Below are positions 1 to 64,000 of a stretch of DNA of 64,000 nucleotides, piece after piece. Each line of letters opens with the position of its first letter. Within the stretch, counting starts at the first letter, position 1. The position numbers and the translations under genes were made by a program. The notes under the pieces were generated by a model. That model did not search any database. It had not been told where the DNA came from and saw only the letters and a program-made list of their open reading frames with translations. The stretch is from Aurantiochytrium sp. KH105. Lineage: Eukaryota > Sar > Bigyra > Thraustochytrida > Thraustochytriidae. The stretch lies in assembly GCA_003116975.1 (NCBI GenBank), contig BGKB01000173.1:1-64000 (forward strand), read 5' to 3'.

Positions 1-1464
1 CACCAAATTGTAATCCAGAGCTCCTTCTACAATCCGATTGAAGATTTAAAAAAATGCACAATATATACGTATTATATGTACAAAATAATTGCATCACTCC
101 AAAATTATGAATTTTAGATAACATTTATAGCTTAATCTTCATTGAAATTCTTATTTTATTTATATATTGAAAAAAATATGTCTTAATTGACTCAAAATAC
201 CTATTTTGTATAATACTTTTAGTAAAAATTAAAATATGTGTGAGAGCTTGAAGCTTTTCGTGAATATACATGTAAAAATATATGAAAGCAACTCCATGGT
301 TCGTAGATCGACCCTTTGCGTCAAACGATTTCTTTACTGACCTGAGAAGAATCTGGAAATGGGCTTATGGGTTAGTTAGACGGATTGCGTTAGATTTTTC
401 ATTCATGCAGGCTTATTATTTATCTATCTATTGGCCTGTTGCGCGCCGAAGCGCCCGCCTTCTTTGATTTGGTTGTTTTTAAAGATTATCTTGCAAAGGC
501 AAACAATATTTTTTCCCTGCTCGGTTGAATGAATGGGCGGGCGTTCGACGATCGATCGCTCCTCCTGCAAAAGGTGGAAAGAACTGCTTCGAGAGCTCAT
601 CATTCTGACAATGAAGGAGGAGCAAGCGAGCAAAGCAATGAATTCACATAGGCCTACTATCACTCTCAGTTAAATTATTATTGTTGGTGTGCGTAGAAGG
701 CTCGTTCCTCTCTCACCTACCTACCTACCTACGTACGGTCGCTACACACACGCTCACAATATCCACCACTGAAAAGCTCCGGGGCGAACGTTCAAAGGCA
801 GCAACGAATCCCTCTGCTCGTCTCGGCGCTGGTAACAAAATGCGCACTTTGATTTTGATCGAGTATGGAAGACAGCAGATGGAATGAGGGCTTTCTTTCT
901 CTTTTGCGAGTGAGCAGGAAATTGAAGAGGCTCCTTAAAAGATTCTCGTTGCAGCCTTTCGGCTGCATCGCTCTCACTCCAATAACCTCATGCCTCCCTT
1001 TTGCGACGAATGGTTGGTGGTGGTGGTTTGATCAACTAGTTGTAAGGGTGCACTGCATCAATCGATTGATGGGATGGACCTGTTGGTGACATTGATACAT
1101 TTATTTTGCGCTTGGCCACGCACGACCTATCGAATGGTGATGACCAATGAGGACGACTCAATGAGGACGACTTCATTTGGGAGAAGAGCGAGAGTCTTGT
1201 TCGCAAGCAAGTTCGTTGAAAACTCGTAAAAGAAAGTCGAACACAGAATTATGATGTGATGTGATGTGGTAAAATGGGTGGGTGGATGTATAAAAGCGAA
1301 GATGGCCAGGTGAAACAGGACACATAGGCTACATACACGGAGAGTGCCTGTCTACCCACTCGTATCGAGTGTGAAAGGACAGAAGGGACGTCCGCACAAA
1401 AGGCGATCCCCGTCGCGCGCTTACAGCGAGCCAACCCAGACTCTCTCTCGCTGCCTCTCTTTCA
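1..1464. other. Left-edge non-coding region, AT-rich at its start
   Basis: Bases 1 to about 480 are strongly AT-rich (runs of A and T, almost no G+C), unlike nearly all the rest of the window. After about 500 the sequence returns to mixed composition. No open frame here has a recognisable domain. A TATAAAA string lies at about 1289 on the plus strand, but no plus-strand gene follows it. A short direct repeat (AATGAGGACGACT) sits around 1145-1170. The downstream end of the minus-strand PH gene abuts this region, so part of it must be that gene's 3' UTR. Confidence 0.5.
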
Positions 1465-2838
1465 TCAGCGCAAGGAATCGCGTTTTCCGAACATGGATCC
1501 CCCACCGATCCAGAAGGATCGATTGCGCTCCGCCGGAGTCATGACATCTGATGCTGCTGCAATGGCTTGGTTGCGCTTGTACGTGGCAAAGGCTTTCCAG
1601 GCGTAAAAGACGCTGGCCTGGGTCCGGCGCTCGTAGCGCTCAGTGACTTGCTTGTCGAAGATCTCGGCGACGACGTCCTCCATTTGCTCAAGTACATCCT
1701 CGGCGTTTACAGTGCCTTTTCTGAGTTCGCTAGCAAGGTCGAGAACTTCTTGAACGCCGACGCGCCAGATGTCGGTGAGCATTCGATCTTTGAGTCGAAA
1801 CTGGGCATTGTAGTCGAGCCATGCTTTGTTGATCGTATCCGTCCAACTTTCCTGCAAAACCTTGGACGGGGCAGAGATCATGTATGTTCGCGCGTCGGTG
1901 TGGACGGCAAATACGTTGCGCATGCGGACCATGGCGTAAGTGGATCGCGGTAAACCTTGGGCCACTTTGTTCTTGTCATCGAAAGTCATCATTTCAGTGT
2001 AAGAGACACTACCGTAGGCCTCCTCGTTGTTTCTGAAAGCATCTTCGTCGCGGTAGTATCGAAGACCTCGCGAGCGATGCAGGACAAAGTAGCGGCGATG
2101 CCAGCTCTTGACGCGTCCTCCTTGTTTGCTGAGCAATCCTTGCAACAGAAAGTTCTTGTCATCTAGTTCGGTCGCGAGCGATTCACCGCGCCTTCGCCCA
2201 CCAATGATAGACATGGCCGAAATGGAGGATCCGGCGGTGTCGCGCCTGATCTGGCTTTTCCTCGTACGTTCCTCCTCCGCGGCCAGCTTTCGAACGACCT
2301 CCTCCATCCGCTGAATGTTCACGGAGGGCCGTCCCGCAGGCGGGCGCGATACCACTGCCTCATCGTCTGCCATCGTTTTGAGCTTGCTTTTGCTGGCGTC
2401 CTCGTCCTCGTTTTCGTCGAGCTCGAGCTGCGCGGGGTCTTGGAGCTCTTCGCCCTCCGGCTCGGAAACTCTTCCGGGGGAGGAGGAGTGCCAGGGCCGC
2501 CAAATATGCGCCGCGGGGGTCTTGGGCCAGTGTCTGAGCCCCGACGAGTCGAGCTCCTTGGGCACGCGGGCGAGCAGGGCCTTGGCGCGCGACCCGATGC
2601 GAGATGGCGTGCCGAGGGTGGGGCGCGGGGTCCACGACGCCTCCTCCGAGGACTCCCGTGGACCGCTGTCCGAGGACTCTGCGTCCGACAGCTTGCCCGC
2701 GGAGTTCGCCTTCCCTCCCTCCTCCCTCTCTCCCTCCGCTCGCCGCCCTGCCTCTCTCCTCTCCGGCCCTCGCTTGCCCGGACGCGCTCGGGGTGTTCGC
2801 GCTCTGCGTGGCGCGCGCGTGCAGCCCAGCAGCACCAT
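1465..2838 (-). CDS. PH-domain protein
   Basis: 457-residue protein read as one open exon. Residues 1-225 are low complexity, rich in Arg, Ser, Glu and Pro and likely disordered. A pleckstrin-homology domain spans about 228-335: it opens with LLQGLLSKQGGRVKSWHRRY, the usual first two strands with their basic loop, and ends in a helix containing the conserved Trp of QESWTDTINKAW. PH domains bind phosphoinositides or proteins at membranes, so a membrane-recruited adaptor role is inferred. The C-terminal 120 residues are predicted helical and carry no enzyme domain I recognise. The start is the ATG at 2838; the very G+C-rich N-terminal codons make an internal start possible. The gene's specific function is unknown. 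Confidence 0.8.
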   Translation of the reverse strand: MVLLGCTRAPRRARTPRARPGKRGPERREAGRRAEGEREEGGKANSAGKLSDAESSDSGPRESSEEASWTPRPTLGTPSRIGSRAKALLARVPKELDSSGLRHWPKTPAAHIWRPWHSSSPGRVSEPEGEELQDPAQLELDENEDEDASKSKLKTMADDEAVVSRPPAGRPSVNIQRMEEVVRKLAAEEERTRKSQIRRDTAGSSISAMSIIGGRRRGESLATELDDKNFLLQGLLSKQGGRVKSWHRRYFVLHRSRGLRYYRDEDAFRNNEEAYGSVSYTEMMTFDDKNKVAQGLPRSTYAMVRMRNVFAVHTDARTYMISAPSKVLQESWTDTINKAWLDYNAQFRLKDRMLTDIWRVGVQEVLDLASELRKGTVNAEDVLEQMEDVVAEIFDKQVTERYERRTQASVFYAWKAFATYKRNQAIAAASDVMTPAERNRSFWIGGGSMFGKRDSLR

Positions 2839-5094
2839 GCAGAGAGAAGGCGGCGCTGGTCATTCGGTCATTCATTCATTTCTTTTGTTCACTTGTCTAG
2901 CCTAGCCTATACTCGCTCATTCACAGTCAGTGGTTCATTTGCCCTCTGGCCTGTGCACTCACTCACTCATTCACTTACTACTCACTCACTCACTCTCACA
3001 AATAATCGCCCGCTTATTATTAGTGGCTTGGGTGTATAGCAAGGCTAGCGCGTGCCTGCTCTGCGTGCCTTTTCTGCGTCATGAAGTGAAAAATGGCTGC
3101 CTGCAGGGCCCCAGGGTGGTATGCTACTACACTACAACCAGCCCAGAGGCGCTTTGCTGTTTCGACGCGTGCACATCTCCACTTCTCCGCGGCAATCGGG
3201 AGTCGCGGCGCAGCCAAATCGCTCTCTCGCGGCGCGTACACACGCACGGCCTTCTCTGTGTTTCTCCCTCTCTCACCCGCGCCGTCAGAGCAGTGCACGC
3301 GCTGCCATCATCCCCAGTAGGCTAAAGTACTAGGCCGGCTAGGCCTACTCGGCTAGGCGACGAGGATCGTAGGGAAGCAAGCGAGCAAGAAAGCAAGCAC
3401 TCGCTCAGACGAAAGACAAGGAGAAGCGAGCCATTGCGCCGCGAGAGAGGTGGGAGCTCGTGCCTCATCAACAAGGCGCTCATCTCATCAACCAAACTGC
3501 AAGTTGTTGTCATGGTCTGGCGATGCATCGATCTCAGCCTGCAGTTAGAGCTCAGCGTCTGATGCAAGTCCCATCCAAACCATGGTATACCTTCTTTTCT
3601 CGAGGAATGAAGGAGGGCCAATGAAGCGAGCGAGGGTGAGAGGAAAACTTGCGCAAATGAACGGCGGGCCGGGGAGAAGAGATTGCGATTGTTCCCGGCG
3701 GGAACGGTGAAGGTCCTTCTCTCCCTCCCTCTGTCCCTTATTACTGAGAAGAAGGTCACAATCCAGGGATGGCTAAAAGAGAGCGTGTCTTCAAGCAACT
3801 TCACATTAGAATATCAGTTTTGAGAAGGATCGCGCAAGGGAATATTTGGTTGTTGATTGCAAATGCAGATTGAGCAATTCACCGCGATCAAATTCTCAAC
3901 AGCCCGCCAAGCAAGAAAAGAAAGATCATAACCATCGGAATGGGAAACTCGTGGAGGAGGACGCTCGGTTGCTGGGTCTAGCTAGGGGATAGAGATTCAA
4001 AGTCGTCCGGTCCAAAGCGACCCGTGACGAAAGACCCATTCCTTTAAACGTAGCTGCAGCTGCAGACTGATGACGGAATTGTATTGTTTTTTAAAAGTGT
4101 CCTCGTGCAGAATCATTTCTTTCTACCCCAAAAAATGAATTTGAGTCTAGCTATCCTACTGATTCCCAGTCTCTCCGGCTGGCCAGAGAGCTGGTGTTTC
4201 ACCGAAACGAGACTTGGATCGCATGGTAAGAAGCCACATGAAGCAGCTTCCCATTTAGGTATGCCAAAGAAAAGTAGTAATCGGTTCTTTGTTGTAAGGC
4301 CGAGTCCAGGTCTGATTCAAATGGCCACTGGTATCAGAAACAAAAACAAGAACACAGTTTCTTTTCTTTTATTTTAAAGTTGCTAGACTGGCGGGCAAGA
4401 CCTTCGACACGATAAATACTTACTGTCGTTCGTCGACAGCTGATAGTGGTAAGTGCTCGAATAAAGACAATCAACCGTGGCCTCGCAGGGACGCCCTCTC
4501 TTTGTCTCCACAGGTTCATTTCCCGTCCATCTTCCTGTTTATTCTTCAACCACAGCCACGCAAAGATCACGCCCGCAGCTCTTCCTCGTGCTGGTTACTT
4601 GCCCTACCGCAGAAGAAGGCCAAACGCCCTCACAAGGGCACCCCACAGCGCGTGCAGAGACCGACGCGCTGTGTGCGTGGCGCCGTGACCGGGGCTGTAT
4701 AGACCTCTTCTCGCTGCGAGGTCTGTTTGGGCCACTTCGCGGCGAGAGACCTGAAAGTTCGACTTGCGAGGGTCCGTCTACAGTGTGGCGTAACCGCGGC
4801 ACAATGGACTATCTGCTGCCGCAAGTGCAGCTCGCGCGGCCAGCGCTTGCTTGCAGGGCAGCTAGGCCGCTAGCTAGCGAATACTATAGGAGCCGGGCAG
4901 GCAGGCAGACGCTGCAGGCAGAGGCAGGCAGTCCACCAGCGAGCGAGAGTCCTGCGCACGTCCGTCCGCGCAGCCTCCGAGGCCCCTCTCCCCCCTACTT
5001 CCTCGCGCCCGCTCCCTTCTCTCGGCGCCATCTCCTTCTCCCGCGCGCTCGTGCGCAGGTTCAGACAGAGGAGCTAGCGAGCTCGCCAGGAAAG
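2839..5094. other. Intergenic region between divergent genes
   Basis: About 2.2 kb between the PH gene (minus) and the small mitochondrial-protein gene (plus). It holds (ACTC)n/(ATTC)n simple repeats at 2870-3000 and a pyrimidine-rich tract. A TAGACCTCTT motif at 4700-4709 overlaps a 7-bp inverted repeat (4701-4707 with 4718-4724). Open frames here are short and lack recognisable domains. An in-frame extension upstream of the 5095 start looks like 5' UTR (biased, repetitive codons). Confidence 0.5.
4700..4724 (+). promoter_or_regulatory. TAGACCTCTT motif with hairpin
   Basis: TAGACCTCTT at 4700-4709 starts a perfect 7-bp inverted repeat, AGACCTC (4701-4707) with GAGGTCT (4718-4724), around a 10-nt loop. 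The same 10-mer recurs at 22935-22944 (minus), 30318-30327 and 40933-40942, always intergenic. Its role is unknown; a promoter or UTR element is a guess from position. Confidence 0.35.
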
Positions 5095-5424
5095 ATGTCG
5101 CTCGGGGCGGCCCTGCAGGCAGCGCGGCGAGCGCCTTTCCAGCGCGCCGGCGTGGGACGGCAGCAGCTGCAGACGCGGTCGATCCGCAAGAATGCCCACG
5201 TCGAGGCATGGGACGGCTGGCGTGCGGATTCGCACAAGCGCTTCGAGATGACGGCATCCAAGGTGCCAGCCCTGCTGCTCTGGGGCCTCGTCGTGCCCGT
5301 GGCCATGTTCGTCCTCGGCAACAAGGAGGACAACATTCGCGGAGGCGCCGACTACATTGAAAAGAGGTTCATCGAGGACAAGGAGCACTTCCGTCTCATC
5401 CACGGCGAGGAGGACGAGGAGTAG
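5095..5424 (+). CDS. Small single-TM mitochondrial protein, NDUFB4-like candidate
   Basis: 109 residues. The N-terminal 35 residues are rich in Arg, Ala, Gln and Ser with no acidic residue, as in a mitochondrial presequence. One membrane segment lies at about 57-75 (VPALLLWGLVVPVAMFVLG), and the tail is acidic (ends GEEDEE). The pattern Trp-x3-Arg, then Phe, then a hydrophobic stretch with Gly and Pro resembles the short plant B15/NDUFB4 subunit of respiratory complex I, an accessory inner-membrane subunit. That resemblance is weak and from memory, so the name is only a candidate. I chose the ATG at 5095 because the frame upstream is repetitive and compositionally unlike coding sequence. It faces RPO41 tail to tail. 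Confidence 0.65.
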   Translation: MSLGAALQAARRAPFQRAGVGRQQLQTRSIRKNAHVEAWDGWRADSHKRFEMTASKVPALLLWGLVVPVAMFVLGNKEDNIRGGADYIEKRFIEDKEHFRLIHGEEDEE

Positions 5425-6169
5425 AAAATGAGACAGATCACTTCTGACGCGCGCGTCATGTCACGTCACACCCGAATGCTCTACGCTGCGGGCAGCCCTG
5501 CAGGCGTCTTCACTCGGTCTTGCTGCAAGCCTCTTTTCGCTCATCTGTTGATCTGATCGATGGACGGATCGAAGCTAAGACTCGATGCGTAGGTAAGCGG
5601 CTCCTTTTTGCTGTTGCTAATCCAAAGGTAAAAAGGGGCTCCCTCGATATGCATCGGGTTCGCAGGTATCTCCATTCACACAACGACAAACGAAACAAAA
5701 TAGGTCGTCTGGGGAGCGGACTCCTCTCCGCCGACGACTAGACGGACTCCCGTTTCCAACCCTCCTCGTTTCTTTCTATCTTTCCTTCTCTCTCTCTCTC
5801 TGCCCCCCATCTTTCTTTCTGTCTATCGGTTTCTTGAAAGGTACTTTTGTGAAGGAGCAAGGCAAACGCATTCACCTGCCTCTCTCCCTTCACAATGGAC
5901 AAGAAAGACAAGCTAGCCAGAATCATCCATCACACATAACCAAAACTTTAATAGAAAAAATGGCAAATCTTGATTGCTGTTGTTGCATGGGACACTTTTA
6001 CAAGGTGGAGTTATTGGAACGCCCAGACGCAGCACTATCGTCGCTCATAGAGAAATAAAGTTGTCTGTCCGCTCGCACTCGCTGGCTCACTGCGCAACCT
6101 TTACCTAACATAAATGGCTTCGCAAATGATGATATTCATGAACAAAAGGGACACGCAAACACTGCGGCC
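5425..6169. other. Convergent 3' intergenic region
   Basis: About 745 bases between two convergent genes, with lower G+C than its flanks, pyrimidine runs (5770-5830) and an AATAAA at 6053-6058 on the plus strand. Only short frames are present, including a Cys-rich one of about 30 codons at 5960; none looks like a gene. Confidence 0.5.
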
Positions 6170-9100
6170 TCAGTTGAAAAAGTATTTTGACTCCAGAACC
6201 TCTTTCAGATCAAGATCACCAGGCTCTGGCGGCTCCGGAATCATGTGTGCGCGCTGCGGGTAGCGTGCGACAAATTGGCGATACAAATCACCGAGAATAT
6301 CTTGCGAATGAAGCTTGATGAACTCATGGCGCAATTGCTCGTTCATGGCCTCAACGTCACCAGCATGTGTCCAATAGGAATCGTGCACAGCCGTAAAGCA
6401 GATGCCAGCTTGCATGCACGAACTCGCGGTCATGAGCATGTGGGTCGAGTCAATCGAGTGAATAAAGTTTGGCGGAAACGCCGTCTGCTGCTTGCCCTTG
6501 TTGATATTTGAGTCCTCCTTGATCTCGGTGACGATGATCTTCTGCATGAGCGTCTTCACCGACGATTTATTCTTGACGCGGTACGGCTGCACCACTGGAA
6601 GCCCCAGCGGCGTAATCCACGAGATCGGGTCCCCTGCGTCCGTGGAGATCTTGCCAAGCGTCTTGAACCACTCCTTGATCTCCTTGGCAGAGCGAAAGGT
6701 GTCTCCAATCGCATCAAGGACAACCTTGGCCAAAAGACCCGAGGCTTGAAACAGTTCATCGTCCGTATCGAAGATGGCGCCGTGGCTGTTGTCACCGTTC
6801 AGTCGCATCAATTTGTTACGATCGTTCACAGTCTCCAGCTGACGCATGATCTGGTCACGGGCGCCAATATACGTCACGCCATACACAGAGGTCATGACGG
6901 TCTGCTTGACGACCTTGCGCGAGATCTGGCCGTTCAATTTGAGGGCGAGGTGGCGCTCGCGCTCAATCGTCTCGCGCGCATTCTTGTCTTCGAACTCGCT
7001 CTCCGGGGGTACCTCGAGCTGCGACTTTTCCATGATCACTTCGCGGACGCGCTCCGCCACCGCAGTGTAGACGTCACCGGGGCGCTCACGCGCCACAAGA
7101 TTGACTTGAGAGCCGCCCAGGCGGTCACGGCCGAGTGCGGCATAATGCTGCAGGCCGTTGCATGAGCCGTCCTGGTGCACGGGGAGGCTCGAGAGGAAGT
7201 TGACCGGGTCTCCGCTGTCGAGTGCAGCCTTGAGCTCCATGCAGGTCGAGAGAGCCTGCCAACAGTTCTCTGAGGTGGCCCACATTTTCGGCTTGTGCTT
7301 GGGGTCCTCCTTGTCGAAGGGCTCAGCGGCGCAGTCGACCAGCTCCTCAAGATGCGCGTCCACCCACGCCACGCGCTCATCAAAAGAAGCCTTATCCTGG
7401 CCCATCTGATTGGCCAAGTGCACCTTGAGCCAGTACAGCCCGCGCTCGCCCAAGGGCCGCTTGTCTTTGAAGATGAGGAGAGAACGCGCCAAATCGTCAC
7501 CCATGTGGCTCACGGGAGGGATAGGATAGGCACGCCCACGAAAGTCAAGCGAGTACGGGAACCAGAACTGGTCGTACTCGCTAACAAAGTTCGCAAGACT
7601 CACCTTGCTTCGAAAGTCAAGGTTCTTGGACAAGTACTCCTGACGTACCCGCTTCAGCTTTTGAAGCTTGGCCACGAGAATGTTGCGCGTCTCGAGCGGT
7701 TCATTCCGGAGCTTCTGCTGATGCATGACCTGCTTTTCCAAAGAACGAAGCTCGCCAAGTAGCTCTCTGTACCGGTCATCTTCCACAGAGGGCCGACCCG
7801 TAAACGTAATGTCCATTTCGAGCACCTTTTCAGCCACCTCAAACAAGGGTTTGTTCAGCGTCCATGCGACGTTGCCGAGGGCGTTGATGCCGTCGTAGAG
7901 GTCCTGACTCGACGCGGCTTCCTGGTTGCGGAGCATTTTCAGCTGCTGCCGACCGCCTGCAGACGTCCGCAAGAGACCAAACCTTTGCGTCAAGAATCCG
8001 CCATTGAAGGGCGACGTCCAGGGCCGCGGAGGGCATACCATGGGCCGCGTCAGCGGCAGATTCATCTTCAGATAATCGTCCAGGGTCTGGTTTTGCAGGA
8101 GCGCCGCCACGAGTGCGTGGTGCGCTACCACAACGCCCACGGTCTTGCCCTTTTGAAAGGCGCCAGTGTGATAAAATGCCGGAATTCGCTCCTCGGGCGA
8201 GTTATCGCCCTTGACTGGCTGCAGAAAGGCGCACCTGCAGAGCATGTGCACCAAAGACGCACCCATCTTTACGGTAGTCGAGGTGTCCCAGGTCGTCTGC
8301 TGGAACGTCGAGTCCACAAAACTGTCGAGGCTGTCAAAGGCTTGGGCGTCGCGGTCCATCCTGCGGCGCAGCTCGGTCCAGGTGTCCACCTCGGCAGATG
8401 ACTTGATCAGGTTCATCTCATCCAAGACCGAGCGCCCCATGCGCATGGCCAAGTTGGTCAACGTCACGCCTTGCGGCTGCGAGTGCACGAGATGCATCAT
8501 TTCCTGGATTGTGAGAATCGCCAAAAGGTCCGCAGGCAAAAGCATGAGAAATGCCGACGCTTGGTTGCTGCGAAGATTCCGTGCGTCTTTGAGACGTTCC
8601 TGTTCGCGTGTGATTTCCTTTGACATGGTCTTGAACCACGCAAGGTAGTGTTTTGGCAACGACTCCAGACGAACCTCGACACCGCCCTCCTTTCCAGCCT
8701 CGTCCCCGCTGGGGTCGGCTTCCGTGCGGCCAAAGGCCACAAGTTTGCTCACAGGGTCAATGTATCGCGAGGGTGACCTTGCCGGTTCCGAGAGGGGTTC
8801 GTTGCGCATGCCTGCCGCCGCCTCGGCGTCTTGGCTCGTGACGCCGGCTGCGGAGAGGAGCGCGGACCTCGTCATGGCCGCGCCATCGATGCGGCGTTCA
8901 CGCTCCACCTGGTATTGCAGATCCTGGAGTCTGTCCAGGTACCCGGGTGCGTTGAGGCGCTCTGTGGTCGAGGTCCTCTCGTCGAAGATGATGGGTTTGC
9001 CTGTAAAGTCCTCGTCGGCCGCCTCCCAGGCGCCCTCGCGCCAGACCCTGGCCTCGTCGTGCTGGTTCCGCTCGCCCTCGCCGGAGCGCCATCGTTGCGC

Positions 9101-9403
9101 GCGGAGGAGCTCTCTCTGCTGCTTTTGCTGCTGCGCGAGGACCTTTTGCCGCTCGCGCGCGTCCTCCCTGGCGCCGCCCGCGAACCCGTTCGCGCCGCCC
9201 TCGTGGGTCTCGGTCACCACGAAGTGCCCGTGCGCCGTGGCCAGCGAGGTGTTTTCCACCGCGCTCGACCCGGCGAGCTGCGCCGCCTGCGCGCGCGCCA
9301 GCTGCGCTCCCTGCCTCTCCGCCTGCGTCCTCGCCACGCTCGCGCGCGGCCGCAGCAGTCCGCGCCACCGCCCCTTCGCGGCGCCGGGCCCTGCCCTCCA
9401 CAT
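6170..9403 (-). CDS. RPO41: Mitochondrial DNA-directed RNA polymerase (T7-like)
   Basis: 1077 residues, single exon. This is the single-subunit phage-type polymerase that transcribes the mitochondrial genome. The N-terminus (about 1-50) is Arg/Ala-rich with no early acidic residue, fitting a mitochondrial presequence. The palm/fingers motifs are intact: motif A VHQDGSCNGLQHYAALGRD with catalytic Asp at about 745; motif B RKVVKQTVMTSVYGVTY with Lys833 and Tyr841; motif C HDSYWTHA with catalytic Asp at about 1008. FPPNFIHSIDSTHM precedes motif C, and the protein ends in the family-typical YFFN. The poorly conserved first 250 residues hold Gln/Glu/Arg-rich helices, as is usual for the N-terminal extension. 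The ATG at 9403 gives a full-length enzyme. A plastid paralogue is the only alternative, and nothing else here suggests a plastid. Confidence 0.97.
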   Translation of the reverse strand: MWRAGPGAAKGRWRGLLRPRASVARTQAERQGAQLARAQAAQLAGSSAVENTSLATAHGHFVVTETHEGGANGFAGGAREDARERQKVLAQQQKQQRELLRAQRWRSGEGERNQHDEARVWREGAWEAADEDFTGKPIIFDERTSTTERLNAPGYLDRLQDLQYQVERERRIDGAAMTRSALLSAAGVTSQDAEAAAGMRNEPLSEPARSPSRYIDPVSKLVAFGRTEADPSGDEAGKEGGVEVRLESLPKHYLAWFKTMSKEITREQERLKDARNLRSNQASAFLMLLPADLLAILTIQEMMHLVHSQPQGVTLTNLAMRMGRSVLDEMNLIKSSAEVDTWTELRRRMDRDAQAFDSLDSFVDSTFQQTTWDTSTTVKMGASLVHMLCRCAFLQPVKGDNSPEERIPAFYHTGAFQKGKTVGVVVAHHALVAALLQNQTLDDYLKMNLPLTRPMVCPPRPWTSPFNGGFLTQRFGLLRTSAGGRQQLKMLRNQEAASSQDLYDGINALGNVAWTLNKPLFEVAEKVLEMDITFTGRPSVEDDRYRELLGELRSLEKQVMHQQKLRNEPLETRNILVAKLQKLKRVRQEYLSKNLDFRSKVSLANFVSEYDQFWFPYSLDFRGRAYPIPPVSHMGDDLARSLLIFKDKRPLGERGLYWLKVHLANQMGQDKASFDERVAWVDAHLEELVDCAAEPFDKEDPKHKPKMWATSENCWQALSTCMELKAALDSGDPVNFLSSLPVHQDGSCNGLQHYAALGRDRLGGSQVNLVARERPGDVYTAVAERVREVIMEKSQLEVPPESEFEDKNARETIERERHLALKLNGQISRKVVKQTVMTSVYGVTYIGARDQIMRQLETVNDRNKLMRLNGDNSHGAIFDTDDELFQASGLLAKVVLDAIGDTFRSAKEIKEWFKTLGKISTDAGDPISWITPLGLPVVQPYRVKNKSSVKTLMQKIIVTEIKEDSNINKGKQQTAFPPNFIHSIDSTHMLMTASSCMQAGICFTAVHDSYWTHAGDVEAMNEQLRHEFIKLHSQDILGDLYRQFVARYPQRAHMIPEPPEPGDLDLKEVLESKYFFN

Positions 9404-10319
9404 GTTTCTTTCCTCCGCGCGGAGCAGGCGCGCTCTCGCCCGCCTGCCCTGCCGCTCGCCTCCGCGCCCGGACCGCCAGGCCGCCTCTGCCCGCCCGCCT
9501 GCCTCTGCTCTGCTCTGCGCTGCGCTGCTCTGCGCTGCTCTGCGCTGCTCTGCGCTGCTCTGCGCTGCTCTGCGCTGCTCTGCTCCGCGCTGCGCTGCGC
9601 TGCGCTGCGCTGCGCCGCCCGCCTGCCTGCCCGCGCAGCCGCGGCCTCTGCTCGCGCTTTGCCGCCCTGTCGTTCTATGGCTGCCGGCCTTGGCTGGCTG
9701 CCCGCGCCCGCCTACCTGCGCGCTAGCCGACTCGTACGGAGGCCTCGCGGAGAGAAGGAAGGTGACAGCCAGACCCGCGAGTTGACATGACGCCGCAGGA
9801 CGCAGACAGCCGCAGCGCGAAGAGGGCGGGTGGGTGGCTGCTGGCCTCGCGAAAAGTCCGCGAAGTGCTCCTCACAAGCACAACAGTGGTAGGTAGGCCT
9901 GGGCCTAGGCCTAGGCCCTGGCCTATAAACTACTTGTCATGGATGATGAGAACGCTCTGAGAGACCCTTGCGGCCTGCCTTCATGGGGGCGGGAGCCTGA
10001 GGGCTGAGGGCCAAGTAAGTAAGGGCTGAGAGCAAGGCGAGGCCGCGGCGTGAGCGCTGAGCGAGCCACCAGTGAAACGAACCTATCACCGCACAATGAA
10101 TCCCGAGTAGGACCACCACGCGTCCAGCCTTGGACCTCCGCCCAGCTGCAGACCCTTCGTCATTTTTATCGTTTATAAATGAAACGAAAGGAAAGGAACG
10201 TCTGAGAGACAGAATTCGACACAGACACGCTCGAGACAATTACGCTCGCGAGACAGACACGTTCAAGACAAATACATGTTCGAGACGGCCAAGTTGGATT
10301 TACAGGTTACATCAAAAGA
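9404..10319. other. RPO41 upstream region / ZIP gene 3' flank
   Basis: About 0.9 kb. It contains a long (TGCTC/TGCGC)n tract (9506-9615) within about 100-210 bases of the RPO41 start codon, then TAGGCC-rich sequence at 9893-9923. No frame with protein-like composition on either strand continues through it. Confidence 0.5.
9506..9615. repeat. (TGCTC/TGCGC)n pentanucleotide tract
   Basis: About 110 bases of TGCTC alternating with TGCGC units in the 5' flank of RPO41. Similar pentamer tracts occur at 27898-28030 and about 59725-59757, also near gene starts. Confidence 0.85.
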
Positions 10320-12416
10320 TCAGGCCACGCGTGCAAGGTAGGTCATGATCGCAGTGCCGGCAAGGAAAAAGGAAAACTTGAGAATGCGGTACTCTTCGTC
10401 CTCAAACTCTTCCGCGAGAACCTCCACAAGCGCAATGTAAATGAAACTGCCCGAGGCAACGCCAAGCATGACGATTTCGGCGCCACCGCTTAAGATGTCC
10501 ATACTCTCCGCAAGGATACCGATAAGGATCCCCAAGGGCGCAGCAAAGTTATAGGCCAAAAGCTCGGCCTTGACTGTCCGAGTGACCGGGTGCTGCGCCG
10601 CGGAGACGCCAAGAGCCAGCGATTCAAAGACCTTGTGGATGAGCACCGCGATGAAGGCATTCTGCTGCGAACGAAGCTCGCTCATTGAAATCGAACCGAT
10701 CGTTAGCCCAACGATGAGCGAGTGCACCGAGAGCACCACAAACATGAGAAACGTCGCAAAAAACATGTGGCTGTGCTTTTCAGGGTGCTCGTGGTACACT
10801 GTGGCGGCATCGCCGTCGTCCTCCGCGGCCTCGACCAGCTGCTTATTGCCCATTTTCTGAGAAATACCAGTAGTGTCCTCGAGAGCTCCGCTCGCGCCGG
10901 TTTCTCCGCTCAATGCGGTCTTGTGGTGATGGTGGTGTCCACATTCTGCGACATGAGAGTCGCCCAAAGATTGGGTCGTTGACCCCGCGGAAGATCGCTG
11001 ACGTTGGAGCCTGACGCCCAGAGATTTGCTTGCGCGAGCATCCTCAAAGGTACCCTCATCATACGTGGCTTCCTCCGGGGCGTAAATCAGCGGTGCAAAT
11101 CGGAGCATCTGGCCGGGCATGCTTCCCATCGCCTTATACATGTCCAATCGTCCCTGGAGGCGGAGGCTCGAAAACCCAGGAACAACACATTTACTGCGAC
11201 AGGATTCCTGCGAACCAACGCTGTCGTTGCCTCGTGGCATGTATACCATTGCCATGGCATCTTGAAGACGAGGGTCACGGCCCCCATAATGTCCAAAACT
11301 ACGACTGCGCTCTACAATCGATGGAGGTATGGGCGGCGCAATGCCGTACCCGTGTGCGTGGCCGAGGCCGTGACTGCCAAAGGTTGGTTTCTTCTCGGCG
11401 ACCGGCGCTTTGGGGCCTCCTTGCGGCTGCGGCTGCGGCTGCGGCGGTGGCGCCCCAAAAGTTTCCAGTGTTTTTTTATTGTCGCGGAAATTAGTTTTCA
11501 CTTTTGGAGCCGCCGAGGCCGAGCTTTTGTTCGCTTTGCTTGTGGGTTTGTGCCTGTGGGTGGGTGGGCGCGGCTTCGTCTTCTTGCTTTTCGGTGGCAC
11601 AGGTACGTTGGTCCTCTGCATCCATGGATACTGCAGGTCTTCGTCTCCGGTGTCGCCAAGAATGCGACAGTCTTCTTCGTCATCTCCCTCGCTGGCCTCG
11701 CTAGCTTCCTCGACGCCCGCGTCGTCCTGTGCTGTGGGCGAAGGGCTTGGACTTTCTTCCACGCTTGTGGCGCTGTCGCCTTCCGTTACGCTTGTAAGAG
11801 GCGTGCGCTCATCGGGAATGACTGGGGGCTCGGGGGACTCAACATCGTGATGATTGCAAATGCTGCCGACCGTCGCGTCTCGGTAGGTGAACTCGTCAGA
11901 GTCGTGAGCTTCCTTTTTGCCGCTCACGAGTCCAAGGTGATGCAGAAAGATGTAGTGACTTCCACAGCACGTCCCGCTGTGCACGAGCCACACAAAGAGA
12001 CCGCTCTTCTCCAAGAAAAAGGGGACAAGAATTCCCAGCAAACAGTACACGATGGGTACATAGATGGCGTTTTCAATTGACGTCGTGTTGAGAAGGTCTG
12101 CATGCGAAACGCGCAGCGACTCCTTGATCGCGTCACCTAATATGTGTGCCATTCCCGTTGCAAGCATGATGCCGCCAGCAAAGGCGTTGCCCAGAGACAG
12201 ACCGACACTCACGAGCTCGCCTAGACGTTGTCTTTTCCCCGGCGTCTGCGCTGGATTCGCGGCGTCCGTGATCTCTGTGTCGTTGTGGCCCGCCTTGCCG
12301 TTGCCTGGTTTCGTATCGAACACCTTGATGAACAGGTGCGGAGCGAGTGTGCCGCTAGTCGAGGCGCAGAGGAGCGCCGTCGCCTGCAGGCACTTCCACA
12401 GCGCCGCCTCGGGCAT
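10320..12416 (-). CDS. ZIP-family (SLC39) metal-ion transporter
   Basis: 698 residues. ZIP proteins move Zn2+, Fe2+ or Mn2+ into the cytosol. TM segments appear near the N-terminus (VSVGLSLGNAFAGGIMLATG, then YVPIVYCLLGILVPFFLEKSG). A block of five or so follows at the C-terminus. It contains the TM4 signature HSLIVGLTIGS and the TM5 signature IHKVFESLALG, whose His and Glu line the metal site. Between these halves is an unusually long hydrophilic loop of about 350 residues with acidic stretches, Pro/Gln runs, HGLGHAHGYG and a HHHHHK cluster, plausible cytosolic metal sensors. Most ZIPs are 300-450 residues, so the extra length is this loop. ATG at 12416; the first TM follows within 12 residues. 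Substrate cannot be assigned from sequence alone. Confidence 0.92.
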   Translation of the reverse strand: MPEAALWKCLQATALLCASTSGTLAPHLFIKVFDTKPGNGKAGHNDTEITDAANPAQTPGKRQRLGELVSVGLSLGNAFAGGIMLATGMAHILGDAIKESLRVSHADLLNTTSIENAIYVPIVYCLLGILVPFFLEKSGLFVWLVHSGTCCGSHYIFLHHLGLVSGKKEAHDSDEFTYRDATVGSICNHHDVESPEPPVIPDERTPLTSVTEGDSATSVEESPSPSPTAQDDAGVEEASEASEGDDEEDCRILGDTGDEDLQYPWMQRTNVPVPPKSKKTKPRPPTHRHKPTSKANKSSASAAPKVKTNFRDNKKTLETFGAPPPQPQPQPQGGPKAPVAEKKPTFGSHGLGHAHGYGIAPPIPPSIVERSRSFGHYGGRDPRLQDAMAMVYMPRGNDSVGSQESCRSKCVVPGFSSLRLQGRLDMYKAMGSMPGQMLRFAPLIYAPEEATYDEGTFEDARASKSLGVRLQRQRSSAGSTTQSLGDSHVAECGHHHHHKTALSGETGASGALEDTTGISQKMGNKQLVEAAEDDGDAATVYHEHPEKHSHMFFATFLMFVVLSVHSLIVGLTIGSISMSELRSQQNAFIAVLIHKVFESLALGVSAAQHPVTRTVKAELLAYNFAAPLGILIGILAESMDILSGGAEIVMLGVASGSFIYIALVEVLAEEFEDEEYRILKFSFFLAGTAIMTYLARVA

Positions 12417-12658
12417 CGTATCGCACTACGCCCTGCGCCTTGCGCGCGCGGACGCCGCTCTCCTCTGCCAAACGTTGAGGGCTTGACAGCCTCTGTTCCC
12501 CCCCTCGTTTGCGTCCTCAGACTGTAGCCAAGCACCACCTTCGCGTCTTATCAATGTTTAGGCTAACTAGGCCCTAAGGCCATTGCAAGTGTTCGGCCAC
12601 TCACTCGCTCGCAGTCAGGCTGTCAGTGAGTTTTGCGAGGTTGCTTCGCCATTTGGGC

Positions 12659-13133
12659 CTAGTTGTCTTCTTGGTCGTCGACCTCGTCGACCTTGTCGTC
12701 GTCGTCGTCGGCAAAGAGGTCAAAGCTCGGTGTAAGCTTGCTGGTGGATGTCTGTGGTCTCTGCGGCGCCAAGGCTTGCTGCCGCGGCACGTCGCAAAAA
12801 GGTCGAGCCTGAGCCTCCGCCAGTGAGCCAGTTTCCGAAACGGCTTCGTGCCTTTGTCGTGGCGGGCGACGCACAAAAGCTTCACGCGCAGCCCGCGCGG
12901 GTCGCTTCTTGAAGATAGTTTTCCGCTCTCCACGTCGGCGAAAACCTGTCGCGGCGGGTCTTGGTGCAGCTCGGCAGTCGGCACCGCTTTCTGACCGCAT
13001 CGACGCGCGACGCCTTCGCGGCGGCTCTCGAGGCGACGACGTGTTATGAGCTTGGCCTGATGGCGGAGCATCAGCATCCTTTTTGCCTGCGGAAAGTGTG
13101 TGCCATTCATCCTTGTTAGATCTTGCTCTTTGC

Positions 13134-13206
<73 letters not shown>

Positions 13207-14441
13207 GAATTCGGTTTTGTGGTTCCTTTTGTTGAGAAACCTGATGATCATCTTGGTTGTGTTCTTGAATGCGCTGCTGTTGCAATTCCTCTTCTTCTTG
13301 TTGTTGTAACAGTAATTGTTGTTGTTGCTGCGATTTTTGGTCTCGTTGATGTTGCTTCTCCCTCGCAAGTCTGACACGTTCAGCCTTTTTGGCCGCGGAC
13401 AAAGTGCGTTGCTGGGCTTCCAAAGCGTTAAGATGACGCTTGTGTCGTACAATCACTTCAAGGGCCGTCTCAAGCCGCGCGCGACGCTTGTAAAACGCCT
13501 GAACGCGCAGAACTTCTTGCCATCGCACCTTGCGCGCCGTCAATTCTGTTTGAAGCGTTTGGCCACGATTGCGGACCTCGGCAAGCCGATCGCGTAGGTC
13601 TTGCGCGCTTGTCCCACCAGATCGATTGCGCTCCCGCGCACGAGCATTTTTGGCAGCTTGAGCTGCACGCTCTTGGGCGTCCTCTGCGGCAGCGCGAAGA
13701 GGTTCGCGTTGCTGTTCAAGCTCAGAGCGTCGTTCCAATAGCGCCGCGCGACGTTTCGAGTTTGATGCTCGCGATTCATCGACTTCCTTGAGCGCGTTTT
13801 GCATCCACGCCACGTCTGCATTGCGAGCTCGTAAAGTGTCCCGCCACGCGGTCAAAGTGCGACTCTCCTCTTCAATTACTCGAATGAGTATGCGCAGTCT
13901 CGCCCGTCGCTGTGTGAGTGCCTCTCGCTGTTGCGCTACTTGACTCGAGCACAGGTCCAACAATGCAGGTTGCGCAGCACGCCTTGACACGACATTGTCT
14001 AGCGAGTGCTCAAGTTCACCGCACTCCACGCTCAAGGCTTCCATGCGTTTGGTCAGATCATCGCATGCAGCTTCGTATCGCTGCAGAGCATGCCGCGTCT
14101 TGTCTGTTTGTGTTTGGCGATCGTCAATGCGCATTTTCTGTGCCAGCATCATATGCTGCGGGGGTCGAGTGTAACTCGCTCAGAAAGTAAGTCTTTGATC
14201 TACCCTTGTGTGTGTTTCATGAAGATTGTCATCGACTCCAAGCTCTCGGTGGAGCCCAACCTACCTCGGCTTGTTCAAATCGTCCGCCATAGCCCGGTGC
14301 GTCTGTGGGTTGCAACACCAATTTAGTGCTGCCAGATTGCCGCGTCTCGCGACAATCAAGATCCTCTTGGTAGAGACGAATGTTTTCGCTGTCGAGGCCA
14401 ACGTCTTGGCCCAGAGCGTACACGTCGCGAGAGCGCCACAT
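12659..14441 (-). CDS. Coiled-coil protein with polyQ tract (spliced)
   Basis: Two exons are supported: 14441-14265 and 14155-12659, with an intron at 14264-14156 (donor GTAGGT, acceptor CCCCCGCAG, phase 0). Together they encode about 557 residues. Exon 1 starts MWRSRDVYALGQDVGLDSEN. Exon 2 is almost entirely alpha-helical heptad-like sequence (Arg/Glu/Gln/Ala/Leu) for about 280 residues. A run of 24 CAA codons (13206-13135) follows, and the C-terminus is basic then acidic (ends FADDDDDKVDEVDDQEDN). I do not recognise the family; a cytoskeletal or centrosomal scaffold would fit the build. The true 5' end may lie further upstream. The minus frame at about 14705-14576 encodes two similar helical repeats, and a weak donor there (AAG|GTTCGC) would join in phase to TTGCAG just before the 14441 ATG. 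Confidence 0.65.
13135..13206. repeat. (GTT)24 triplet repeat
   Basis: Twenty-four uninterrupted GTT units. Read on the minus strand this is (CAA)n, polyglutamine in the frame of the coiled-coil gene. The other minus frames would give poly-Asn or poly-Thr. Confidence 0.95.
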
Positions 14442-14574
14442 TTCTCTCCCTCTGCAAGATCACAAGTCAATATAATGCTGCGTTGCACAGTGCAACACAA
14501 GCACGCCGGAGCAGAATGGAGGCCGATTCGGGACGCCGCGCTGCGGTCTGCGCCGCTCTTCCCTTGCGTATGCG

Positions 14575-14705
14575 AACCTTGAGCACAGGGCCACACAGTC
14601 TCTCTCGACGTCTTGCAAAAGCAGTTCTGTCGATTCAAATACCTGGAGCACAGATCCACAGAGTTTTTCTAGACGTCTTCGCAAAAGCGGTTCGGCGGAT
14701 TTGAA
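14575..14705 (-). repeat. 66-bp imperfect tandem duplication, probably coding
   Basis: Two units (about 14575-14640 and 14641-14705) align with roughly three-quarters identity by eye. In one minus frame they encode RFKSAEPLLRRRLEKLCGSV and FESTELLLQDVERDCVALC, two amphipathic helical segments with matching Leu and Cys positions. Conservation of the helical pattern suggests coding selection on this frame. Confidence 0.55.
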
Positions 14706-15774
14706 TCGCGTTCTGCATCTTTGGCCAATTTGGCATGTTTCAAAATTCAAAAAGACGAGAGCAGACGCCAAGGCAATCTTGGGTCTCACCGCCAGCCCAG
14801 ACCATCGGACTCGCGGCGTTGCGCGCATCGCTCTCGCCACAAGTTTGCCAAGGGAAAAACATGAGGTTCGCAACATGGGACACCATGACCGCGCCATACT
14901 GGTTGAAAGACTCTCGGCCACGTTCCCAAGAGCACACTCGACCCATTTAGCTGTCAAGAGGGTTCCGCGACTTTCACGACCAAGATGCAGTAGCTGCGCT
15001 GCGATAGATAGATAGATCGGTGTGCACGCTTTGTCGGCAGCGGCTGGCGGGTGCATTCCGCTGCGGGCAACCAGGCCCTCTTCTTCAGCTAGCAGTCGCT
15101 GTAGACTTCCGTGGCTGCAGCTGCTTTTTCTGGCAGGCTGGCTACGCAGACCGCAGCGCTGGCGACGCGACCGGCCTTCCTTGCGCCTTTTCTCTGGCCT
15201 TACATTGTCGCGTCGTCGCGCGGGGGCTGCCCTGCCAGGGAGTGACTGGCCGCTTGCAAAGGAATCCATCTTCGGCCCGCGGCATGATGCTCTCTCTCGC
15301 TTTGGCTGAGTGTCCAAGTGCGCGGCGCAAGTAGACTATCCATCCATTTTACAGTTAGACAGGCGAGGAACAACTGTGGCTGACTCTGAAATGGATCATG
15401 GCGATCTTGGATCCTGACTAGCCATGGTAGGCGAGGCCGAGGCCTGTGTCAGTCAGTCCCGCAGCCTGTCTCTGTGCGAGGGAGAGGCAAATCAACAAAT
15501 CAAATCGACAAATCAATTCAAATCAATTCAAATCAACAAATCGACAACGCCTCCGCCGCGCCGGAACCCGCGCCAGGCTCAAGCACACAAGAAGCTCCAG
15601 CACTAGCAACGCGCTCGCTCGCTCGCGTTCTTCCTCTCTCTCTCCCTCTCCCTCCCTCTCTCGCGCGCGCGCGTCCTCGGAGGCAGACGCCCAGCCCCGA
15701 GGAGACCCGACAGTCAGGAGCAGCAGCGCGAGAGTCGCAGGCGCGCGGCGACGCGGGGCGCGCGCGCGAAAGCC

Positions 15775-15802
15775 TCCCTCCCTCCCTCCCTCCCTCCCTC
15801 CC
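15775..15802. repeat. (CCCT)n tract
   Basis: Seven consecutive CCCT units in the 5' flank of the TH1-AGC kinase gene; the complementary strand is (AGGG)n and could form a G-quadruplex. Confidence 0.8.
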
Positions 15803-16306
15803 TCGCGCACACGCAGGCTCGCTCGGCTCGCTCGCTCGCTCGCTCGCACGCGCGCCGGTCTTTCGGTCTCCCGCCTCGCGCTGACTGACAGTGAGGCTGG
15901 CTGACTCGGCGCCAGTGCCAGTGAAGCCAAGCCGCAGCGCGGACAGGCGAGCAAGCACGCAAAAGCAACAAGCAGGCAAGCAAGCGGGAAAAGAGGCACG
16001 CAAGCTCGCAAGCACGCAAGCAAGCGAGCGAGCAAAGCAAGCAAGCAAGCAAGCCAGCCAGCGAGCAAAGCCAGCAAGCCAGCGAGCAGGCAGCGAGGCG
16101 TGCGGGCGGCGCAGGCAGCGCGCGCGGGAGGCAGCAGCAGGACAAGCAGCAGCCGGCAGCAGCAGGCAGCAGCGCCCGGGCCAGGTAGGAACTAGCCGGG
16201 CGCGCGTCCGTTGAAGGAGCGAAAGAGAGAGAGACAGACTTTCTTTTCATCGCATACAGACAACGGGCGGGCGCAAAGCAGAGGCGTGCACCCGGACGGT
16301 GCAGAC

Positions 16307-18001
16307 ATGTTTTCCACAGAGACCAAGGGCAGCGCCGGCACCACGCCTCCCCTGGCGGCCGTGATGAACCAGCGCAAGAGCCATGACTACCTCGCCGTGA
16401 GCCAGAACACAAACGTGCGCAAGCTCCTCGACAAGTCCGCCAAGTCCACGGGGACCGAGGAACAGGTGTTCTTCTCGGACTTCCTCGTCAAGATCAATCC
16501 CCGCGACAAGCCGCAGGAACGCGTGCTCCTCATCACGGACCGCGCCATCTACAACCTACTGCCCACAGACTACAGCAAGTGCAAGCGCAGGATCCCGCTC
16601 GAGGCCGTCGACTTTCTCACTGTCAGCCAGGCCTCAGATGAGTTCGTCCTCCACGTTCCCTCCGAATATGATTACCGCATGATGAGTCTGCGCAAGGCGG
16701 AGGTCGTCGGCGTGCTGCAAAAAGTCTTCAAGGCCTGCACCGGTGAAGAACTCATTGTAGAGTACTCCCCAGCTATGCTTCTCAAGTCCGTCTGCGTCAC
16801 ACGCTCGCAGGCGAAAAAGGGCAAGCGCCAGGGCAGACGGTCCTCCACCATGTCCAACTCGAGCGGTGGCACGAGCAGTCTGCACCGCGGAAGCAACGGA
16901 ACCTCGACTTCTATCCCTTCGCACGCCCGCGCAGACTCCACCGCGCACATCAGCAAGAAGCGCAACGTGTCGGGCTGGGGCAAGGAGACCTCGGACGTGG
17001 GCCCCGACGATTTTCAGCTCCTCAAAGTCGTCGGACGCGGTAGCTTTGGCAAGGTCATGATGGTGCGTAAAAAGGGCGACACGGATAAAAACCGCGTCTT
17101 TGCCATGAAAGTTTTGCGCAAGGAAGCCATCATCAAGCGCAACCAGGTCGAGCACACCAAGGCCGAGCGCGAAATCCTCGAGGAGATCAAGCACCCCTTC
17201 TTGATGGGACTCCACTTTGCTTTCCAGACCGAGAGCAAGCTGTACCTTGTCATGGACTACCTTACGGGCGGGGAGCTCTTCTTTCACCTCAAGAACGAAC
17301 GCCGCTTTCGCGAAAGCCGCGCGCGCTTCTACACAGCAGAAATTGCCCTGGGGCTCGGTCACCTTCACTCCAAAAGCATCATTTATCGTGACCTCAAACC
17401 CGAGAACATTCTCCTTGATTCCGAAGGCCACATCAAGCTCACCGATTTCGGTCTCTCCAAGCGCTACACGGAGGGATCCCAGGCCCAGACGTTTTGCGGC
17501 ACGCCCGAGTACCTCGCGCCCGAGGTCATTACGGGTGTTGGCCACGGCAAGGAAGTGGACTGGTGGAGTCTCGGCATTCTCCTCTTTGAAATGCTCGTTG
17601 GACTTCCGCCCTTTTACTCCGAGAACGTCAGCCTCATGTACAATCTCATTCAGGTTGGTGATCTTCGCATCCCATCCTTTGTCTCCCGCCCGGCTGCGCA
17701 CCTCATCTCCGGCCTTTTGCAGCGCGATCCCGCTGACCGCCTTGGCGCTGGTCCAGAGGATGTCGAAAATATCAAGGCGACCGAATTCTTCCAGACGATC
17801 GACTGGGAAGCGCTGTACAACCGCAACATTGAACCAGAGTTCATCCCGCGCACAAAGGGCGCCACGGATACCTCCAACTTTGATGCCGAGTTCACCAACG
17901 AGCCCGTGGTGGACTCTGTTGTGCCTCCAAGTGCTCTCAGCGCCAACGCTGCAGAGTTCAAGGGCTTTACCTATCAGGATGGCAGCGCTATCAACCAGTA
18001 A
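16307..18001 (+). CDS. AGC-family Ser/Thr kinase with N-terminal myosin-TH1 domain
   Basis: 564 residues from the ATG at 16307. An in-frame ATG at 16211 lies in repetitive leader sequence. Residues about 54-168 match the myosin tail homology 1 (TH1) domain: SDFLVKINPRDKPQERVLLI, then TDRAIYNL. TH1 domains bind acidic phospholipids. A Ser/Arg linker leads to a complete kinase domain (about 236-494): Gly-loop GRGSFGKV 243-250, catalytic Lys268, YRDLKPEN with Asp362, DFG 380-382, and AGC activation loop TFCGTPEYLAPE with Thr395. The AGC C-terminal tail carries a hydrophobic motif FKGFTY (551-556, Thr555). By homology it should be activated by PDK1 on Thr395 and by a TORC2-like kinase on Thr555. 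TH1 takes the place of the PH domain of AKT. The neighbouring genes are unrelated. Confidence 0.93.
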   Translation: MFSTETKGSAGTTPPLAAVMNQRKSHDYLAVSQNTNVRKLLDKSAKSTGTEEQVFFSDFLVKINPRDKPQERVLLITDRAIYNLLPTDYSKCKRRIPLEAVDFLTVSQASDEFVLHVPSEYDYRMMSLRKAEVVGVLQKVFKACTGEELIVEYSPAMLLKSVCVTRSQAKKGKRQGRRSSTMSNSSGGTSSLHRGSNGTSTSIPSHARADSTAHISKKRNVSGWGKETSDVGPDDFQLLKVVGRGSFGKVMMVRKKGDTDKNRVFAMKVLRKEAIIKRNQVEHTKAEREILEEIKHPFLMGLHFAFQTESKLYLVMDYLTGGELFFHLKNERRFRESRARFYTAEIALGLGHLHSKSIIYRDLKPENILLDSEGHIKLTDFGLSKRYTEGSQAQTFCGTPEYLAPEVITGVGHGKEVDWWSLGILLFEMLVGLPPFYSENVSLMYNLIQVGDLRIPSFVSRPAAHLISGLLQRDPADRLGAGPEDVENIKATEFFQTIDWEALYNRNIEPEFIPRTKGATDTSNFDAEFTNEPVVDSVVPPSALSANAAEFKGFTYQDGSAINQ

Positions 18002-18420
18002 GTAATAAAAGTATTCCGCTCTTGTTTGCCCAAGTCTGGATGAAAAACCAAAAGAGGATATCAAAAGTAGAATCTGCAGCCTAGAATGAAACGTCTTTCT
18101 TTGGCAACCTCGTAGGAGACGCTAATGAGGAGGTGCAGGAAGCAAACGAAAACACATCATCGATTTTCCATCTAATCAAGTACCGTTACCTTCTTTCCGC
18201 CAAAGAGCAAAACGATTTCGAATGATTGATGATTATGTATACCTATGCAAATCGTAGGCGTCGAACAGACATGGACTTCAGTCACCACGAGACACCCGCA
18301 GCGCGCCAAGTCTAACATTGACTTGACCGATTTATAAATCTTAGAACTTTTTTTTTTGTTTTGAGAACGCTCGTTCGTGCATCCATGACCTTGAGAGTAA
18401 TCATTGTCTTTCCTCCTGTG
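18002..18420. other. Convergent 3' intergenic region
   Basis: About 420 bases between the kinase and dynactin genes, tail to tail. AATAAA follows the kinase stop at once (18004-18009). No coding signal is seen. Confidence 0.5.
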
Positions 18421-21400
18421 TCATGCGGCCGTAGGCACACGCCCAAATAGTCGATCAAGTTCTGCTCGAGAGAGCAGAACTTTGACGGGCGGTTGCGCAG
18501 AGCGATCATCTCCAGCAGATCCAATGTTTAGCCGACCGACCTGGCGAGGACGACTGCCAACACGTGCATCCGCGCCCTTGGCTACAGCGACAGAACGCGT
18601 CACTTGCAATGATGCGAGACGCTGAGCAATCGCTCGTGCACGAGCTTGTCCGTCGCGAACCTGCTGCTGCAAGGAAACCTCTGGAGTCTTGCTCAAGTCG
18701 GGAATTTGCGCGCTAGCCTGCGCCAGCAACGCAGTTCGCTCCAAGAGGGAAGCCCGCACACGATCCAACGTATCCTCGCCAGTCCGCAAGCTTCCATGGC
18801 TCTCCTTGGTGCCAACATTGTGCTGCCGACGCGGCACCTTGCCACCACCATATGAAAGTCGCGGGGCAAAGTGCAGTGGTGCCAACTTCCCGAGCTGAGT
18901 GTCCAAAGCGCGCCCTCGCCAAAAGGTCACATCATCCTGAAGCGCCCGTACTAGTGCGCTATCCACGAGCTGTCCAGCCGAAGCGGTCTCTGATGTGCCA
19001 GGAAAGGTGGCGTGATCGACAGGCATTGTTGCTTTCGTCACTGTTGTCGCCAGGTCGGTGCTCTTCGCTGCCACCGTCTCTTTCGGGGGTTCAATGCGAT
19101 CATCAGACTTCCCGCTGCGCGGAGAGGCAGGTCGCGCTGCCTGTTCGCGAGCCAGGTTGAGCGCCTGTTCAACTTCGAGTTCCTTTGTACGGAGCTGGGC
19201 CTCGAGATTGGCGCGCTCCTTTTGCAGAGCATCCTGGTCTTTGAGTGCTGCACGAGCTACACCAAGTTTTTCCTCGAGTTCGTCGCGCACCGCCTGCAGA
19301 GCCTGGACTTCGCTGCCCTTGCTATGCACCTCGAGCACCCTGCGCTTCAGCGCGCTCTTTACGTTGTCGAGCTCGGCTCGCGTCGACGCGGCTTGGTCCA
19401 GCACAGTCTCTACAGAGTTGGCATGCTCCTGCCAAAGCGCTGGCGGCGCCGCCACGTCCACAGCGCCAATCGTTTGAGTCATGCGCTGCACCTTGACACA
19501 AAAGCTGGACACAAGCTGCAAGTTCTCGGGATTCTCGACAATGATGGCAGGCGAGGCCGCCGTTGCATCATCCTTCGCTGTGGCCACAAATGCCTGAAAC
19601 GCCGCAAGGTCAGCGACTTCCAGCTGCTCGTGCGCGAAAATTGTCGAAAACTCCAAGGCAGAAGCGCAAGTCATGAGATCCAGACAAAGTGACTCCAGCG
19701 CAGCCGCATTCGCCTCGTCCTGACCGCCCTCTTCTTCAGGCGTGCTTTCGCTACCAGTCAACAAGGCAAGCTGCAGAGACCGCACGCTTGCATATGGACT
19801 GAGCGATTTAGCCGAGACCCCAGCCTCCTCTGGCGCTGCAGATACGAGTTTCTCAGATACCGTTGCATACGTGGAGCAAGCACTCTGGAGCAAACGCTCG
19901 ACAACAGCAATTTGGCTGGCATCTTCATCTGCAGCAAATTGCGCAACCCCCAGCTCGCCGCGCTTCACCACAGCCAGAAGTTGGCCGACTCCTTGCGACA
20001 TTTGCAGCAACGTCGACACAAGAGCTTGTGCAACACTCTCGAGAGCGGCAAACGGCAACGATGGCGCCCTCGAGGTCGTCCACAAGTGCGTTGCGCACGA
20101 ATGCACGTCGAGAAGGGTCGCGATGAGGTTGCGCGCGGGCAGAGGCGCAGCCTCAATGTCCCATACGACGACGCGCTTGGCAGTCCCGGAGCGCATGATG
20201 AGCGACACGAGCATTCCACTGGCGTCGACGACTTGCATCGCCAGCGAAAGAGCTTCCAGCACCTTGGCGCCCTCGCCCATAATGCTTGGCGGTACAGCCG
20301 CGCGCATGCACGCGATGCCAAAGGCTGCGCGTCTTGCGCCGGCCAGGCCTTCGTGCGTCTCGATGGTTCGCGACAGCTTGTGCTCCGTTTCAGACAAGAG
20401 GGCGAGGTTGGCTGCACGCGCAGCTTCCTTGGCATGCTTCACTTCTGCTTGGAGACTCTCGATGACTGCAAGTTCGTCGCGCAAACCACCCTCGCGCTTC
20501 TGACCCTGCAAAACAACCTCGCGGAGTTTCTCAAGAGCTTCATCCTTGGCGGCCAAGTCGCGTCGCAGCGATTCGGCCTCGAGCTGCGCATTCACCATTT
20601 CGGTGCGGTTTGTCTCCATATCTCGCTCAAGCTGCTGTTGCATGTCCGTATGTTGCTGCTCAAGCTCCTCAGACAAGAGTCGCAACTCCTCGAGCTCTTC
20701 ATTGGCCTCCTTGAGAGCTGCGTTCTCGTCTGCGAGCTCGAGGTTCTTCTCCGACAGTGACTCGACCATGTCTTCGTATGCCTGTGCCGTGTCGAGCATG
20801 CTCTTCAGCTCTTCTACTTCATTCTCGAGCCTGTCCTTGGCTTTGCGCGCCTCTTCCAGCTGCGATGCGCTTTGGGCGAGCGTGTCCCGCTCCTTTGTCA
20901 ATGCGCGAATTTCTCGTGCGGCCTCGGTCTTTTCCGTGGTACTCGCCGTGTGCAGGCGTTTGAGAGCCTCACGAAACTTGGTGTTTTCTGCCGTCACGTG
21001 AGCAAGCTTGGCAGCAATCTCTTCGGCACCTTGTGGTACCGATGCCGCAGCGGCCTGTGCGCTGGCTGCGGCAACAGCCGCCTCGCGTTCTTCCGCGACG
21101 CGCATGCGTTCCTCTTCGACGTCGAGTTTGAGCTGTTCAAGCTCGATCTCCATTTCCGTGGCCTTTTCCTCGGCGATGTCCTTGTCCACCTCGAGCTGCT
21201 CCTTATCGAGCGAGAGGGTCTCGACGAGCGCATTGAGCTCTTCGATTTCCTTGGCCTGTTTTTCAAGCTGCCGCTCCTGTTTGGCCGAAGACGCCTTTGT
21301 CTTGGCCTCGACATCCATCTCTGTTCGCTCAAGCTGACTCGTAAGCGTGCGGACTCTGCCTTCAAGGTCTGCGCGCAAGGACTTCTCTGCGTCGAGCAGG

Positions 21401-22451
21401 GCGTCACTCTTGGTTTGCTGTTCCCCACACGTTGCGAGTTCCTGCCGCAAAGATTCAATCTCTGCGCGAAGCTCGCTCTCTTGGGTCTGAGCGCGGCTTT
21501 GAGTCTCGGCAAGTGTCGTCTCAAGACTTTTCACTTGCGCTTGGAGCTCGCCGTTCATGTCCGCGTCAGGGGCCGTTGCAGGTGTTTCGGCGCCCGGGGC
21601 CGCAAGAGCAGTCTGGCTGGGAGACAACGCTGAGGGAGCAGGAACCGGCTGCGACTGTGGCGCCACAGGCGGCTTTCCGGGCGAAGTGCGAGGCGTTGCT
21701 GCATTTCTCTGCAGTCGCTGCGCCAGCGCTCGTTTCTTCTCGCGGGCGGCCTGAATCTTGCTCAAGCCAGGGCGCACTCCAGGCGTAGCAGCAGCTGTAG
21801 CTGATGATGCTGCTCCTGACTCCGCGTTATCAGTCTTACTACTTGCAGCACTATCAGTGGGTGTTCCGGCAGGAGAGCCCGCTTTCAAAGGTGATTTTAT
21901 CGGAGAAGCGGCGGGCGAGCTTGATGGAGGTGGTGTCGATGTACGGTTTCCACCCCGAGCCGTAGGCGTCACTGCAGCACCTGATGCTGGAGAAGGCGGA
22001 GCGCTACCATCTAGCTTTGTAAGCGCGTCCTCCTTGACAAAGCATCCGTGATTATCCGGGCATGAAAAGTACTGTAAATTCAATTCGCCAAGATAAAAAA
22101 GCGTCAGTTTGTGAGTATGTGCGCTCTTTCTCTCTTTCTCTCACTCGCTAGAATACCAGCCTCGCATCATCGCGAAAGCAACGGTGTACGAGGGTCTGTC
22201 TGCATGCACGAAAACATGAGCTTGCCGAAAGCACCAAAAGGTGTAAGTAGGTGCGCGCTCGCTCGCGTGCGTGCGTGCGTGCGAAAACGTACCCTGACAT
22301 CCTGCACGCTGCCGTCGTTTTTCCCTGTCGGCCCATCAAGCTCCACGCCAAACCACGTGAGCCCGGGTGCGAACTGTGTCTCGCCCACGAAGCGCACGAC
22401 GCCCTGACCGCGGTTTGCCACCTCCACGCGGTCTCCCGATGCGACCACCAT
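18421..22451 (-). CDS. DCTN1: Dynactin subunit 1, p150Glued (spliced)
   Basis: Exon 1 is 22451-22293 and exon 2 is 22071-18421; the intron 22292-22072 has donor GTACGT and acceptor TTTACAG, phase 0, giving about 1269 residues. The splice reconstitutes a CAP-Gly domain. Exon 1 supplies GDRVEVANRGQGVVRFVGET to the tubulin/EB1-binding GKNDGS and ends QDVR; exon 2 resumes YFSCPDNHGCFV. A Ser/Pro/Thr-rich basic linker (about 70-215) follows, then a long coiled coil (about 230-600). Next is the conserved dynactin p150 helical region, including LAGARRAAFGIACMRAAVPP, and more coiled coil to the end. The product activates cytoplasmic dynein and links it to microtubules and cargo. It is transcribed head to head with CLUAP1. 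Confidence 0.92.
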
Positions 22452-23289
22452 CGCGCCGCGCCGCGTGTCGTCTCGCGAAGCCGCGACGTTGTCTGCTTTG
22501 GATACTCGTGTTGGCTCATTTTCTTTGGCTGCCCGTCAAAATGGGCCACCACTGTATCAAACATTTTTCGTAGTAGGCCTGAGTCATCTGAGTATGAAGG
22601 ATGAAATGAAACAAAGTTTTGTGATGAGGCCGCGGGCGGCCAGGACGAAATCAACTCGCCATTTCCTACGATGATGCTCCGTCATCGGGTAGATGGCGAT
22701 CATCCAGCAAAGGGGGTTCGTAGATCCTTCAAGGGCGTGTGGTAATTATTTCGTTAACTTGGACAGAACTTGTTCGTCTTTGCAACAGCAAGACCTCAAT
22801 CGAACGATCGCGCACCACTTAGAAACCAGTTAAATATGCGGTGATAGCGAGTCAGTCCACAGAATCTCGAGTGCATAGCGGTGCGACCGCTGGAGGCCTC
22901 AAGCAAAGTATTTAGACCACTTCGATTCAACCAAAAGAGGTCTATTTAGTCGTCTGGCTGACTCCTGCTTGCTTGGCAACGGTAACATGACATTCCGAAG
23001 TTAGTTGGGAGCGTCAAGAAGGCGGTCGGTCGATCGATCGCTCGGTCGGTTCGAGCAAGCATCGCACTTTGGGCGCTCAACTACGCAAAGCGTTGCTGCT
23101 GCGTCGGCGAGCAGGTGGTCTCGTGCAGGTAGCACCGTTCGCTTCGCTTTCGGACGGAGACGACGCAAACGGGGATAGACCTGGTCGAGCTTGCTCCAGG
23201 CACGCAGACACGTCCGCACGCGAGAGCGCACCGAGAGAGAGAGAGGGAGAGAGAAAGAAGGAAAAGCTCGCGTGACGGAAAAGGACAAG
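22452..23289. promoter_or_regulatory. Shared DCTN1/CLUAP1 divergent promoter region
   Basis: 838 bases separate the two start codons. It contains TTTAGACC (22911-22918) facing an inverted TAGACCTCTT (22935-22944 read on the minus strand). A further ATAGACCT sits at about 23175, roughly 110 bases before the CLUAP1 ATG. A GAGA-rich leader directly precedes CLUAP1. No gene was recognised inside. Confidence 0.45.
22911..22944. promoter_or_regulatory. Inverted TAGACC pair
   Basis: TAGACC at 22913-22918 faces GGTCTA at 22939-22944 with a 20-nt spacer. The right copy extends to the 10-mer TAGACCTCTT on the minus strand. Confidence 0.35.
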
Positions 23290-24808
23290 ATGGCCTTTCG
23301 CGAACTACGAGGTAAGTCAACCAAGCGCAAAAGATGGCGAGCGCGGACGACAGAGCAGAGAAATTCATGCTGACGAACATGACGAACGCATTGCAAACCC
23401 TATAGATTTTACCGAGTACATGCGTGTACTCGGTTACCCGCGACTGGTATCGGTGGACAACTTTCGCACGCCAAATTTTCCTCTCGTCGCAGATATTTTG
23501 TATTGGATGGTGCACAAGTATGACCCGGCTGTGTCAATTTCGGACGATATTAGCACGGAGGACTGTCGCGTCGACTTCTTGACGAGTATCGCCCAGGTCA
23601 TGGCTGTCAAAGCCACTGTAAAGCTCAATACGAAGCGTCTGTATGCCGCGGATGGCAAGGCTGTCAAAGAGTTGCTCAAGGTCGCAAAGCTCTTGTACGC
23701 AGCGCACGAGGCCAACGTTGGTGGCCATGATGAAAATAGAGAAGGCAAAGGCGGCGAGGAAGACGTTCCAGAGACGGGCGAGGCATCATACAATCAGTTG
23801 CATGCGCGACTTCCCGACGTCAAAGCTACCCGGCGTCTGGCATCGCAAATTACTGAGAGCGGCGCAAAGCTCTTTGATCTCCTTCACGACGAGCGCGAGC
23901 TCTCTGTGGAACGCCAACGCTGTCTGCGATTCCTTGACGGCATCTCAAACAATCTGGACAGCGGCGCGGAGCATAAACTGGTTGAAAAACGACTGGAGCA
24001 GCTTCTTGACAGTGCAAAGGAGAATGTGGCGGCCATGGAGAAGCAGTGTCAGGATTTAGCAAGCGACGAAAAGACGTTGCAGGTCAAAATCAAAAAGCGG
24101 CAAGGCGAGCTGGAGCGCAACGATAAGCGTTTGAAGAGCCTTCAGAGCGTGCGACCAGCGTTTATGGACGAGTACGAAAAGCTCGAGTCTGAGCTTGAAA
24201 AGATGTATGAAGTGTACATGGAGAAGTTTCGCAACCTCGACTACTTGGAGCATCGATTGGAGCAGTTCAGCCAGCGGGATCGCGAAAAGGTGGAGCAGGC
24301 AGAGCGTGCGCGCAAGCGTATTCAGGTCAGCATCATGGAGAAGAAAGCGCGCGATTTGCGTGGTGACGAGGACGACCACCTGTACCCCGATGATGATGAG
24401 CACGATGAAGAAGAGCACCGCGAAGCATCTGGCACTGGACCAGGTGGGAGCTCTGGATCGGCGCGGCCCGGTTCGCGTGGCAGTCGAAAAGGCATGTCGG
24501 ACCGAGCTCTTGGAGGTCATGCTGGCAACAACGCAAGACGCAGCGCCGGGGCTGACGACGACGACAGCGAGATTAGTGGCATTAGCGACGTGAGTGACGA
24601 TGACGGCAGCAGCAGCTCCGACCTGACGGGCAGTCTCTCTGATGGTGACAACAATGGAGACGGTGATTTGATCGAGGACGGCGACGACGATTCCGACGAG
24701 GACTCGGTCTCGGACTCGGACCTTTCTGACGACGACGACGCCGGGGGTCTCCACGACGACGACGACGACGATGCCAGTGACCTCGACGACTCGGACGATA
24801 ACTTTTAG
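23290..24808 (+). CDS. CLUAP1: Intraflagellar transport protein IFT38 / CLUAP1 (spliced)
   Basis: Exon 1 is 23290-23311 (MAFRELR plus one base) and exon 2 is 23406-24808. The 94-nt intron 23312-23405 has donor GTAAGT and acceptor TATAG, phase 1. The joined start reads MAFRELRDFTEYMRVLGYPR, closely matching the opening of animal CLUAP1, and continues NFRTPNFPLVADILYWMVHK in the calponin-homology-like domain (about 1-110). A coiled coil spans about 180-320, and the tail (about 345-474) is very acidic with Asp/Ser runs. About 474 residues in total. IFT38 is an IFT-B peripheral subunit that binds IFT20-IFT80-IFT57 and is needed to build cilia, so the organism makes flagella. It shares its upstream region with DCTN1. 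Confidence 0.95.
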
Positions 24809-25609
24809 TTCCTAGAATTCACTTCATGTTCTCGTTGTTCTTTACCACTGTTTGGTGTCAAAACAGTGGTGACTTGCGAAAGAAAAGTGCAGCCTGCACT
24901 ACGAACAACGTATGCTGCAAGGCAGAAAAAATTCTCAATTCTTCTCGGTTCAGGCGGTCGTGCGCGTTCGGTCCAATCTTTCGCAAGCTTTTTGTGTGTC
25001 TATGTCGTACCATAGGTAAAACACTACGCTGCATTTGTTTCGATCATAGTCTCGTGTATCTTGTCGAGCTCTGCGTGCAAAAATAGATCTTGGGGGTCAC
25101 CACGTCACGAGCTCTCGAGCGAGATCCAAAGAAGCGGAAGTGATCGCGTGCCTATACATTGTCCTCAAGTCCACATTGGCTCGCCATCAGCAAGTTCTCC
25201 TGGCAGAGAGCGGGCCAGGGTTTGGGGTTCTCGCCAAAGAGGGTATATAACAAAGATCTCGAGTATGTTGGCCAATGTAGGTGTGTATAAGACGTTATGA
25301 TGAAACGTCGAAAGACTCGGACTATGCCCCGCCCGGATCGGCGGCCATCCAAAGTTTGATCAGCCAAGCAGGGACGCCGCATGTTGAAGCCGGAGCGGCG
25401 GCGCCTGGCTTTCGAAGAAGAGCAGCGCAGCCCTGGTCAAAGCAAACTAACTCGGGCCAGGGAGGGAGGCGATAAGACACCACGCGACGCGCAGGCAGAC
25501 CAAGAACTCACGCGCACAAGTCGAGAGCAAAGCGAGCGACCTAGAACAAGAGAGAGCAGCATCCCGAGCAAGCTCTGAGAGGCAGACCTCAAACAAGGAC
25601 CCAGAAAAG
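24809..25609. other. Intergenic region before the ACL5-like gene
   Basis: 800 bases between co-directional genes. A TATATAA string lies at 25244-25250 within AT-rich sequence, about 360 bases before the next ATG. The last 200 bases are purine-rich (AGAG/GCAAG), as in a leader. No coding frame was recognised. Confidence 0.45.
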
Positions 25610-26647
25610 ATGCCCGGCCAGGAGACGACGACGTCCTCGGCGCCCTCTGAGGGCGCGGCACGCAGCGGTGCCGGACCTGACATCAAGGCTGTGCCCCGTG
25701 AGACGGCTCGCATGTGGTACTCTGAAGCGAACAGCCCGTTCTATGACGTGCAGCTTCGCCTGCAGCGCGTCGTGTATGAGGGTCAGAGCGAGTTCCAGCA
25801 CGTCCAGGTAATCGAGACTACGCAGTTTGGCAAGACCCTCGTGCTCGATGGCAAGACGCAGAGCGCGCTCTTTGATGAGTTCATGTACCACGAGACGCTT
25901 GTGCACCCTGCAATGCTTTTGCATCCTTGCCCCAAGACTGTGTACATTGGCGGCGGCGGCGAGCTTGCGACGGCGCGCGAGGTCTTGCGGCATCCTTGCG
26001 TAGAGCGCGTGGTCATGGTTGATCTTGATCAAAAGGTCGTGGAGCTTTGCAAGGAGCATCTTCCTGAATGGAACGATGGATGCACGGAGGACCCCCGGCT
26101 GGAGGTGATTTACGACGATGCGCATGCTTACCTGCAGCGGCACGAAGGCACTTTTGATGTGATCATCATGGATATTGCGGACCCGATCGAGGCGGGTCCG
26201 GGCATCGTGCTGTACACGCAGGAATTTTACCAGTACGCGGCGTCGAAGTTGAACCCGCATGGCGTTTTGGTGACGCAGAGCGGCGCCTGCTCTCTTTATA
26301 ACTTTGAGGAGTGCTTTACGGCGATCCACAACACGCTCAAGGCCTCCTTTGACTCTGTCCTGGGCTACCGTGTGGACATTCCTTCTTTTGCGGGATGCTG
26401 GGGCTTCAACATTGCCTTTAACGATCCTGAGAAGGATTCGCGCGGGACCTTTGCGGACTGGGCCCCGGAGAAGATTGATGATCGCATCGCCGAGCGATTG
26501 GCCGCAGGCTCGTCAACGGCCCGCTCTTTCCGTTTCTACGACGGTGTCACTCATCGCGGTCTCTTCGGCTTGCCTAAGCCGATGCGGGATGGCATGGCTC
26601 GGGAAGACCGCATCATCACCGTCAAGAACCCAGTTTTTATGTTCTAA
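25610..26647 (+). CDS. Aminopropyltransferase, thermospermine synthase (ACL5)-like
   Basis: 345 residues, single exon. Polyamine aminopropyltransferases move an aminopropyl group from decarboxylated SAM to putrescine or spermidine. The N-terminal beta domain is at about 35-95 (MWYSEANSPFYDVQLRLQRV). The Rossmann core has the nucleoside-binding loop IGGGGELATAREVLRH (113-128), the acidic MVDLDQ (Asp140), an Asp at about 170, and MDIADPIEAGPGIVLYTQEF with catalytic Asp188/Asp191. The ADP(V/I)E(G/A)GP...LYT motif, VTQSGA and IPSFAGCWGFNIAFND are diagnostic of the plant/prokaryote ACL5 (thermospermine) clade rather than ordinary spermidine synthase. So thermospermine, or norspermine by analogy, is the likely product. 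The loop reads GGGEL where plant ACL5 has GGGEG. ATG at 25610 directly follows a purine-rich leader. Confidence 0.88.
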   Translation: MPGQETTTSSAPSEGAARSGAGPDIKAVPRETARMWYSEANSPFYDVQLRLQRVVYEGQSEFQHVQVIETTQFGKTLVLDGKTQSALFDEFMYHETLVHPAMLLHPCPKTVYIGGGGELATAREVLRHPCVERVVMVDLDQKVVELCKEHLPEWNDGCTEDPRLEVIYDDAHAYLQRHEGTFDVIIMDIADPIEAGPGIVLYTQEFYQYAASKLNPHGVLVTQSGACSLYNFEECFTAIHNTLKASFDSVLGYRVDIPSFAGCWGFNIAFNDPEKDSRGTFADWAPEKIDDRIAERLAAGSSTARSFRFYDGVTHRGLFGLPKPMRDGMAREDRIITVKNPVFMF

Positions 26648-28315
26648 CTTCTTGTGACAAGCTTTTGATTGATTGATTGATTGATTGATTCAAATTGATG
26701 CCCAAGATGCTTTTATAGGCTACACATTGTTCTCTAGTCTGTGAGTCTGTGGCTGGAATAGCCGACGTTGTCAGCCAGACTTCTTTTTGTAAATTTTGTC
26801 CGCTTGCTTCATGTCTTCATTCATTCATTTTTCATAATTTTCATATCATAGATCATGCCCAGGCTGACGCTACAGCCACAGGGCCAGCGAGGCAGTGCAG
26901 CCTTGTCTCCGCGTTCAGAGCCTCCGAGTCCGGGTCCGAGTCGAGTCGAGTCGAGTCGAGTCGAGTCACGGCGAGCGTCTGCGTACCGCCGAGACCTAAA
27001 TGCGTGCTTGCTTGCTTTCATTTCCATACCCCCCACCCACCAGCATGCTCGACAGGCGGGTGGGTCCTGGCGGGTCCTGGCATCATTCCGCGCGGCTGCG
27101 GCCCTCGCATTCAAGTTTCAAGTTCCGCCGTCGCATTTCCACGCGGGGGAACGCGGCGACGCCTGCCTTGGCTTGGCTTGGCTAGCTTTGCCTTGACAGT
27201 GAGTGACGTGCCAAGGTCGGTCCGGGATGTAGGCTAGTGGAAGTTACCTCTGGCTGCTGTTGCTGCTGCTCGTACTGCCAAGCCTCGGTCGGGCGGATCT
27301 TGCCTGCGATGATGAGGCGCGTCTGCAGCAGCTGCTGCTGTTTGCACAGAACGACCGAGCTCGTCGGCACCCGTGCGATGGCGACGTGGCGGTGACGGCG
27401 GACGGAGCGGGCTCTGTTCTGTTTCGCCCTGGCCATCTATCTGGATGATCGATGCGACGCACACGCTCCCGACTCCTGACGTGCGGCGCCGCCGCGGGTG
27501 AACGAACGAAGGAACGAACCAACGAACGAACACACTCCTAAACACGCCCTGCTGTGGCCGAGCCGCGCCGCATGCCGCGCACTCGCCCACGTCCTCGCCT
27601 GCCGCGGCTCGCGCCCGAAGTTCTCGCAAGAAGGAAGGCCTCGCCAGCGGCCACGGATGATAGACAATAGACGTCCAACTCTGCTCTGCTCCGCTCTGCC
27701 AGGCCTCGCCTCGTCGAGGAGTTCGTCCACGCCTGCCTGGCTGCTGGCACCTGCAGCTAGCTAGCTAGCTCGCTCGCTACCTGCGGCTGCTGGCGGCTGC
27801 GCTGCCTGGCCTGGGAGGCGACATGAGATGGAAGGGAGGAACGAGAGCGACGGGTGAGAAAGCCGCGGGGTCGCCCCGCACGAGCGGCGCGTACGGTACT
27901 GCTCTGCTCTGCTCTGCTCTGCTCTGCTCTGCTCTGCTCTGCTTTCCTTTACTTCTCCGCGCACGCACGCACGCCGCGCCGAGCAGCCCGAGCGAGCAGC
28001 GCAGCGCAGAGCAGAGCAGAGCAGAGCAGAGAGCCAAGCCGGGCCGGCCGAGCCGAGCGGAGCTGCTCCGCGGGGCCTCGAGCGGCGCGGGGCGCACGTT
28101 GCTCGGCGGCGACCTGCCTGGGACCACCGCCGCCGCGCTCATCCGGCGCGGCGCGTCGCCAAGCAGAGCCAAGCAGAGCAAGGCAAGGCAAGGCAACTGA
28201 AGCATCACAGCGCGTCGCTCCGCATCGCAAAGCATCGCTCGCCTCGCTGGCCTGGCTTGCCGTGCCCTAGCGCGCGTCAGAACCCGTCCTGCCTCGCCTT
28301 GGGCGGCGTGGCACG
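26648..28315. other. Repeat-rich intergenic region
   Basis: About 1.67 kb: (GATT)n at 26667-26692, (GAGTC)n at 26937-26967, (GAAC)n at 27500-27532, and opposed TGCTC and GAGCA pentamer arrays at 27898-28030. Many open frames cross it because of G+C bias, but none has conserved-looking sequence. The last 150 bases are probably the leader of the next gene. Confidence 0.5.
27898..28030. repeat. Opposed (TGCTC)n / (GCAGA)n arrays, potential long hairpin
   Basis: About 46 bases of TGCTC units (27898-27943) are followed after about 61 bases by 26 bases of GCAGA units (28005-28030). The arrays are complementary and could pair as a stem, or reflect an inverted repeat expansion. Confidence 0.8.
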
Positions 28316-29323
28316 ATGCCGAGGGCCGTGCGCTTCTCGCGACAGCCCGAGGTCCGCAACCTGCCCGAGGAGGAGGCGCGCGACGCGTGGCTCGCGAGGG
28401 TCGGCCCGTGGACGAGCGCTCCCAAGCACGACGAGATCTGGGACGGAGACATGCGACAGTTCCGGGTGCAGGAGCTGACGCCGGCAGAGCTGCGGCGGCT
28501 TCGCTTTGATGACAAGCTGCGCCGCGCCATGCCGAGCTCCGTCTTCATGGTGTACAAGCGGTACCGCAAAAAGGGCGCCCTCGACAGCCTCGACTTTGAA
28601 GACATCGCGCCGCCGTCGGGCCAGCATCCCGGCCTGCGCCGCCAAGACCCGCGGGACCGGGACAAAGGCTCCGAAGACGACGGCGACGAGGGCCTCAGCG
28701 ACGACGAAGATACCAGCAACATCGGCGCGCGTCGACGCCCCATTCACAGCCAAACGGTGCCGCGCGAGTTCATCCAGGGCGTGCTCGAGGACAGCATCCA
28801 AGAATGTCTCTCGGCTGGCATCAAGCCGGTGCTCAAGAAGAAGACAAAGTCTGCAATGGGCCTCACCACGAGTTTACGGCGCAGCATCTCGCGCAGAAAC
28901 AGTAAAAAGGGCGCCCAGGGCGGCGGGGTGGGTCTCCCCGACGAGTTCCCCGAACCCCCAGGCTATCGCAAGCCGAGTTTGCTCGACTACTTTTTGCCCT
29001 TTCGCACGGGCGACGACGATCTCGGTTCCATGTTGCCATGGCTCGAGTCCATTCAGCGCCTCGATGGCTTGGAGAATACGAGCGTGCCGCGATCCGACGC
29101 CGTCGAGGACGTTTGGGACCGCCTCGAAGACGCCTTTTCGCAGCTCAAGCTCCTGGGAAGCTCCATCCTTTGGGACTTTGAGGCTTTCCGTCAGTCCATC
29201 TGGCCCACTCACGACGACGACGACGACGCCCATGACGAGCGCGTCTCTCCGCTCGACGGCGGCGACTCTCAAGATGACTTTGACGAGGACGACGATTTTG
29301 ACGACGCCCGAGGCCGCCGGTGA
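28316..29323 (+). CDS. Uncharacterised acidic protein
   Basis: 335 residues, one exon, starting MPRAVRFSRQPEVRNLPEEE. I recognise no family. The first 105 residues look folded (KHDEIWDGDMRQFRVQELTP, then MPSSVFMVYKRYRKKGALDS). An acidic linker (about 115-140) follows, then a helical segment (VPREFIQGVLEDSIQECLSA), a basic Ser/Arg patch (about 180-205), and a hydrophobic-aromatic C-terminal region (SLLDYFLPFRTGDDDLGSML, then LLGSSILWDFEAFRQSIWP). The tail is an Asp-rich run. No signal peptide or clear TM. Codon choice strongly favours G/C-ending codons like its neighbours, supporting a real gene. The conserved-looking aromatic region could anchor a partner or membrane. Confidence 0.75.
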   Translation: MPRAVRFSRQPEVRNLPEEEARDAWLARVGPWTSAPKHDEIWDGDMRQFRVQELTPAELRRLRFDDKLRRAMPSSVFMVYKRYRKKGALDSLDFEDIAPPSGQHPGLRRQDPRDRDKGSEDDGDEGLSDDEDTSNIGARRRPIHSQTVPREFIQGVLEDSIQECLSAGIKPVLKKKTKSAMGLTTSLRRSISRRNSKKGAQGGGVGLPDEFPEPPGYRKPSLLDYFLPFRTGDDDLGSMLPWLESIQRLDGLENTSVPRSDAVEDVWDRLEDAFSQLKLLGSSILWDFEAFRQSIWPTHDDDDDAHDERVSPLDGGDSQDDFDEDDDFDDARGRR

Positions 29324-29719
29324 GCAGAGGGATCCAGAGATAGCGCAATGCCGATGCCCGAACCGCTCTGCTTGTGCATGGCTCTGCTCTGCACTGCTCT
29401 ACTCTACTCTACTCTTCTCTCTCCCGTTCCACTTCTTGTTTGTGCTCTTTATTTCTTTCCTTCTTGACTTTTACGTATAAATATACTGCTTCTCACTGTT
29501 GCTGGTGCTGCTGCTGGTACTGCTGCTTCTTGCCATCGTGTCGAGTCGCGACGCCGCTTCGCCCCCAAGCTCGCGCCAAAGTCCCTCACCTGGCTTCTCG
29601 CCCATCTCCATGTTCTCCACGTCCCCCTCCCCTCCCCTCCGTCCGCGCAGAAATCGCGAGCGATCGCTTGCAGTGCAAATCGTCCCGTGCGATTACAGCT
29701 CCTTCCCAGCCGGTTACAG

Positions 29720-29778
<59 letters not shown>

Positions 29779-29801
29779 TCCATTCCATTCCATTCCATTC
29801 C
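29720..29801. repeat. (GCAG)n followed by (CATTC)n microsatellite
   Basis: About 59 bases of pure GGCA/GCAG tetranucleotide directly abut about 23 bases of CATTC pentamers. Confidence 0.9.
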
Positions 29802-30317
29802 AGGCGTGACCAGGGGAGAGCAAGTGACAGTAGGTAAGCTTGGCATTGATCGACCGCGGTGCCACTGCTCCTCCGGCGTACGCCAGTCGACTTTCCTGCC
29901 TGACGTAATACGGCAGGCGACCCAGTCAGGGAGTGAGCAAGTCAGCGAGTGCTGCTCTGCGCTGCTCTGCACTGTGCGTTGCTAGGTGCGTTGCATTTGC
30001 ATTTGCGCTGCATTGCATTGCATAGCATTGACAGCGAGGCAGATAGCGCAAGACCCAGCCAGACCCAGAACCCAGGTACGTCACGAGACGCCTCCGCCTC
30101 GGCCCTCCGCGCCGCGCCGCGTCTTGATCGCGCGCCGCTGCCGCCGCTGCTGCTCTCGCCCGAGGCGCGGCGGGGCGAGGCCAAGAAGGCAGGCACGTCG
30201 AGCAAGGCCAGCGCGGGCGGGCGGGCGAGCGAGCGAGCAAGCACGGCGGGCTGGCAGGGAGGAGGGACTTTGTTAGCTAGGCCAGGCCAGGCTTGGCCTC
30301 GCCTCGCCTCGCCTCGC

Positions 30318-30327
30318 TAGACCTCTT
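30318..30327 (+). promoter_or_regulatory. TAGACCTCTT motif
   Basis: Third of the four exact copies of this 10-mer, about 665 bases upstream of the SDR start codon. No paired TAGACC lies nearby here. Confidence 0.3.
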
Positions 30328-30938
30328 CCGCGCTCCCTCTGCTTCGTCCCGAACTCGGACTCGGTCTTGCACGAGCGCGATCTCGAACGCAGCCACGTCC
30401 ACGTCCACGTCCACGTCGCGTCTGCGTCTTTGAGGCTTGCTTGCGCAGGGAGTACTGCAGCAGCAGCAGCAGCAGCAGCAGCAGCTTCGTCCAGCTAAGA
30501 CAAGACCGTCTCAGCTGTGTGCTAGCGAGCGAGCGAGCAAGGACGCGCGCGCGGGCAAGGCCCGGCGAGAGCGAGAGCGGACGAGCAAGAGCAGCTCGCC
30601 TTGGCTTGCCTTGCGCTGCCAGGAAGGACGACACCTCCGAGGAGGATGGCGCAGAGAGATAGAGATAGAGATAGAGCGCACACCCACTCGCCTGCGATTG
30701 CGTGCTCTGACGAAGCAAGCCAGGAGGGACCGATTGTCGTTGTGTGGTCGGATCCAAGTTGCGACGCGGCGACGCCATGTGGCGTGAACATGGGCCTAAG
30801 GCAACGAGAGCAAGGCTTGGCAAGGCAAGGCAAGGCGAAAGGGTGGCATGCTTGCATGGTGGACTGAAGACTGACGGACGGTAGGACTCTGCACGCACGC
30901 GCACGCAGCAAATCGCAAACAGGACCTCGAGCAAATAG

Positions 30939-30947
30939 CTATAAAAG
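30939..30947 (+). promoter_or_regulatory. TATA-like box of the SDR gene
   Basis: CTATAAAAG lies 45-54 bases before the SDR start codon in otherwise G+C-rich DNA. If used, the 5' UTR would be only about 20 nt. Confidence 0.45.
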
Positions 30948-30992
30948 AAAAAAAGTACCAAGACGTGACGAGCGAGACCCAAGAACACGACA

Positions 30993-32082
30993 ATGTCCGA
31001 GACTCTCCGCTACGATGGCAAGGTGGCCGTGGTGACCGGCGCCGGCAACGGCCTCGGCCGCGCGTGTACGTGATCAAAACATAGAGTGCAAGCGCTGTTC
31101 ACGGGGAGGGGAAAGAGGACGAACCGCTCATTGACTGACTGAATCACTGACTCACTGACATACCTATTGCGACGTACATCAAACCGTCCAAATGAATTTG
31201 TGCACGTTTCTTTCTCTCGATCTCGCAGACGCTCTTCTTCTGGGATCGCGCGGCGCCAAGGTGGTCGTCAATGACCTTGGCGGCAGCACCCATGGCGAGG
31301 GTGCCTCGACCAACGCCGCCGACAAGGTTGTTGAGGAGATCAAGTCTGCCGGCGGCGAGGCCGTAGCCAACTACGACTCGGTCGAATACGGTGACAAGAT
31401 CATCAAGACCGCTCTTGACGCCTTTGGCCGTGTGGACATTGTGATCAACAACGCCGGCATCCTTCGCGATGTCGCCTTCCACAAGATGACCCAAAAGGAC
31501 TGGGATCTCATCTACACCGTCCACCTCAAGGGCACCTACGCGGTCACCAAGGCCGCCTGGGAAACCATGCGCAAGCAGCAATTCGGCCGCGTCATCAACG
31601 TTGCGAGTGCTGCCGGCCTCTACGGCAACTTCGGCCAGGCCAACTACTCGGCTGCCAAGCTCGGCATCCTTGGTCTTACTAAGACTCTCGCTCGCGAGGG
31701 CGCTAGCAAGAACATCAAGGTCAACTGCATTGCCCCGCTCGCCGGCTCGCGCATGACCGCAACCGTCATGCCCCAGGAAATGGTCGACGCTCTCCGCCCG
31801 GAGTTTGTTGCCCCTGTTGTCGCCTACCTCTCCCACGACTCGTGCGAGAGCAGTGGCCAGGTCTACGAGCTTGGTGCCGGCTGGGTTGCTGAGCTTCGCT
31901 GGCAGCGCGCCAAGGGTGGCTTCCTCCCCTTCGGTGATGCCTCTCCCGAGGCTGTGGCCAAGGTCTGGGAGAAGGTCACGGACTACGATGACGAGCCCGA
32001 GTACCCAGAGTCGACCCAGGACTCCTTTGGTCCAGTCATGGGCAACCTTGAGCGCTACAAGGAGGCTTCCTCCAAGCTCTAA
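30993..32082 (+). CDS. Peroxisomal (3R)-hydroxyacyl-CoA dehydrogenase, MFE2/HSD17B4-type SDR (spliced)
   Basis: Exon 1 is 30993-31065 and exon 2 is 31229-32082. The 163-nt intron has donor GTACGT and acceptor CTCGCAG, phase 1, giving about 308 residues. The exons join inside the Rossmann fold: VAVVTGAGNGLGRA (NAD-binding TGxxxGxG), then YALLLGSRGAKVVVNDLGG. Other SDR motifs follow: NNAG (INNAGILRD), the catalytic Ser in INVASAAGLYGNFGQANYSA, and Tyr-x3-Lys (YSAAK). Sequence is closest to the dehydrogenase domain of multifunctional enzyme type 2, which oxidises 3R-hydroxyacyl-CoA in peroxisomal beta-oxidation. Unlike animal MFE2 it lacks hydratase and SCP2 domains, and it ends in SKL, a canonical PTS1 signal. 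So it is likely a stand-alone peroxisomal enzyme. Confidence 0.93.
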
Positions 32083-32559
32083 GCTTGCTCAGCATGATTT
32101 GACGTCTTGCTATTCATTCACTTCATTACTAATTATATCCCCCCCCCCCCTCCTCCTTTTTCCCAATCTGGTCCCAGCTGACTTTTACGGACTGCATACG
32201 CAGACGTACTCTTGCAGACTTGCTCTTCTTGCCGCCTTCATTGGTGATTCATTTGACTCGCCCACGACAGCCATCGCTTCAGCAAGCACACGAACGACAT
32301 CTCCAAAATCGCCATTATTTACTTCATTCGAAATATCGTATTTCATAAGCCTTTTGCATGTACTCCAGTAAGAGTCTATGCTTGCTCTTCACAGCATGCT
32401 TCGAGCCCGGACCTAACGCTAAACGCCTTACATGTGCCGTGCTCAGAGTCCGGGCCCTGAACAAAATGCTACACGGGTCACATGCGCCATGCTTCCTCAT
32501 CCTCCGTATCTCTACGCTCCACAGGCACGATGTCCTCACATTACTCTTGTGTCAGGTCT
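32083..32559. other. Convergent 3' intergenic region
   Basis: About 475 bases between the SDR and myosin genes, with a poly-C run at 32141-32150. No coding frame is convincing. Confidence 0.5.
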
Positions 32560-35500
32560 TTACGCGCCGCACGCCCCATTTCCGCCCCGTGCTCCCCTGC
32601 TGTCGCCTTGCAGGCCATCGATCTTGCCAACGACCGTGACCGCGCCATTCGAAGCCAAAATGGCCTTGGATGATCTCGTCACTGCCATGATATTTGACTC
32701 GTGCTGGTCTGACTTTGAGCTCCGCGTGCTGTTGTGCCTTGCGAGTGCTCTGCTCTGCATCTTAGCGAGCATCTCTCTTGCATCGCGCAAGAGACCTTGC
32801 GGGTCGTCCTTCTCCATGCCAAAACGAACAGCTTGATCGATGGCGTGGATGAGCGACTCGATGTTGCGCAAGACCATCGCCTCGCGAAGAATTTGCTGTG
32901 CGTGGAGCGTTTTCACTCGGTGGATCATTTGTTCCGCTGCAAGCACGTCTGGTGCCATCAGATCTAGCTCGCGCGCACGTACGAGAGCTTCAATGACTTG
33001 GCGATAATGCTTCTTTCGCATACCTGCCTTGAGCTTGCGCAACACCAGTCGCTCTTCCCGCTTTCTCAGCGTAAACATGGCCGAAAAGTTGAACTTACGA
33101 AGAGACCTCCGGTTTCGCGGATCCCGACTGCTCTTGCTCGAAAACGAGGCATTCTTCTCCGTCTGTGCGTAATCGTCCACAACTTGCATGAATGTTCCTT
33201 CCTGCGCTTGCAGGCCGTGAACCTTGCCTGAAAATGACATTTCGCCGTCACAAGACTCCTTGACAGCGGTCGAGCGCAGACTCAATCGCCGCGATGACCT
33301 TGTTCGGCCTGCTGCGGCCCGCGCGTTTGTCGGCGTGGACATGTTTGAAGCCGCTCCGCCATCTTCCCGGGTAAATGCCGTCGGGGAGAGTCGCATCAGC
33401 ATTGATGTTAGCTCCTCATTCGAGTGCCGGCGCGCGTGCGCATCCTGCTCTTTCCGAAGAAGCTCCTCTGACGCCATGCACAAAGCCTCCGCTTCTTTGT
33501 CGTGGTCGTGTCGGCTTTGGTGCAGGTCCTCATCGGCATGTTGCACGTGGTCTTGATTGTCGTCGAGATCTTGACCATCTTTCTGGTCCTGGGTACTTTC
33601 TTGCACAGGGTGCGTTTCAAAAGAGTCAATGGGCTGGAATGCCTGCTCTTTGCCTTCCTCTCCCTTTTCATTCGCAGGCGGGCGCGTTGATAATCCGGGC
33701 AAGGCGGGCTTTGTCTTGCTTCGTGGTTTTCTCTTTTCATGATGACGCTGCCGTCTTGAACCAGGGTTTGCACTCGCGGCGTGACGGCTATGCAGTCTCT
33801 TCACGCGCGTGTGATCTCCTGACATCTTGTCATTTGCAATATCCTGTAAGGAGGTAGTGCGTCGTTGTGGTTCACCAGCCTCGTTCGCATTTACTCCGTT
33901 GCCCTCTGGGCCAAGAGATGAATTCTTCTTTCCTCTCACGACATCGTCATCGTCATCGTCGTCTTCATCATCATCATCATCATCGCCGCCGTACTCTCCT
34001 TCTAGCGCTGTGCCATCCTTTACCTTCTCTTCTTCCTCCTCCTCGTCTCCGAGAGAGCGCACATCGTCGTCGGCATGGTAACCCGCATCCTCGCATTCAG
34101 CTCCGGGTTTCATCTGCTGACTGGACAATAAAACGCGCGGCGCATTGGCCTCGGCCTCTATCGCTGCTGACACGTGCAACTCTTGAGATTGGGCGGCATC
34201 ACAAGGGACGGAGTCCTCACCACAGGAGATTTCCTCGTTTTTTAAAGAGTCCTTATGAACAGCTCGATCGTTGTTATGGCACGTCTCAAGCGTCTCTTCG
34301 TCCTCCGCAATAGCTTGCGTCACGATACCCATGGTGTCATTCCGAAGCATGTCATCAATGAGAGCATCCACGGCAGATCTTTTTGGCACATTCGATGTTG
34401 GGAAATGAGAAACGAAAGCGTCCTCCTCTAGATCGGGTCCGGCAAGCTGACGAGCATCCCATGCCGCGGCCAATTCTGGATCGGTGCACGCAGTATTGAC
34501 CGAATCGTTGTCCGAGGCGCTGTACGCAAAGAGGCTGCTCTTGAGCTGCCACGCAAGCTGCAAGATTCTGACAGCTGCCCGCAACTGATTATATCTTTTT
34601 CGGGCGACGAAACCACGCGCGAACGCTTGCACCCGCTTTGCACTTGCTGCACGGGCCGCGCTCACTGCAATGGAAATTCGCATGCATCGCTTTCGCCATG
34701 CAGCCTGCAATTTGATGACGGCACGACGCTGGTGTATGAATTTCCGCTGAGCTCGCTGTCGCCTCCAATGGGCTTGCGCAAAAAGCACAACACGCAGTCG
34801 GAGTACCTTGCGCATTCGTAGCTGCTGACTTCGTCGCCGTAGACACCCCGCCACAATGAGCAGACGTCGAGCTGCTACGAGCGTGCATGCAGTCTCAATG
34901 TCTTCTGCAAGATCCTCTGGAACACTGGCCTCGCCCCGCTCGATGGCCTTTAGCTTCCCATCAATCGCTGCAAGTGCTCCGCTGGCAAAGAAAACACGTG
35001 TTTCGCCAAACTTGCAAGCATCTGCGTCGGCCCCAAGGCTACGCAGAATGCATTTGACCACGATACGCTCGAAACCGAGACCCCGCGGCGCTTTTCCCGG
35101 TTGGAGATGAACTGGGAGCTTGGCGCTCAGAACGGGGTCAAAGGTTCGCTGCAGCGTTGAATAGGCGATGCGGCCCGGCAGTCCCGCTTGTAAGAGCTGA
35201 GCAGTTTGTGGAATGCTCAGACAAATAAGCTGACGTGCCACAAAGGCGTGGTCAAAACCTTTGGTCGGGTCAAGCCCCGGGTTCGGCTTTATGCACCGCA
35301 CAAAGGAGCACTGCGTGCTACGGATCACCTTCATGAGCGCGCGAATCTGATCCTCAAAGGTGGCTGCAATCGACTTTTTGCTCTTTTTGGCCTTGGACTT
35401 GACCGGTTTGGGGCTAATACCATCAGACGCATGGTTTGACGCACCTTCTTGCAACGAGACCGCAAACATTTCAGCAAGGACCTCACTTGATGACTCTTGC

Positions 35501-37299
35501 GAGAGGAAAAATGCATCTGCCTCGGGCGGAAGACGATCTGAATTCTTGCTCACAAAGCCATTGATGGTATAGGCGACCTGGCCCGCGTAATGTTCAATGA
35601 TAAACGTGCTTGCTGCAACGCGAGGATGCGGGTCTACGAAGCAGGGCCGGCCTCGAAAGGTCCTATGTAAAAGCGCAATGAGTTTGGTGTCGCTTGGCTC
35701 GGGCCCAACAGATATCGTGTTGAGCGCCGCAAGTAGGCCCGGGCGGCGATCTGCAGCCTTGTGTGAGGTTCGAAACAATGCGAGACAATCGACACATTTG
35801 TCATCCGGGGGTGAAGCGATCCCACTCGTGTCGAGACCTTCGTCTTTGTACAAATTGAGCTCCGACTGAAAGACCTGCTCGTTGAAAGTCGTCTGCAAAG
35901 CTTCGTTGGCAAAGTTTATGAGAAGTTGCTCAAAGCTATTCTTCTCAAAACACTCAAAGCCGAAAATGTCGAGAATGCCAATAAAGTTTGCGCAAGTCAA
36001 GTCTGACGGCGATTCGCAGGATGTGAGAGGGTCAGGCGGCTCCTGCGCGACATCGAGCCCGCGGTTGATTTGCACAACGAGCCAGTCAAAGAGACGCTGA
36101 TATAGTGCCTTGGCGAGGGCGTCGCGGGCTTGCGATGCTGCCGCAGCAGTGCGCTGTGAGACCATGGTCTCGCCCCGCAAAACAATGGCTCGTTCGCAGA
36201 GAAGTCGTAGGAGATCGTCCTGTGGCACGGCCAAGAGCGAGGCAGCAGCAGTCAGATGGGGGCCACAAGACGCAGAGAGGCTGGCAATGTTGCCCTCTGC
36301 GGAGTCTTTGTCGACGAATCTGAGGCATGTCAGGTGCAGAACGGCGGCCACCACCGCAAAGACCTCTTTTTGGATTTCAGCGCTCATGCCAAAGAGCTTC
36401 ATGCTACTCGCTAGGCGCACAAACTCGGCGTCATCGCGACCCGAGTGAATCCCAGCCATGAGAGAACCGTCATAGATTTCAAGGTGAAGATCGCTACGCA
36501 AATCCTTTGAGGCTCCGGCTAAAAGCTCGTAGAAAATATGAAAGCTACGCTCGTTCTCGTCGTAGCAAACGACTCTCGACCGCTCGAGGAGGTAGGTTTC
36601 GATGGCAGCGTTGCGGAAACGAACCTGGTTGCTGGTAAAGTACAGGTTATCAAATTTGCCAAAGCGTGACGAGTTTCCGTTGCTCACGGTCTGCGCATTA
36701 CCAAAGGCCTCGAGTATAGGTGAGGCCGCAAGAAGACGCTCGTCAATTGTGCTTGCTTCGCCTGTGCGCATGACAAGGTGACGAATGACCCGCTTGCTGG
36801 TCTCGGTTTTCCCAGACCCAGATTCGCCGCTGATGACAATGCACTGGCTCGTGCTCTGCCGTTCGAGTTGCTGAAATGCATTTTCAGCAACGCTAAATGG
36901 ATGCGGGGTGTCGAGAGCCTCCTTACGCCCTGCTAGCTCGAGAGGTTCGTTCACGTCTTGAATTGGGTTCACAGAAAGGAGCACGCGACTAATGAACGAG
37001 TGCGGCTTGCCCATTTTAAAGCGAGCGGCAAGATTGTGGAGAATGCTTGCCTCGTGAATGTACAAGAGGTTGGTGAGGTCATCCTCGTGTGCTTCGTCTT
37101 GAGGTGCGCGTGGAAGAATCTCAGGACGACCCTGTGCGCGTTTTTTGAGAGCGGGCGGGCTGCTTTTCACAAGGATGCTTGACGGCGAGCCCTCGTTCGC
37201 TGCCAACATGTGCGCACATTCTTTCCCGTCACCGTCCACGTCGCTAATACCAGGTGCCCATGACACGCTGCCCTCGCTCTTGATCCAGACGAGCGTCAT
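32560..37299 (-). CDS. Unconventional myosin heavy chain
   Basis: 1579 residues in one exon. The actin-based motor begins about residue 70 with no N-terminal SH3-like domain (DDLTNLLYIHEASILHNLAA). P-loop GESGSGKT lies at 158-165, switch I in NGNSSRFGKF, switch II in LDIFGFECFEKNSFEQLLIN. The actin-binding/converter region includes IRSTQCSFVRCIKPNPGLDP. Two IQ-like motifs bind calmodulin-type light chains: AVIKLQAAWRKRCM (about 870) and KRVQAFARGFVARKRYNQL (about 900). The tail has an Asp/Glu run near 1090-1120, a long Gln/His/Lys-rich disordered stretch, and a C-terminal helical basic part. I see no FYVE, PH, MyTH4, FERM or DIL domain, so the class is unassigned, perhaps stramenopile-specific. 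ATG at 37299. Confidence 0.95.
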   Translation of the reverse strand: MTLVWIKSEGSVSWAPGISDVDGDGKECAHMLAANEGSPSSILVKSSPPALKKRAQGRPEILPRAPQDEAHEDDLTNLLYIHEASILHNLAARFKMGKPHSFISRVLLSVNPIQDVNEPLELAGRKEALDTPHPFSVAENAFQQLERQSTSQCIVISGESGSGKTETSKRVIRHLVMRTGEASTIDERLLAASPILEAFGNAQTVSNGNSSRFGKFDNLYFTSNQVRFRNAAIETYLLERSRVVCYDENERSFHIFYELLAGASKDLRSDLHLEIYDGSLMAGIHSGRDDAEFVRLASSMKLFGMSAEIQKEVFAVVAAVLHLTCLRFVDKDSAEGNIASLSASCGPHLTAAASLLAVPQDDLLRLLCERAIVLRGETMVSQRTAAAASQARDALAKALYQRLFDWLVVQINRGLDVAQEPPDPLTSCESPSDLTCANFIGILDIFGFECFEKNSFEQLLINFANEALQTTFNEQVFQSELNLYKDEGLDTSGIASPPDDKCVDCLALFRTSHKAADRRPGLLAALNTISVGPEPSDTKLIALLHRTFRGRPCFVDPHPRVAASTFIIEHYAGQVAYTINGFVSKNSDRLPPEADAFFLSQESSSEVLAEMFAVSLQEGASNHASDGISPKPVKSKAKKSKKSIAATFEDQIRALMKVIRSTQCSFVRCIKPNPGLDPTKGFDHAFVARQLICLSIPQTAQLLQAGLPGRIAYSTLQRTFDPVLSAKLPVHLQPGKAPRGLGFERIVVKCILRSLGADADACKFGETRVFFASGALAAIDGKLKAIERGEASVPEDLAEDIETACTLVAARRLLIVAGCLRRRSQQLRMRKVLRLRVVLFAQAHWRRQRAQRKFIHQRRAVIKLQAAWRKRCMRISIAVSAARAASAKRVQAFARGFVARKRYNQLRAAVRILQLAWQLKSSLFAYSASDNDSVNTACTDPELAAAWDARQLAGPDLEEDAFVSHFPTSNVPKRSAVDALIDDMLRNDTMGIVTQAIAEDEETLETCHNNDRAVHKDSLKNEEISCGEDSVPCDAAQSQELHVSAAIEAEANAPRVLLSSQQMKPGAECEDAGYHADDDVRSLGDEEEEEEKVKDGTALEGEYGGDDDDDDEDDDDDDDVVRGKKNSSLGPEGNGVNANEAGEPQRRTTSLQDIANDKMSGDHTRVKRLHSRHAASANPGSRRQRHHEKRKPRSKTKPALPGLSTRPPANEKGEEGKEQAFQPIDSFETHPVQESTQDQKDGQDLDDNQDHVQHADEDLHQSRHDHDKEAEALCMASEELLRKEQDAHARRHSNEELTSMLMRLSPTAFTREDGGAASNMSTPTNARAAAGRTRSSRRLSLRSTAVKESCDGEMSFSGKVHGLQAQEGTFMQVVDDYAQTEKNASFSSKSSRDPRNRRSLRKFNFSAMFTLRKREERLVLRKLKAGMRKKHYRQVIEALVRARELDLMAPDVLAAEQMIHRVKTLHAQQILREAMVLRNIESLIHAIDQAVRFGMEKDDPQGLLRDAREMLAKMQSRALARHNSTRSSKSDQHESNIMAVTRSSKAILASNGAVTVVGKIDGLQGDSRGARGGNGACGA

Positions 37300-38303
37300 G
37301 GAAGGGACGCGACGCTCAGTCGAATGAGCTGATGGATGACACTGATATGCCTAGACGTCTTGTTTCTGTGACGATGCTCGCCTTCATACCGCGGCGGCTC
37401 TGTGTAAGAGTGAATTAGTCCAGAGCTACCGACCGACCGAGTCCCGGTTCGGTTCTGTCTGAAGCTGTCCTTGCGGCTGGCACGACCGCGGGGGTACCGT
37501 GCGCGGAGGCGGTCAATAGGATCTTCATTCTAATTCGCCTCGTCGACTTTTGTCGTCATGATATCGCAGAGAGAGAGAGAGCAAGCAATCCTCTGGATAG
37601 CGTACATGACGAGGGATTGCCTTGGCTTGTTGTGCTTATAGGGTGTCGAGCGCGGCATCTTGCACGGCAAGAAAGAACAACATTAGATAGGATAAGGCTT
37701 AAAGGGTATTCGGTCAATGCGTGGCTCCGAGAAGGCACTCTAAAACTTGCGAATGAATCGATAGAATAGAATGGAATACCACGGAGCATCGAATTGTCCA
37801 ACTCGTGTTCACGGTCAATGCTCTGCAAGCCAGGAAAAGAAAGGGGCAAAATGCAGGCGGACCAACGTCCAGGCAGGTTCCTTCCGAACGACGCCACGCA
37901 CGCCACGCACGCCGCCGCCGCCGCCGCTGATGCTGATGCTGCTGCTGCTGCTGCTATCCGCGCGCCTGCCCGCCCGCGCCCACACACGCCAGCCCAGCCG
38001 ACGTGACGTCGAGCTCAGCCATGCATGCGAGACAGGCGGGGCTTCTCACCAACATCCGTTGCAGTCATTACAGACAGTGCCACACTATGAGAAAAAGCCT
38101 CCGTGGTACACACCGTTTTGCTCGCAATGCCAGCTTCCTTTTTCCCCTTCGAAAGTTTGTTCCCATCTTGAGGAAAACCTTGCGCGCGCGAGAGCGCACG
38201 CACGCGTGCGTGTGCGAGCGCAGCGGCGGGCGCGCAGCGCAAGGCTGAGCGAGAAGGCAGCAGGTAGTCGATCTGCTTGTCGGGCTGCAGATTAGGCGCA
38301 ACA
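37300..38303. other. Divergent promoter region, myosin / ankyrin gene
   Basis: About 1 kb between two start codons on opposite strands. It includes (GCCGCC)n and (GCT)n runs at 37910-37960 and a G+C-rich leader to 38270. No gene was recognised. Confidence 0.5.
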
Positions 38304-39167
38304 ATGGACACGCTTCGAATGGGGAAAGAATACAAGGATGACGTCCTTGATGAGTGGCGCCGACGCGACGCTCGCAAGAGGCGTGAATGGCGCGAGCTCG
38401 TCGAAAGAACACGTTTCGACGTAAAGAAGACGGCGCAAAAGTGCGCGGACTATGTTCGCCAATTTTTGAGCGGTGAATTCGGAGAGCCTTCATACAGCGA
38501 GAAGCGAAACTTTATTTTTGCCGCATATCAAGGTGACTTTCACGCGTGCAAGCTGTACGCGCTCAAGTTTGGAGAAGTTGAAGGCGCACTCGATTGCCAG
38601 ATTGAGGTAGATGGCAAGACTGCGCTTGCGTGCGCGTCAGAAAAGGGACACCAGCGAATCGTTCAGCTGCTCGTGAATCGCGGTGCGGATCCGGATGTCC
38701 GCGATCGATACGGGTGTACCGCGCTCCATTATGCCTGCGAGGCGGCCGAATTTGAATGTGTTGAGCTTCTTTTGGAGGCTCAAGCTGATGTCGATGCGCG
38801 CAATAGGTTCAATGTCCGTCCGCTCATGAAAGCAGCAGAAGCAGGGGATCCGGACATTGTGGATTTGTTGCTCGAATTCGCGGCGACGCCAAGCCATTGC
38901 GACAAGTTAGAGAAATGGACTGCGCTGCATTACGCAGCCAAGTCGGGAGACACCGATTGTATCCTGAGCCTGCTCAAGGCTGGATGTGAGTATTCGAAAG
39001 CTTCGAGTACCGGTCAGACGGCGCAGGACATTGCCTTGGACCTTCGTCACAAGCGCGCTGCAATCATGTTGGGTAAATGGCGAAGGCGAAAGCTTTTCCC
39101 TCAGGGAAACAAGATCTCTGCGCAGGCTCTGGATGAGCTCGAGTGGGGCTTCGGGCCCGACGACTGA
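38304..39167 (+). CDS. Ankyrin-repeat protein
   Basis: 287 residues from ATG 38304. The N-terminal 75 residues are charged and helical (EWRRRDARKRREWRELVERT). At least four ankyrin repeats follow, from about residue 100: KTALACASEKGHQRIVQLLV, then CTALHYACEAAEFECVELLL, then RPLMKAAEAGDPDIVDLLLE, then WTALHYAAKSGDTDCILSLL, plus a degenerate fifth. Ankyrin repeats mediate protein-protein contacts; no catalytic domain is attached, so partner and role are unknown. The tail (LDELEWGFGPDD) is acidic and aromatic, possibly a binding motif. Confidence 0.88.
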   Translation: MDTLRMGKEYKDDVLDEWRRRDARKRREWRELVERTRFDVKKTAQKCADYVRQFLSGEFGEPSYSEKRNFIFAAYQGDFHACKLYALKFGEVEGALDCQIEVDGKTALACASEKGHQRIVQLLVNRGADPDVRDRYGCTALHYACEAAEFECVELLLEAQADVDARNRFNVRPLMKAAEAGDPDIVDLLLEFAATPSHCDKLEKWTALHYAAKSGDTDCILSLLKAGCEYSKASSTGQTAQDIALDLRHKRAAIMLGKWRRRKLFPQGNKISAQALDELEWGFGPDD

Positions 39168-39692
39168 GCGGCATTTCTCAACGCTCGAGAGTTTCGGAAA
39201 GGGGATAAGCGTGGTGCGGTAATCAGCGATACACGGTTTGCGGCCGGACGACCGGTTCACAAGGGGTTGGCTTTGGTGGGTGGCGTACATTGTTGGCATG
39301 CGTTTTGCTTTAGCGAGACGACACTCCAACGTAAAAGAAGGCGGCCGTCTTGAGCTGGCCTGGCCTGGCTTGGCCTGTCCTGGCCTATCCGCTTCGAACA
39401 AAACAACCTGCACATCACTACGAGCTGCGCAAGTCGATTGGCAAAGTAGTCATTAGAAACTCATTTGCTAATCGTAAAAAAGGAAAGGTTTATCATTATC
39501 CCTGAGTACTTGGTGAGCAATCAGATCAACCGACCGATCATTGACTTGACACCATGAGCATTTGGCCCGGGGCTGAAGAAAGAATATCCCTTTTCACTCG
39601 ATATGCTAGCTATTTTGCCTCGTAAAAAAGAGAGTAAAGGAACATAACAGGACAGGACAGGAGAGACGGGACGTCGGCCTGCACGTCGCTGA
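39168..39692. other. Convergent 3' intergenic region
   Basis: About 525 bases between the ankyrin and NDUFV2 genes, with (TGGCC)n at 39357-39387. Nothing coding is seen. Confidence 0.5.
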
Positions 39693-40668
39693 CTACTCGT
39701 AGTGCATGGCCTCCTTGATGCTGGCAGGGTCAACCTTCTTTTCGAGATCCTTGCGCATGAACTTCTCGATGCCCGGCCAGGACTCCTTGAGTGAGGTCTT
39801 GCCGAGAGGGCCCTCGCAGCTGAGCTGGCCGTTCATGGGAAGACTGCCCCACTTGGTCATCGGGGGCGGCTGGTCTTTGGCGCAGGCCTCGAGAAGCTCA
39901 ATGGTGGTCTCCTTGGTGAGCATCTCATAAAAGTCGTCGTTGATCTGCACCATGGGTGCGTTGATGCAAGCGCCCAGGCACTCTACCTCGAGAAGGGTGA
40001 ACTTGCCGTCCTTGGTGGTCTCACCATTCTTGATGCCGAGGTGGTCCGTGATGGTCTGCTTGATCTCGCCGGCGCCGCACGCCATGCAAGGCGTCGTGCC
40101 GCAGAGCTGGATAAAGTACTTGCCAACAGGCTGGCGGTTGAACATGGTGTAAAAGGTGGCCACTTCGTAAACGCGCATCGGGTTAGCGCCCAAGATCTCT
40201 GCTACTTTGTTCATGGCGGCTACAGGGAGAAAGTTGTTGTTCTGGCGCTGCGCGAGATCGAGCAGCGGGATGCAGGCCGACTGCTTGTAGTTGGCCGGGT
40301 ACTGCGAACGCGTCGTCAAGCGACAGGATGTTAGTGATTCAATCTAAGCCACGACCTATCCGCTCGCGGGAGCGATATAGAGAAGAGAAGGAAAGGAAGG
40401 GAAAGGCTCTTTGTTGAGAGTTGTAGAAAGGAAAAGAAAGAGCAACAAGGAGGATAAACAAAGAGTAGCTTACCTTTGCGAGGATGGTGGCAACGCGCTC
40501 GTAGTTTTCTGCCGTAAAGTCAAAGTAATCGTCCTGCTTGTTGCCCTTGACAGGCGTGTGCTCGACGGTCTTGCTGTGCGCAAAGCCACGCGTGTAGGTC
40601 TTCAAGGCCGGTCCACGCGCGACGGCCGACAGCCGCGAAGCGCCGAGGCGCATGTTCTGGCTCAACAT
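39693..40668 (-). CDS. NDUFV2: NADH:ubiquinone oxidoreductase 24 kDa subunit (spliced)
   Basis: Exon 1 is 40668-40474 and exon 2 is 40301-39693. The 172-nt intron has donor GTAAGC and acceptor TTCGCAG, phase 0, giving about 267 residues. Exon 1 supplies a mitochondrial presequence ([20 protein letters not shown]) and the first helix ([19 protein letters not shown]). Exon 2 continues [20 protein letters not shown] and [20 protein letters not shown]. The four [2Fe-2S] ligands (cluster N1a) are present as CGTTPC and, about 40 residues later, CLGAC. The subunit sits in the matrix NADH-oxidising module of complex I with NDUFV1. The extended C-terminus, including [20 protein letters not shown], matches the mitochondrial form. 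Confidence 0.97.
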
Positions 40669-41652
40669 GGCTGGTGTGCGAGGTGAGCGCGAGACGGCGG
40701 AGGGGAGGCGGCGGGGGAGTGGCGCGCACGACCTTTCGCGGACGCTCGCTCGCTCGCTTTGCCCTCGGCGGCGCTCGTCTGCTCCGCAAGAGCAGCAGCA
40801 GCGGCAGCAGCAGCAGCAGGAGCAATGACGACTGACAGCCAGCAGCAAAGATGGCTTACAGAGGCCGCAGCAGGCCCGGTTTAGGCTCTGCACTGCTTTT
40901 CATTATGTGCGTCGTCTAAGTCTGGGCGCGGATAGACCTCTTTTTTTAGACCGGAGCCGTAGGAGCAGAAGGATTTTTACTGCAAGTAAGAAAAAGGGGG
41001 GCTTGGCAGCTTGATTCGGGAGCGAGGAAAAACATACATTATGGTGTCACTGAGAAAGATGATGGATGAATGAATGGGTTGAGGGGATCCAGGGAAACAA
41101 AACAAAAACCTTTTCGCGCGAGCCTCGGAGAAGGAGTGACACAGAAGAAATAAATGAATCTCTCTTGGTGATCACGAGGCCTCCCGTCAGCCGCAAGCGG
41201 GAGAAACCAAGTAATCACGGCTTTTTGACGTTATCTCCCTCCCCGCCTCTCTCCAAGCATCAAACATCATTCATAATAATTTTTAAAGTGTAAAATAAAT
41301 AGATTTGATGGGCTGTCCGAAGTACGCGCGCTTCGAAGCAAAGTTATCATTACGCGAGGCCTTGCCCAGCGCTTATCATCTTTTTCCTTCTGCTTTGCAC
41401 CCTGCCGACTCGACTGGACTCGACTCAGGTGGCTCAGTGAATGAAATGGCGACGACAACAGAGACTGAAGCCAGAGTCTTGCGAGAAAAGAAAAGCACCA
41501 ACCCCGAACGCCAAAGTTCTGCGAGCAAGAGAAAACAAAACAAAAAACAGAAACAATGTGATAAGCATACACGCGGTATCATATATTCAAGGCCGCTCGA
41601 GATATCAAGTCTTGGTCGGCCGTCTCGCGCAAGAGCGCTTCTGACAACGAAG
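40669..41652. other. Intergenic region upstream of NDUFV2
   Basis: About 1 kb between two minus-strand genes. It holds a TAGACCTCTT / TAGACC direct pair at 40933-40952 and AT-rich sequence around 41260-41300 (AAATAAATAG). The frame upstream of the NDUFV2 ATG is open for about 75 codons but is Arg/Cys-rich and probably leader. Confidence 0.5.
40933..40952 (+). promoter_or_regulatory. TAGACCTCTT with second TAGACC
   Basis: TAGACCTCTT at 40933-40942 is followed by TAGACC at 40947-40952, a direct pair 14 bases apart. It lies about 265 bases upstream of the NDUFV2 start codon. Confidence 0.35.
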
Positions 41653-42159
41653 TTATTGCGCTGATGGTGTCGCCAGATCGCTCGCGACCTGAGAGGCTAC
41701 TTTCTTGGCAAGTTTTTCCGGAGTTGGCTCGGGAGGCATGATGACTGGAGTGGCGACGACGACGGGCGTGGCGGCCTTGCGAAAAGGAACGCAGCCGTCC
41801 AAAACGCCACGGGTGAAACTGCTTGCAAGAGCAGGAAGCTTCTTACCGAGCTCGCGAGCAACTTCCTTTTCGCTGCCACCGGAAATGAGGCGCTCAATCC
41901 TTGCTTGTGCCTCTGGATTGACGAGCCAGGCGTTGATACCGCCAGCAATCAGGTTGGTCAGCGTATCGTGAACCTCGGGAACTTCGAGCATGCTCACCGT
42001 GAATCGTCCTGCGCTGCGTACAAGCATGGCTTCCGCCTCGTTGGCCCACTTTTCCATTTTGTCACGGTTGATAACAGACCGCAGCCATGATACAAGAAAC
42101 ACGATGGTGAGCACCGTCCCGATCACAAAGCCAAAGCCAATGTTGATTGTGATGATCAT
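41653..42159 (-). CDS. Small single-TM protein, paralogue A of an unrecognised family
   Basis: 168 residues from ATG 42159 (MIITINIGFGFVIGTVLTIV). A short N-terminal hydrophobic segment (about 5-26) acts as a signal anchor. A soluble helical region (about 30-125) then includes EVPEVHDTLTNLIAGGINAW, LVNPEAQARIERLISGGSEK and EVARELGKKLPALASSFTRG, followed by a Pro/Val-rich linker and a basic-to-acidic tail. The same ordered motifs occur in the gene at 43902-44459 (PEV, GIN-x-WL-x-NPE, EVA-x-(E/Q)LG, SF). The two are therefore paralogues, transcribed divergently 1.7 kb apart. I do not recognise the family; membrane association is the only functional statement supported. Confidence 0.75.
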   Translation of the reverse strand: MIITINIGFGFVIGTVLTIVFLVSWLRSVINRDKMEKWANEAEAMLVRSAGRFTVSMLEVPEVHDTLTNLIAGGINAWLVNPEAQARIERLISGGSEKEVARELGKKLPALASSFTRGVLDGCVPFRKAATPVVVATPVIMPPEPTPEKLAKKVASQVASDLATPSAQ

Positions 42160-43901
42160 TTTCTTTGTCTTGTCTTGTCTTGTCTTTCTTTCTTCACCGA
42201 GCAACGCGCTCGCGCTGTCGCGTCCTTAGGAAGTGCCGCTTGCCGATCGTGGCTTTCTCTGCAGCCTCGTCTACGCCAGCGTTGGCGTCGGCGTCGGCGT
42301 CTGTGTCGCCGGCGGCACACGGAGCTCCTCCTTTTATCGTCAGCGCGGGTTCTTGAAATCTGGACAGCGTCCTCTTTCCGCGCCGGTCGATGCCGACGCA
42401 GGCAGGCGTGCAAGGCCGGCCAGCAAACGAAGGCGCTCTCTCTCGGCTGCTGTCTTCGTGCTTCCCTTTCCCCCCGCGTGCCCTCGCGCGCTCGCCGGCT
42501 CGCGTCCAAATCGGTCGCCGACTTCGGTCTTTGCCGTCGTCTATTTGCCTACTACTACCTCGTGTGTCTACGCAAGCCCTGCGTCACCTCTTTCTTACCA
42601 GGTATTTGACGGATTGACGGTCGGGGTCTGACACACGCCTGACATCCCCGCGTCAGTCAGCTGCCGGCTGCAGCGTGTGTGACATGCGGGTCAGCTATGG
42701 CAGCTCGCGCGATCATCCATCCATCCATCCATCCATCCATCCACTGCCATCCATGGATGGAATGATTATCGAATGATCGCGAATGATCGCCTGAAAAAGA
42801 GAACAACGCACGAACGGAGGACTCGGACTCGCTCTGCAGGCTGTCGGCGACGACGGCGACCGACCGAAACGGCCAACGTTTCGTAACGCCCCAACCGACC
42901 GCAGACATATCAACTCCCGGGTCGGGGGCTGCGGAGAACCAGGCCCTGACGCACACAAGCAACAGCACTTGTGCGCGCGAGGGGCCTGGTCGGGGGCCGG
43001 GGCCCTCACGGCCGGGCCATCCCCCGCTCCCCGCGGCCCTCGTTCCGGTCTGCGCCGCCCCGCCCCGCCCCGCGACGCTCCGCTCTTCCTCCGCCCGTCC
43101 CCCTCGCGCCTCGGCCTCGCGTCTGCCGCGCGCATCGTCCTCGTCGCGAGTCGCGGGGCCTGGCTGGCTCCGCTGCCCGGCCGCCGCTCGCGACGCAGGC
43201 GGTAGCCGCCGGCTACCCGGATCTCTAGCGGTGTGCGTTACGCCCGCCCGCCCGCCCGCGCCTCTCTCGGGTAACCAAGTTGGGAGCAAGAGCGGAGCAC
43301 GCAGGCTCTTCGTTCTCTGATCCATTGTAGCCGCCGCCGCCGCCGCCTCGAGGCCGCCCCTGCAGCCGCCACACCCCGCGTCCGCTCGCTGGTGCCTTCC
43401 GCGCGCCCGGCGCCGTGTCTCTCTCCCGCGGCATCTGCGCGGCTGCTTCCCGAGCGCGGGCGTGGGGCGCGCCTGCGTGCTCCGGTGTTGTTCTTTCTCC
43501 CTTGCGTCCCAGCCAGAAGACGGCGTACCAGAGACAGAGACAGAGAGACAGAGACAGAGACAGAGACAGAGGGAGGCGGGAGGGGGGCGGCGCAGTCCAG
43601 TCCACGCCGGCCGGCCTCGCGCAGTCCCGAAAGGTCGCGGCGCGCGGCGGGCGGTCCATCGCGGCGGCGCAGAAGGGCGGCGGCAGCGGCAGCGGCAGCG
43701 GCAGCAGCGGCAGCAGCGGCAGGCAGGCAGCAGTGCGAGGAGGAGGAGGAGGAGGAGGAGGAGAGCCGCACATACATGAGCGGCAACCTCTCGCGGGCGG
43801 CAGCAAGAGCAGCGGAAGAGGCGTGCTGGGCGCAAGGCGTGCCCGGGGGCGATGTGCACGAGGCTGCCAGCAAGCTCGCGAGGCATGCCGTCCAGGTAGA
43901 C
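42160..43901. other. Divergent intergenic region between the paralogue pair
   Basis: About 1.74 kb, very G+C-rich, with (CCAT)n at 42715-42742, (GACAGA)n at 43529-43570, (GGCAGC)n and (GAGGAG)n at 43680-43762. Long overlapping frames on both strands are low-complexity. An in-frame ATG at 43776 could extend paralogue B by 42 residues. TCTTG repeats precede the paralogue A start (about 42165-42188). Confidence 0.5.
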
Positions 43902-44459
43902 ATGAGCCAGCAGGCGCAGGGCCAGCAGCAAATGATGCAGCAAGCTCAATTTGCACAAATGCGAGACCCATACACGGTTACCCTGCGGATCGAGGTCGGC
44001 AGCGATTTCTTGCTGCTCGTTCTCGGCATAATTGTGGCGTTCGTTCTCTGGGTGCGGTTCTCAGGCTTCGCGGGCCGCCTCGCAGGGAACATTGCAGACT
44101 GGGTAGAGGCGCGCGTTGTAGCCACCTCTTGCAAATTCGTTGTGGCCCTCTGCGAGGACCCAGAGGTGGCTCGCGCCGCGTCCAAGCTCATGGCTTCCGG
44201 AATCAATCAGTGGCTCGCCAATCCGGAAACCCAGGAGCACATTAGGACTTTTTGGACGCGCGCGCCCGACCGCGAGGTTGCCGCGCAACTCGGCCGCAAC
44301 ACGCCCCTTCTCGTCAAAAGCTTCGTCGATGGACTAGGCCATCAGATCATGTATCAGTTCGCCCAGCGCGTCTACGACGACACCAAGAGTCTTCGCGGCG
44401 CGCTCGGCTGGAAGTCCTCGAATGGCGTTGCCTTCATACCATCAGCACCGTCATGCTGA
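43902..44459 (+). CDS. Small single-TM protein, paralogue B of the same family
   Basis: 185 residues from ATG 43902; an in-frame ATG at 43776 would add 42. After a Gln/Met-rich start (MSQQAQGQQQMMQQAQFAQM) comes one TM segment at about 33-50 (FLLLVLGIIVAFVLWV). The shared helical domain follows: VVALCEDPEVARAASKLMAS, GINQWLANPETQEHIRTFW, REVAAQLGRNTPLLVKSFVD. Relative to paralogue A the spacing from TM to PEV and from PEV to EVA is nearly constant, which supports homology. The C-terminus differs (ends AFIPSAPSC). Function unknown. N-terminal TM and no cleavage motif suggest an anchored protein with the domain on one side of a membrane. Confidence 0.7.
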   Translation: MSQQAQGQQQMMQQAQFAQMRDPYTVTLRIEVGSDFLLLVLGIIVAFVLWVRFSGFAGRLAGNIADWVEARVVATSCKFVVALCEDPEVARAASKLMASGINQWLANPETQEHIRTFWTRAPDREVAAQLGRNTPLLVKSFVDGLGHQIMYQFAQRVYDDTKSLRGALGWKSSNGVAFIPSAPSC

Positions 44460-45856
44460 TGCATGCAGATATTACATTATTTACAACCTCGACGAATACC
44501 TAGGAGTACGCCCCCGTTCGCAGCTCAGACCCTGCTCTCGTAGCTCGTGTGAGGGCGGCAGTCAGTCTTATTTATTATTATTTTCATTATGGATTTTAAA
44601 AGTGAGTCATGTAGCTTTTCGAAGATAGGTAAAACAAAGTCCAGCTTGCACTCACATGCGCGCGCCGGCCAGCTTCAGCATTTTTTTTGTTTTTTTTTTA
44701 GGGGGGCGAAGTCACTTGTGGCAAAAGAAGTTCACTGTCAATGCACAGATAATCGAAGCTAAACTTAGCTCTAGCTTGGCCTATCGTAGACTCGCATTCC
44801 TCACAAGATGAAGACGTTTGGATATCAAAAAGCGCAACACATTGATCTGTGCACTATTGTTTCCTTACCCCTTCCTTTCCCTTATTTTCTCAATCAACTC
44901 TCTGCAGTATCATGAGCGTTGGTTCCAACCAGATCTTTTCATTCCACCGAATGGTGTAAAGCTTGAGCAATTGAATCGTACGCATCTCCTTCCCTCATCC
45001 CTCGAATCCACTTCTTCTCCTCCAACAAACGGATCATACGACTCGCCTTGACCGTACGCCCCCCCCCCCCCCTCCCCCCCCAAAAAAATGCACAAAAGAA
45101 CATGAAGCAAAATTAAGTTACTGGAACATGAGAGCGTTCCTTCAAGTGTCATGAATGAACAGAACTCGCGATTCGCTTGACCGACTCCCTTCATTGACTG
45201 ACTGCGGGAAAAAACGAGAGCGCTCTTTAAAGAGTCATGAATGGACGAAACTCATCATGGTTATTCGCTTGACCGCTTTGCCTGACAATGAGATCGCTCC
45301 GTCAACCTTCCTCCATCGGCGGATTCTATCTTCTTCCCTTCCTGACTCGTCGCCAGCTTTGATGATTCTCCCCGCCAGCTTCTAAAGTCGGTCGTCCGTG
45401 CCAGCTTCAATGAGCAGTCGTCCCCGCGCGCCAGCAACCGCAACGTCCGCCGACCAGGCTCTTGATAGAGGCCATCGAGTCGGAACGCATCGCAGTTCGA
45501 TAACGTGACCCGAGCGAGAGTTGATTGAGAGCGCCGCGAGAGCCAAGGTTCCCCGTCGATTCAGCCTTGGCTACAAAAGAAATAACGAGCGGCCAGTCGG
45601 CAGACACCTAACGACCGCAGGCAGCGCGGGCTCGCGAGCGTCGAGGCGCAGACACTCGTGGCAGCCCGGAGACGCGCCAGGTACTCCCCCGCCCCCCTCC
45701 CCCCCACCCCTCTCCCCGCCTCGCCCTCGCCTTCTCCTCCTCCTCCTCACGCCGCCTTGGCATCGGGTGCCGCTGCCACGCTGCAGACGTACAAAGGCGG
45801 CGAGCAGCCTCGTGAGCAGGAGGGCTGGGCTCGCGTCGCCAGCGAGTCCAGCAAAG
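44460..45856. other. Intergenic region with degenerate repeats, upstream of SMC5 copy 1
   Basis: About 1.4 kb. A T-rich run (44683-44700) and a poly-C run (45060-45081) flank a mid-G+C stretch. An imperfect tandem duplication occupies about 45128-45300. A further GCCAGCTT-containing motif repeats at 45352-45405. The last 330 bases stay open in frame with SMC5 but are Pro/Arg/Ser repeats and are treated as leader. Confidence 0.5.
45128..45300. repeat. Imperfect tandem repeat, unit about 88 bp
   Basis: Each unit has GAGAGCG, then AA(G)NGTCATGAATG, AAACTC or GAACTC, and finally ATTCGCTTGACCG. The first runs from 45128 and the second from 45217. Substitutions and an indel of about 13 bases separate them. 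Confidence 0.65.
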
Positions 45857-48800
45857 ATGGCGGCCGAGGAGGAGCAGGAGCCGGCAGGGCAGAAAACGTC
45901 GCGCAAGAGCATGTTCAGCATGCTCAGCAACAACACCATCGCCCGGATCAAGCTCACCAACTTCATGAGCTATGACGCAGTGGAAATCTACCCAGGCCCC
46001 GGTCTCAATCTTGTCATCGGGCCGAACGGCTCAGGCAAAAGCACTCTCGTGTGCGCCATCGCTCTCGGTCTTGGAGGCACGCCCGATCTTTTATCTCGCG
46101 CGAAAAATCTCTCTGGGTTCATCAAACGCCGTGATGACGGCACGCAGGCAGAATGTGCGGAGATTGAGATCGAATTGAACAACAGGGGCGGCGAGCCATA
46201 CATCATCCGTCGCATTCTTCATAGAGCAGGGAGCGGTGGGGGCAAGGCTCGGAAGGGGAGCAAGGACGCCCAGAACCAATCTACTGTCTATTACAATGGA
46301 AATCAAATCGATCCCGCAACACTCAAAGATCGTCTCTCGAGGCTGAACATCCGCATTGACAACATGTGCCAGTTTTTGCCTCAAGACAAGGTGAGCATGT
46401 TCAGCAGACTCAACGAGCAAGAACTTCTCGTAGAAACAATTCGCGCGGGCCTGGGGGAAAGCATGGTCACTCGCATGGTCAGCCTCGGAAAACTACAGGA
46501 TCAGGTCCGAAGTTCTGCCAACACCGCCGAAAACGAGCGTGCTGAGCTCGCGCAATATGAGGCAGAGCTCGAAAGGCTCCATTCCGCGCTCGAGGCCTAC
46601 GAGAGGCTTGAGAGCTTTAAGAAACAGCTCCGATCTCATGAGGCCAAAATCGACTATAAAAAATTTCAAGCGGCTCGCGATGCGTATAAAGCCTTGAGTG
46701 CCCAGGTCAAGCAGCTCAAGAAGGCAAAACAAGCTGCCACGGAAGAAGAGGCCAAGGCTGACGCTGCGCTGAAGAAAATTGTCAAAGAAACCCATAAATC
46801 GCGCCATGGTGACGCGGAGAAGGGATTGCCGGTACTTCTCAACGTAGCGAAGCATACGAGCAATCTTTCTCGAGGTATTCGTGACCATGCCCAGCGCTCC
46901 GAAGCGGCCGCAGACAACATCAAGGACGTCTTGATGTCACGGCAAACTGCGAAGACAAAGGTAGAAGAAAAGCAACAAGAGGTGGCCAAACTTGACCAAG
47001 CCATTGCTAAATGGGAAGAGGAGAATGACGTGAAAGCGTTAAAGGAGGCCAGGAACAGGGCAACTTTCGAAAGAGACAAGTTGCGTCAAGAGAACAGTCA
47101 GGTGCAGGCGCAATCGAATGAACTCAACGCTACCATTGAGGAATTACGCGCCGTCCTGAACACTGCGCAACACAGAGCGCGAGGCCTGCAAAAGGAAATG
47201 CATGCACCGGAAAGCGTGTTCAAGCTCCTGAACAAGATCAATGGTGGCATCCTACACCAAGGCTGGCGCATGGTCAAGGAGATGGTTAGTGCTGGAAGCA
47301 TTGGGGGTAAGGTGTATCTTCCGATCCTTTCCATCAAGCCCAAGTCCACGGAGATTGCCTCCCAGCTTGAGCGCGTGATTTCACAAAAACAGCTTGTCAC
47401 GCTTATGACGGAGCACCCGGCCGACAGGTCCAAACTCATGAGTGTAAAGGGTCTGGATTGTTTGGTTTTGAACTCCTCTCGCGAACCGCGTCGTGTCGAT
47501 CCCCAATTTATGAAGGAAATCAAAGCCATCGGCCACGCCGATGAACTCTTTGAAGCGCCCGACGTGGTCGTGAGGGGCCTGTGCGACATTGCGGGCATTG
47601 ACAAGGTGGTCATAGGGTCTGCCGAGACGGAGCATATCCTGCTCAATATGGACGAGGAACGGCTCAAGCACACCCTTGTCAACATGCGAGTCGTCACACC
47701 GCATCACGAATGGAGTTTACGCGCCTCGCGCTACGGCGAAAAGGATGTCTTAATAAACACTCGCATATATCGCGAATTCCCGATGCCACGATTCCTGGGC
47801 GCTAGCATGAAGAATGATGAATCCGAGCGTCGCTTAAAGGGATTTTTAGAAGAAGAGGTGGCCACGAAGAAACGTCTCGCAAGCGTCGAGTCTGAACTCG
47901 CCCAACTCCAGCCTCGTCTGGCTGAAGCAGCGACGAGGCGCGAGGCGATACATCGCGAGGAGCGCAAGGCAGCTGAACGGATCAAGGCTTACAACGCGCT
48001 TCGCATCAAACATCGGATGGCTGGTGAACAACTCGCCAGAGCGCAGCGCTCTTTGAACGACGATCCAAGGCCTGAGGTGGAGGCCAACGTCGAATCTGTT
48101 ACCACTTCATGTTTAGGCATGGTCGGCGTCATGGAAGAGAAAGTGGGGAATATCTGCGCAGGCGGAGCGGCGCTTTCAACGATGGCGGGTACAATCATGC
48201 GTAGCGCTGCGGAGAACGCCAAACGCGCCGTGGCGCAGCAATTTCACCAGGTGAAGATGCAAGAACTTCAGAGAGCCCACCAGACTCTCGAAAGAACCGC
48301 AGCAGAGTCTCAAAGGGTGAAGAACGAAGCTCAGCAACTCAAGGAGACCTTTAACGAGAAGTGGGGGGGCGAGATCGAACAACTCACCGACGCTTTTCAA
48401 AGCATTTCGGATGACATGGACGAGCTCCTGGCCACGGCCATGCTGTTTCGGAAGCGGATAGACAGTGCCACGACTGATGAGTCTGCCATCCAGCGGTATA
48501 AAAAGGTCAAGAAAAAGGTGGAAGATCTTCGCGAGAAGGAAGCGGATCGCCAAGAGCAGAATGCGAACGACGAAAAGAAACTCGAGACCGAGCTCGCGGA
48601 CTGGACGAGAAAGGTGCGTTTACTCATCAGCAGAGTCAATGACAATTTCGAGCGATCCTTTGCGCTCGTGAGCGAAAAGGGGTACCATTGCAAGGGCTCC
48701 GTCGCGCTGGAGATGGTTCAAGACAATCTCAAGGAGAGCGGCGTGGTCATCAAGGTGAGCTTCCGCAAGGATCAGCCGCCCCGACGACTCGACGTGACCG

Positions 48801-49192
48801 TGCAGTCGGGCGGTGAGCGGTCGCTTTCCACCTTTATGTACCTTTTGGCTCTCAACGAGGTATCCAAGGTTCCCTTTCGCGTGGTCGACGAAATCAACCA
48901 GGGCATGGATGAGGACAAGGAACGCATTTCCATGCAGCGTCTCTTCGACAGTGCGTCCAACCCTGGTTCCGGGCAGTACTTTCTCATCACACCCAAGTTG
49001 CTCGCGGGCATGCGATACCACGACAACATCACCTTTCACGTCATCTTCAATGGCGATGGAGCGCTCCCCTCGCGTAAAATGCAAATGGCAAAGTTTCTTG
49101 CAGCGCCTCGTGACCGCGGAGTGAAACGTTCTGCCTCAGGTCTCGACGACAAAGAGGGCAAGCGCTCTCGTGTCGCGGCCCTGCAGTCATGA
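45857..49192 (+). CDS. SMC5: SMC5 (structural maintenance of chromosomes 5), copy 1
   Basis: 1111 residues from ATG 45857 (MAAEEEQEPAGQKTSRKSMF). SMC5 pairs with SMC6 in the nuclear SMC5/6 complex, which acts in homologous recombination, fork restart and chromosome segregation. N-terminal head: ARIKLTNFMSYDAVEIYPGP and canonical Walker A GPNGSGKST at 55-63. CQFLPQDKVSMFSRLNEQEL is a strong SMC5 hallmark. Coiled-coil arms flank a central hinge (about 480-650, including GGKVYLPILSIKPKS). C-terminal head: signature SGGERSLSTFMYLLAL and Walker B region FRVVDEINQGMD, the form specific to SMC5 and not SMC6. A basic tail follows. A second SMC5 gene begins 766 bases downstream on the same strand. Confidence 0.96.
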   Translation: MAAEEEQEPAGQKTSRKSMFSMLSNNTIARIKLTNFMSYDAVEIYPGPGLNLVIGPNGSGKSTLVCAIALGLGGTPDLLSRAKNLSGFIKRRDDGTQAECAEIEIELNNRGGEPYIIRRILHRAGSGGGKARKGSKDAQNQSTVYYNGNQIDPATLKDRLSRLNIRIDNMCQFLPQDKVSMFSRLNEQELLVETIRAGLGESMVTRMVSLGKLQDQVRSSANTAENERAELAQYEAELERLHSALEAYERLESFKKQLRSHEAKIDYKKFQAARDAYKALSAQVKQLKKAKQAATEEEAKADAALKKIVKETHKSRHGDAEKGLPVLLNVAKHTSNLSRGIRDHAQRSEAAADNIKDVLMSRQTAKTKVEEKQQEVAKLDQAIAKWEEENDVKALKEARNRATFERDKLRQENSQVQAQSNELNATIEELRAVLNTAQHRARGLQKEMHAPESVFKLLNKINGGILHQGWRMVKEMVSAGSIGGKVYLPILSIKPKSTEIASQLERVISQKQLVTLMTEHPADRSKLMSVKGLDCLVLNSSREPRRVDPQFMKEIKAIGHADELFEAPDVVVRGLCDIAGIDKVVIGSAETEHILLNMDEERLKHTLVNMRVVTPHHEWSLRASRYGEKDVLINTRIYREFPMPRFLGASMKNDESERRLKGFLEEEVATKKRLASVESELAQLQPRLAEAATRREAIHREERKAAERIKAYNALRIKHRMAGEQLARAQRSLNDDPRPEVEANVESVTTSCLGMVGVMEEKVGNICAGGAALSTMAGTIMRSAAENAKRAVAQQFHQVKMQELQRAHQTLERTAAESQRVKNEAQQLKETFNEKWGGEIEQLTDAFQSISDDMDELLATAMLFRKRIDSATTDESAIQRYKKVKKKVEDLREKEADRQEQNANDEKKLETELADWTRKVRLLISRVNDNFERSFALVSEKGYHCKGSVALEMVQDNLKESGVVIKVSFRKDQPPRRLDVTVQSGGERSLSTFMYLLALNEVSKVPFRVVDEINQGMDEDKERISMQRLFDSASNPGSGQYFLITPKLLAGMRYHDNITFHVIFNGDGALPSRKMQMAKFLAAPRDRGVKRSASGLDDKEGKRSRVAALQS

Positions 49193-49957
49193 CAGATATG
49201 ATAGATAGCTCTCTCTCCCTGTGCAGTTTGTATCGGCTTGGCTGACCTTGACATTTCTAGAATAACAACGTGACAGCTGTAGTGGGCCATCCATGAGTAT
49301 CAGGCTATCGCCACCCCCCGTCTTGAAGTTCAACCGGAATGCCACCACGGCTACCGGTCGGGAAAAAGGTTTGGACAGACACTGCTTTTCTCCAAGTTCC
49401 GTCAATGCTTGTTTCTTCTTCATTTAATCCCTCTGCACACGTCGACAAGTCTACCTCGTTCGGTGACGAACGGCGGTCCACGGCAGGTCTGCAGTCCTTG
49501 CCGCCGTGCAAACGCGCCGCACGCGCGTCACGCGCGAGGCGCTTCTGCCGATCGACCGATCCGTGTTCGCCGCAAGTCAGCACTGTCTCTCCATACTAGG
49601 ATCGTATTGTTTTTTTCCCGCCGGGTCTGGCAGGTGCCAGTTAGGTTGCGCCGCGCCGCGGTGGGCGGAACCGCGCTCTCGTGCATCGATACCATACATA
49701 GGCCTAGTAGGGGCCTGAAAACTTCTGGCGCTTGTCGGTCGCTAGAGCTCGAAAGCCGCAGCGGAGGGAAACCCACCTTCGCTCGCTCGCTCGCTCGCAC
49801 GCGCGAGCGCCGGGCGCGCGGGGCTGGGGAGACGGAGGCGGCGAACTCGCGCGAGACGGGAAGCTCGAGTTTTTGCTTTTGCATTTGCACTTGCGTTTGC
49901 GCTCGGTGCTTGGTGCCGGCGCACGCTGTGTACGAGCGGGCGCGCTGACGCGTGAAC
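49193..49957. other. Spacer between the tandem SMC5 genes
   Basis: 765 bases. It contains ATAGGCCTAGTAG near 49699, (GCTC)n at 49781-49797 and TTTGC-type repeats at 49871-49900. No convincing gene; it presumably carries the second gene's promoter. Confidence 0.45.
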
Positions 49958-52900
49958 ATGGCGCCCGAAGACGCGACTGACGAGAACGCGTCGCAAGAGG
50001 GATTGCGCGCAGCAGAGCTCGAGCGCGGAAAGAAAGCGCAGCAACACGGGGCCGCGATGGCTGCGAGGACTGGAAAGGGGGAGGCCCCGGAATTCGCCTT
50101 GGGTGCCGTGCGGCGGCTGGTGATGAAAAACTTCATGACGTACGAGTCTTCAGTCCTCGATGCTGGTCCCAGGCTAAATCTCATCATTGCCAAGAATGGC
50201 GCTGGCAAGTCAACAACGCTGCTAGCGCTGGCACTCGGTCTTGGTGGGCACCCGCGGCTTTTGGGCCGCGCGGCTAACATTGCAGGCTTCATTCGCCACG
50301 GACAGTCCAAGGCGCGAGTCGAGGTGACCCTGCATGATCCAGAGCGTAATCACTGTACGGTCATCCGGGAGATCGAGCGCGTGGACCCCAAATCCGCGCG
50401 AGCAAAGGAAGCCTCTCAAACCGAATGCGACAATGGCGATGATGACGATGATGATGACGACGACGACGATGATGACGACGAGGAGGAGGAGAAGAGGGGC
50501 TCCTCGCAGCGCAAGCCCAAGTCATCCTCTTCGCATCGGCAAGCTCGGCAAAAGAAACGGGTCAGCAGACGCAAAGTCAGTGCCGTGTCGACGTGGTGGC
50601 TGAACGGCAAGGTGAGCTCCGAGAAAAAGGTTCGGTCCTTCCTCAAAAAGCGGTACAACACGCAAGTGGACAACTTGTGCCAGGTGCTCCCCCAGGACAA
50701 GGTGACAATGTTTAGCAGGCTCGACGAGGCTCAGCTTTTGACCGAAACGATTCGCGCCGGCATCGGACAAGCTTGCGTGGACGAGCAGCAGGAAATTGTC
50801 AAAGAGCAAATTGCTCTTTCCCAAGCCGCTGTCACCGTGAAATCTGCTCAAGAGGAGCTCGAGCAAAAGGTAAGAGAAATCACCACTCTTCATGAAAAAG
50901 TCAAGCGACTCGAGGAGCGAGAGCAAGCAATTGAACGCATGGAGCTCTGCACAAAACGACTTCTGCACCTGGAGATTATGACGTTGAAGAAGGGGAGCGA
51001 CGACCTCAAGAAGAGAATGCAGACGGCCTACGAAGCGGTAAAGGCATCCAAGGTGCAACTTGCGAATGCAAAAGCAAGACTAGCGGCAGCGGAGTCCAAG
51101 ATTCAAGGCGACAGCAAGCCACATCAGGCTGAGTCGGCCCTCCATCGCGCGCTGATTTCGATCCCAGATTGCGCAAAGCGCCTGTCGACGGCGGGAGACA
51201 AAATGGACGCCACCCTTGACAATTTTAATGACGAACGTCAACTCCTGAACAAGGAAAAATCCAAGCTTGAACAAGCGCGGGCACGTCTTGGCGAATCGAG
51301 GGGCGCGCTCGAGGCCTGGGCCGCAGAAAATGATGAGGGCGAGCTTCAGGAAAGACGACATGCAGTGAGCGCCAAGTCGGAAGAGATGAAGTCGAGCCAG
51401 CGCAAGCTCGGCCGCGAGCTCGCCGGTATCGACACGAACATTCAAGACAAGGGTACAGAAGAGTCAGGGCTCCTGCGATCCCGCGACAAGCTCCGAGCGC
51501 ACCTACAATCCAAAGAGCTGGTCCTGGACAAGTTGCGGAACACGACATTGAAGCGGGCCTGGAGCCTTGTCAAGTCGCGCCAAGAGCAAGGTGTCGCCAA
51601 AGGCAATACGTATCTTCCACTGATGGAAATTAAAGCCAAGTCAAAGACCGCAGCCAGTTTCATCGAGCGGTGTGCAGGCATCAAGAAGCTCATCACCATG
51701 GTGTCTGACTCTTCGGTAGAGGCGCGCGAGTGTTTGTATGGGCTCAAAGGAATCGATGTCATCGTGGTGCACAAGGTTGCGGAGCCCTCACGGCGGCTTT
51801 CCGCGGAACAGCTCTCTCGCTTCGGCTTTGAAGGTTACCTTGACGAGCTCATCGAAGCCCCACCAGCGGTCATTCAGGCCCTGCGGGACATTGCCAGCAT
51901 TCAGAATTGCGTGGTCGGTCCCGAAAATGCGGCGCGAGCATTCTTGGGGCTTGCAGAGGAAGAGCGTACTAGACTCTTTGAGGGTCTCCAAGTCCAGACG
52001 CCCCGCACAGCATTCTCTGTGCGGCGATCGAGGTATGGGGCGCGCAACAGTTTCATGACGACCCACGAGTACGCGAAAGGGCTCCCTCCTGCCCAATTTA
52101 TTGGGGGCGCGGAGGACAGCGAAACAAAGCGGCGACTCGTTGAAGTGGAATCCAGCCTGCAAGGGCTGCGTCGTGAGCTGGCTGACCTCAACGAGGACCG
52201 AGATCGCGTGGCAAGCAAGCGCGACGCCTTGAACGCGCAACTTTCGCCGCTTGACAAAGAGAGCGCAAACATTCGCAAGCTGCTCGAGTTTGCGCGGAAG
52301 CAAAAGGTCCAGATTACGACGAACGAGTCCGATATCAAGAGTCTGGAGACGCGACTGCAGGCACTTGCAGGGAAGCAGTCCCCGAAAAGGACGGCTACGC
52401 AAGTTCAAGGCGCCATCGAGGCTTTGGTGGCTAGCGTGGGCGCTATGGAGAAAATGACCGAGAAGGTGATAGCCGGAGTGCCTGCGCTTGATAAGATCGG
52501 CCTCCACCGCGTGCGCGACGCTTCGCATCGTCTGCGCCTTGCTACATTTTCCACACAGGTGCACAAGGCGCAAACAAGTCTACAGCGCGCTGAAGATGAG
52601 CAGACGATCGCCCGACAACAACGTGATGAAAATCGAAATGCGCGTCGCAACCTGCTAGGTAAGCTGGGCAAACTCAGCGTGGAGGAAGAGAATGCCATTT
52701 CAGAGCTCCCTGAGAGCAGGGAAGGAGTCCTCAAATTGCGCGAGAGTCTTCGCGTCAAAGTGGAGGCAATCATACCGGACAATAGTGTCGTCGAGCGGTA
52801 CGAGACACTTCAAGAAGAAATCGCTGAACTGAAAACGGAGGTGTCATCCGCCGAGGAGCGTCAAGGTGACCGCGTCTCGACCCTTCAGGCCCGTGTGGAC

Positions 52901-53575
52901 GCTTGGACCGCAGAGGTACAAGATCTCGTCTCCAAGGTGAACGAGAACTTTGAGACCGGCTTCCATCGCATCGAGGAACAGGGATATCACTGCGCGGGTC
53001 GCGTGCAATTGGACATGAACGCATTTACCGGCAAATCTGCGGCGCAGGTAGGGGGAAGAGGCCCCGAAGGCGTGAGTACCCTTGCTACATGCGGCGTCGT
53101 GATTAGTGTCCGGTTTCGCGCCAATCAGGCGCTTCAAAGGCTCGACGCGCACGTTCAGTCCGGTGGCGAGCGTTCGCTAACGACGTTTCTGTATCTTTTG
53201 GCGCTCAACAATGTGTCCAAGGTCCCCTTTCGCATTGTGGACGAGATCAATCAGGGTATGGACGAGGAAAAGGAGCGAATTTCCATGCAGCATCTTTTCT
53301 CCACCTCGTGCGACAAGACGGCTGGGAGCCAGTACTTTCTCATCACGCCAAAGTTGCTTACTGGCCTTGCATTCCCGGAAGCGGCCAAGATTCATGTCGT
53401 TTTCAACGGCAATGGCGCGCTGCCTCAGCAAAAGGTGAGTTTTGGCCGATTTCTTCGTTCGCGAACCAAGCGATATCTCGCAGACAGGACCAATGCGAGC
53501 GATTCTGCCACAGAGTTTGTCTCTGCGCCTGATGCTGCGATCAAGCGCCGGCGCACCTCTATCTCCTGTCGCTGA
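49958..53575 (+). CDS. SMC5 paralogue, copy 2, with altered Walker A
   Basis: 1205 residues from ATG 49958. Same architecture as copy 1: VRRLVMKNFMTYESSVLDAG, CQVLPQDKVTMFSRLDEAQL, ETIRAGIG, hinge KGNTYLPLMEIKAKSKTAAS, signature SGGERSLTTFLYLLAL, and FRIVDEINQGMD. Two features stand out. The P-loop reads AKNGAGKST (about 78-86), so the first Gly of Walker A (GxNGxGKS) is Ala, while the Lys and Ser are kept. An inserted acidic run of about 20 Asp/Glu plus a basic Ser/Arg stretch (about 160-210) splits the N-terminal head. It is SMC5-like, not SMC6: the INQGMD Walker B region is retained. The arms have diverged much more than the heads. It may be an alternative SMC6 partner or a regulatory, weakly ATP-binding copy. 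Confidence 0.93.
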   Translation: MAPEDATDENASQEGLRAAELERGKKAQQHGAAMAARTGKGEAPEFALGAVRRLVMKNFMTYESSVLDAGPRLNLIIAKNGAGKSTTLLALALGLGGHPRLLGRAANIAGFIRHGQSKARVEVTLHDPERNHCTVIREIERVDPKSARAKEASQTECDNGDDDDDDDDDDDDDDEEEEKRGSSQRKPKSSSSHRQARQKKRVSRRKVSAVSTWWLNGKVSSEKKVRSFLKKRYNTQVDNLCQVLPQDKVTMFSRLDEAQLLTETIRAGIGQACVDEQQEIVKEQIALSQAAVTVKSAQEELEQKVREITTLHEKVKRLEEREQAIERMELCTKRLLHLEIMTLKKGSDDLKKRMQTAYEAVKASKVQLANAKARLAAAESKIQGDSKPHQAESALHRALISIPDCAKRLSTAGDKMDATLDNFNDERQLLNKEKSKLEQARARLGESRGALEAWAAENDEGELQERRHAVSAKSEEMKSSQRKLGRELAGIDTNIQDKGTEESGLLRSRDKLRAHLQSKELVLDKLRNTTLKRAWSLVKSRQEQGVAKGNTYLPLMEIKAKSKTAASFIERCAGIKKLITMVSDSSVEARECLYGLKGIDVIVVHKVAEPSRRLSAEQLSRFGFEGYLDELIEAPPAVIQALRDIASIQNCVVGPENAARAFLGLAEEERTRLFEGLQVQTPRTAFSVRRSRYGARNSFMTTHEYAKGLPPAQFIGGAEDSETKRRLVEVESSLQGLRRELADLNEDRDRVASKRDALNAQLSPLDKESANIRKLLEFARKQKVQITTNESDIKSLETRLQALAGKQSPKRTATQVQGAIEALVASVGAMEKMTEKVIAGVPALDKIGLHRVRDASHRLRLATFSTQVHKAQTSLQRAEDEQTIARQQRDENRNARRNLLGKLGKLSVEEENAISELPESREGVLKLRESLRVKVEAIIPDNSVVERYETLQEEIAELKTEVSSAEERQGDRVSTLQARVDAWTAEVQDLVSKVNENFETGFHRIEEQGYHCAGRVQLDMNAFTGKSAAQVGGRGPEGVSTLATCGVVISVRFRANQALQRLDAHVQSGGERSLTTFLYLLALNNVSKVPFRIVDEINQGMDEEKERISMQHLFSTSCDKTAGSQYFLITPKLLTGLAFPEAAKIHVVFNGNGALPQQKVSFGRFLRSRTKRYLADRTNASDSATEFVSAPDAAIKRRRTSISCR

Positions 53576-53795
53576 TGACATTTTAGCCTTCTACATAGCC
53601 TGCTCTCACATCGACGACACAACAAGAAAAAAAAAAGAAAGATTGTCTCTGTTTTGTTTGTCAACTTTGCGTCTCTCACAACCTAACGACCAACGCCGCA
53701 GAGGTATAGCTCGAGTAGAGCAAGCAAAAAGGCAAAGCAAAGCGAGAGGCTGCGCAGGGCTGTGCTGCGGCCCGAGACAGGCGCGCGAAGACGCG

Positions 53796-54932
53796 ATGGC
53801 GTCCGCCACATGGAGCACGGGCGAGCTGGAGTTCGCCAAGACGTTCTCGACGGAGCGCTACAAGCTGCTGGAACTCCAGCCTGAGCTCGAGGAGGCCTTG
53901 GCGACCGGCATGCCCGTTGAGCTGCACATAAAAGGCCCGCGTGGGAGTGGCGACAAGGAGCAGAGCGCGACCTTGTGCACGGAGAAGACAACCTACATGA
54001 TGCGTAAAGCGGAGTCGAGCAACACGCACCTCTTGCTAAGTGCAGAGGAACCACGGAAAACCATTGCAGGTCAAGTGGACTTTGCCTATGAGTTGATTCG
54101 CGTAGCACCTCGCGTTGGACCCGTGGCCCTTCTCCTTCAGGACCGAGCCTTTGGCGAAAATCTGTGCCATGTGAGCACTGCCAGCGTGCTTGAAGATCCG
54201 CAGTGCGTTGCTTCAGCTGGGTGGACGTTTTCAGAACTTGCTGCGCGCATTCAGGCTAGCAACGAGGAGATCCGTGCCGAATTGGCGCGCCTTGGCGCAT
54301 TCGAGCTGGGCGGCCGTTGGCTGACGGTAGACGAAAAATTGGAGTCTGATGTCATTGCTCAGTGTATTTCGGTCGTTGTGGAGACCGGAATGGACGCCAA
54401 AAAAGTATCGACACGCGCAGTATCGAATGCCTTGGAACATCGTTTTGGCGATTTTTGCATTTCCAGGGTTCTCGACCGCTATGCAACGCAGAAAACGACT
54501 CGTGATGATGGTGATGCGATTATCTCGCTTGATGCGAGCAAGGTCGCTCGCTTTTGCGCGGAGGAGATCTTTAAACAGAGCACGGACCCCGCGCTTGATG
54601 CCGATGAGTTCCTGCGCTCGTGGGAGCTGGCACTGCCAAAGGGCGTTAGCACGAGCGAGAGCGCTCTGGCTGGGCTAGCCCTTCGTCTTGAAGAAGGCAG
54701 CGGAGGGCGCCAAGTGTACAAGTATTTCCCAGCGACGCGGCTCCCCAGTGATCTCAAGACGTGCTTTGCAGAGCTCTTTGCAGCACGCAAGCAGTGGAAG
54801 CTCGCTGACATTGAGCCTTACATTGCGCATCTTTTGGGTCCGAGTGTGAAGAAAGCGGACCTTTTGCGCCGTTTCACGCGATCTGTTCGCGTCTCACTCT
54901 CTTCCGACGAGCGTGTCCTGACGTCGCGATAG
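53796..54932 (+). CDS. DSCC1: Sister-chromatid cohesion protein DCC1
   Basis: 378 residues from ATG 53796; the frame stays open upstream through the end of SMC5 copy 2 but lacks homology there. DCC1 is the winged-helix subunit of the CTF18-DCC1-CTF8 alternative clamp loader, which loads PCNA and promotes cohesion. Matches: YKLLELQPELEEALATGMPV, ATLCTEKTTYMMRKAESSNT, AGWTFSELAARIQASNEEIR, LGAFELGGRWLTVDEKL and WELALPKGVSTSESALAGLA, in the order seen in the family. The C-terminal winged-helix region includes KYFPATRLPSDLKTCFAELF, and length is typical (human about 393). It lies 220 bases after SMC5 copy 2 on the same strand, placing three chromosome-maintenance genes together. Confidence 0.9.
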   Translation: MASATWSTGELEFAKTFSTERYKLLELQPELEEALATGMPVELHIKGPRGSGDKEQSATLCTEKTTYMMRKAESSNTHLLLSAEEPRKTIAGQVDFAYELIRVAPRVGPVALLLQDRAFGENLCHVSTASVLEDPQCVASAGWTFSELAARIQASNEEIRAELARLGAFELGGRWLTVDEKLESDVIAQCISVVVETGMDAKKVSTRAVSNALEHRFGDFCISRVLDRYATQKTTRDDGDAIISLDASKVARFCAEEIFKQSTDPALDADEFLRSWELALPKGVSTSESALAGLALRLEEGSGGRQVYKYFPATRLPSDLKTCFAELFAARKQWKLADIEPYIAHLLGPSVKKADLLRRFTRSVRVSLSSDERVLTSR

Positions 54933-55185
54933 CTCCGCTTCAAATGTATTACAAATCGTTCGATCTTGTCCATTGAAACCGTGGCACACTCATTACGAAT
55001 AAACTGGTAACTCATCGATTCGACTATGCTATTGCGCGCGAGCCGCGACCCAGACAGCAGGTCCTGATTCCCACAGCTCCGAGGCAAAGTCCTTGGCTTT
55101 TGTTTGTTTGTTTTTTGTTTTTGGGGGGGGGAGTCGTGTTTCCTCTTATCATTGCTATTGAGCATCCCATCGCATGCGTTGCAAT

Positions 55186-56367
55186 CTACCGAATTCGCGC
55201 TACGAGAGCACGAGAGTCGTTGTTGTTATTTTTGGCGTCAGGATCATTAAGAGCGCGTGCCGCATTAGCGAGACTCTCTTCGCGAGGATGGTCAGCAACG
55301 ATGATGGCTTGATCGAGTTTGAGAAGGATGTCGTCCATAATGTGCAAGAGACGATTTCGGCGCGCAGGGCTTGCAGTCCAGGCGCGAAAGCTGACAAAGC
55401 CAATGGACGCACCACGAGCAGCGAGGTTCATGTTCTCCTCAACATCCAGGTCAACCTTGGCTTCGCAGGTGACGAGCGTGCCGTGCATTCCGAGCGCTCG
55501 ACACAGAAAGGTGAGCCAATGTGAGCGCGAATCAGGAAGATTCTGGACACCTGCAGGTTTTGACAATTCTATGGGCAAACCGCAATCAAGTACATGGTCA
55601 AAGCCGAGTCCGCTCGTGCACTCTCGGACACATTCAAGAGCGGCAGTCTGCCATTCTCGCCATGCCAGACCACTTGCATTCATATCTGTGGTGGATGATC
55701 CATACGCGTCGAACCCTGGTATCTCGATCGTCTGAGCATGGGAATCTGTGTTGTTGATTGCAGCCTCCTCATCGGCCTGGGCGGTGAAGGCGAGCATGAC
55801 CGGGACCGCACCGTGGTGAGCGGCAAGTTGCGCAGCAAAGCGCCCACGCGCAGAGAGTGGATCCGTGATGAGCACGGTGTCGTCTGCCTCGATACGCATT
55901 TTGTAATAGAGGGCGGTATAAACTTCGACTGCGGGTTTAAGTGCTGCTGCGACAAGTGCAGCATCGAGAGCGTGCGGTTTGCGCGCGATCTGGGATTCTT
56001 CGACAAGGACTTGTTCGGCGCAGGCTTCGTCATGAAAGAAGAGAACAAAGTCGCCGACAGCGCATCGGGACACTGCGTCGCCGACAGCAGAGACCTTGCC
56101 AACCGCCTGCCCAGTCAGGATCTTGGGTGAGGTCTCGTGGTCACCATCCAAGTCATTATCCGTCAGTCCGGCAATGTGGCAGGCCGAGACCTTGACAAGG
56201 ACCTGCTCAGGGCCAGGGCGTGAGCACTCTAACGTCTGGCGTTCGACGTGCCGGCGTCGATTGGTTAGTATCGTGTCGTGTTCAGACGCAGCGTGTATAA
56301 GTTTGTTTGCACTCACTTTTTCGCAAAGCACGATTGCGCCCGAGGCGTCGCTGGCCAGCGTGCGCAT
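55186..56367 (-). CDS. Quinone-oxidoreductase-like MDR protein, CRYZL1 type
   Basis: 393 residues from ATG 56367 (MRTLASDASGAIVLCEKVSA). Medium-chain dehydrogenase/reductase fold: N-terminal GroES-like part (EQVLVKVSACHIAGLTDNDL; ILTGQAVGKVSAVGDAVSRC), then a nucleotide-binding half (VYTALYYKMRIEADDTVLIT and RFAAQLAAHHGA). LDCGLPIELSK resembles the CRYZL1 signature region. The usual MDR glycine motif is degraded (DPLSARGRFAAQ), as in CRYZL1, so NADPH binding is uncertain. No zinc-binding Cys set is seen. The extended N-terminal frame to 56640 relies on a non-ATG start and Arg/Glu repeats, so the 56367 ATG is preferred. It lies head to head with TRAPPC2L, 362 bases apart. Confidence 0.85.
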   Translation of the reverse strand: MRTLASDASGAIVLCEKVSANKLIHAASEHDTILTNRRRHVERQTLECSRPGPEQVLVKVSACHIAGLTDNDLDGDHETSPKILTGQAVGKVSAVGDAVSRCAVGDFVLFFHDEACAEQVLVEESQIARKPHALDAALVAAALKPAVEVYTALYYKMRIEADDTVLITDPLSARGRFAAQLAAHHGAVPVMLAFTAQADEEAAINNTDSHAQTIEIPGFDAYGSSTTDMNASGLAWREWQTAALECVRECTSGLGFDHVLDCGLPIELSKPAGVQNLPDSRSHWLTFLCRALGMHGTLVTCEAKVDLDVEENMNLAARGASIGFVSFRAWTASPARRNRLLHIMDDILLKLDQAIIVADHPREESLANAARALNDPDAKNNNNDSRALVARIR

Positions 56368-56408
56368 GTTTGTTTGCTCGCAAGGACAAATTATTTCTCT
56401 TCTCCCGT

Positions 56409-56444
<36 letters not shown>

Positions 56445-56729
56445 TTCCGCGCGCGCACGTGCGTGCGGCGCGCGCGCGCTCTCGCAGCTCGGCTTCCGCG
56501 TTCTCTTTCCTTTCGCTCAGCTCTGTCAGCTTTGCCTTGGAGCTGAGGGCGGCTACATTAGGCTTGACCTTGATCGATGTGCTCTTCTCCTTTTCCCTGC
56601 GGCGTCGGAGGAAAGCAGCAGCGCGACCAGACCAGATCAAGTTCGCGCTTGCTTTGCTTTGCTTCGCGTTGCTTCGGTCGTGGCCGGATGTCCGCGGTCG
56701 CGCGCGCTGCGGAGGGCGGGAGCGCGCGC
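56368..56729. promoter_or_regulatory. Divergent promoter region, CRYZL1-like / TRAPPC2L
   Basis: 362 bases between two opposed start codons. A pure (CT)15 run at 56412-56441 (GA on the minus strand) lies 45-75 bases upstream of the CRYZL1-like ATG. Its polarity gives a purine-rich leader for that gene. No TATA box is evident. Confidence 0.45.
56412..56441. repeat. (CT)15 dinucleotide repeat
   Basis: Thirty bases of uninterrupted CT in the shared CRYZL1-like/TRAPPC2L promoter. Confidence 0.95.
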
Positions 56730-57658
56730 ATGTCGGGAGCTGGCGCGCCCGGACGCCTAGGTGGCGCCAAGACCGTAGCGGTCGCCTTTGTTGACGGCGT
56801 GGTACGTTGGTTAGGTGCGGCGGTCGACGATCGACCTTGATTCGGGCGGGGAGAACAGTCGGGCGAGCTCGCTACTACTAGCTTTGTCAGGGTTGGGGTT
56901 GGAGGTCGCGCAGGGATCGAGCCAGGCGTGACTGTCATAAACAAGCGTGAGCTAACGCGTTGACTTCACGCGCACAGAACGCTCCATTGTTTCTGAAGCG
57001 TTTTGATGATGAGGCCGAGAAAGATTCTCTTGACCTCTTGTTGGTGATTCACAGCGCATTGGATGCGATTGATGAGCTCCGCACGAATCGGCGAAGGGGC
57101 TCGCGCAAGTCGTATTTGGGTCTGTTGAATCTTGTTGACGGTTATGCTGTCTTTGGTCATGCCTCGAATTCGCTGGTCAAGACAATGGTCGTTTTGGATG
57201 CGGAAGCCTGTGGATATGCAGTTCCTGACGACGCTGTCATGGAGGCGTACCTGAGCGTAAGTGAGCCTGAGCATGAGCTGAGCACACGGGTCTCTTTGGA
57301 TTTACATTTCGAGATGTTTTGTCGTGGTGTGTAAGCGACTCTGTCCTCTCACGCGCTCGTGCGAGTGTTGACTGACCGACTGATTGACTTACTCTGTCTT
57401 GCAATTACTTTACAGTCGCTGTACAATGCATACGTGGACACCGTTTCGAACCCATTTCTGGAGCTTGGCTCTGCGTTGCAACTGGGTAACGAAGGAGACG
57501 AGAAGGGAGCAGCAATGAATGAAGAATCGCCGGAAGGTGTTTTGATTGGGCCACCGGGACGAAAGACAGCGCGTCATCCTGAGCTACTTCAGGGTTTCGA
57601 AGAACTCGTGGAGAGCCTCGTGCACGATGTGCAGACGGCCCCTTCGAATACAGCTTAA
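56730..57658 (+). CDS. TRAPPC2L: TRAPP complex subunit TRAPPC2L (three exons)
   Basis: Exons are 56730-56801, 56978-57256 and 57416-57658. Introns of 176 and 159 nt have donors GTACGT and GTAAGT and acceptors GCACAG and TTACAG, both phase 0, giving about 197 residues. The joined start reads TVAVAFVDGVNAPLFLKRFD and continues LLVIHSALDAIDELRTNRRR, SYLGLLNLVDGYAVFGHASN, SLYNAYVDTVSNPFLELGSA, the longin-like fold of sedlin-family proteins. Compared with animal TRAPPC2L (about 140) there is a short Gly/Ala N-terminal extension and an insertion of about 40 residues before the last helix (LLQGFEELVESLVHDV). TRAPP tethers vesicles and is a Rab exchange factor at ER-Golgi and Golgi. It is the most intron-rich gene recognised here. 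Confidence 0.92.
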
Positions 57659-58202
57659 AAGAGAGCGATAGGCCTAGTTATAAAATTTTCTGTCAAATTA
57701 TCAGAAGAAAAAAAAAAAAAAGGAGAGAAAGATAAAAACGTGATGATCGAAAGCACGCTCAACTGCCAAGTGCACGGTGCACCGCGTGCAAACGTTGAAG
57801 CAAGTTTGTTTGTTTAGTGAAGGACGCAGCCGTCTGGCATGGTATTGGCATCCTGCATTCGACACGGAGGTGGCGCCACGTCAAAGCGTGATTGCTGAAT
57901 GAAAGCGGGAGCCAGGCAAGACATAAGGGAAACATTCCCAGAGAGGCAGACAGTATAAAATATAATTTGAGACACAAACACAGAGATGCTCGAATGATCC
58001 AGTACGGACCGACTCGGGCAAAGGCTACCCGTGACCCGGTTAGGAATCCCGATGGGTGCGGCGTTCTGTTGCAAGACAGGTAGAGAGAGAGGTAAAAGTT
58101 CCACAATGGACGTGGTCGTCAAAGTGATTAGCGGAAAAAGTCGTAGGCTGACGTTCAAAGCTGTGCGACGTTGTGAGATTGCATATGGCATCCGCAGACT
58201 GC
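57659..58202. other. Convergent 3' intergenic region
   Basis: About 545 bases between TRAPPC2L and the zinc-finger gene, with a poly-A run at 57707-57721. No coding frame was recognised. Confidence 0.5.
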
Positions 58203-59675
58203 CTAATTGCCGCTATTTGACGAGGTGGAGGGCATGGAAGGAATGGAGGGGATGCCCGAATAGGATTTGTCCGAGTTGAAGCCGTTGCCAAATGTGTTGA
58301 AGGGATGGACGGGGGCGGTCTCAAAAAAGGATGTCCGCCGCTGTTGGGCTTGGTCTCTGTTGTTGTAGCTATTGTTGTAGCTGTTCATGAGCGAGGCAAA
58401 ACTGTCTTCGGGAACAAAGCTGTTTGAGCCCGGGTTGGTGAGCGAGGACAGAGTGCTCTGCACATGATCCTCCTCTTGCGAAGGCAAGCCGTAATTGAGA
58501 TTGCCAAGGAGGTTGCGAAACTCCGCAGTGGTGTTGGGGTCGTACATGGAGGTGGGCATGGCCGAGGACGAGTGGTCGTCATTGTGGGAGTTGTTCGCGC
58601 CGGCGAGAGATTGCATGGCTGCGTGGGTGGCGTTGGCACCGAGCATGCCGCCCATGTCGAGGAGAGAAGGCATGTGGGAAGAGCCATTCGCAGAGGAGTT
58701 GCTGGCCAGCATGCCGAGAAAGGGCGCCGAGAAGCCACTGAAAGATGAGACCGAGTAAGAGCTCTCGCGGCGCTCCTGGCGGGCCGAGGGCGCGAGCGAG
58801 GCCGAGGTGAGTGGGGCCGAGGGTGAGGAAGAGGGTGCCGGTGGCGAGGCATGACTGGAGAGCTGATGATGCTGGGGCGAAGGTGTTTGGCGCCGGGTGA
58901 TGGGCTTGACATTGGAAAGATCGACGTTCTTTTCGTGGTGAACGGTGATCATGTGGTTCTTGAGGTGGTGCTTGAGCGCAAAGAGCTTTCCGCAGCGCAG
59001 GCATTGGAAATCGCGTTTGCGGTTGTGCACGGTTTCAACGTGGCGCTTAAGGCTGCCGTTGGCGGAGAACTTCTTGCTGCACTGGGGGCACTCGTAGACT
59101 TTCTTGTTGATGTGAACATTGAGAATGTGGCTTTCAAGTCCGGAATTCGTGGCAAAGGAACGGGTGCACTTTGTGCAAGAGAAAGGCTTGGCGCTGTTCT
59201 GGGCGCTCGCGGCCGCGGCCTGCTCCTGTTCTTGAAGTAGCTGCTGTTGCTGATGCTGCTGCATCATGGCGAGCTGATTGGTAAAGGGGGCGTTGTTGGT
59301 CGGGGGTGGTGGTGGGGGTGGAGGCGGGTTTCCTCCGTGGCCGTTCGCGGAGGCGGCGGCGGCTGCAGCGGCGAGGTTGCTGGAGATGTGCATGTTGGCA
59401 GGCGTCGCGGGGCTGCCGAGAGGGGTGCGATCATCCTCATTTTTTAGCATGTCGAAGGCGTTCGAGTGTGCCGAGGTGTCGAGCTCTGGCGGGATCATCG
59501 TCGTCTTTTGCGAGGCGTACGAGGCATCGTCGCTGCGGTGCTTTTTAAAGAGAGCCTTTTGTTGTTGCTGGTGGTAGTGATGTTGCTGTTGATCGAAGGG
59601 GGTCGAGTCCTGGCCGAGCGCCCTCTTGTTCGCGTTACCTTTGTTCTTGTTGTTGTTGTTCTTGCCCCCGCTCAT
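58203..59675 (-). CDS. C2H2 zinc-finger protein (putative transcription factor)
   Basis: 490 residues from ATG 59675 (MSGGKNNNNKNKGNANKRAL). Three consecutive C2H2 fingers span 167-246: FSCTKCTRSFATNSGLESHI, then YECPQCSKKFSANGSLKRHV, then FQCLRCGKLFALKHHLKNHM. Each is Cys-x2-Cys-x12-His-x4-His, and the linkers are short and basic, consistent with sequence-specific DNA binding. The N-terminal part has homopolymer runs (His/Gln, Ala, Pro, Gln) and the C-terminal half is Ser/Asn/Pro-rich and disordered, typical of activation or recruitment regions. No other domain. The target is unknown; a regulator of development or metabolism is speculative. Confidence 0.93.
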   Translation of the reverse strand: MSGGKNNNNKNKGNANKRALGQDSTPFDQQQHHYHQQQQKALFKKHRSDDASYASQKTTMIPPELDTSAHSNAFDMLKNEDDRTPLGSPATPANMHISSNLAAAAAAASANGHGGNPPPPPPPPPTNNAPFTNQLAMMQQHQQQQLLQEQEQAAAASAQNSAKPFSCTKCTRSFATNSGLESHILNVHINKKVYECPQCSKKFSANGSLKRHVETVHNRKRDFQCLRCGKLFALKHHLKNHMITVHHEKNVDLSNVKPITRRQTPSPQHHQLSSHASPPAPSSSPSAPLTSASLAPSARQERRESSYSVSSFSGFSAPFLGMLASNSSANGSSHMPSLLDMGGMLGANATHAAMQSLAGANNSHNDDHSSSAMPTSMYDPNTTAEFRNLLGNLNYGLPSQEEDHVQSTLSSLTNPGSNSFVPEDSFASLMNSYNNSYNNRDQAQQRRTSFFETAPVHPFNTFGNGFNSDKSYSGIPSIPSMPSTSSNSGN

Positions 59676-59724
59676 GGTTGCAGGTTTTGCAATTGCCTCT
59701 CTGTACTCCTCGCTCGCTCGCTCT

Positions 59725-59757
59725 CTGCTCTGCTCTGCTCTGCTCGGTTGTGCTCAG
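59725..59757. repeat. TGCTC pentamer tract
   Basis: Several TGCTC units in the 5' flank of the zinc-finger gene, 50-80 bases from its start codon, as in the RPO41 flank. Confidence 0.7.
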
Positions 59758-61073
59758 CTCGGTGCTCAGCTACGCTCAGCTGTGCTCTGTTCGCCAAAAA
59801 GTGGGCCGCGCGGGGTGAGGGGAGTTCGTTGTGCAGGTGCAAAAGCAAGCAAGCACCTGTGCGCTTGCGCGTGCGCGTGCGTGTGCTCGCGTCGCTACCA
59901 GTCTCGCACCTGGGCTGGCTACGCTAGCTCGTCAGCTAGCTCGCGAGCGAGCGCTGATACCTGCCTGGCCTCGCGCAGTCCGTCTGCGTCTCCGCCGGGC
60001 TGCCTGGCTGTCTGGCTGTCTGTCTGCTTGCCTGCCTCCGCGACAGTCTGCTGACACCGTTGCGGCTTTGGTCTCGCACCGGGGCGCCGCGCTGCAGCAC
60101 CGGCACTCGCGCGCCCTCTCCCTCCCTCTCCTCCCTCTTCGCGCCAGCACCGCCGCCCAAAGAAAAAAAAGGATAAAAAGAAAGAAAAAGAAAGAAAAAA
60201 GGAAGAAGGGGAAAAGGAAAAGAGGGATTCTTTGCCTGCCTCAAGCAAAGCAGCACCGCGCCCGCTCTCTCTCTCTCTCTCCCTCTCTCTCCCCCGCACC
60301 TCCCACTCACTCGGGCTGCGACCGCGCCCTCCGTCTCCCACAGTCCCTGCAGCGGCGGCGGGTCCCGCGCGCCCCTCCGACACCGCGGTGCGCGCCCGCT
60401 GCGGTCCCGGTGCGCGCGTGCGTGCGCAGGCAGTGCAGCTCGCTACAGCTCGCTGTGCTGCTGCTGCTGCTGCTGCTAGCTAGCTGCAGCTGCCACTGAT
60501 GACAGCAGTGGCAGGGCATAGTGCGGGGCGTGCGAAGCCGTGCAGCGAGCGAGCGAGCGAGCGAGGGCAGCTGGCAGCAGCCGGCAGAGCAGCCAGCCAG
60601 CCACCCTGCGACGCGGGTCCTTCCCTTTTCTAAACCCGACTCCTTTTTTCCCTTTCTCTCCCATTTCTTTTCTTTTCAATTCTCTTTCAATTCTCTTTTT
60701 CTATTTTCTTCTCAATCTCCATCTCCCTTCCTGCTTCCTCCCGGTCTGTAGCTCTCGCTCTCGCAGCCATCAGCCCTGCTCAACCCAGCCAGACCTGCAG
60801 CTAGCCCAGCCCCGCGCCCACCAGCCACGCCAGCCAGCCAGCCAGCCAGCCGCCAGCCGGCCGCCCGCGCTGCTGCCGCCACCGCTGCCTGCTGCTGCTG
60901 CCTCCCCGGAGCCGCCCTACCGCCCCGTCCAGCGGCCGCCCTCCTTCCCCGAGTCCTCCTCCCCTCGGTGCGGGGCGCGCGCGACGAGCGATACGGGAGC
61001 CGAGACCAGTCGAGACGAGACACGGCGCGGCGCGAGGCCGAGGCCGAGTCCACTCCGGCGGCCGCGCAGGCAC

Positions 61074-61147
61074 GGAGGGAGGGAGGGAGGGAGGGAGGGA
61101 GGGAGGGAGGGAGGGAGGGAGGGAGGGAGGGAGGGAGGGAGGGAGGG
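61074..61147 (+). repeat. (GGGA)18 tract, G-quadruplex-prone
   Basis: About 74 uninterrupted bases of GGGA/GGAG. Runs of three G every four bases satisfy the G-quadruplex pattern many times over. Confidence 0.95.
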
Positions 61148-61626
61148 CGCCGCGCGGGACTGGCGGCGAGCCGAGCAGCTGCTGCAGCGCGCGGTGGCAC
61201 GGCGGCGTGAAGAGGGGTAAGGAAAAAAAGAAAGAAAAAAGAAAGAAAGGAAAGAGCAAGGAGTGGACTTACATTGACTCGCTTCGAGTCCGCGGCGCGC
61301 GATCTCTGGCTGCAACAAGGGCTGCGAGAGGGAGCGTGCGCGAGGGGAGGGGGTGCGCGGGGGCGAGAAAGCAGCGACCCTGCTCGTGCTTGCTTGTTTT
61401 TCTTACTCGTCCAGAGCGCTGCAAGGGGAGAGGGCTGACTGCTGCTGCGGTCACAACGCGGGGGGCGGGCGAGCGAGAAGCAATTTCTTTTTCGCCGATC
61501 TATTCACCATGGTCAATGGATTTTATTTGTTTTATCTATTTTTATTTTGAGAAGAGCGGAGCAGCGGAGTGGACAGGAAAGGAGGAAGGAAGCGCGGAGG
61601 AAGAAAGAAAGAGGAGCGACGCGGAG

Positions 61627-61690
61627 GGAATGGAATGGAATGAAATGGAATGGAATGAAATGGAATGGAATGAAATGGAATGGAATGATT
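61627..61690 (+). repeat. GGAAT-type pentameric repeat
   Basis: Alternating GGAATGGAATGAAAT units, resembling in form the GGAAT satellite pentamers of animals. Origin here is unknown; the similarity is probably convergent simple-sequence expansion. Confidence 0.9.
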
Positions 61691-62339
61691 GGAATGGACG
61701 CCTGCACTGGCAGCGACAGCGAGCTGCACCGGCTGCGGCGGGCAGGGCGATCGAGCCGGCGCGTCGCGGCCCCTGCGGCGCGATCGAGCGAGCTAGCTCT
61801 AGCTTTGGCGGGGAGAAGCAACGCTGAGCGAAGCTTGAAGCAAAGCAACGCGAGACCAGGGCGTGAAGAATCTGACAAGGTTGAACATGTCGGCGGCCAA
61901 AGTCGGAAAAGTGGACTCTCCGATCCCTCTGTTTCTCTCTCCGAGTCTGTCTCTCTCCGCTTTTCTCCGACTCCGAGCAAGCTCGCTGCTTTCCAACTAA
62001 CTAACTGTAATTTACACACGCGCCGTCCTCTCTCTCTCTCTCCCTCTCCGTCTGTCCGTCTACAGTTTGTCTGTTTGTCTGTCAGTTTGTCTGTCTGTGC
62101 CTTCTTCTGTGTAGTAGTATTGCTGATGCATGCATGCATTCATGCATGCATGTGAAGCAAGTGCCAGGTGGCTGCGGGCTTGATTGACAGGGCAGCAAGC
62201 AAGAAAACCCGAAATGAATGAATCCAGTCGCAGCCGCACCGCAGTGGCCGCTGCGTATAGAGAGGGAGAAGGGGCTGAGTAGGGAAAAAAATGCCACCGC
62301 TTGGTTGCTTGCTGGCCGTGCCGCATGCAGCCGCTCCAC

Positions 62340-62369
62340 CAGCCCAGCCCAGCCCAGCCCAGCCCAGCC
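62340..62369 (+). repeat. (CAGCC)n tract
   Basis: Six tandem CAGCC units in non-coding sequence. Confidence 0.85.
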
Positions 62370-63164
62370 CAGTCCGGCACGGCCCCAACACGGCACGGCC
62401 CGGCCGCTCCGCTGCCCCCTTGCGCCCCAGGCTTCCCGGTCCTTCGCAGCGCGTATGGAGCCGCTGGTGCAGCCGCCGCGCGAGACAAGAGCCCGAAAAT
62501 GGCGAAATTGCTTTCATCACTTCATCGGACCGGCAAGATCGCATGTTTTGACTCGCAGTGTCCGCCTTGCACTCGCCATGGTCGGAGCGCTACACTGCTG
62601 CACTGCTTGCTTGCTCGCTCGCTCGCTTGGTCCGGCCGATACAGGCGCCGCCGTACCGCGAGACGAGCACCGCGAGACAGCTCACCGCGAGACGACTCAC
62701 AGCATGGGCGCTCGAGAAGGGTGAACCGCCCCGCCTCCGAGGCAAGCAAGCAAGCTAGCTTGCTACTAAAGCGACAGCAGGCAGGCAAGAAAGCAAGAAA
62801 GCCAAAGTACCAGCCTACTACGTGAGGCGTAGCGAGCCCATGCGCCATCTCTGCCTGGCGCGGACGTCGCGGCGGTCGCAATAAAAGTAGACCTATACCC
62901 TTTTCATGGTGGCATTGGGAAAGACTGAGCGAGAGAAAGCGACCGCGCGCCGCGACAGGACAGTACGAGAAGGCACGGCATTGCAAGGCGCAGGAGCAGC
63001 TGCAGCAAGCGAGCGAGCAAAAGCAACAGCAACCATGGCTACTGGCACGCGATGCGACAGCAAGGACTGGGCTGGGATGGATGATGCACGAACAGCTCCA
63101 GAAGCTGTGCAAGTGCAAGGCAGGAAGGGGCTGCACAAAGAAGTGGATTCGTGCACAAGCGGTG

Positions 63165-63560
63165 TCAGAGGAGACGATCTACGCACGTCCCCCAGCGCGC
63201 AGGGCCGTAAGGGTTAACGCTATTAGCTTCTAGACCATCTGCCTGCACACGCGCGGTGTCCACGCCCCACACGAGCGTCACTGGCCCGCAGCGCAGCACT
63301 TTACAGTGCACCACTCCGTGCACCGCGGCAAAGTCGACGCGAAAAGTAGCCAGGTGCGGGGCGGCAGAGGGCGTCCATGGAGCCCGTGAGGAAGGGCACG
63401 CGCCCCAGGTGTGGGTGGGGCCGCCCCTGCCTGTCCGGCGGCTGTCTGTCTTGCGTCTGTCTCTCGCCGCGCCGCCGCCACGCGAATGTTCTGTAGCTGG
63501 TTGGCCTGCCGCGCAACTGTTCGTTGTCGTCCTTGTAGCAGCACTTCTACATGCGTGCAC
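63165..63560 (-). other. Weak candidate exon
   Basis: A 131-codon minus-strand frame. Its 3' half (HLATFRVDFAAVHGVVHCKV, then VTLVWGVDTARVQADGLEAN) is less repetitive than its surroundings and protein-like. The 5' half is Arg/Thr/Gly-rich. No domain is recognised and no splice partner was found. It may be an exon of a gene extending beyond the window, or chance. Confidence 0.2.
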
Positions 63561-64000
63561 GTTTCTTTTCTTGCTGTCGGAGAGGTAGTAAATGTGCAGC
63601 TGACACTGTCTTGCACAGCAAAAGCGGCAGCCATTCAGGCTTGAAGGCCGGGGCTCGCCGGCTTTCGCCCCTTCTTTTTTTCTTTCCTTTCTTCTTTCTT
63701 TTTTATTTTTCTTCTGTGGCTGCTTCGAGCGGCAACTTTCCTTTTTCCCTCTCGAAAAGGAAAAAAAGAGAAGAAAAGGAAAATGTTTAAAAAGAAAAAG
63801 AAAAATGAAACTCCGGTGGTCGACGATTGGTCGGGGTGCAACAATCCGGTCGCCTTACCACGAAAGCAACCACGCCTCTTGAAACAATCGGTGGTCCTCT
63901 GCCCGGCGGACTTTTCCCAGACAGGCCGGCGATACTACCTGCGATTAGCAAAGGTATTCTCTTTCGTCCCGGCCGCAGCTGCAGCTCGAAGAGGCATACC

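Follow-up and report, generated by a model that had tools for sequence, protein, structure and literature searches.

SMC5 is a ring protein of DNA repair. Why would the genome of a marine thraustochytrid carry two SMC5 genes side by side, and what would two SMC5 proteins do in SMC5/6, usually treated as one complex? We analyzed this locus in the window, the whole 64,000-nt stretch of contig C173 considered here, from the 76-Mb, 367-contig assembly of Aurantiochytrium sp. KH105. An initial annotation had described two adjacent same-strand genes with SMC5 signatures, and both frames are indeed present, arranged head to tail and carrying the quoted motifs (Table 1). We call them SMC5A and SMC5B; DCC1 is the next gene.

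Table 1. Coordinates of the SMC5 genes, SMC5B features and the neighboring gene in the window
Feature	Position	Strand	Description
SMC5A (copy 1)	45857..49192	+	Single exon, 1111 aa, intact ORF, start ATG 45857
SMC5B (copy 2)	49958..53575	+	Single exon, 1205 aa, intact ORF, start ATG 49958
SMC5B Walker A	50189..50212	+	AKNGAGKS vs GPNGSGKS; catalytic Lys and Ser retained
SMC5B acidic-then-basic low-complexity stretch	50396..50569	+	N-terminal head lobe; model residues 111–168, confidence <50
SMC5B Q-loop	50678..50704	+	CQVLPQDKV
SMC5B signature QSGGERS to Walker B/D-loop VDEINQGMD	53156..53263	+	Intact
DCC1 (neighbor gene only)	53796..54932	+	Pfam Dcc1 E 9.5e-59; start is the first good ATG in the window

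Family assignment of the two genes

SMC5A and the deposited Hondaea fermentalgiana protein P0007 are equally long and 99% identical, which places the locus in the labyrinthulomycete lineage and its organism close to Hondaea. For SMC5B, a listed GTG at 49952 sits two codons 5' of the ATG, and the ATG is conserved on a second contig, C20. The two proteins share 312 of 996 aligned residues (31%; 408 bits, E 1e-127 by BLASTP), a similarity far above chance. Both contain Pfam SMC_N and AAA_23 domains, and in each the ABC ATPase head has two lobes and carries Walker A, the Q-loop, the SGGERS signature and Walker B. The SMC5-typical motifs CQxLPQDKV, VDEINQGMD and FLITPKLL are also found, the single departure in SMC5B being F to V directly after the Q-loop glutamine (CQFLPQDKV in SMC5A). 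The catalytic K, S, Q, SGG and DE residues are retained in both, so both proteins should be ATPases. The first glycine of Walker A is replaced by alanine in SMC5B and in its relative P0001, and is kept in P0127. The low-complexity stretch of SMC5B is largely an insert relative to SMC5A; the insert is long in SMC5B, shorter in P0001 and absent in P0127. Its acidic codon run was also detected as a tandem repeat.

Both copies had been called SMC5 rather than SMC6, and three lines of evidence agree. Against solved structures, the best match of SMC5A was Smc5 chain 7ylm_A (E 2.9e-67, versus 1.3e-11 for SMC6) and that of SMC5B was Smc5 chain 9lwi_I (E 3.7e-56, versus 6.1e-11 for SMC6). Each copy thus resembles solved Smc5 far more than it does SMC6. 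An AlphaFold model of SMC5B (1169 aa, the listed frame less its first 38 residues; 34 rows; mean pLDDT 75.4, pTM 0.45) shows paired head lobes, paired arms and a hinge, with helices at 235–481 and 684–971 predicted to flank the mixed hinge as long coiled-coil arms. In Foldseek, the top four chains were Smc5 and the next three Smc6, and the hinge matched 5mg8 and 8i4u. Full-length matches gave TM-scores of ∼0.3 with rmsd >100, because the long arms fail to superpose, and the overall geometry of the model is not reliable. Trees likewise placed the two copies within SMC5, first with a 39-row set, whose one SMC6 row formed a very long branch, and then with a 19-row set made up exclusively of SMC5 rows; the alternative of a second copy inside the SMC6 clade did not materialize. 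Solved Smc5 chains (7ylm_A, 7qcd_A, 9lwi_I), which match both copies best in sequence and SMC5B best in fold, share with them the ATPase motifs, hinge and arm layout. In contrast to those systems, two genes are present here, and SMC5B has altered neighbors of the P-loop and Q-loop and an acidic head insert.

Retention, age and divergence of the pair

The assembly looks like two haplotypes or homeologues. SMC5A and SMC5B occur in the same order on C20, with aligned flanks and SMC5B between SMC5A and DCC1. Over 17 kb, C173 and C20 align in two long blocks of 94–95% identity and two short blocks of ∼86% near one end; all 11 other gene pairs compared from the genome showed 91–97% DNA identity (the NSE4 pair as two overlapping blocks). 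The DCC1 frame follows SMC5B on C20 as well, and the words at the start of the window's DCC1 were not found on that contig. Between the paired contigs, dN/dS was 0.255 for SMC5A, 0.236 for SMC5B, 0.126 for SMC6 and 0.169 for DCC1. The SMC5B value rests on 46.5 nonsynonymous and 59.5 synonymous changes, with zero stops, and gives no sign of the loss of constraint typical of a pseudogene. Both SMC5 genes are under purifying selection. By these values, SMC5B is constrained about as much as SMC5A, and both less tightly than SMC6.

We also considered that copy 2 might be an assembly artefact, a pseudogene or a contaminant. Two protein searches with SMC5B (6 and 24 matches) returned no SMC5B from Hondaea, despite the near-identity of its SMC5A, which would suit such an origin; an annotation gap and a true absence are both possible. 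Yet the frame is intact over 1205 codons, orthologues of SMC5B exist (P0001 and P0127), and, because the pair is also present on C20 and purifying selection acts on both genes, an artefact or pseudogene is very unlikely, to the point of being barely credible.

To place the two genes, we used three protein searches, which scored 7995, 7994 and 7992 candidates; the third, beyond the two SMC5B searches, gave the best 120 of 405 matches. The B-clade matches were P0001 (47%) and P0127 (38%). In the 39-row tree, one clade (A) united SMC5A of the window and of C20 with Hondaea and P0008, and another (B) united SMC5B of the window and of C20 with P0001 and P0127, each with support of 100/100. The two clades were sisters (100/97 in 39 rows, 97/96 in 19 rows), and Mucochytrium (95/77), P0010/P0011 and P0012 fell outside them in the 39-row tree. 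Since two well-supported sister clades stand beside the Mucochytrium SMC5, the duplication is old, with SMC5B in at least three lineages. Together with the purifying selection on both genes, this bears out the earlier proposal of an old duplication with both copies retained.

These sequences resolve only moderately well whether the duplication came before Mucochytrium branched off. For the whole protein (19 rows), approximately unbiased (AU) tests of groupings chosen after the first tree was seen gave p 0.026 for A with Mucochytrium, 0.013 for B with Mucochytrium, 0.054 for B outside Mucochytrium and P0010/P0011, and 0.038 for A outside. By domain, the hinge rejected all five tested arrangements in which the duplication precedes the split (p-AU ≤0.034), and the C-terminal head lobe (C-head) rejected four of five (p-AU ≤0.024), the remaining one giving 0.067. 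The N-terminal head lobe (N-head) tended to put B outside and arm 2 to put A there, and arm 1 gave no decision. The sister signal is thus carried by the hinge and C-head, the other three domains being indecisive.

A check for gene conversion complicates the use of the C-head. The B clade was not monophyletic in the free C-head tree, and joining SMC5B of the window and P0001 to the A clade was as good as the best tree for this domain (delta lnL 0.04). The hinge did not reject that arrangement (p-AU 0.15), whereas N-head (0.007), arm 1 (0.004) and arm 2 (0.004) did. Conversion of the C-lobe in an old event is possible but unproven, and it could color the picture of age.

The initial annotation held that the heads of the two copies had stayed alike while the arms diverged. 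The contrast is real: SMC5A and SMC5B are 42% identical in N-head and 54% in C-head, versus 16% and 17% in the arms and 31% in the hinge. There is nothing special about it, as ordinary orthologues show the same profile (for SMC5A versus Mucochytrium, 51% in each of N-head and C-head, 21% and 16% in the arms, and 24% in the hinge). The further claim of a diverged second copy did not hold. Tajima relative-rate tests of the window's SMC5A versus SMC5B were nonsignificant with all six outgroups (p 0.09–0.83). Of a further 18 tests, which used P0008 and P0127, three gave p <0.01, the A-clade member being faster in two and the B-clade member in one. Measured from the A/B ancestor, the path lengths to SMC5A and SMC5B of the window were 0.72 and 0.82 for N-head, 1.35 and 1.41 for arm 1, 0.79 and 0.86 for the hinge, 1.54 and 1.57 for arm 2, and 0.56 and 0.68 for C-head, so that SMC5B has the longer path in all five domains, by a small margin. 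The corresponding paths to Mucochytrium were 0.61, 1.42, 1.36, 1.69 and 0.75. Neither these tests nor the paths, close as they are, support asymmetric divergence of SMC5B; on this measure, the two proteins are about equally diverged.

Clade-specific changes were sought in an alignment of 34 SMC5s picked from the matches, some of them close kin. Conservation outside the B clade reached 85% or more in 92 columns, and all three B-clade proteins depart at four of these: P56, V65, C66 and F173 (SMC5A numbering). All four lie in the Walker A loop, in the helix after it, or directly after the Q-loop glutamine. At the last site, F173, the residue is V, V or I in the three B-clade proteins and F in all 31 others compared. 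The clustering gave p 0.0017 with Walker A and Q-loop spans and 0.089 with all five ATP-motif spans, both sets of spans having been picked after the sites were seen. The A clade departs at seven columns (four in N-head, one in an arm, two in C-head), and SMC5B is therefore not uniquely altered. The B-clade changes, lying beside ATP, may alter the ATP cycle of SMC5B or its regulation.

Similar path lengths in every domain and the nonsignificant rate tests would also fit redundant or dosage-type duplicates that do the same job, their sequence differences reflecting drift under shared constraint, and SMC6A and SMC6B of Arabidopsis are reported to be partly redundant (PMC9099584). However, both copies have been kept across divergence to 31% identity, a long time for pure redundancy, and the departures are common within each clade, although at three of the four B sites the replacement letter varies inside the clade. 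We consider plain redundancy unlikely.

Partner subunits and candidate complexes

Whether the rest of the complex is doubled too was addressed by looking for SMC6 and NSE1–NSE4. These searches ignore introns and score the best candidates, and could overlook an additional subunit that has diverged strongly. The initial annotation had raised the question of one or two SMC6 genes; a single locus was found, on two contigs (C99/C102), the C99 protein matching solved SMC6 with E 2.2e-75. The other eight of the 10 matches listed in that search (best 39 of 49 candidates scored) were SMC5s. NSE4, NSE1 and NSE3 gave two matches each, forming one pair each. In each pair the two members, with flanks, share 92–95% DNA identity and in this resemble alleles. 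Eight zf-Nse matches fell into four pairs: an NSE2-like pair (C210/C226), a PIAS-type pair that carries a SAP domain, a pair located next to a DEAD_2 helicase domain, and a pair of 874-aa frames. SMC6 and NSE2, too, are thus each found as one allele-like pair. In an AAA_23 search, the best 15 of 115 candidates scored gave 15 places, namely seven pairs plus a single place on C73 that has its counterpart on C18. The seven pairs were the one with the longest frames, which we take to be RAD50, together with SMC5A, SMC6, SMC5B and three further SMC-like pairs.

Because two SMC5 genes and one of each partner looked for were found, we favor, with a probability of about 0.72, a reading in which the tandem SMC5 paralogues form two alternative SMC5/6 complexes that share SMC6 and NSE1–4. 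The two genes trace to an old tandem duplication in the labyrinthulomycetes, and selection has kept both copies. Each SMC5 would most likely use its hinge to pair with the single SMC6 and its head to bind the single NSE4, with NSE1, NSE2 and NSE3 completing two rings that differ in the SMC5 subunit alone.

The finding of one SMC6 for two SMC5s, and the P-loop and Q-loop changes, could instead mean that SMC5B no longer works in the SMC5/6 pathway but, for example, pairs with SMC5A or another SMC, or acts independently of a ring. This is quite improbable: the SMC5B hinge evolves much like that of SMC5A, the hinge tree joins A and B, and the C-terminal head lobe, where NSE4 binds SMC5, shows roughly the conservation seen in ordinary SMC5s.

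Precedents for a doubled SMC subunit

Doubling of an SMC subunit has repeatedly given rise to specialized cohesins and condensins. Examples of complexes with a swapped SMC paralogue are those of the meiosis-specific SMC1 beta (mentioned in PMC2680839) and the X-specific condensin of nematodes (PMC12629237). The likeness is in how they work: exchanging the SMC subunit while the rest of the ring is shared yields a specialized complex. Those cases are cohesin and condensin, with established specialization, whereas here it is inferred. A bolder proposal is that part of the labyrinthulomycetes has two SMC5/6 machines with all subunits in common except SMC5, and that SMC5B, with a remodeled nucleotide pocket and a different ATPase cycle, forms a stage- or task-specific complex. 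We put this forward tentatively; if true, such a complex would be to SMC5/6 what the meiotic form is to cohesin and the dosage-compensation form to condensin. An old SMC5 pair alongside one SMC6 and one of each NSE offers a natural experiment on the SMC5-side contribution. Thraustochytrids are transformable, so SMC5A and SMC5B could be tagged and deleted singly.

No report of an SMC5 duplication in thraustochytrids was found among the titles and abstract openings listed by literature searches. A single SMC5 is indeed the usual state, as the initial annotation stated and as in Arabidopsis, but there is an exception. Trichomonas vaginalis has Smc5a and Smc5b, 53% identical in nucleotides, with one Smc6 entry and with ESTs reported for both under different conditions (PMC2488364). 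Its authors place the duplication within parabasalids, and Smc1, Smc3, Smc4, Rad21 and Scc3 are multiplied too (PMC2488364). There are likewise two SMC5 genes in one protist, but that duplication is independent, and here SMC5 alone is doubled among the SMC5/6 genes looked for. In Arabidopsis and Daphnia, one SMC subunit of SMC5/6 is doubled as here, but it is SMC6; the Daphnia SMC6A and SMC6B lie on one scaffold, 165 kb apart, and SMC5 is single in the table of that paper (PMC2680839).

The C-terminal head of SMC5B

Each SMC5 domain was given its own tree. For the C-head, the tree placing the window SMC5B and P0001 (a B-clade protein of another lineage) with the SMC5A clade equals the best (delta lnL 0.04). 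In contrast, this placement was not as good for the N-head and arms. The two neighboring genes may thus have undergone gene conversion in this domain long ago.

For Hondaea fermentalgiana, SMC5A is among the deposited proteins (P0007), and two protein searches with SMC5B as query gave no SMC5B of this species among their hits; either a broken gene model or real absence could account for this.

Neighbors of the SMC5 pair

DCC1, a cohesion-establishment factor, also follows the SMC5 pair on C20, the second contig carrying it. Just upstream of the pair lie two adjacent, divergently oriented frames, neither with a match in a Pfam scan. Protein comparison aligned them at 33% over 120 aa (E 8e-19), making them a further old local duplicate pair, inverted, beside the SMC5 genes.

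A finger-helicase frame elsewhere

On contigs C146 and C42 of the same genome, a frame of ∼1430 aa has a DEAD_2 helicase domain (1.3e-31). Its SP-RING/MIZ-like finger, joined to that domain, scored 24 bits, with the cut piece scanned alone falling below the cut-offs of both Pfam models. The frame may encode a SUMO-ligase-helicase fusion.

Features in the window and on other contigs
Feature	Location	Strand	Remark
Frame	window 41653-42204	-	homologue of next
Frame	window 43392-44459	+	homologue of preceding
SMC5B C-terminal head	roughly window 52900-53450		possible gene conversion
DCC1	window 53796-54932	+	immediately 3' of SMC5 pair, same strand
SP-RING/MIZ-like finger + DEAD_2	L031:676-3150 (C146); also L034 (C42)		~1430 aa
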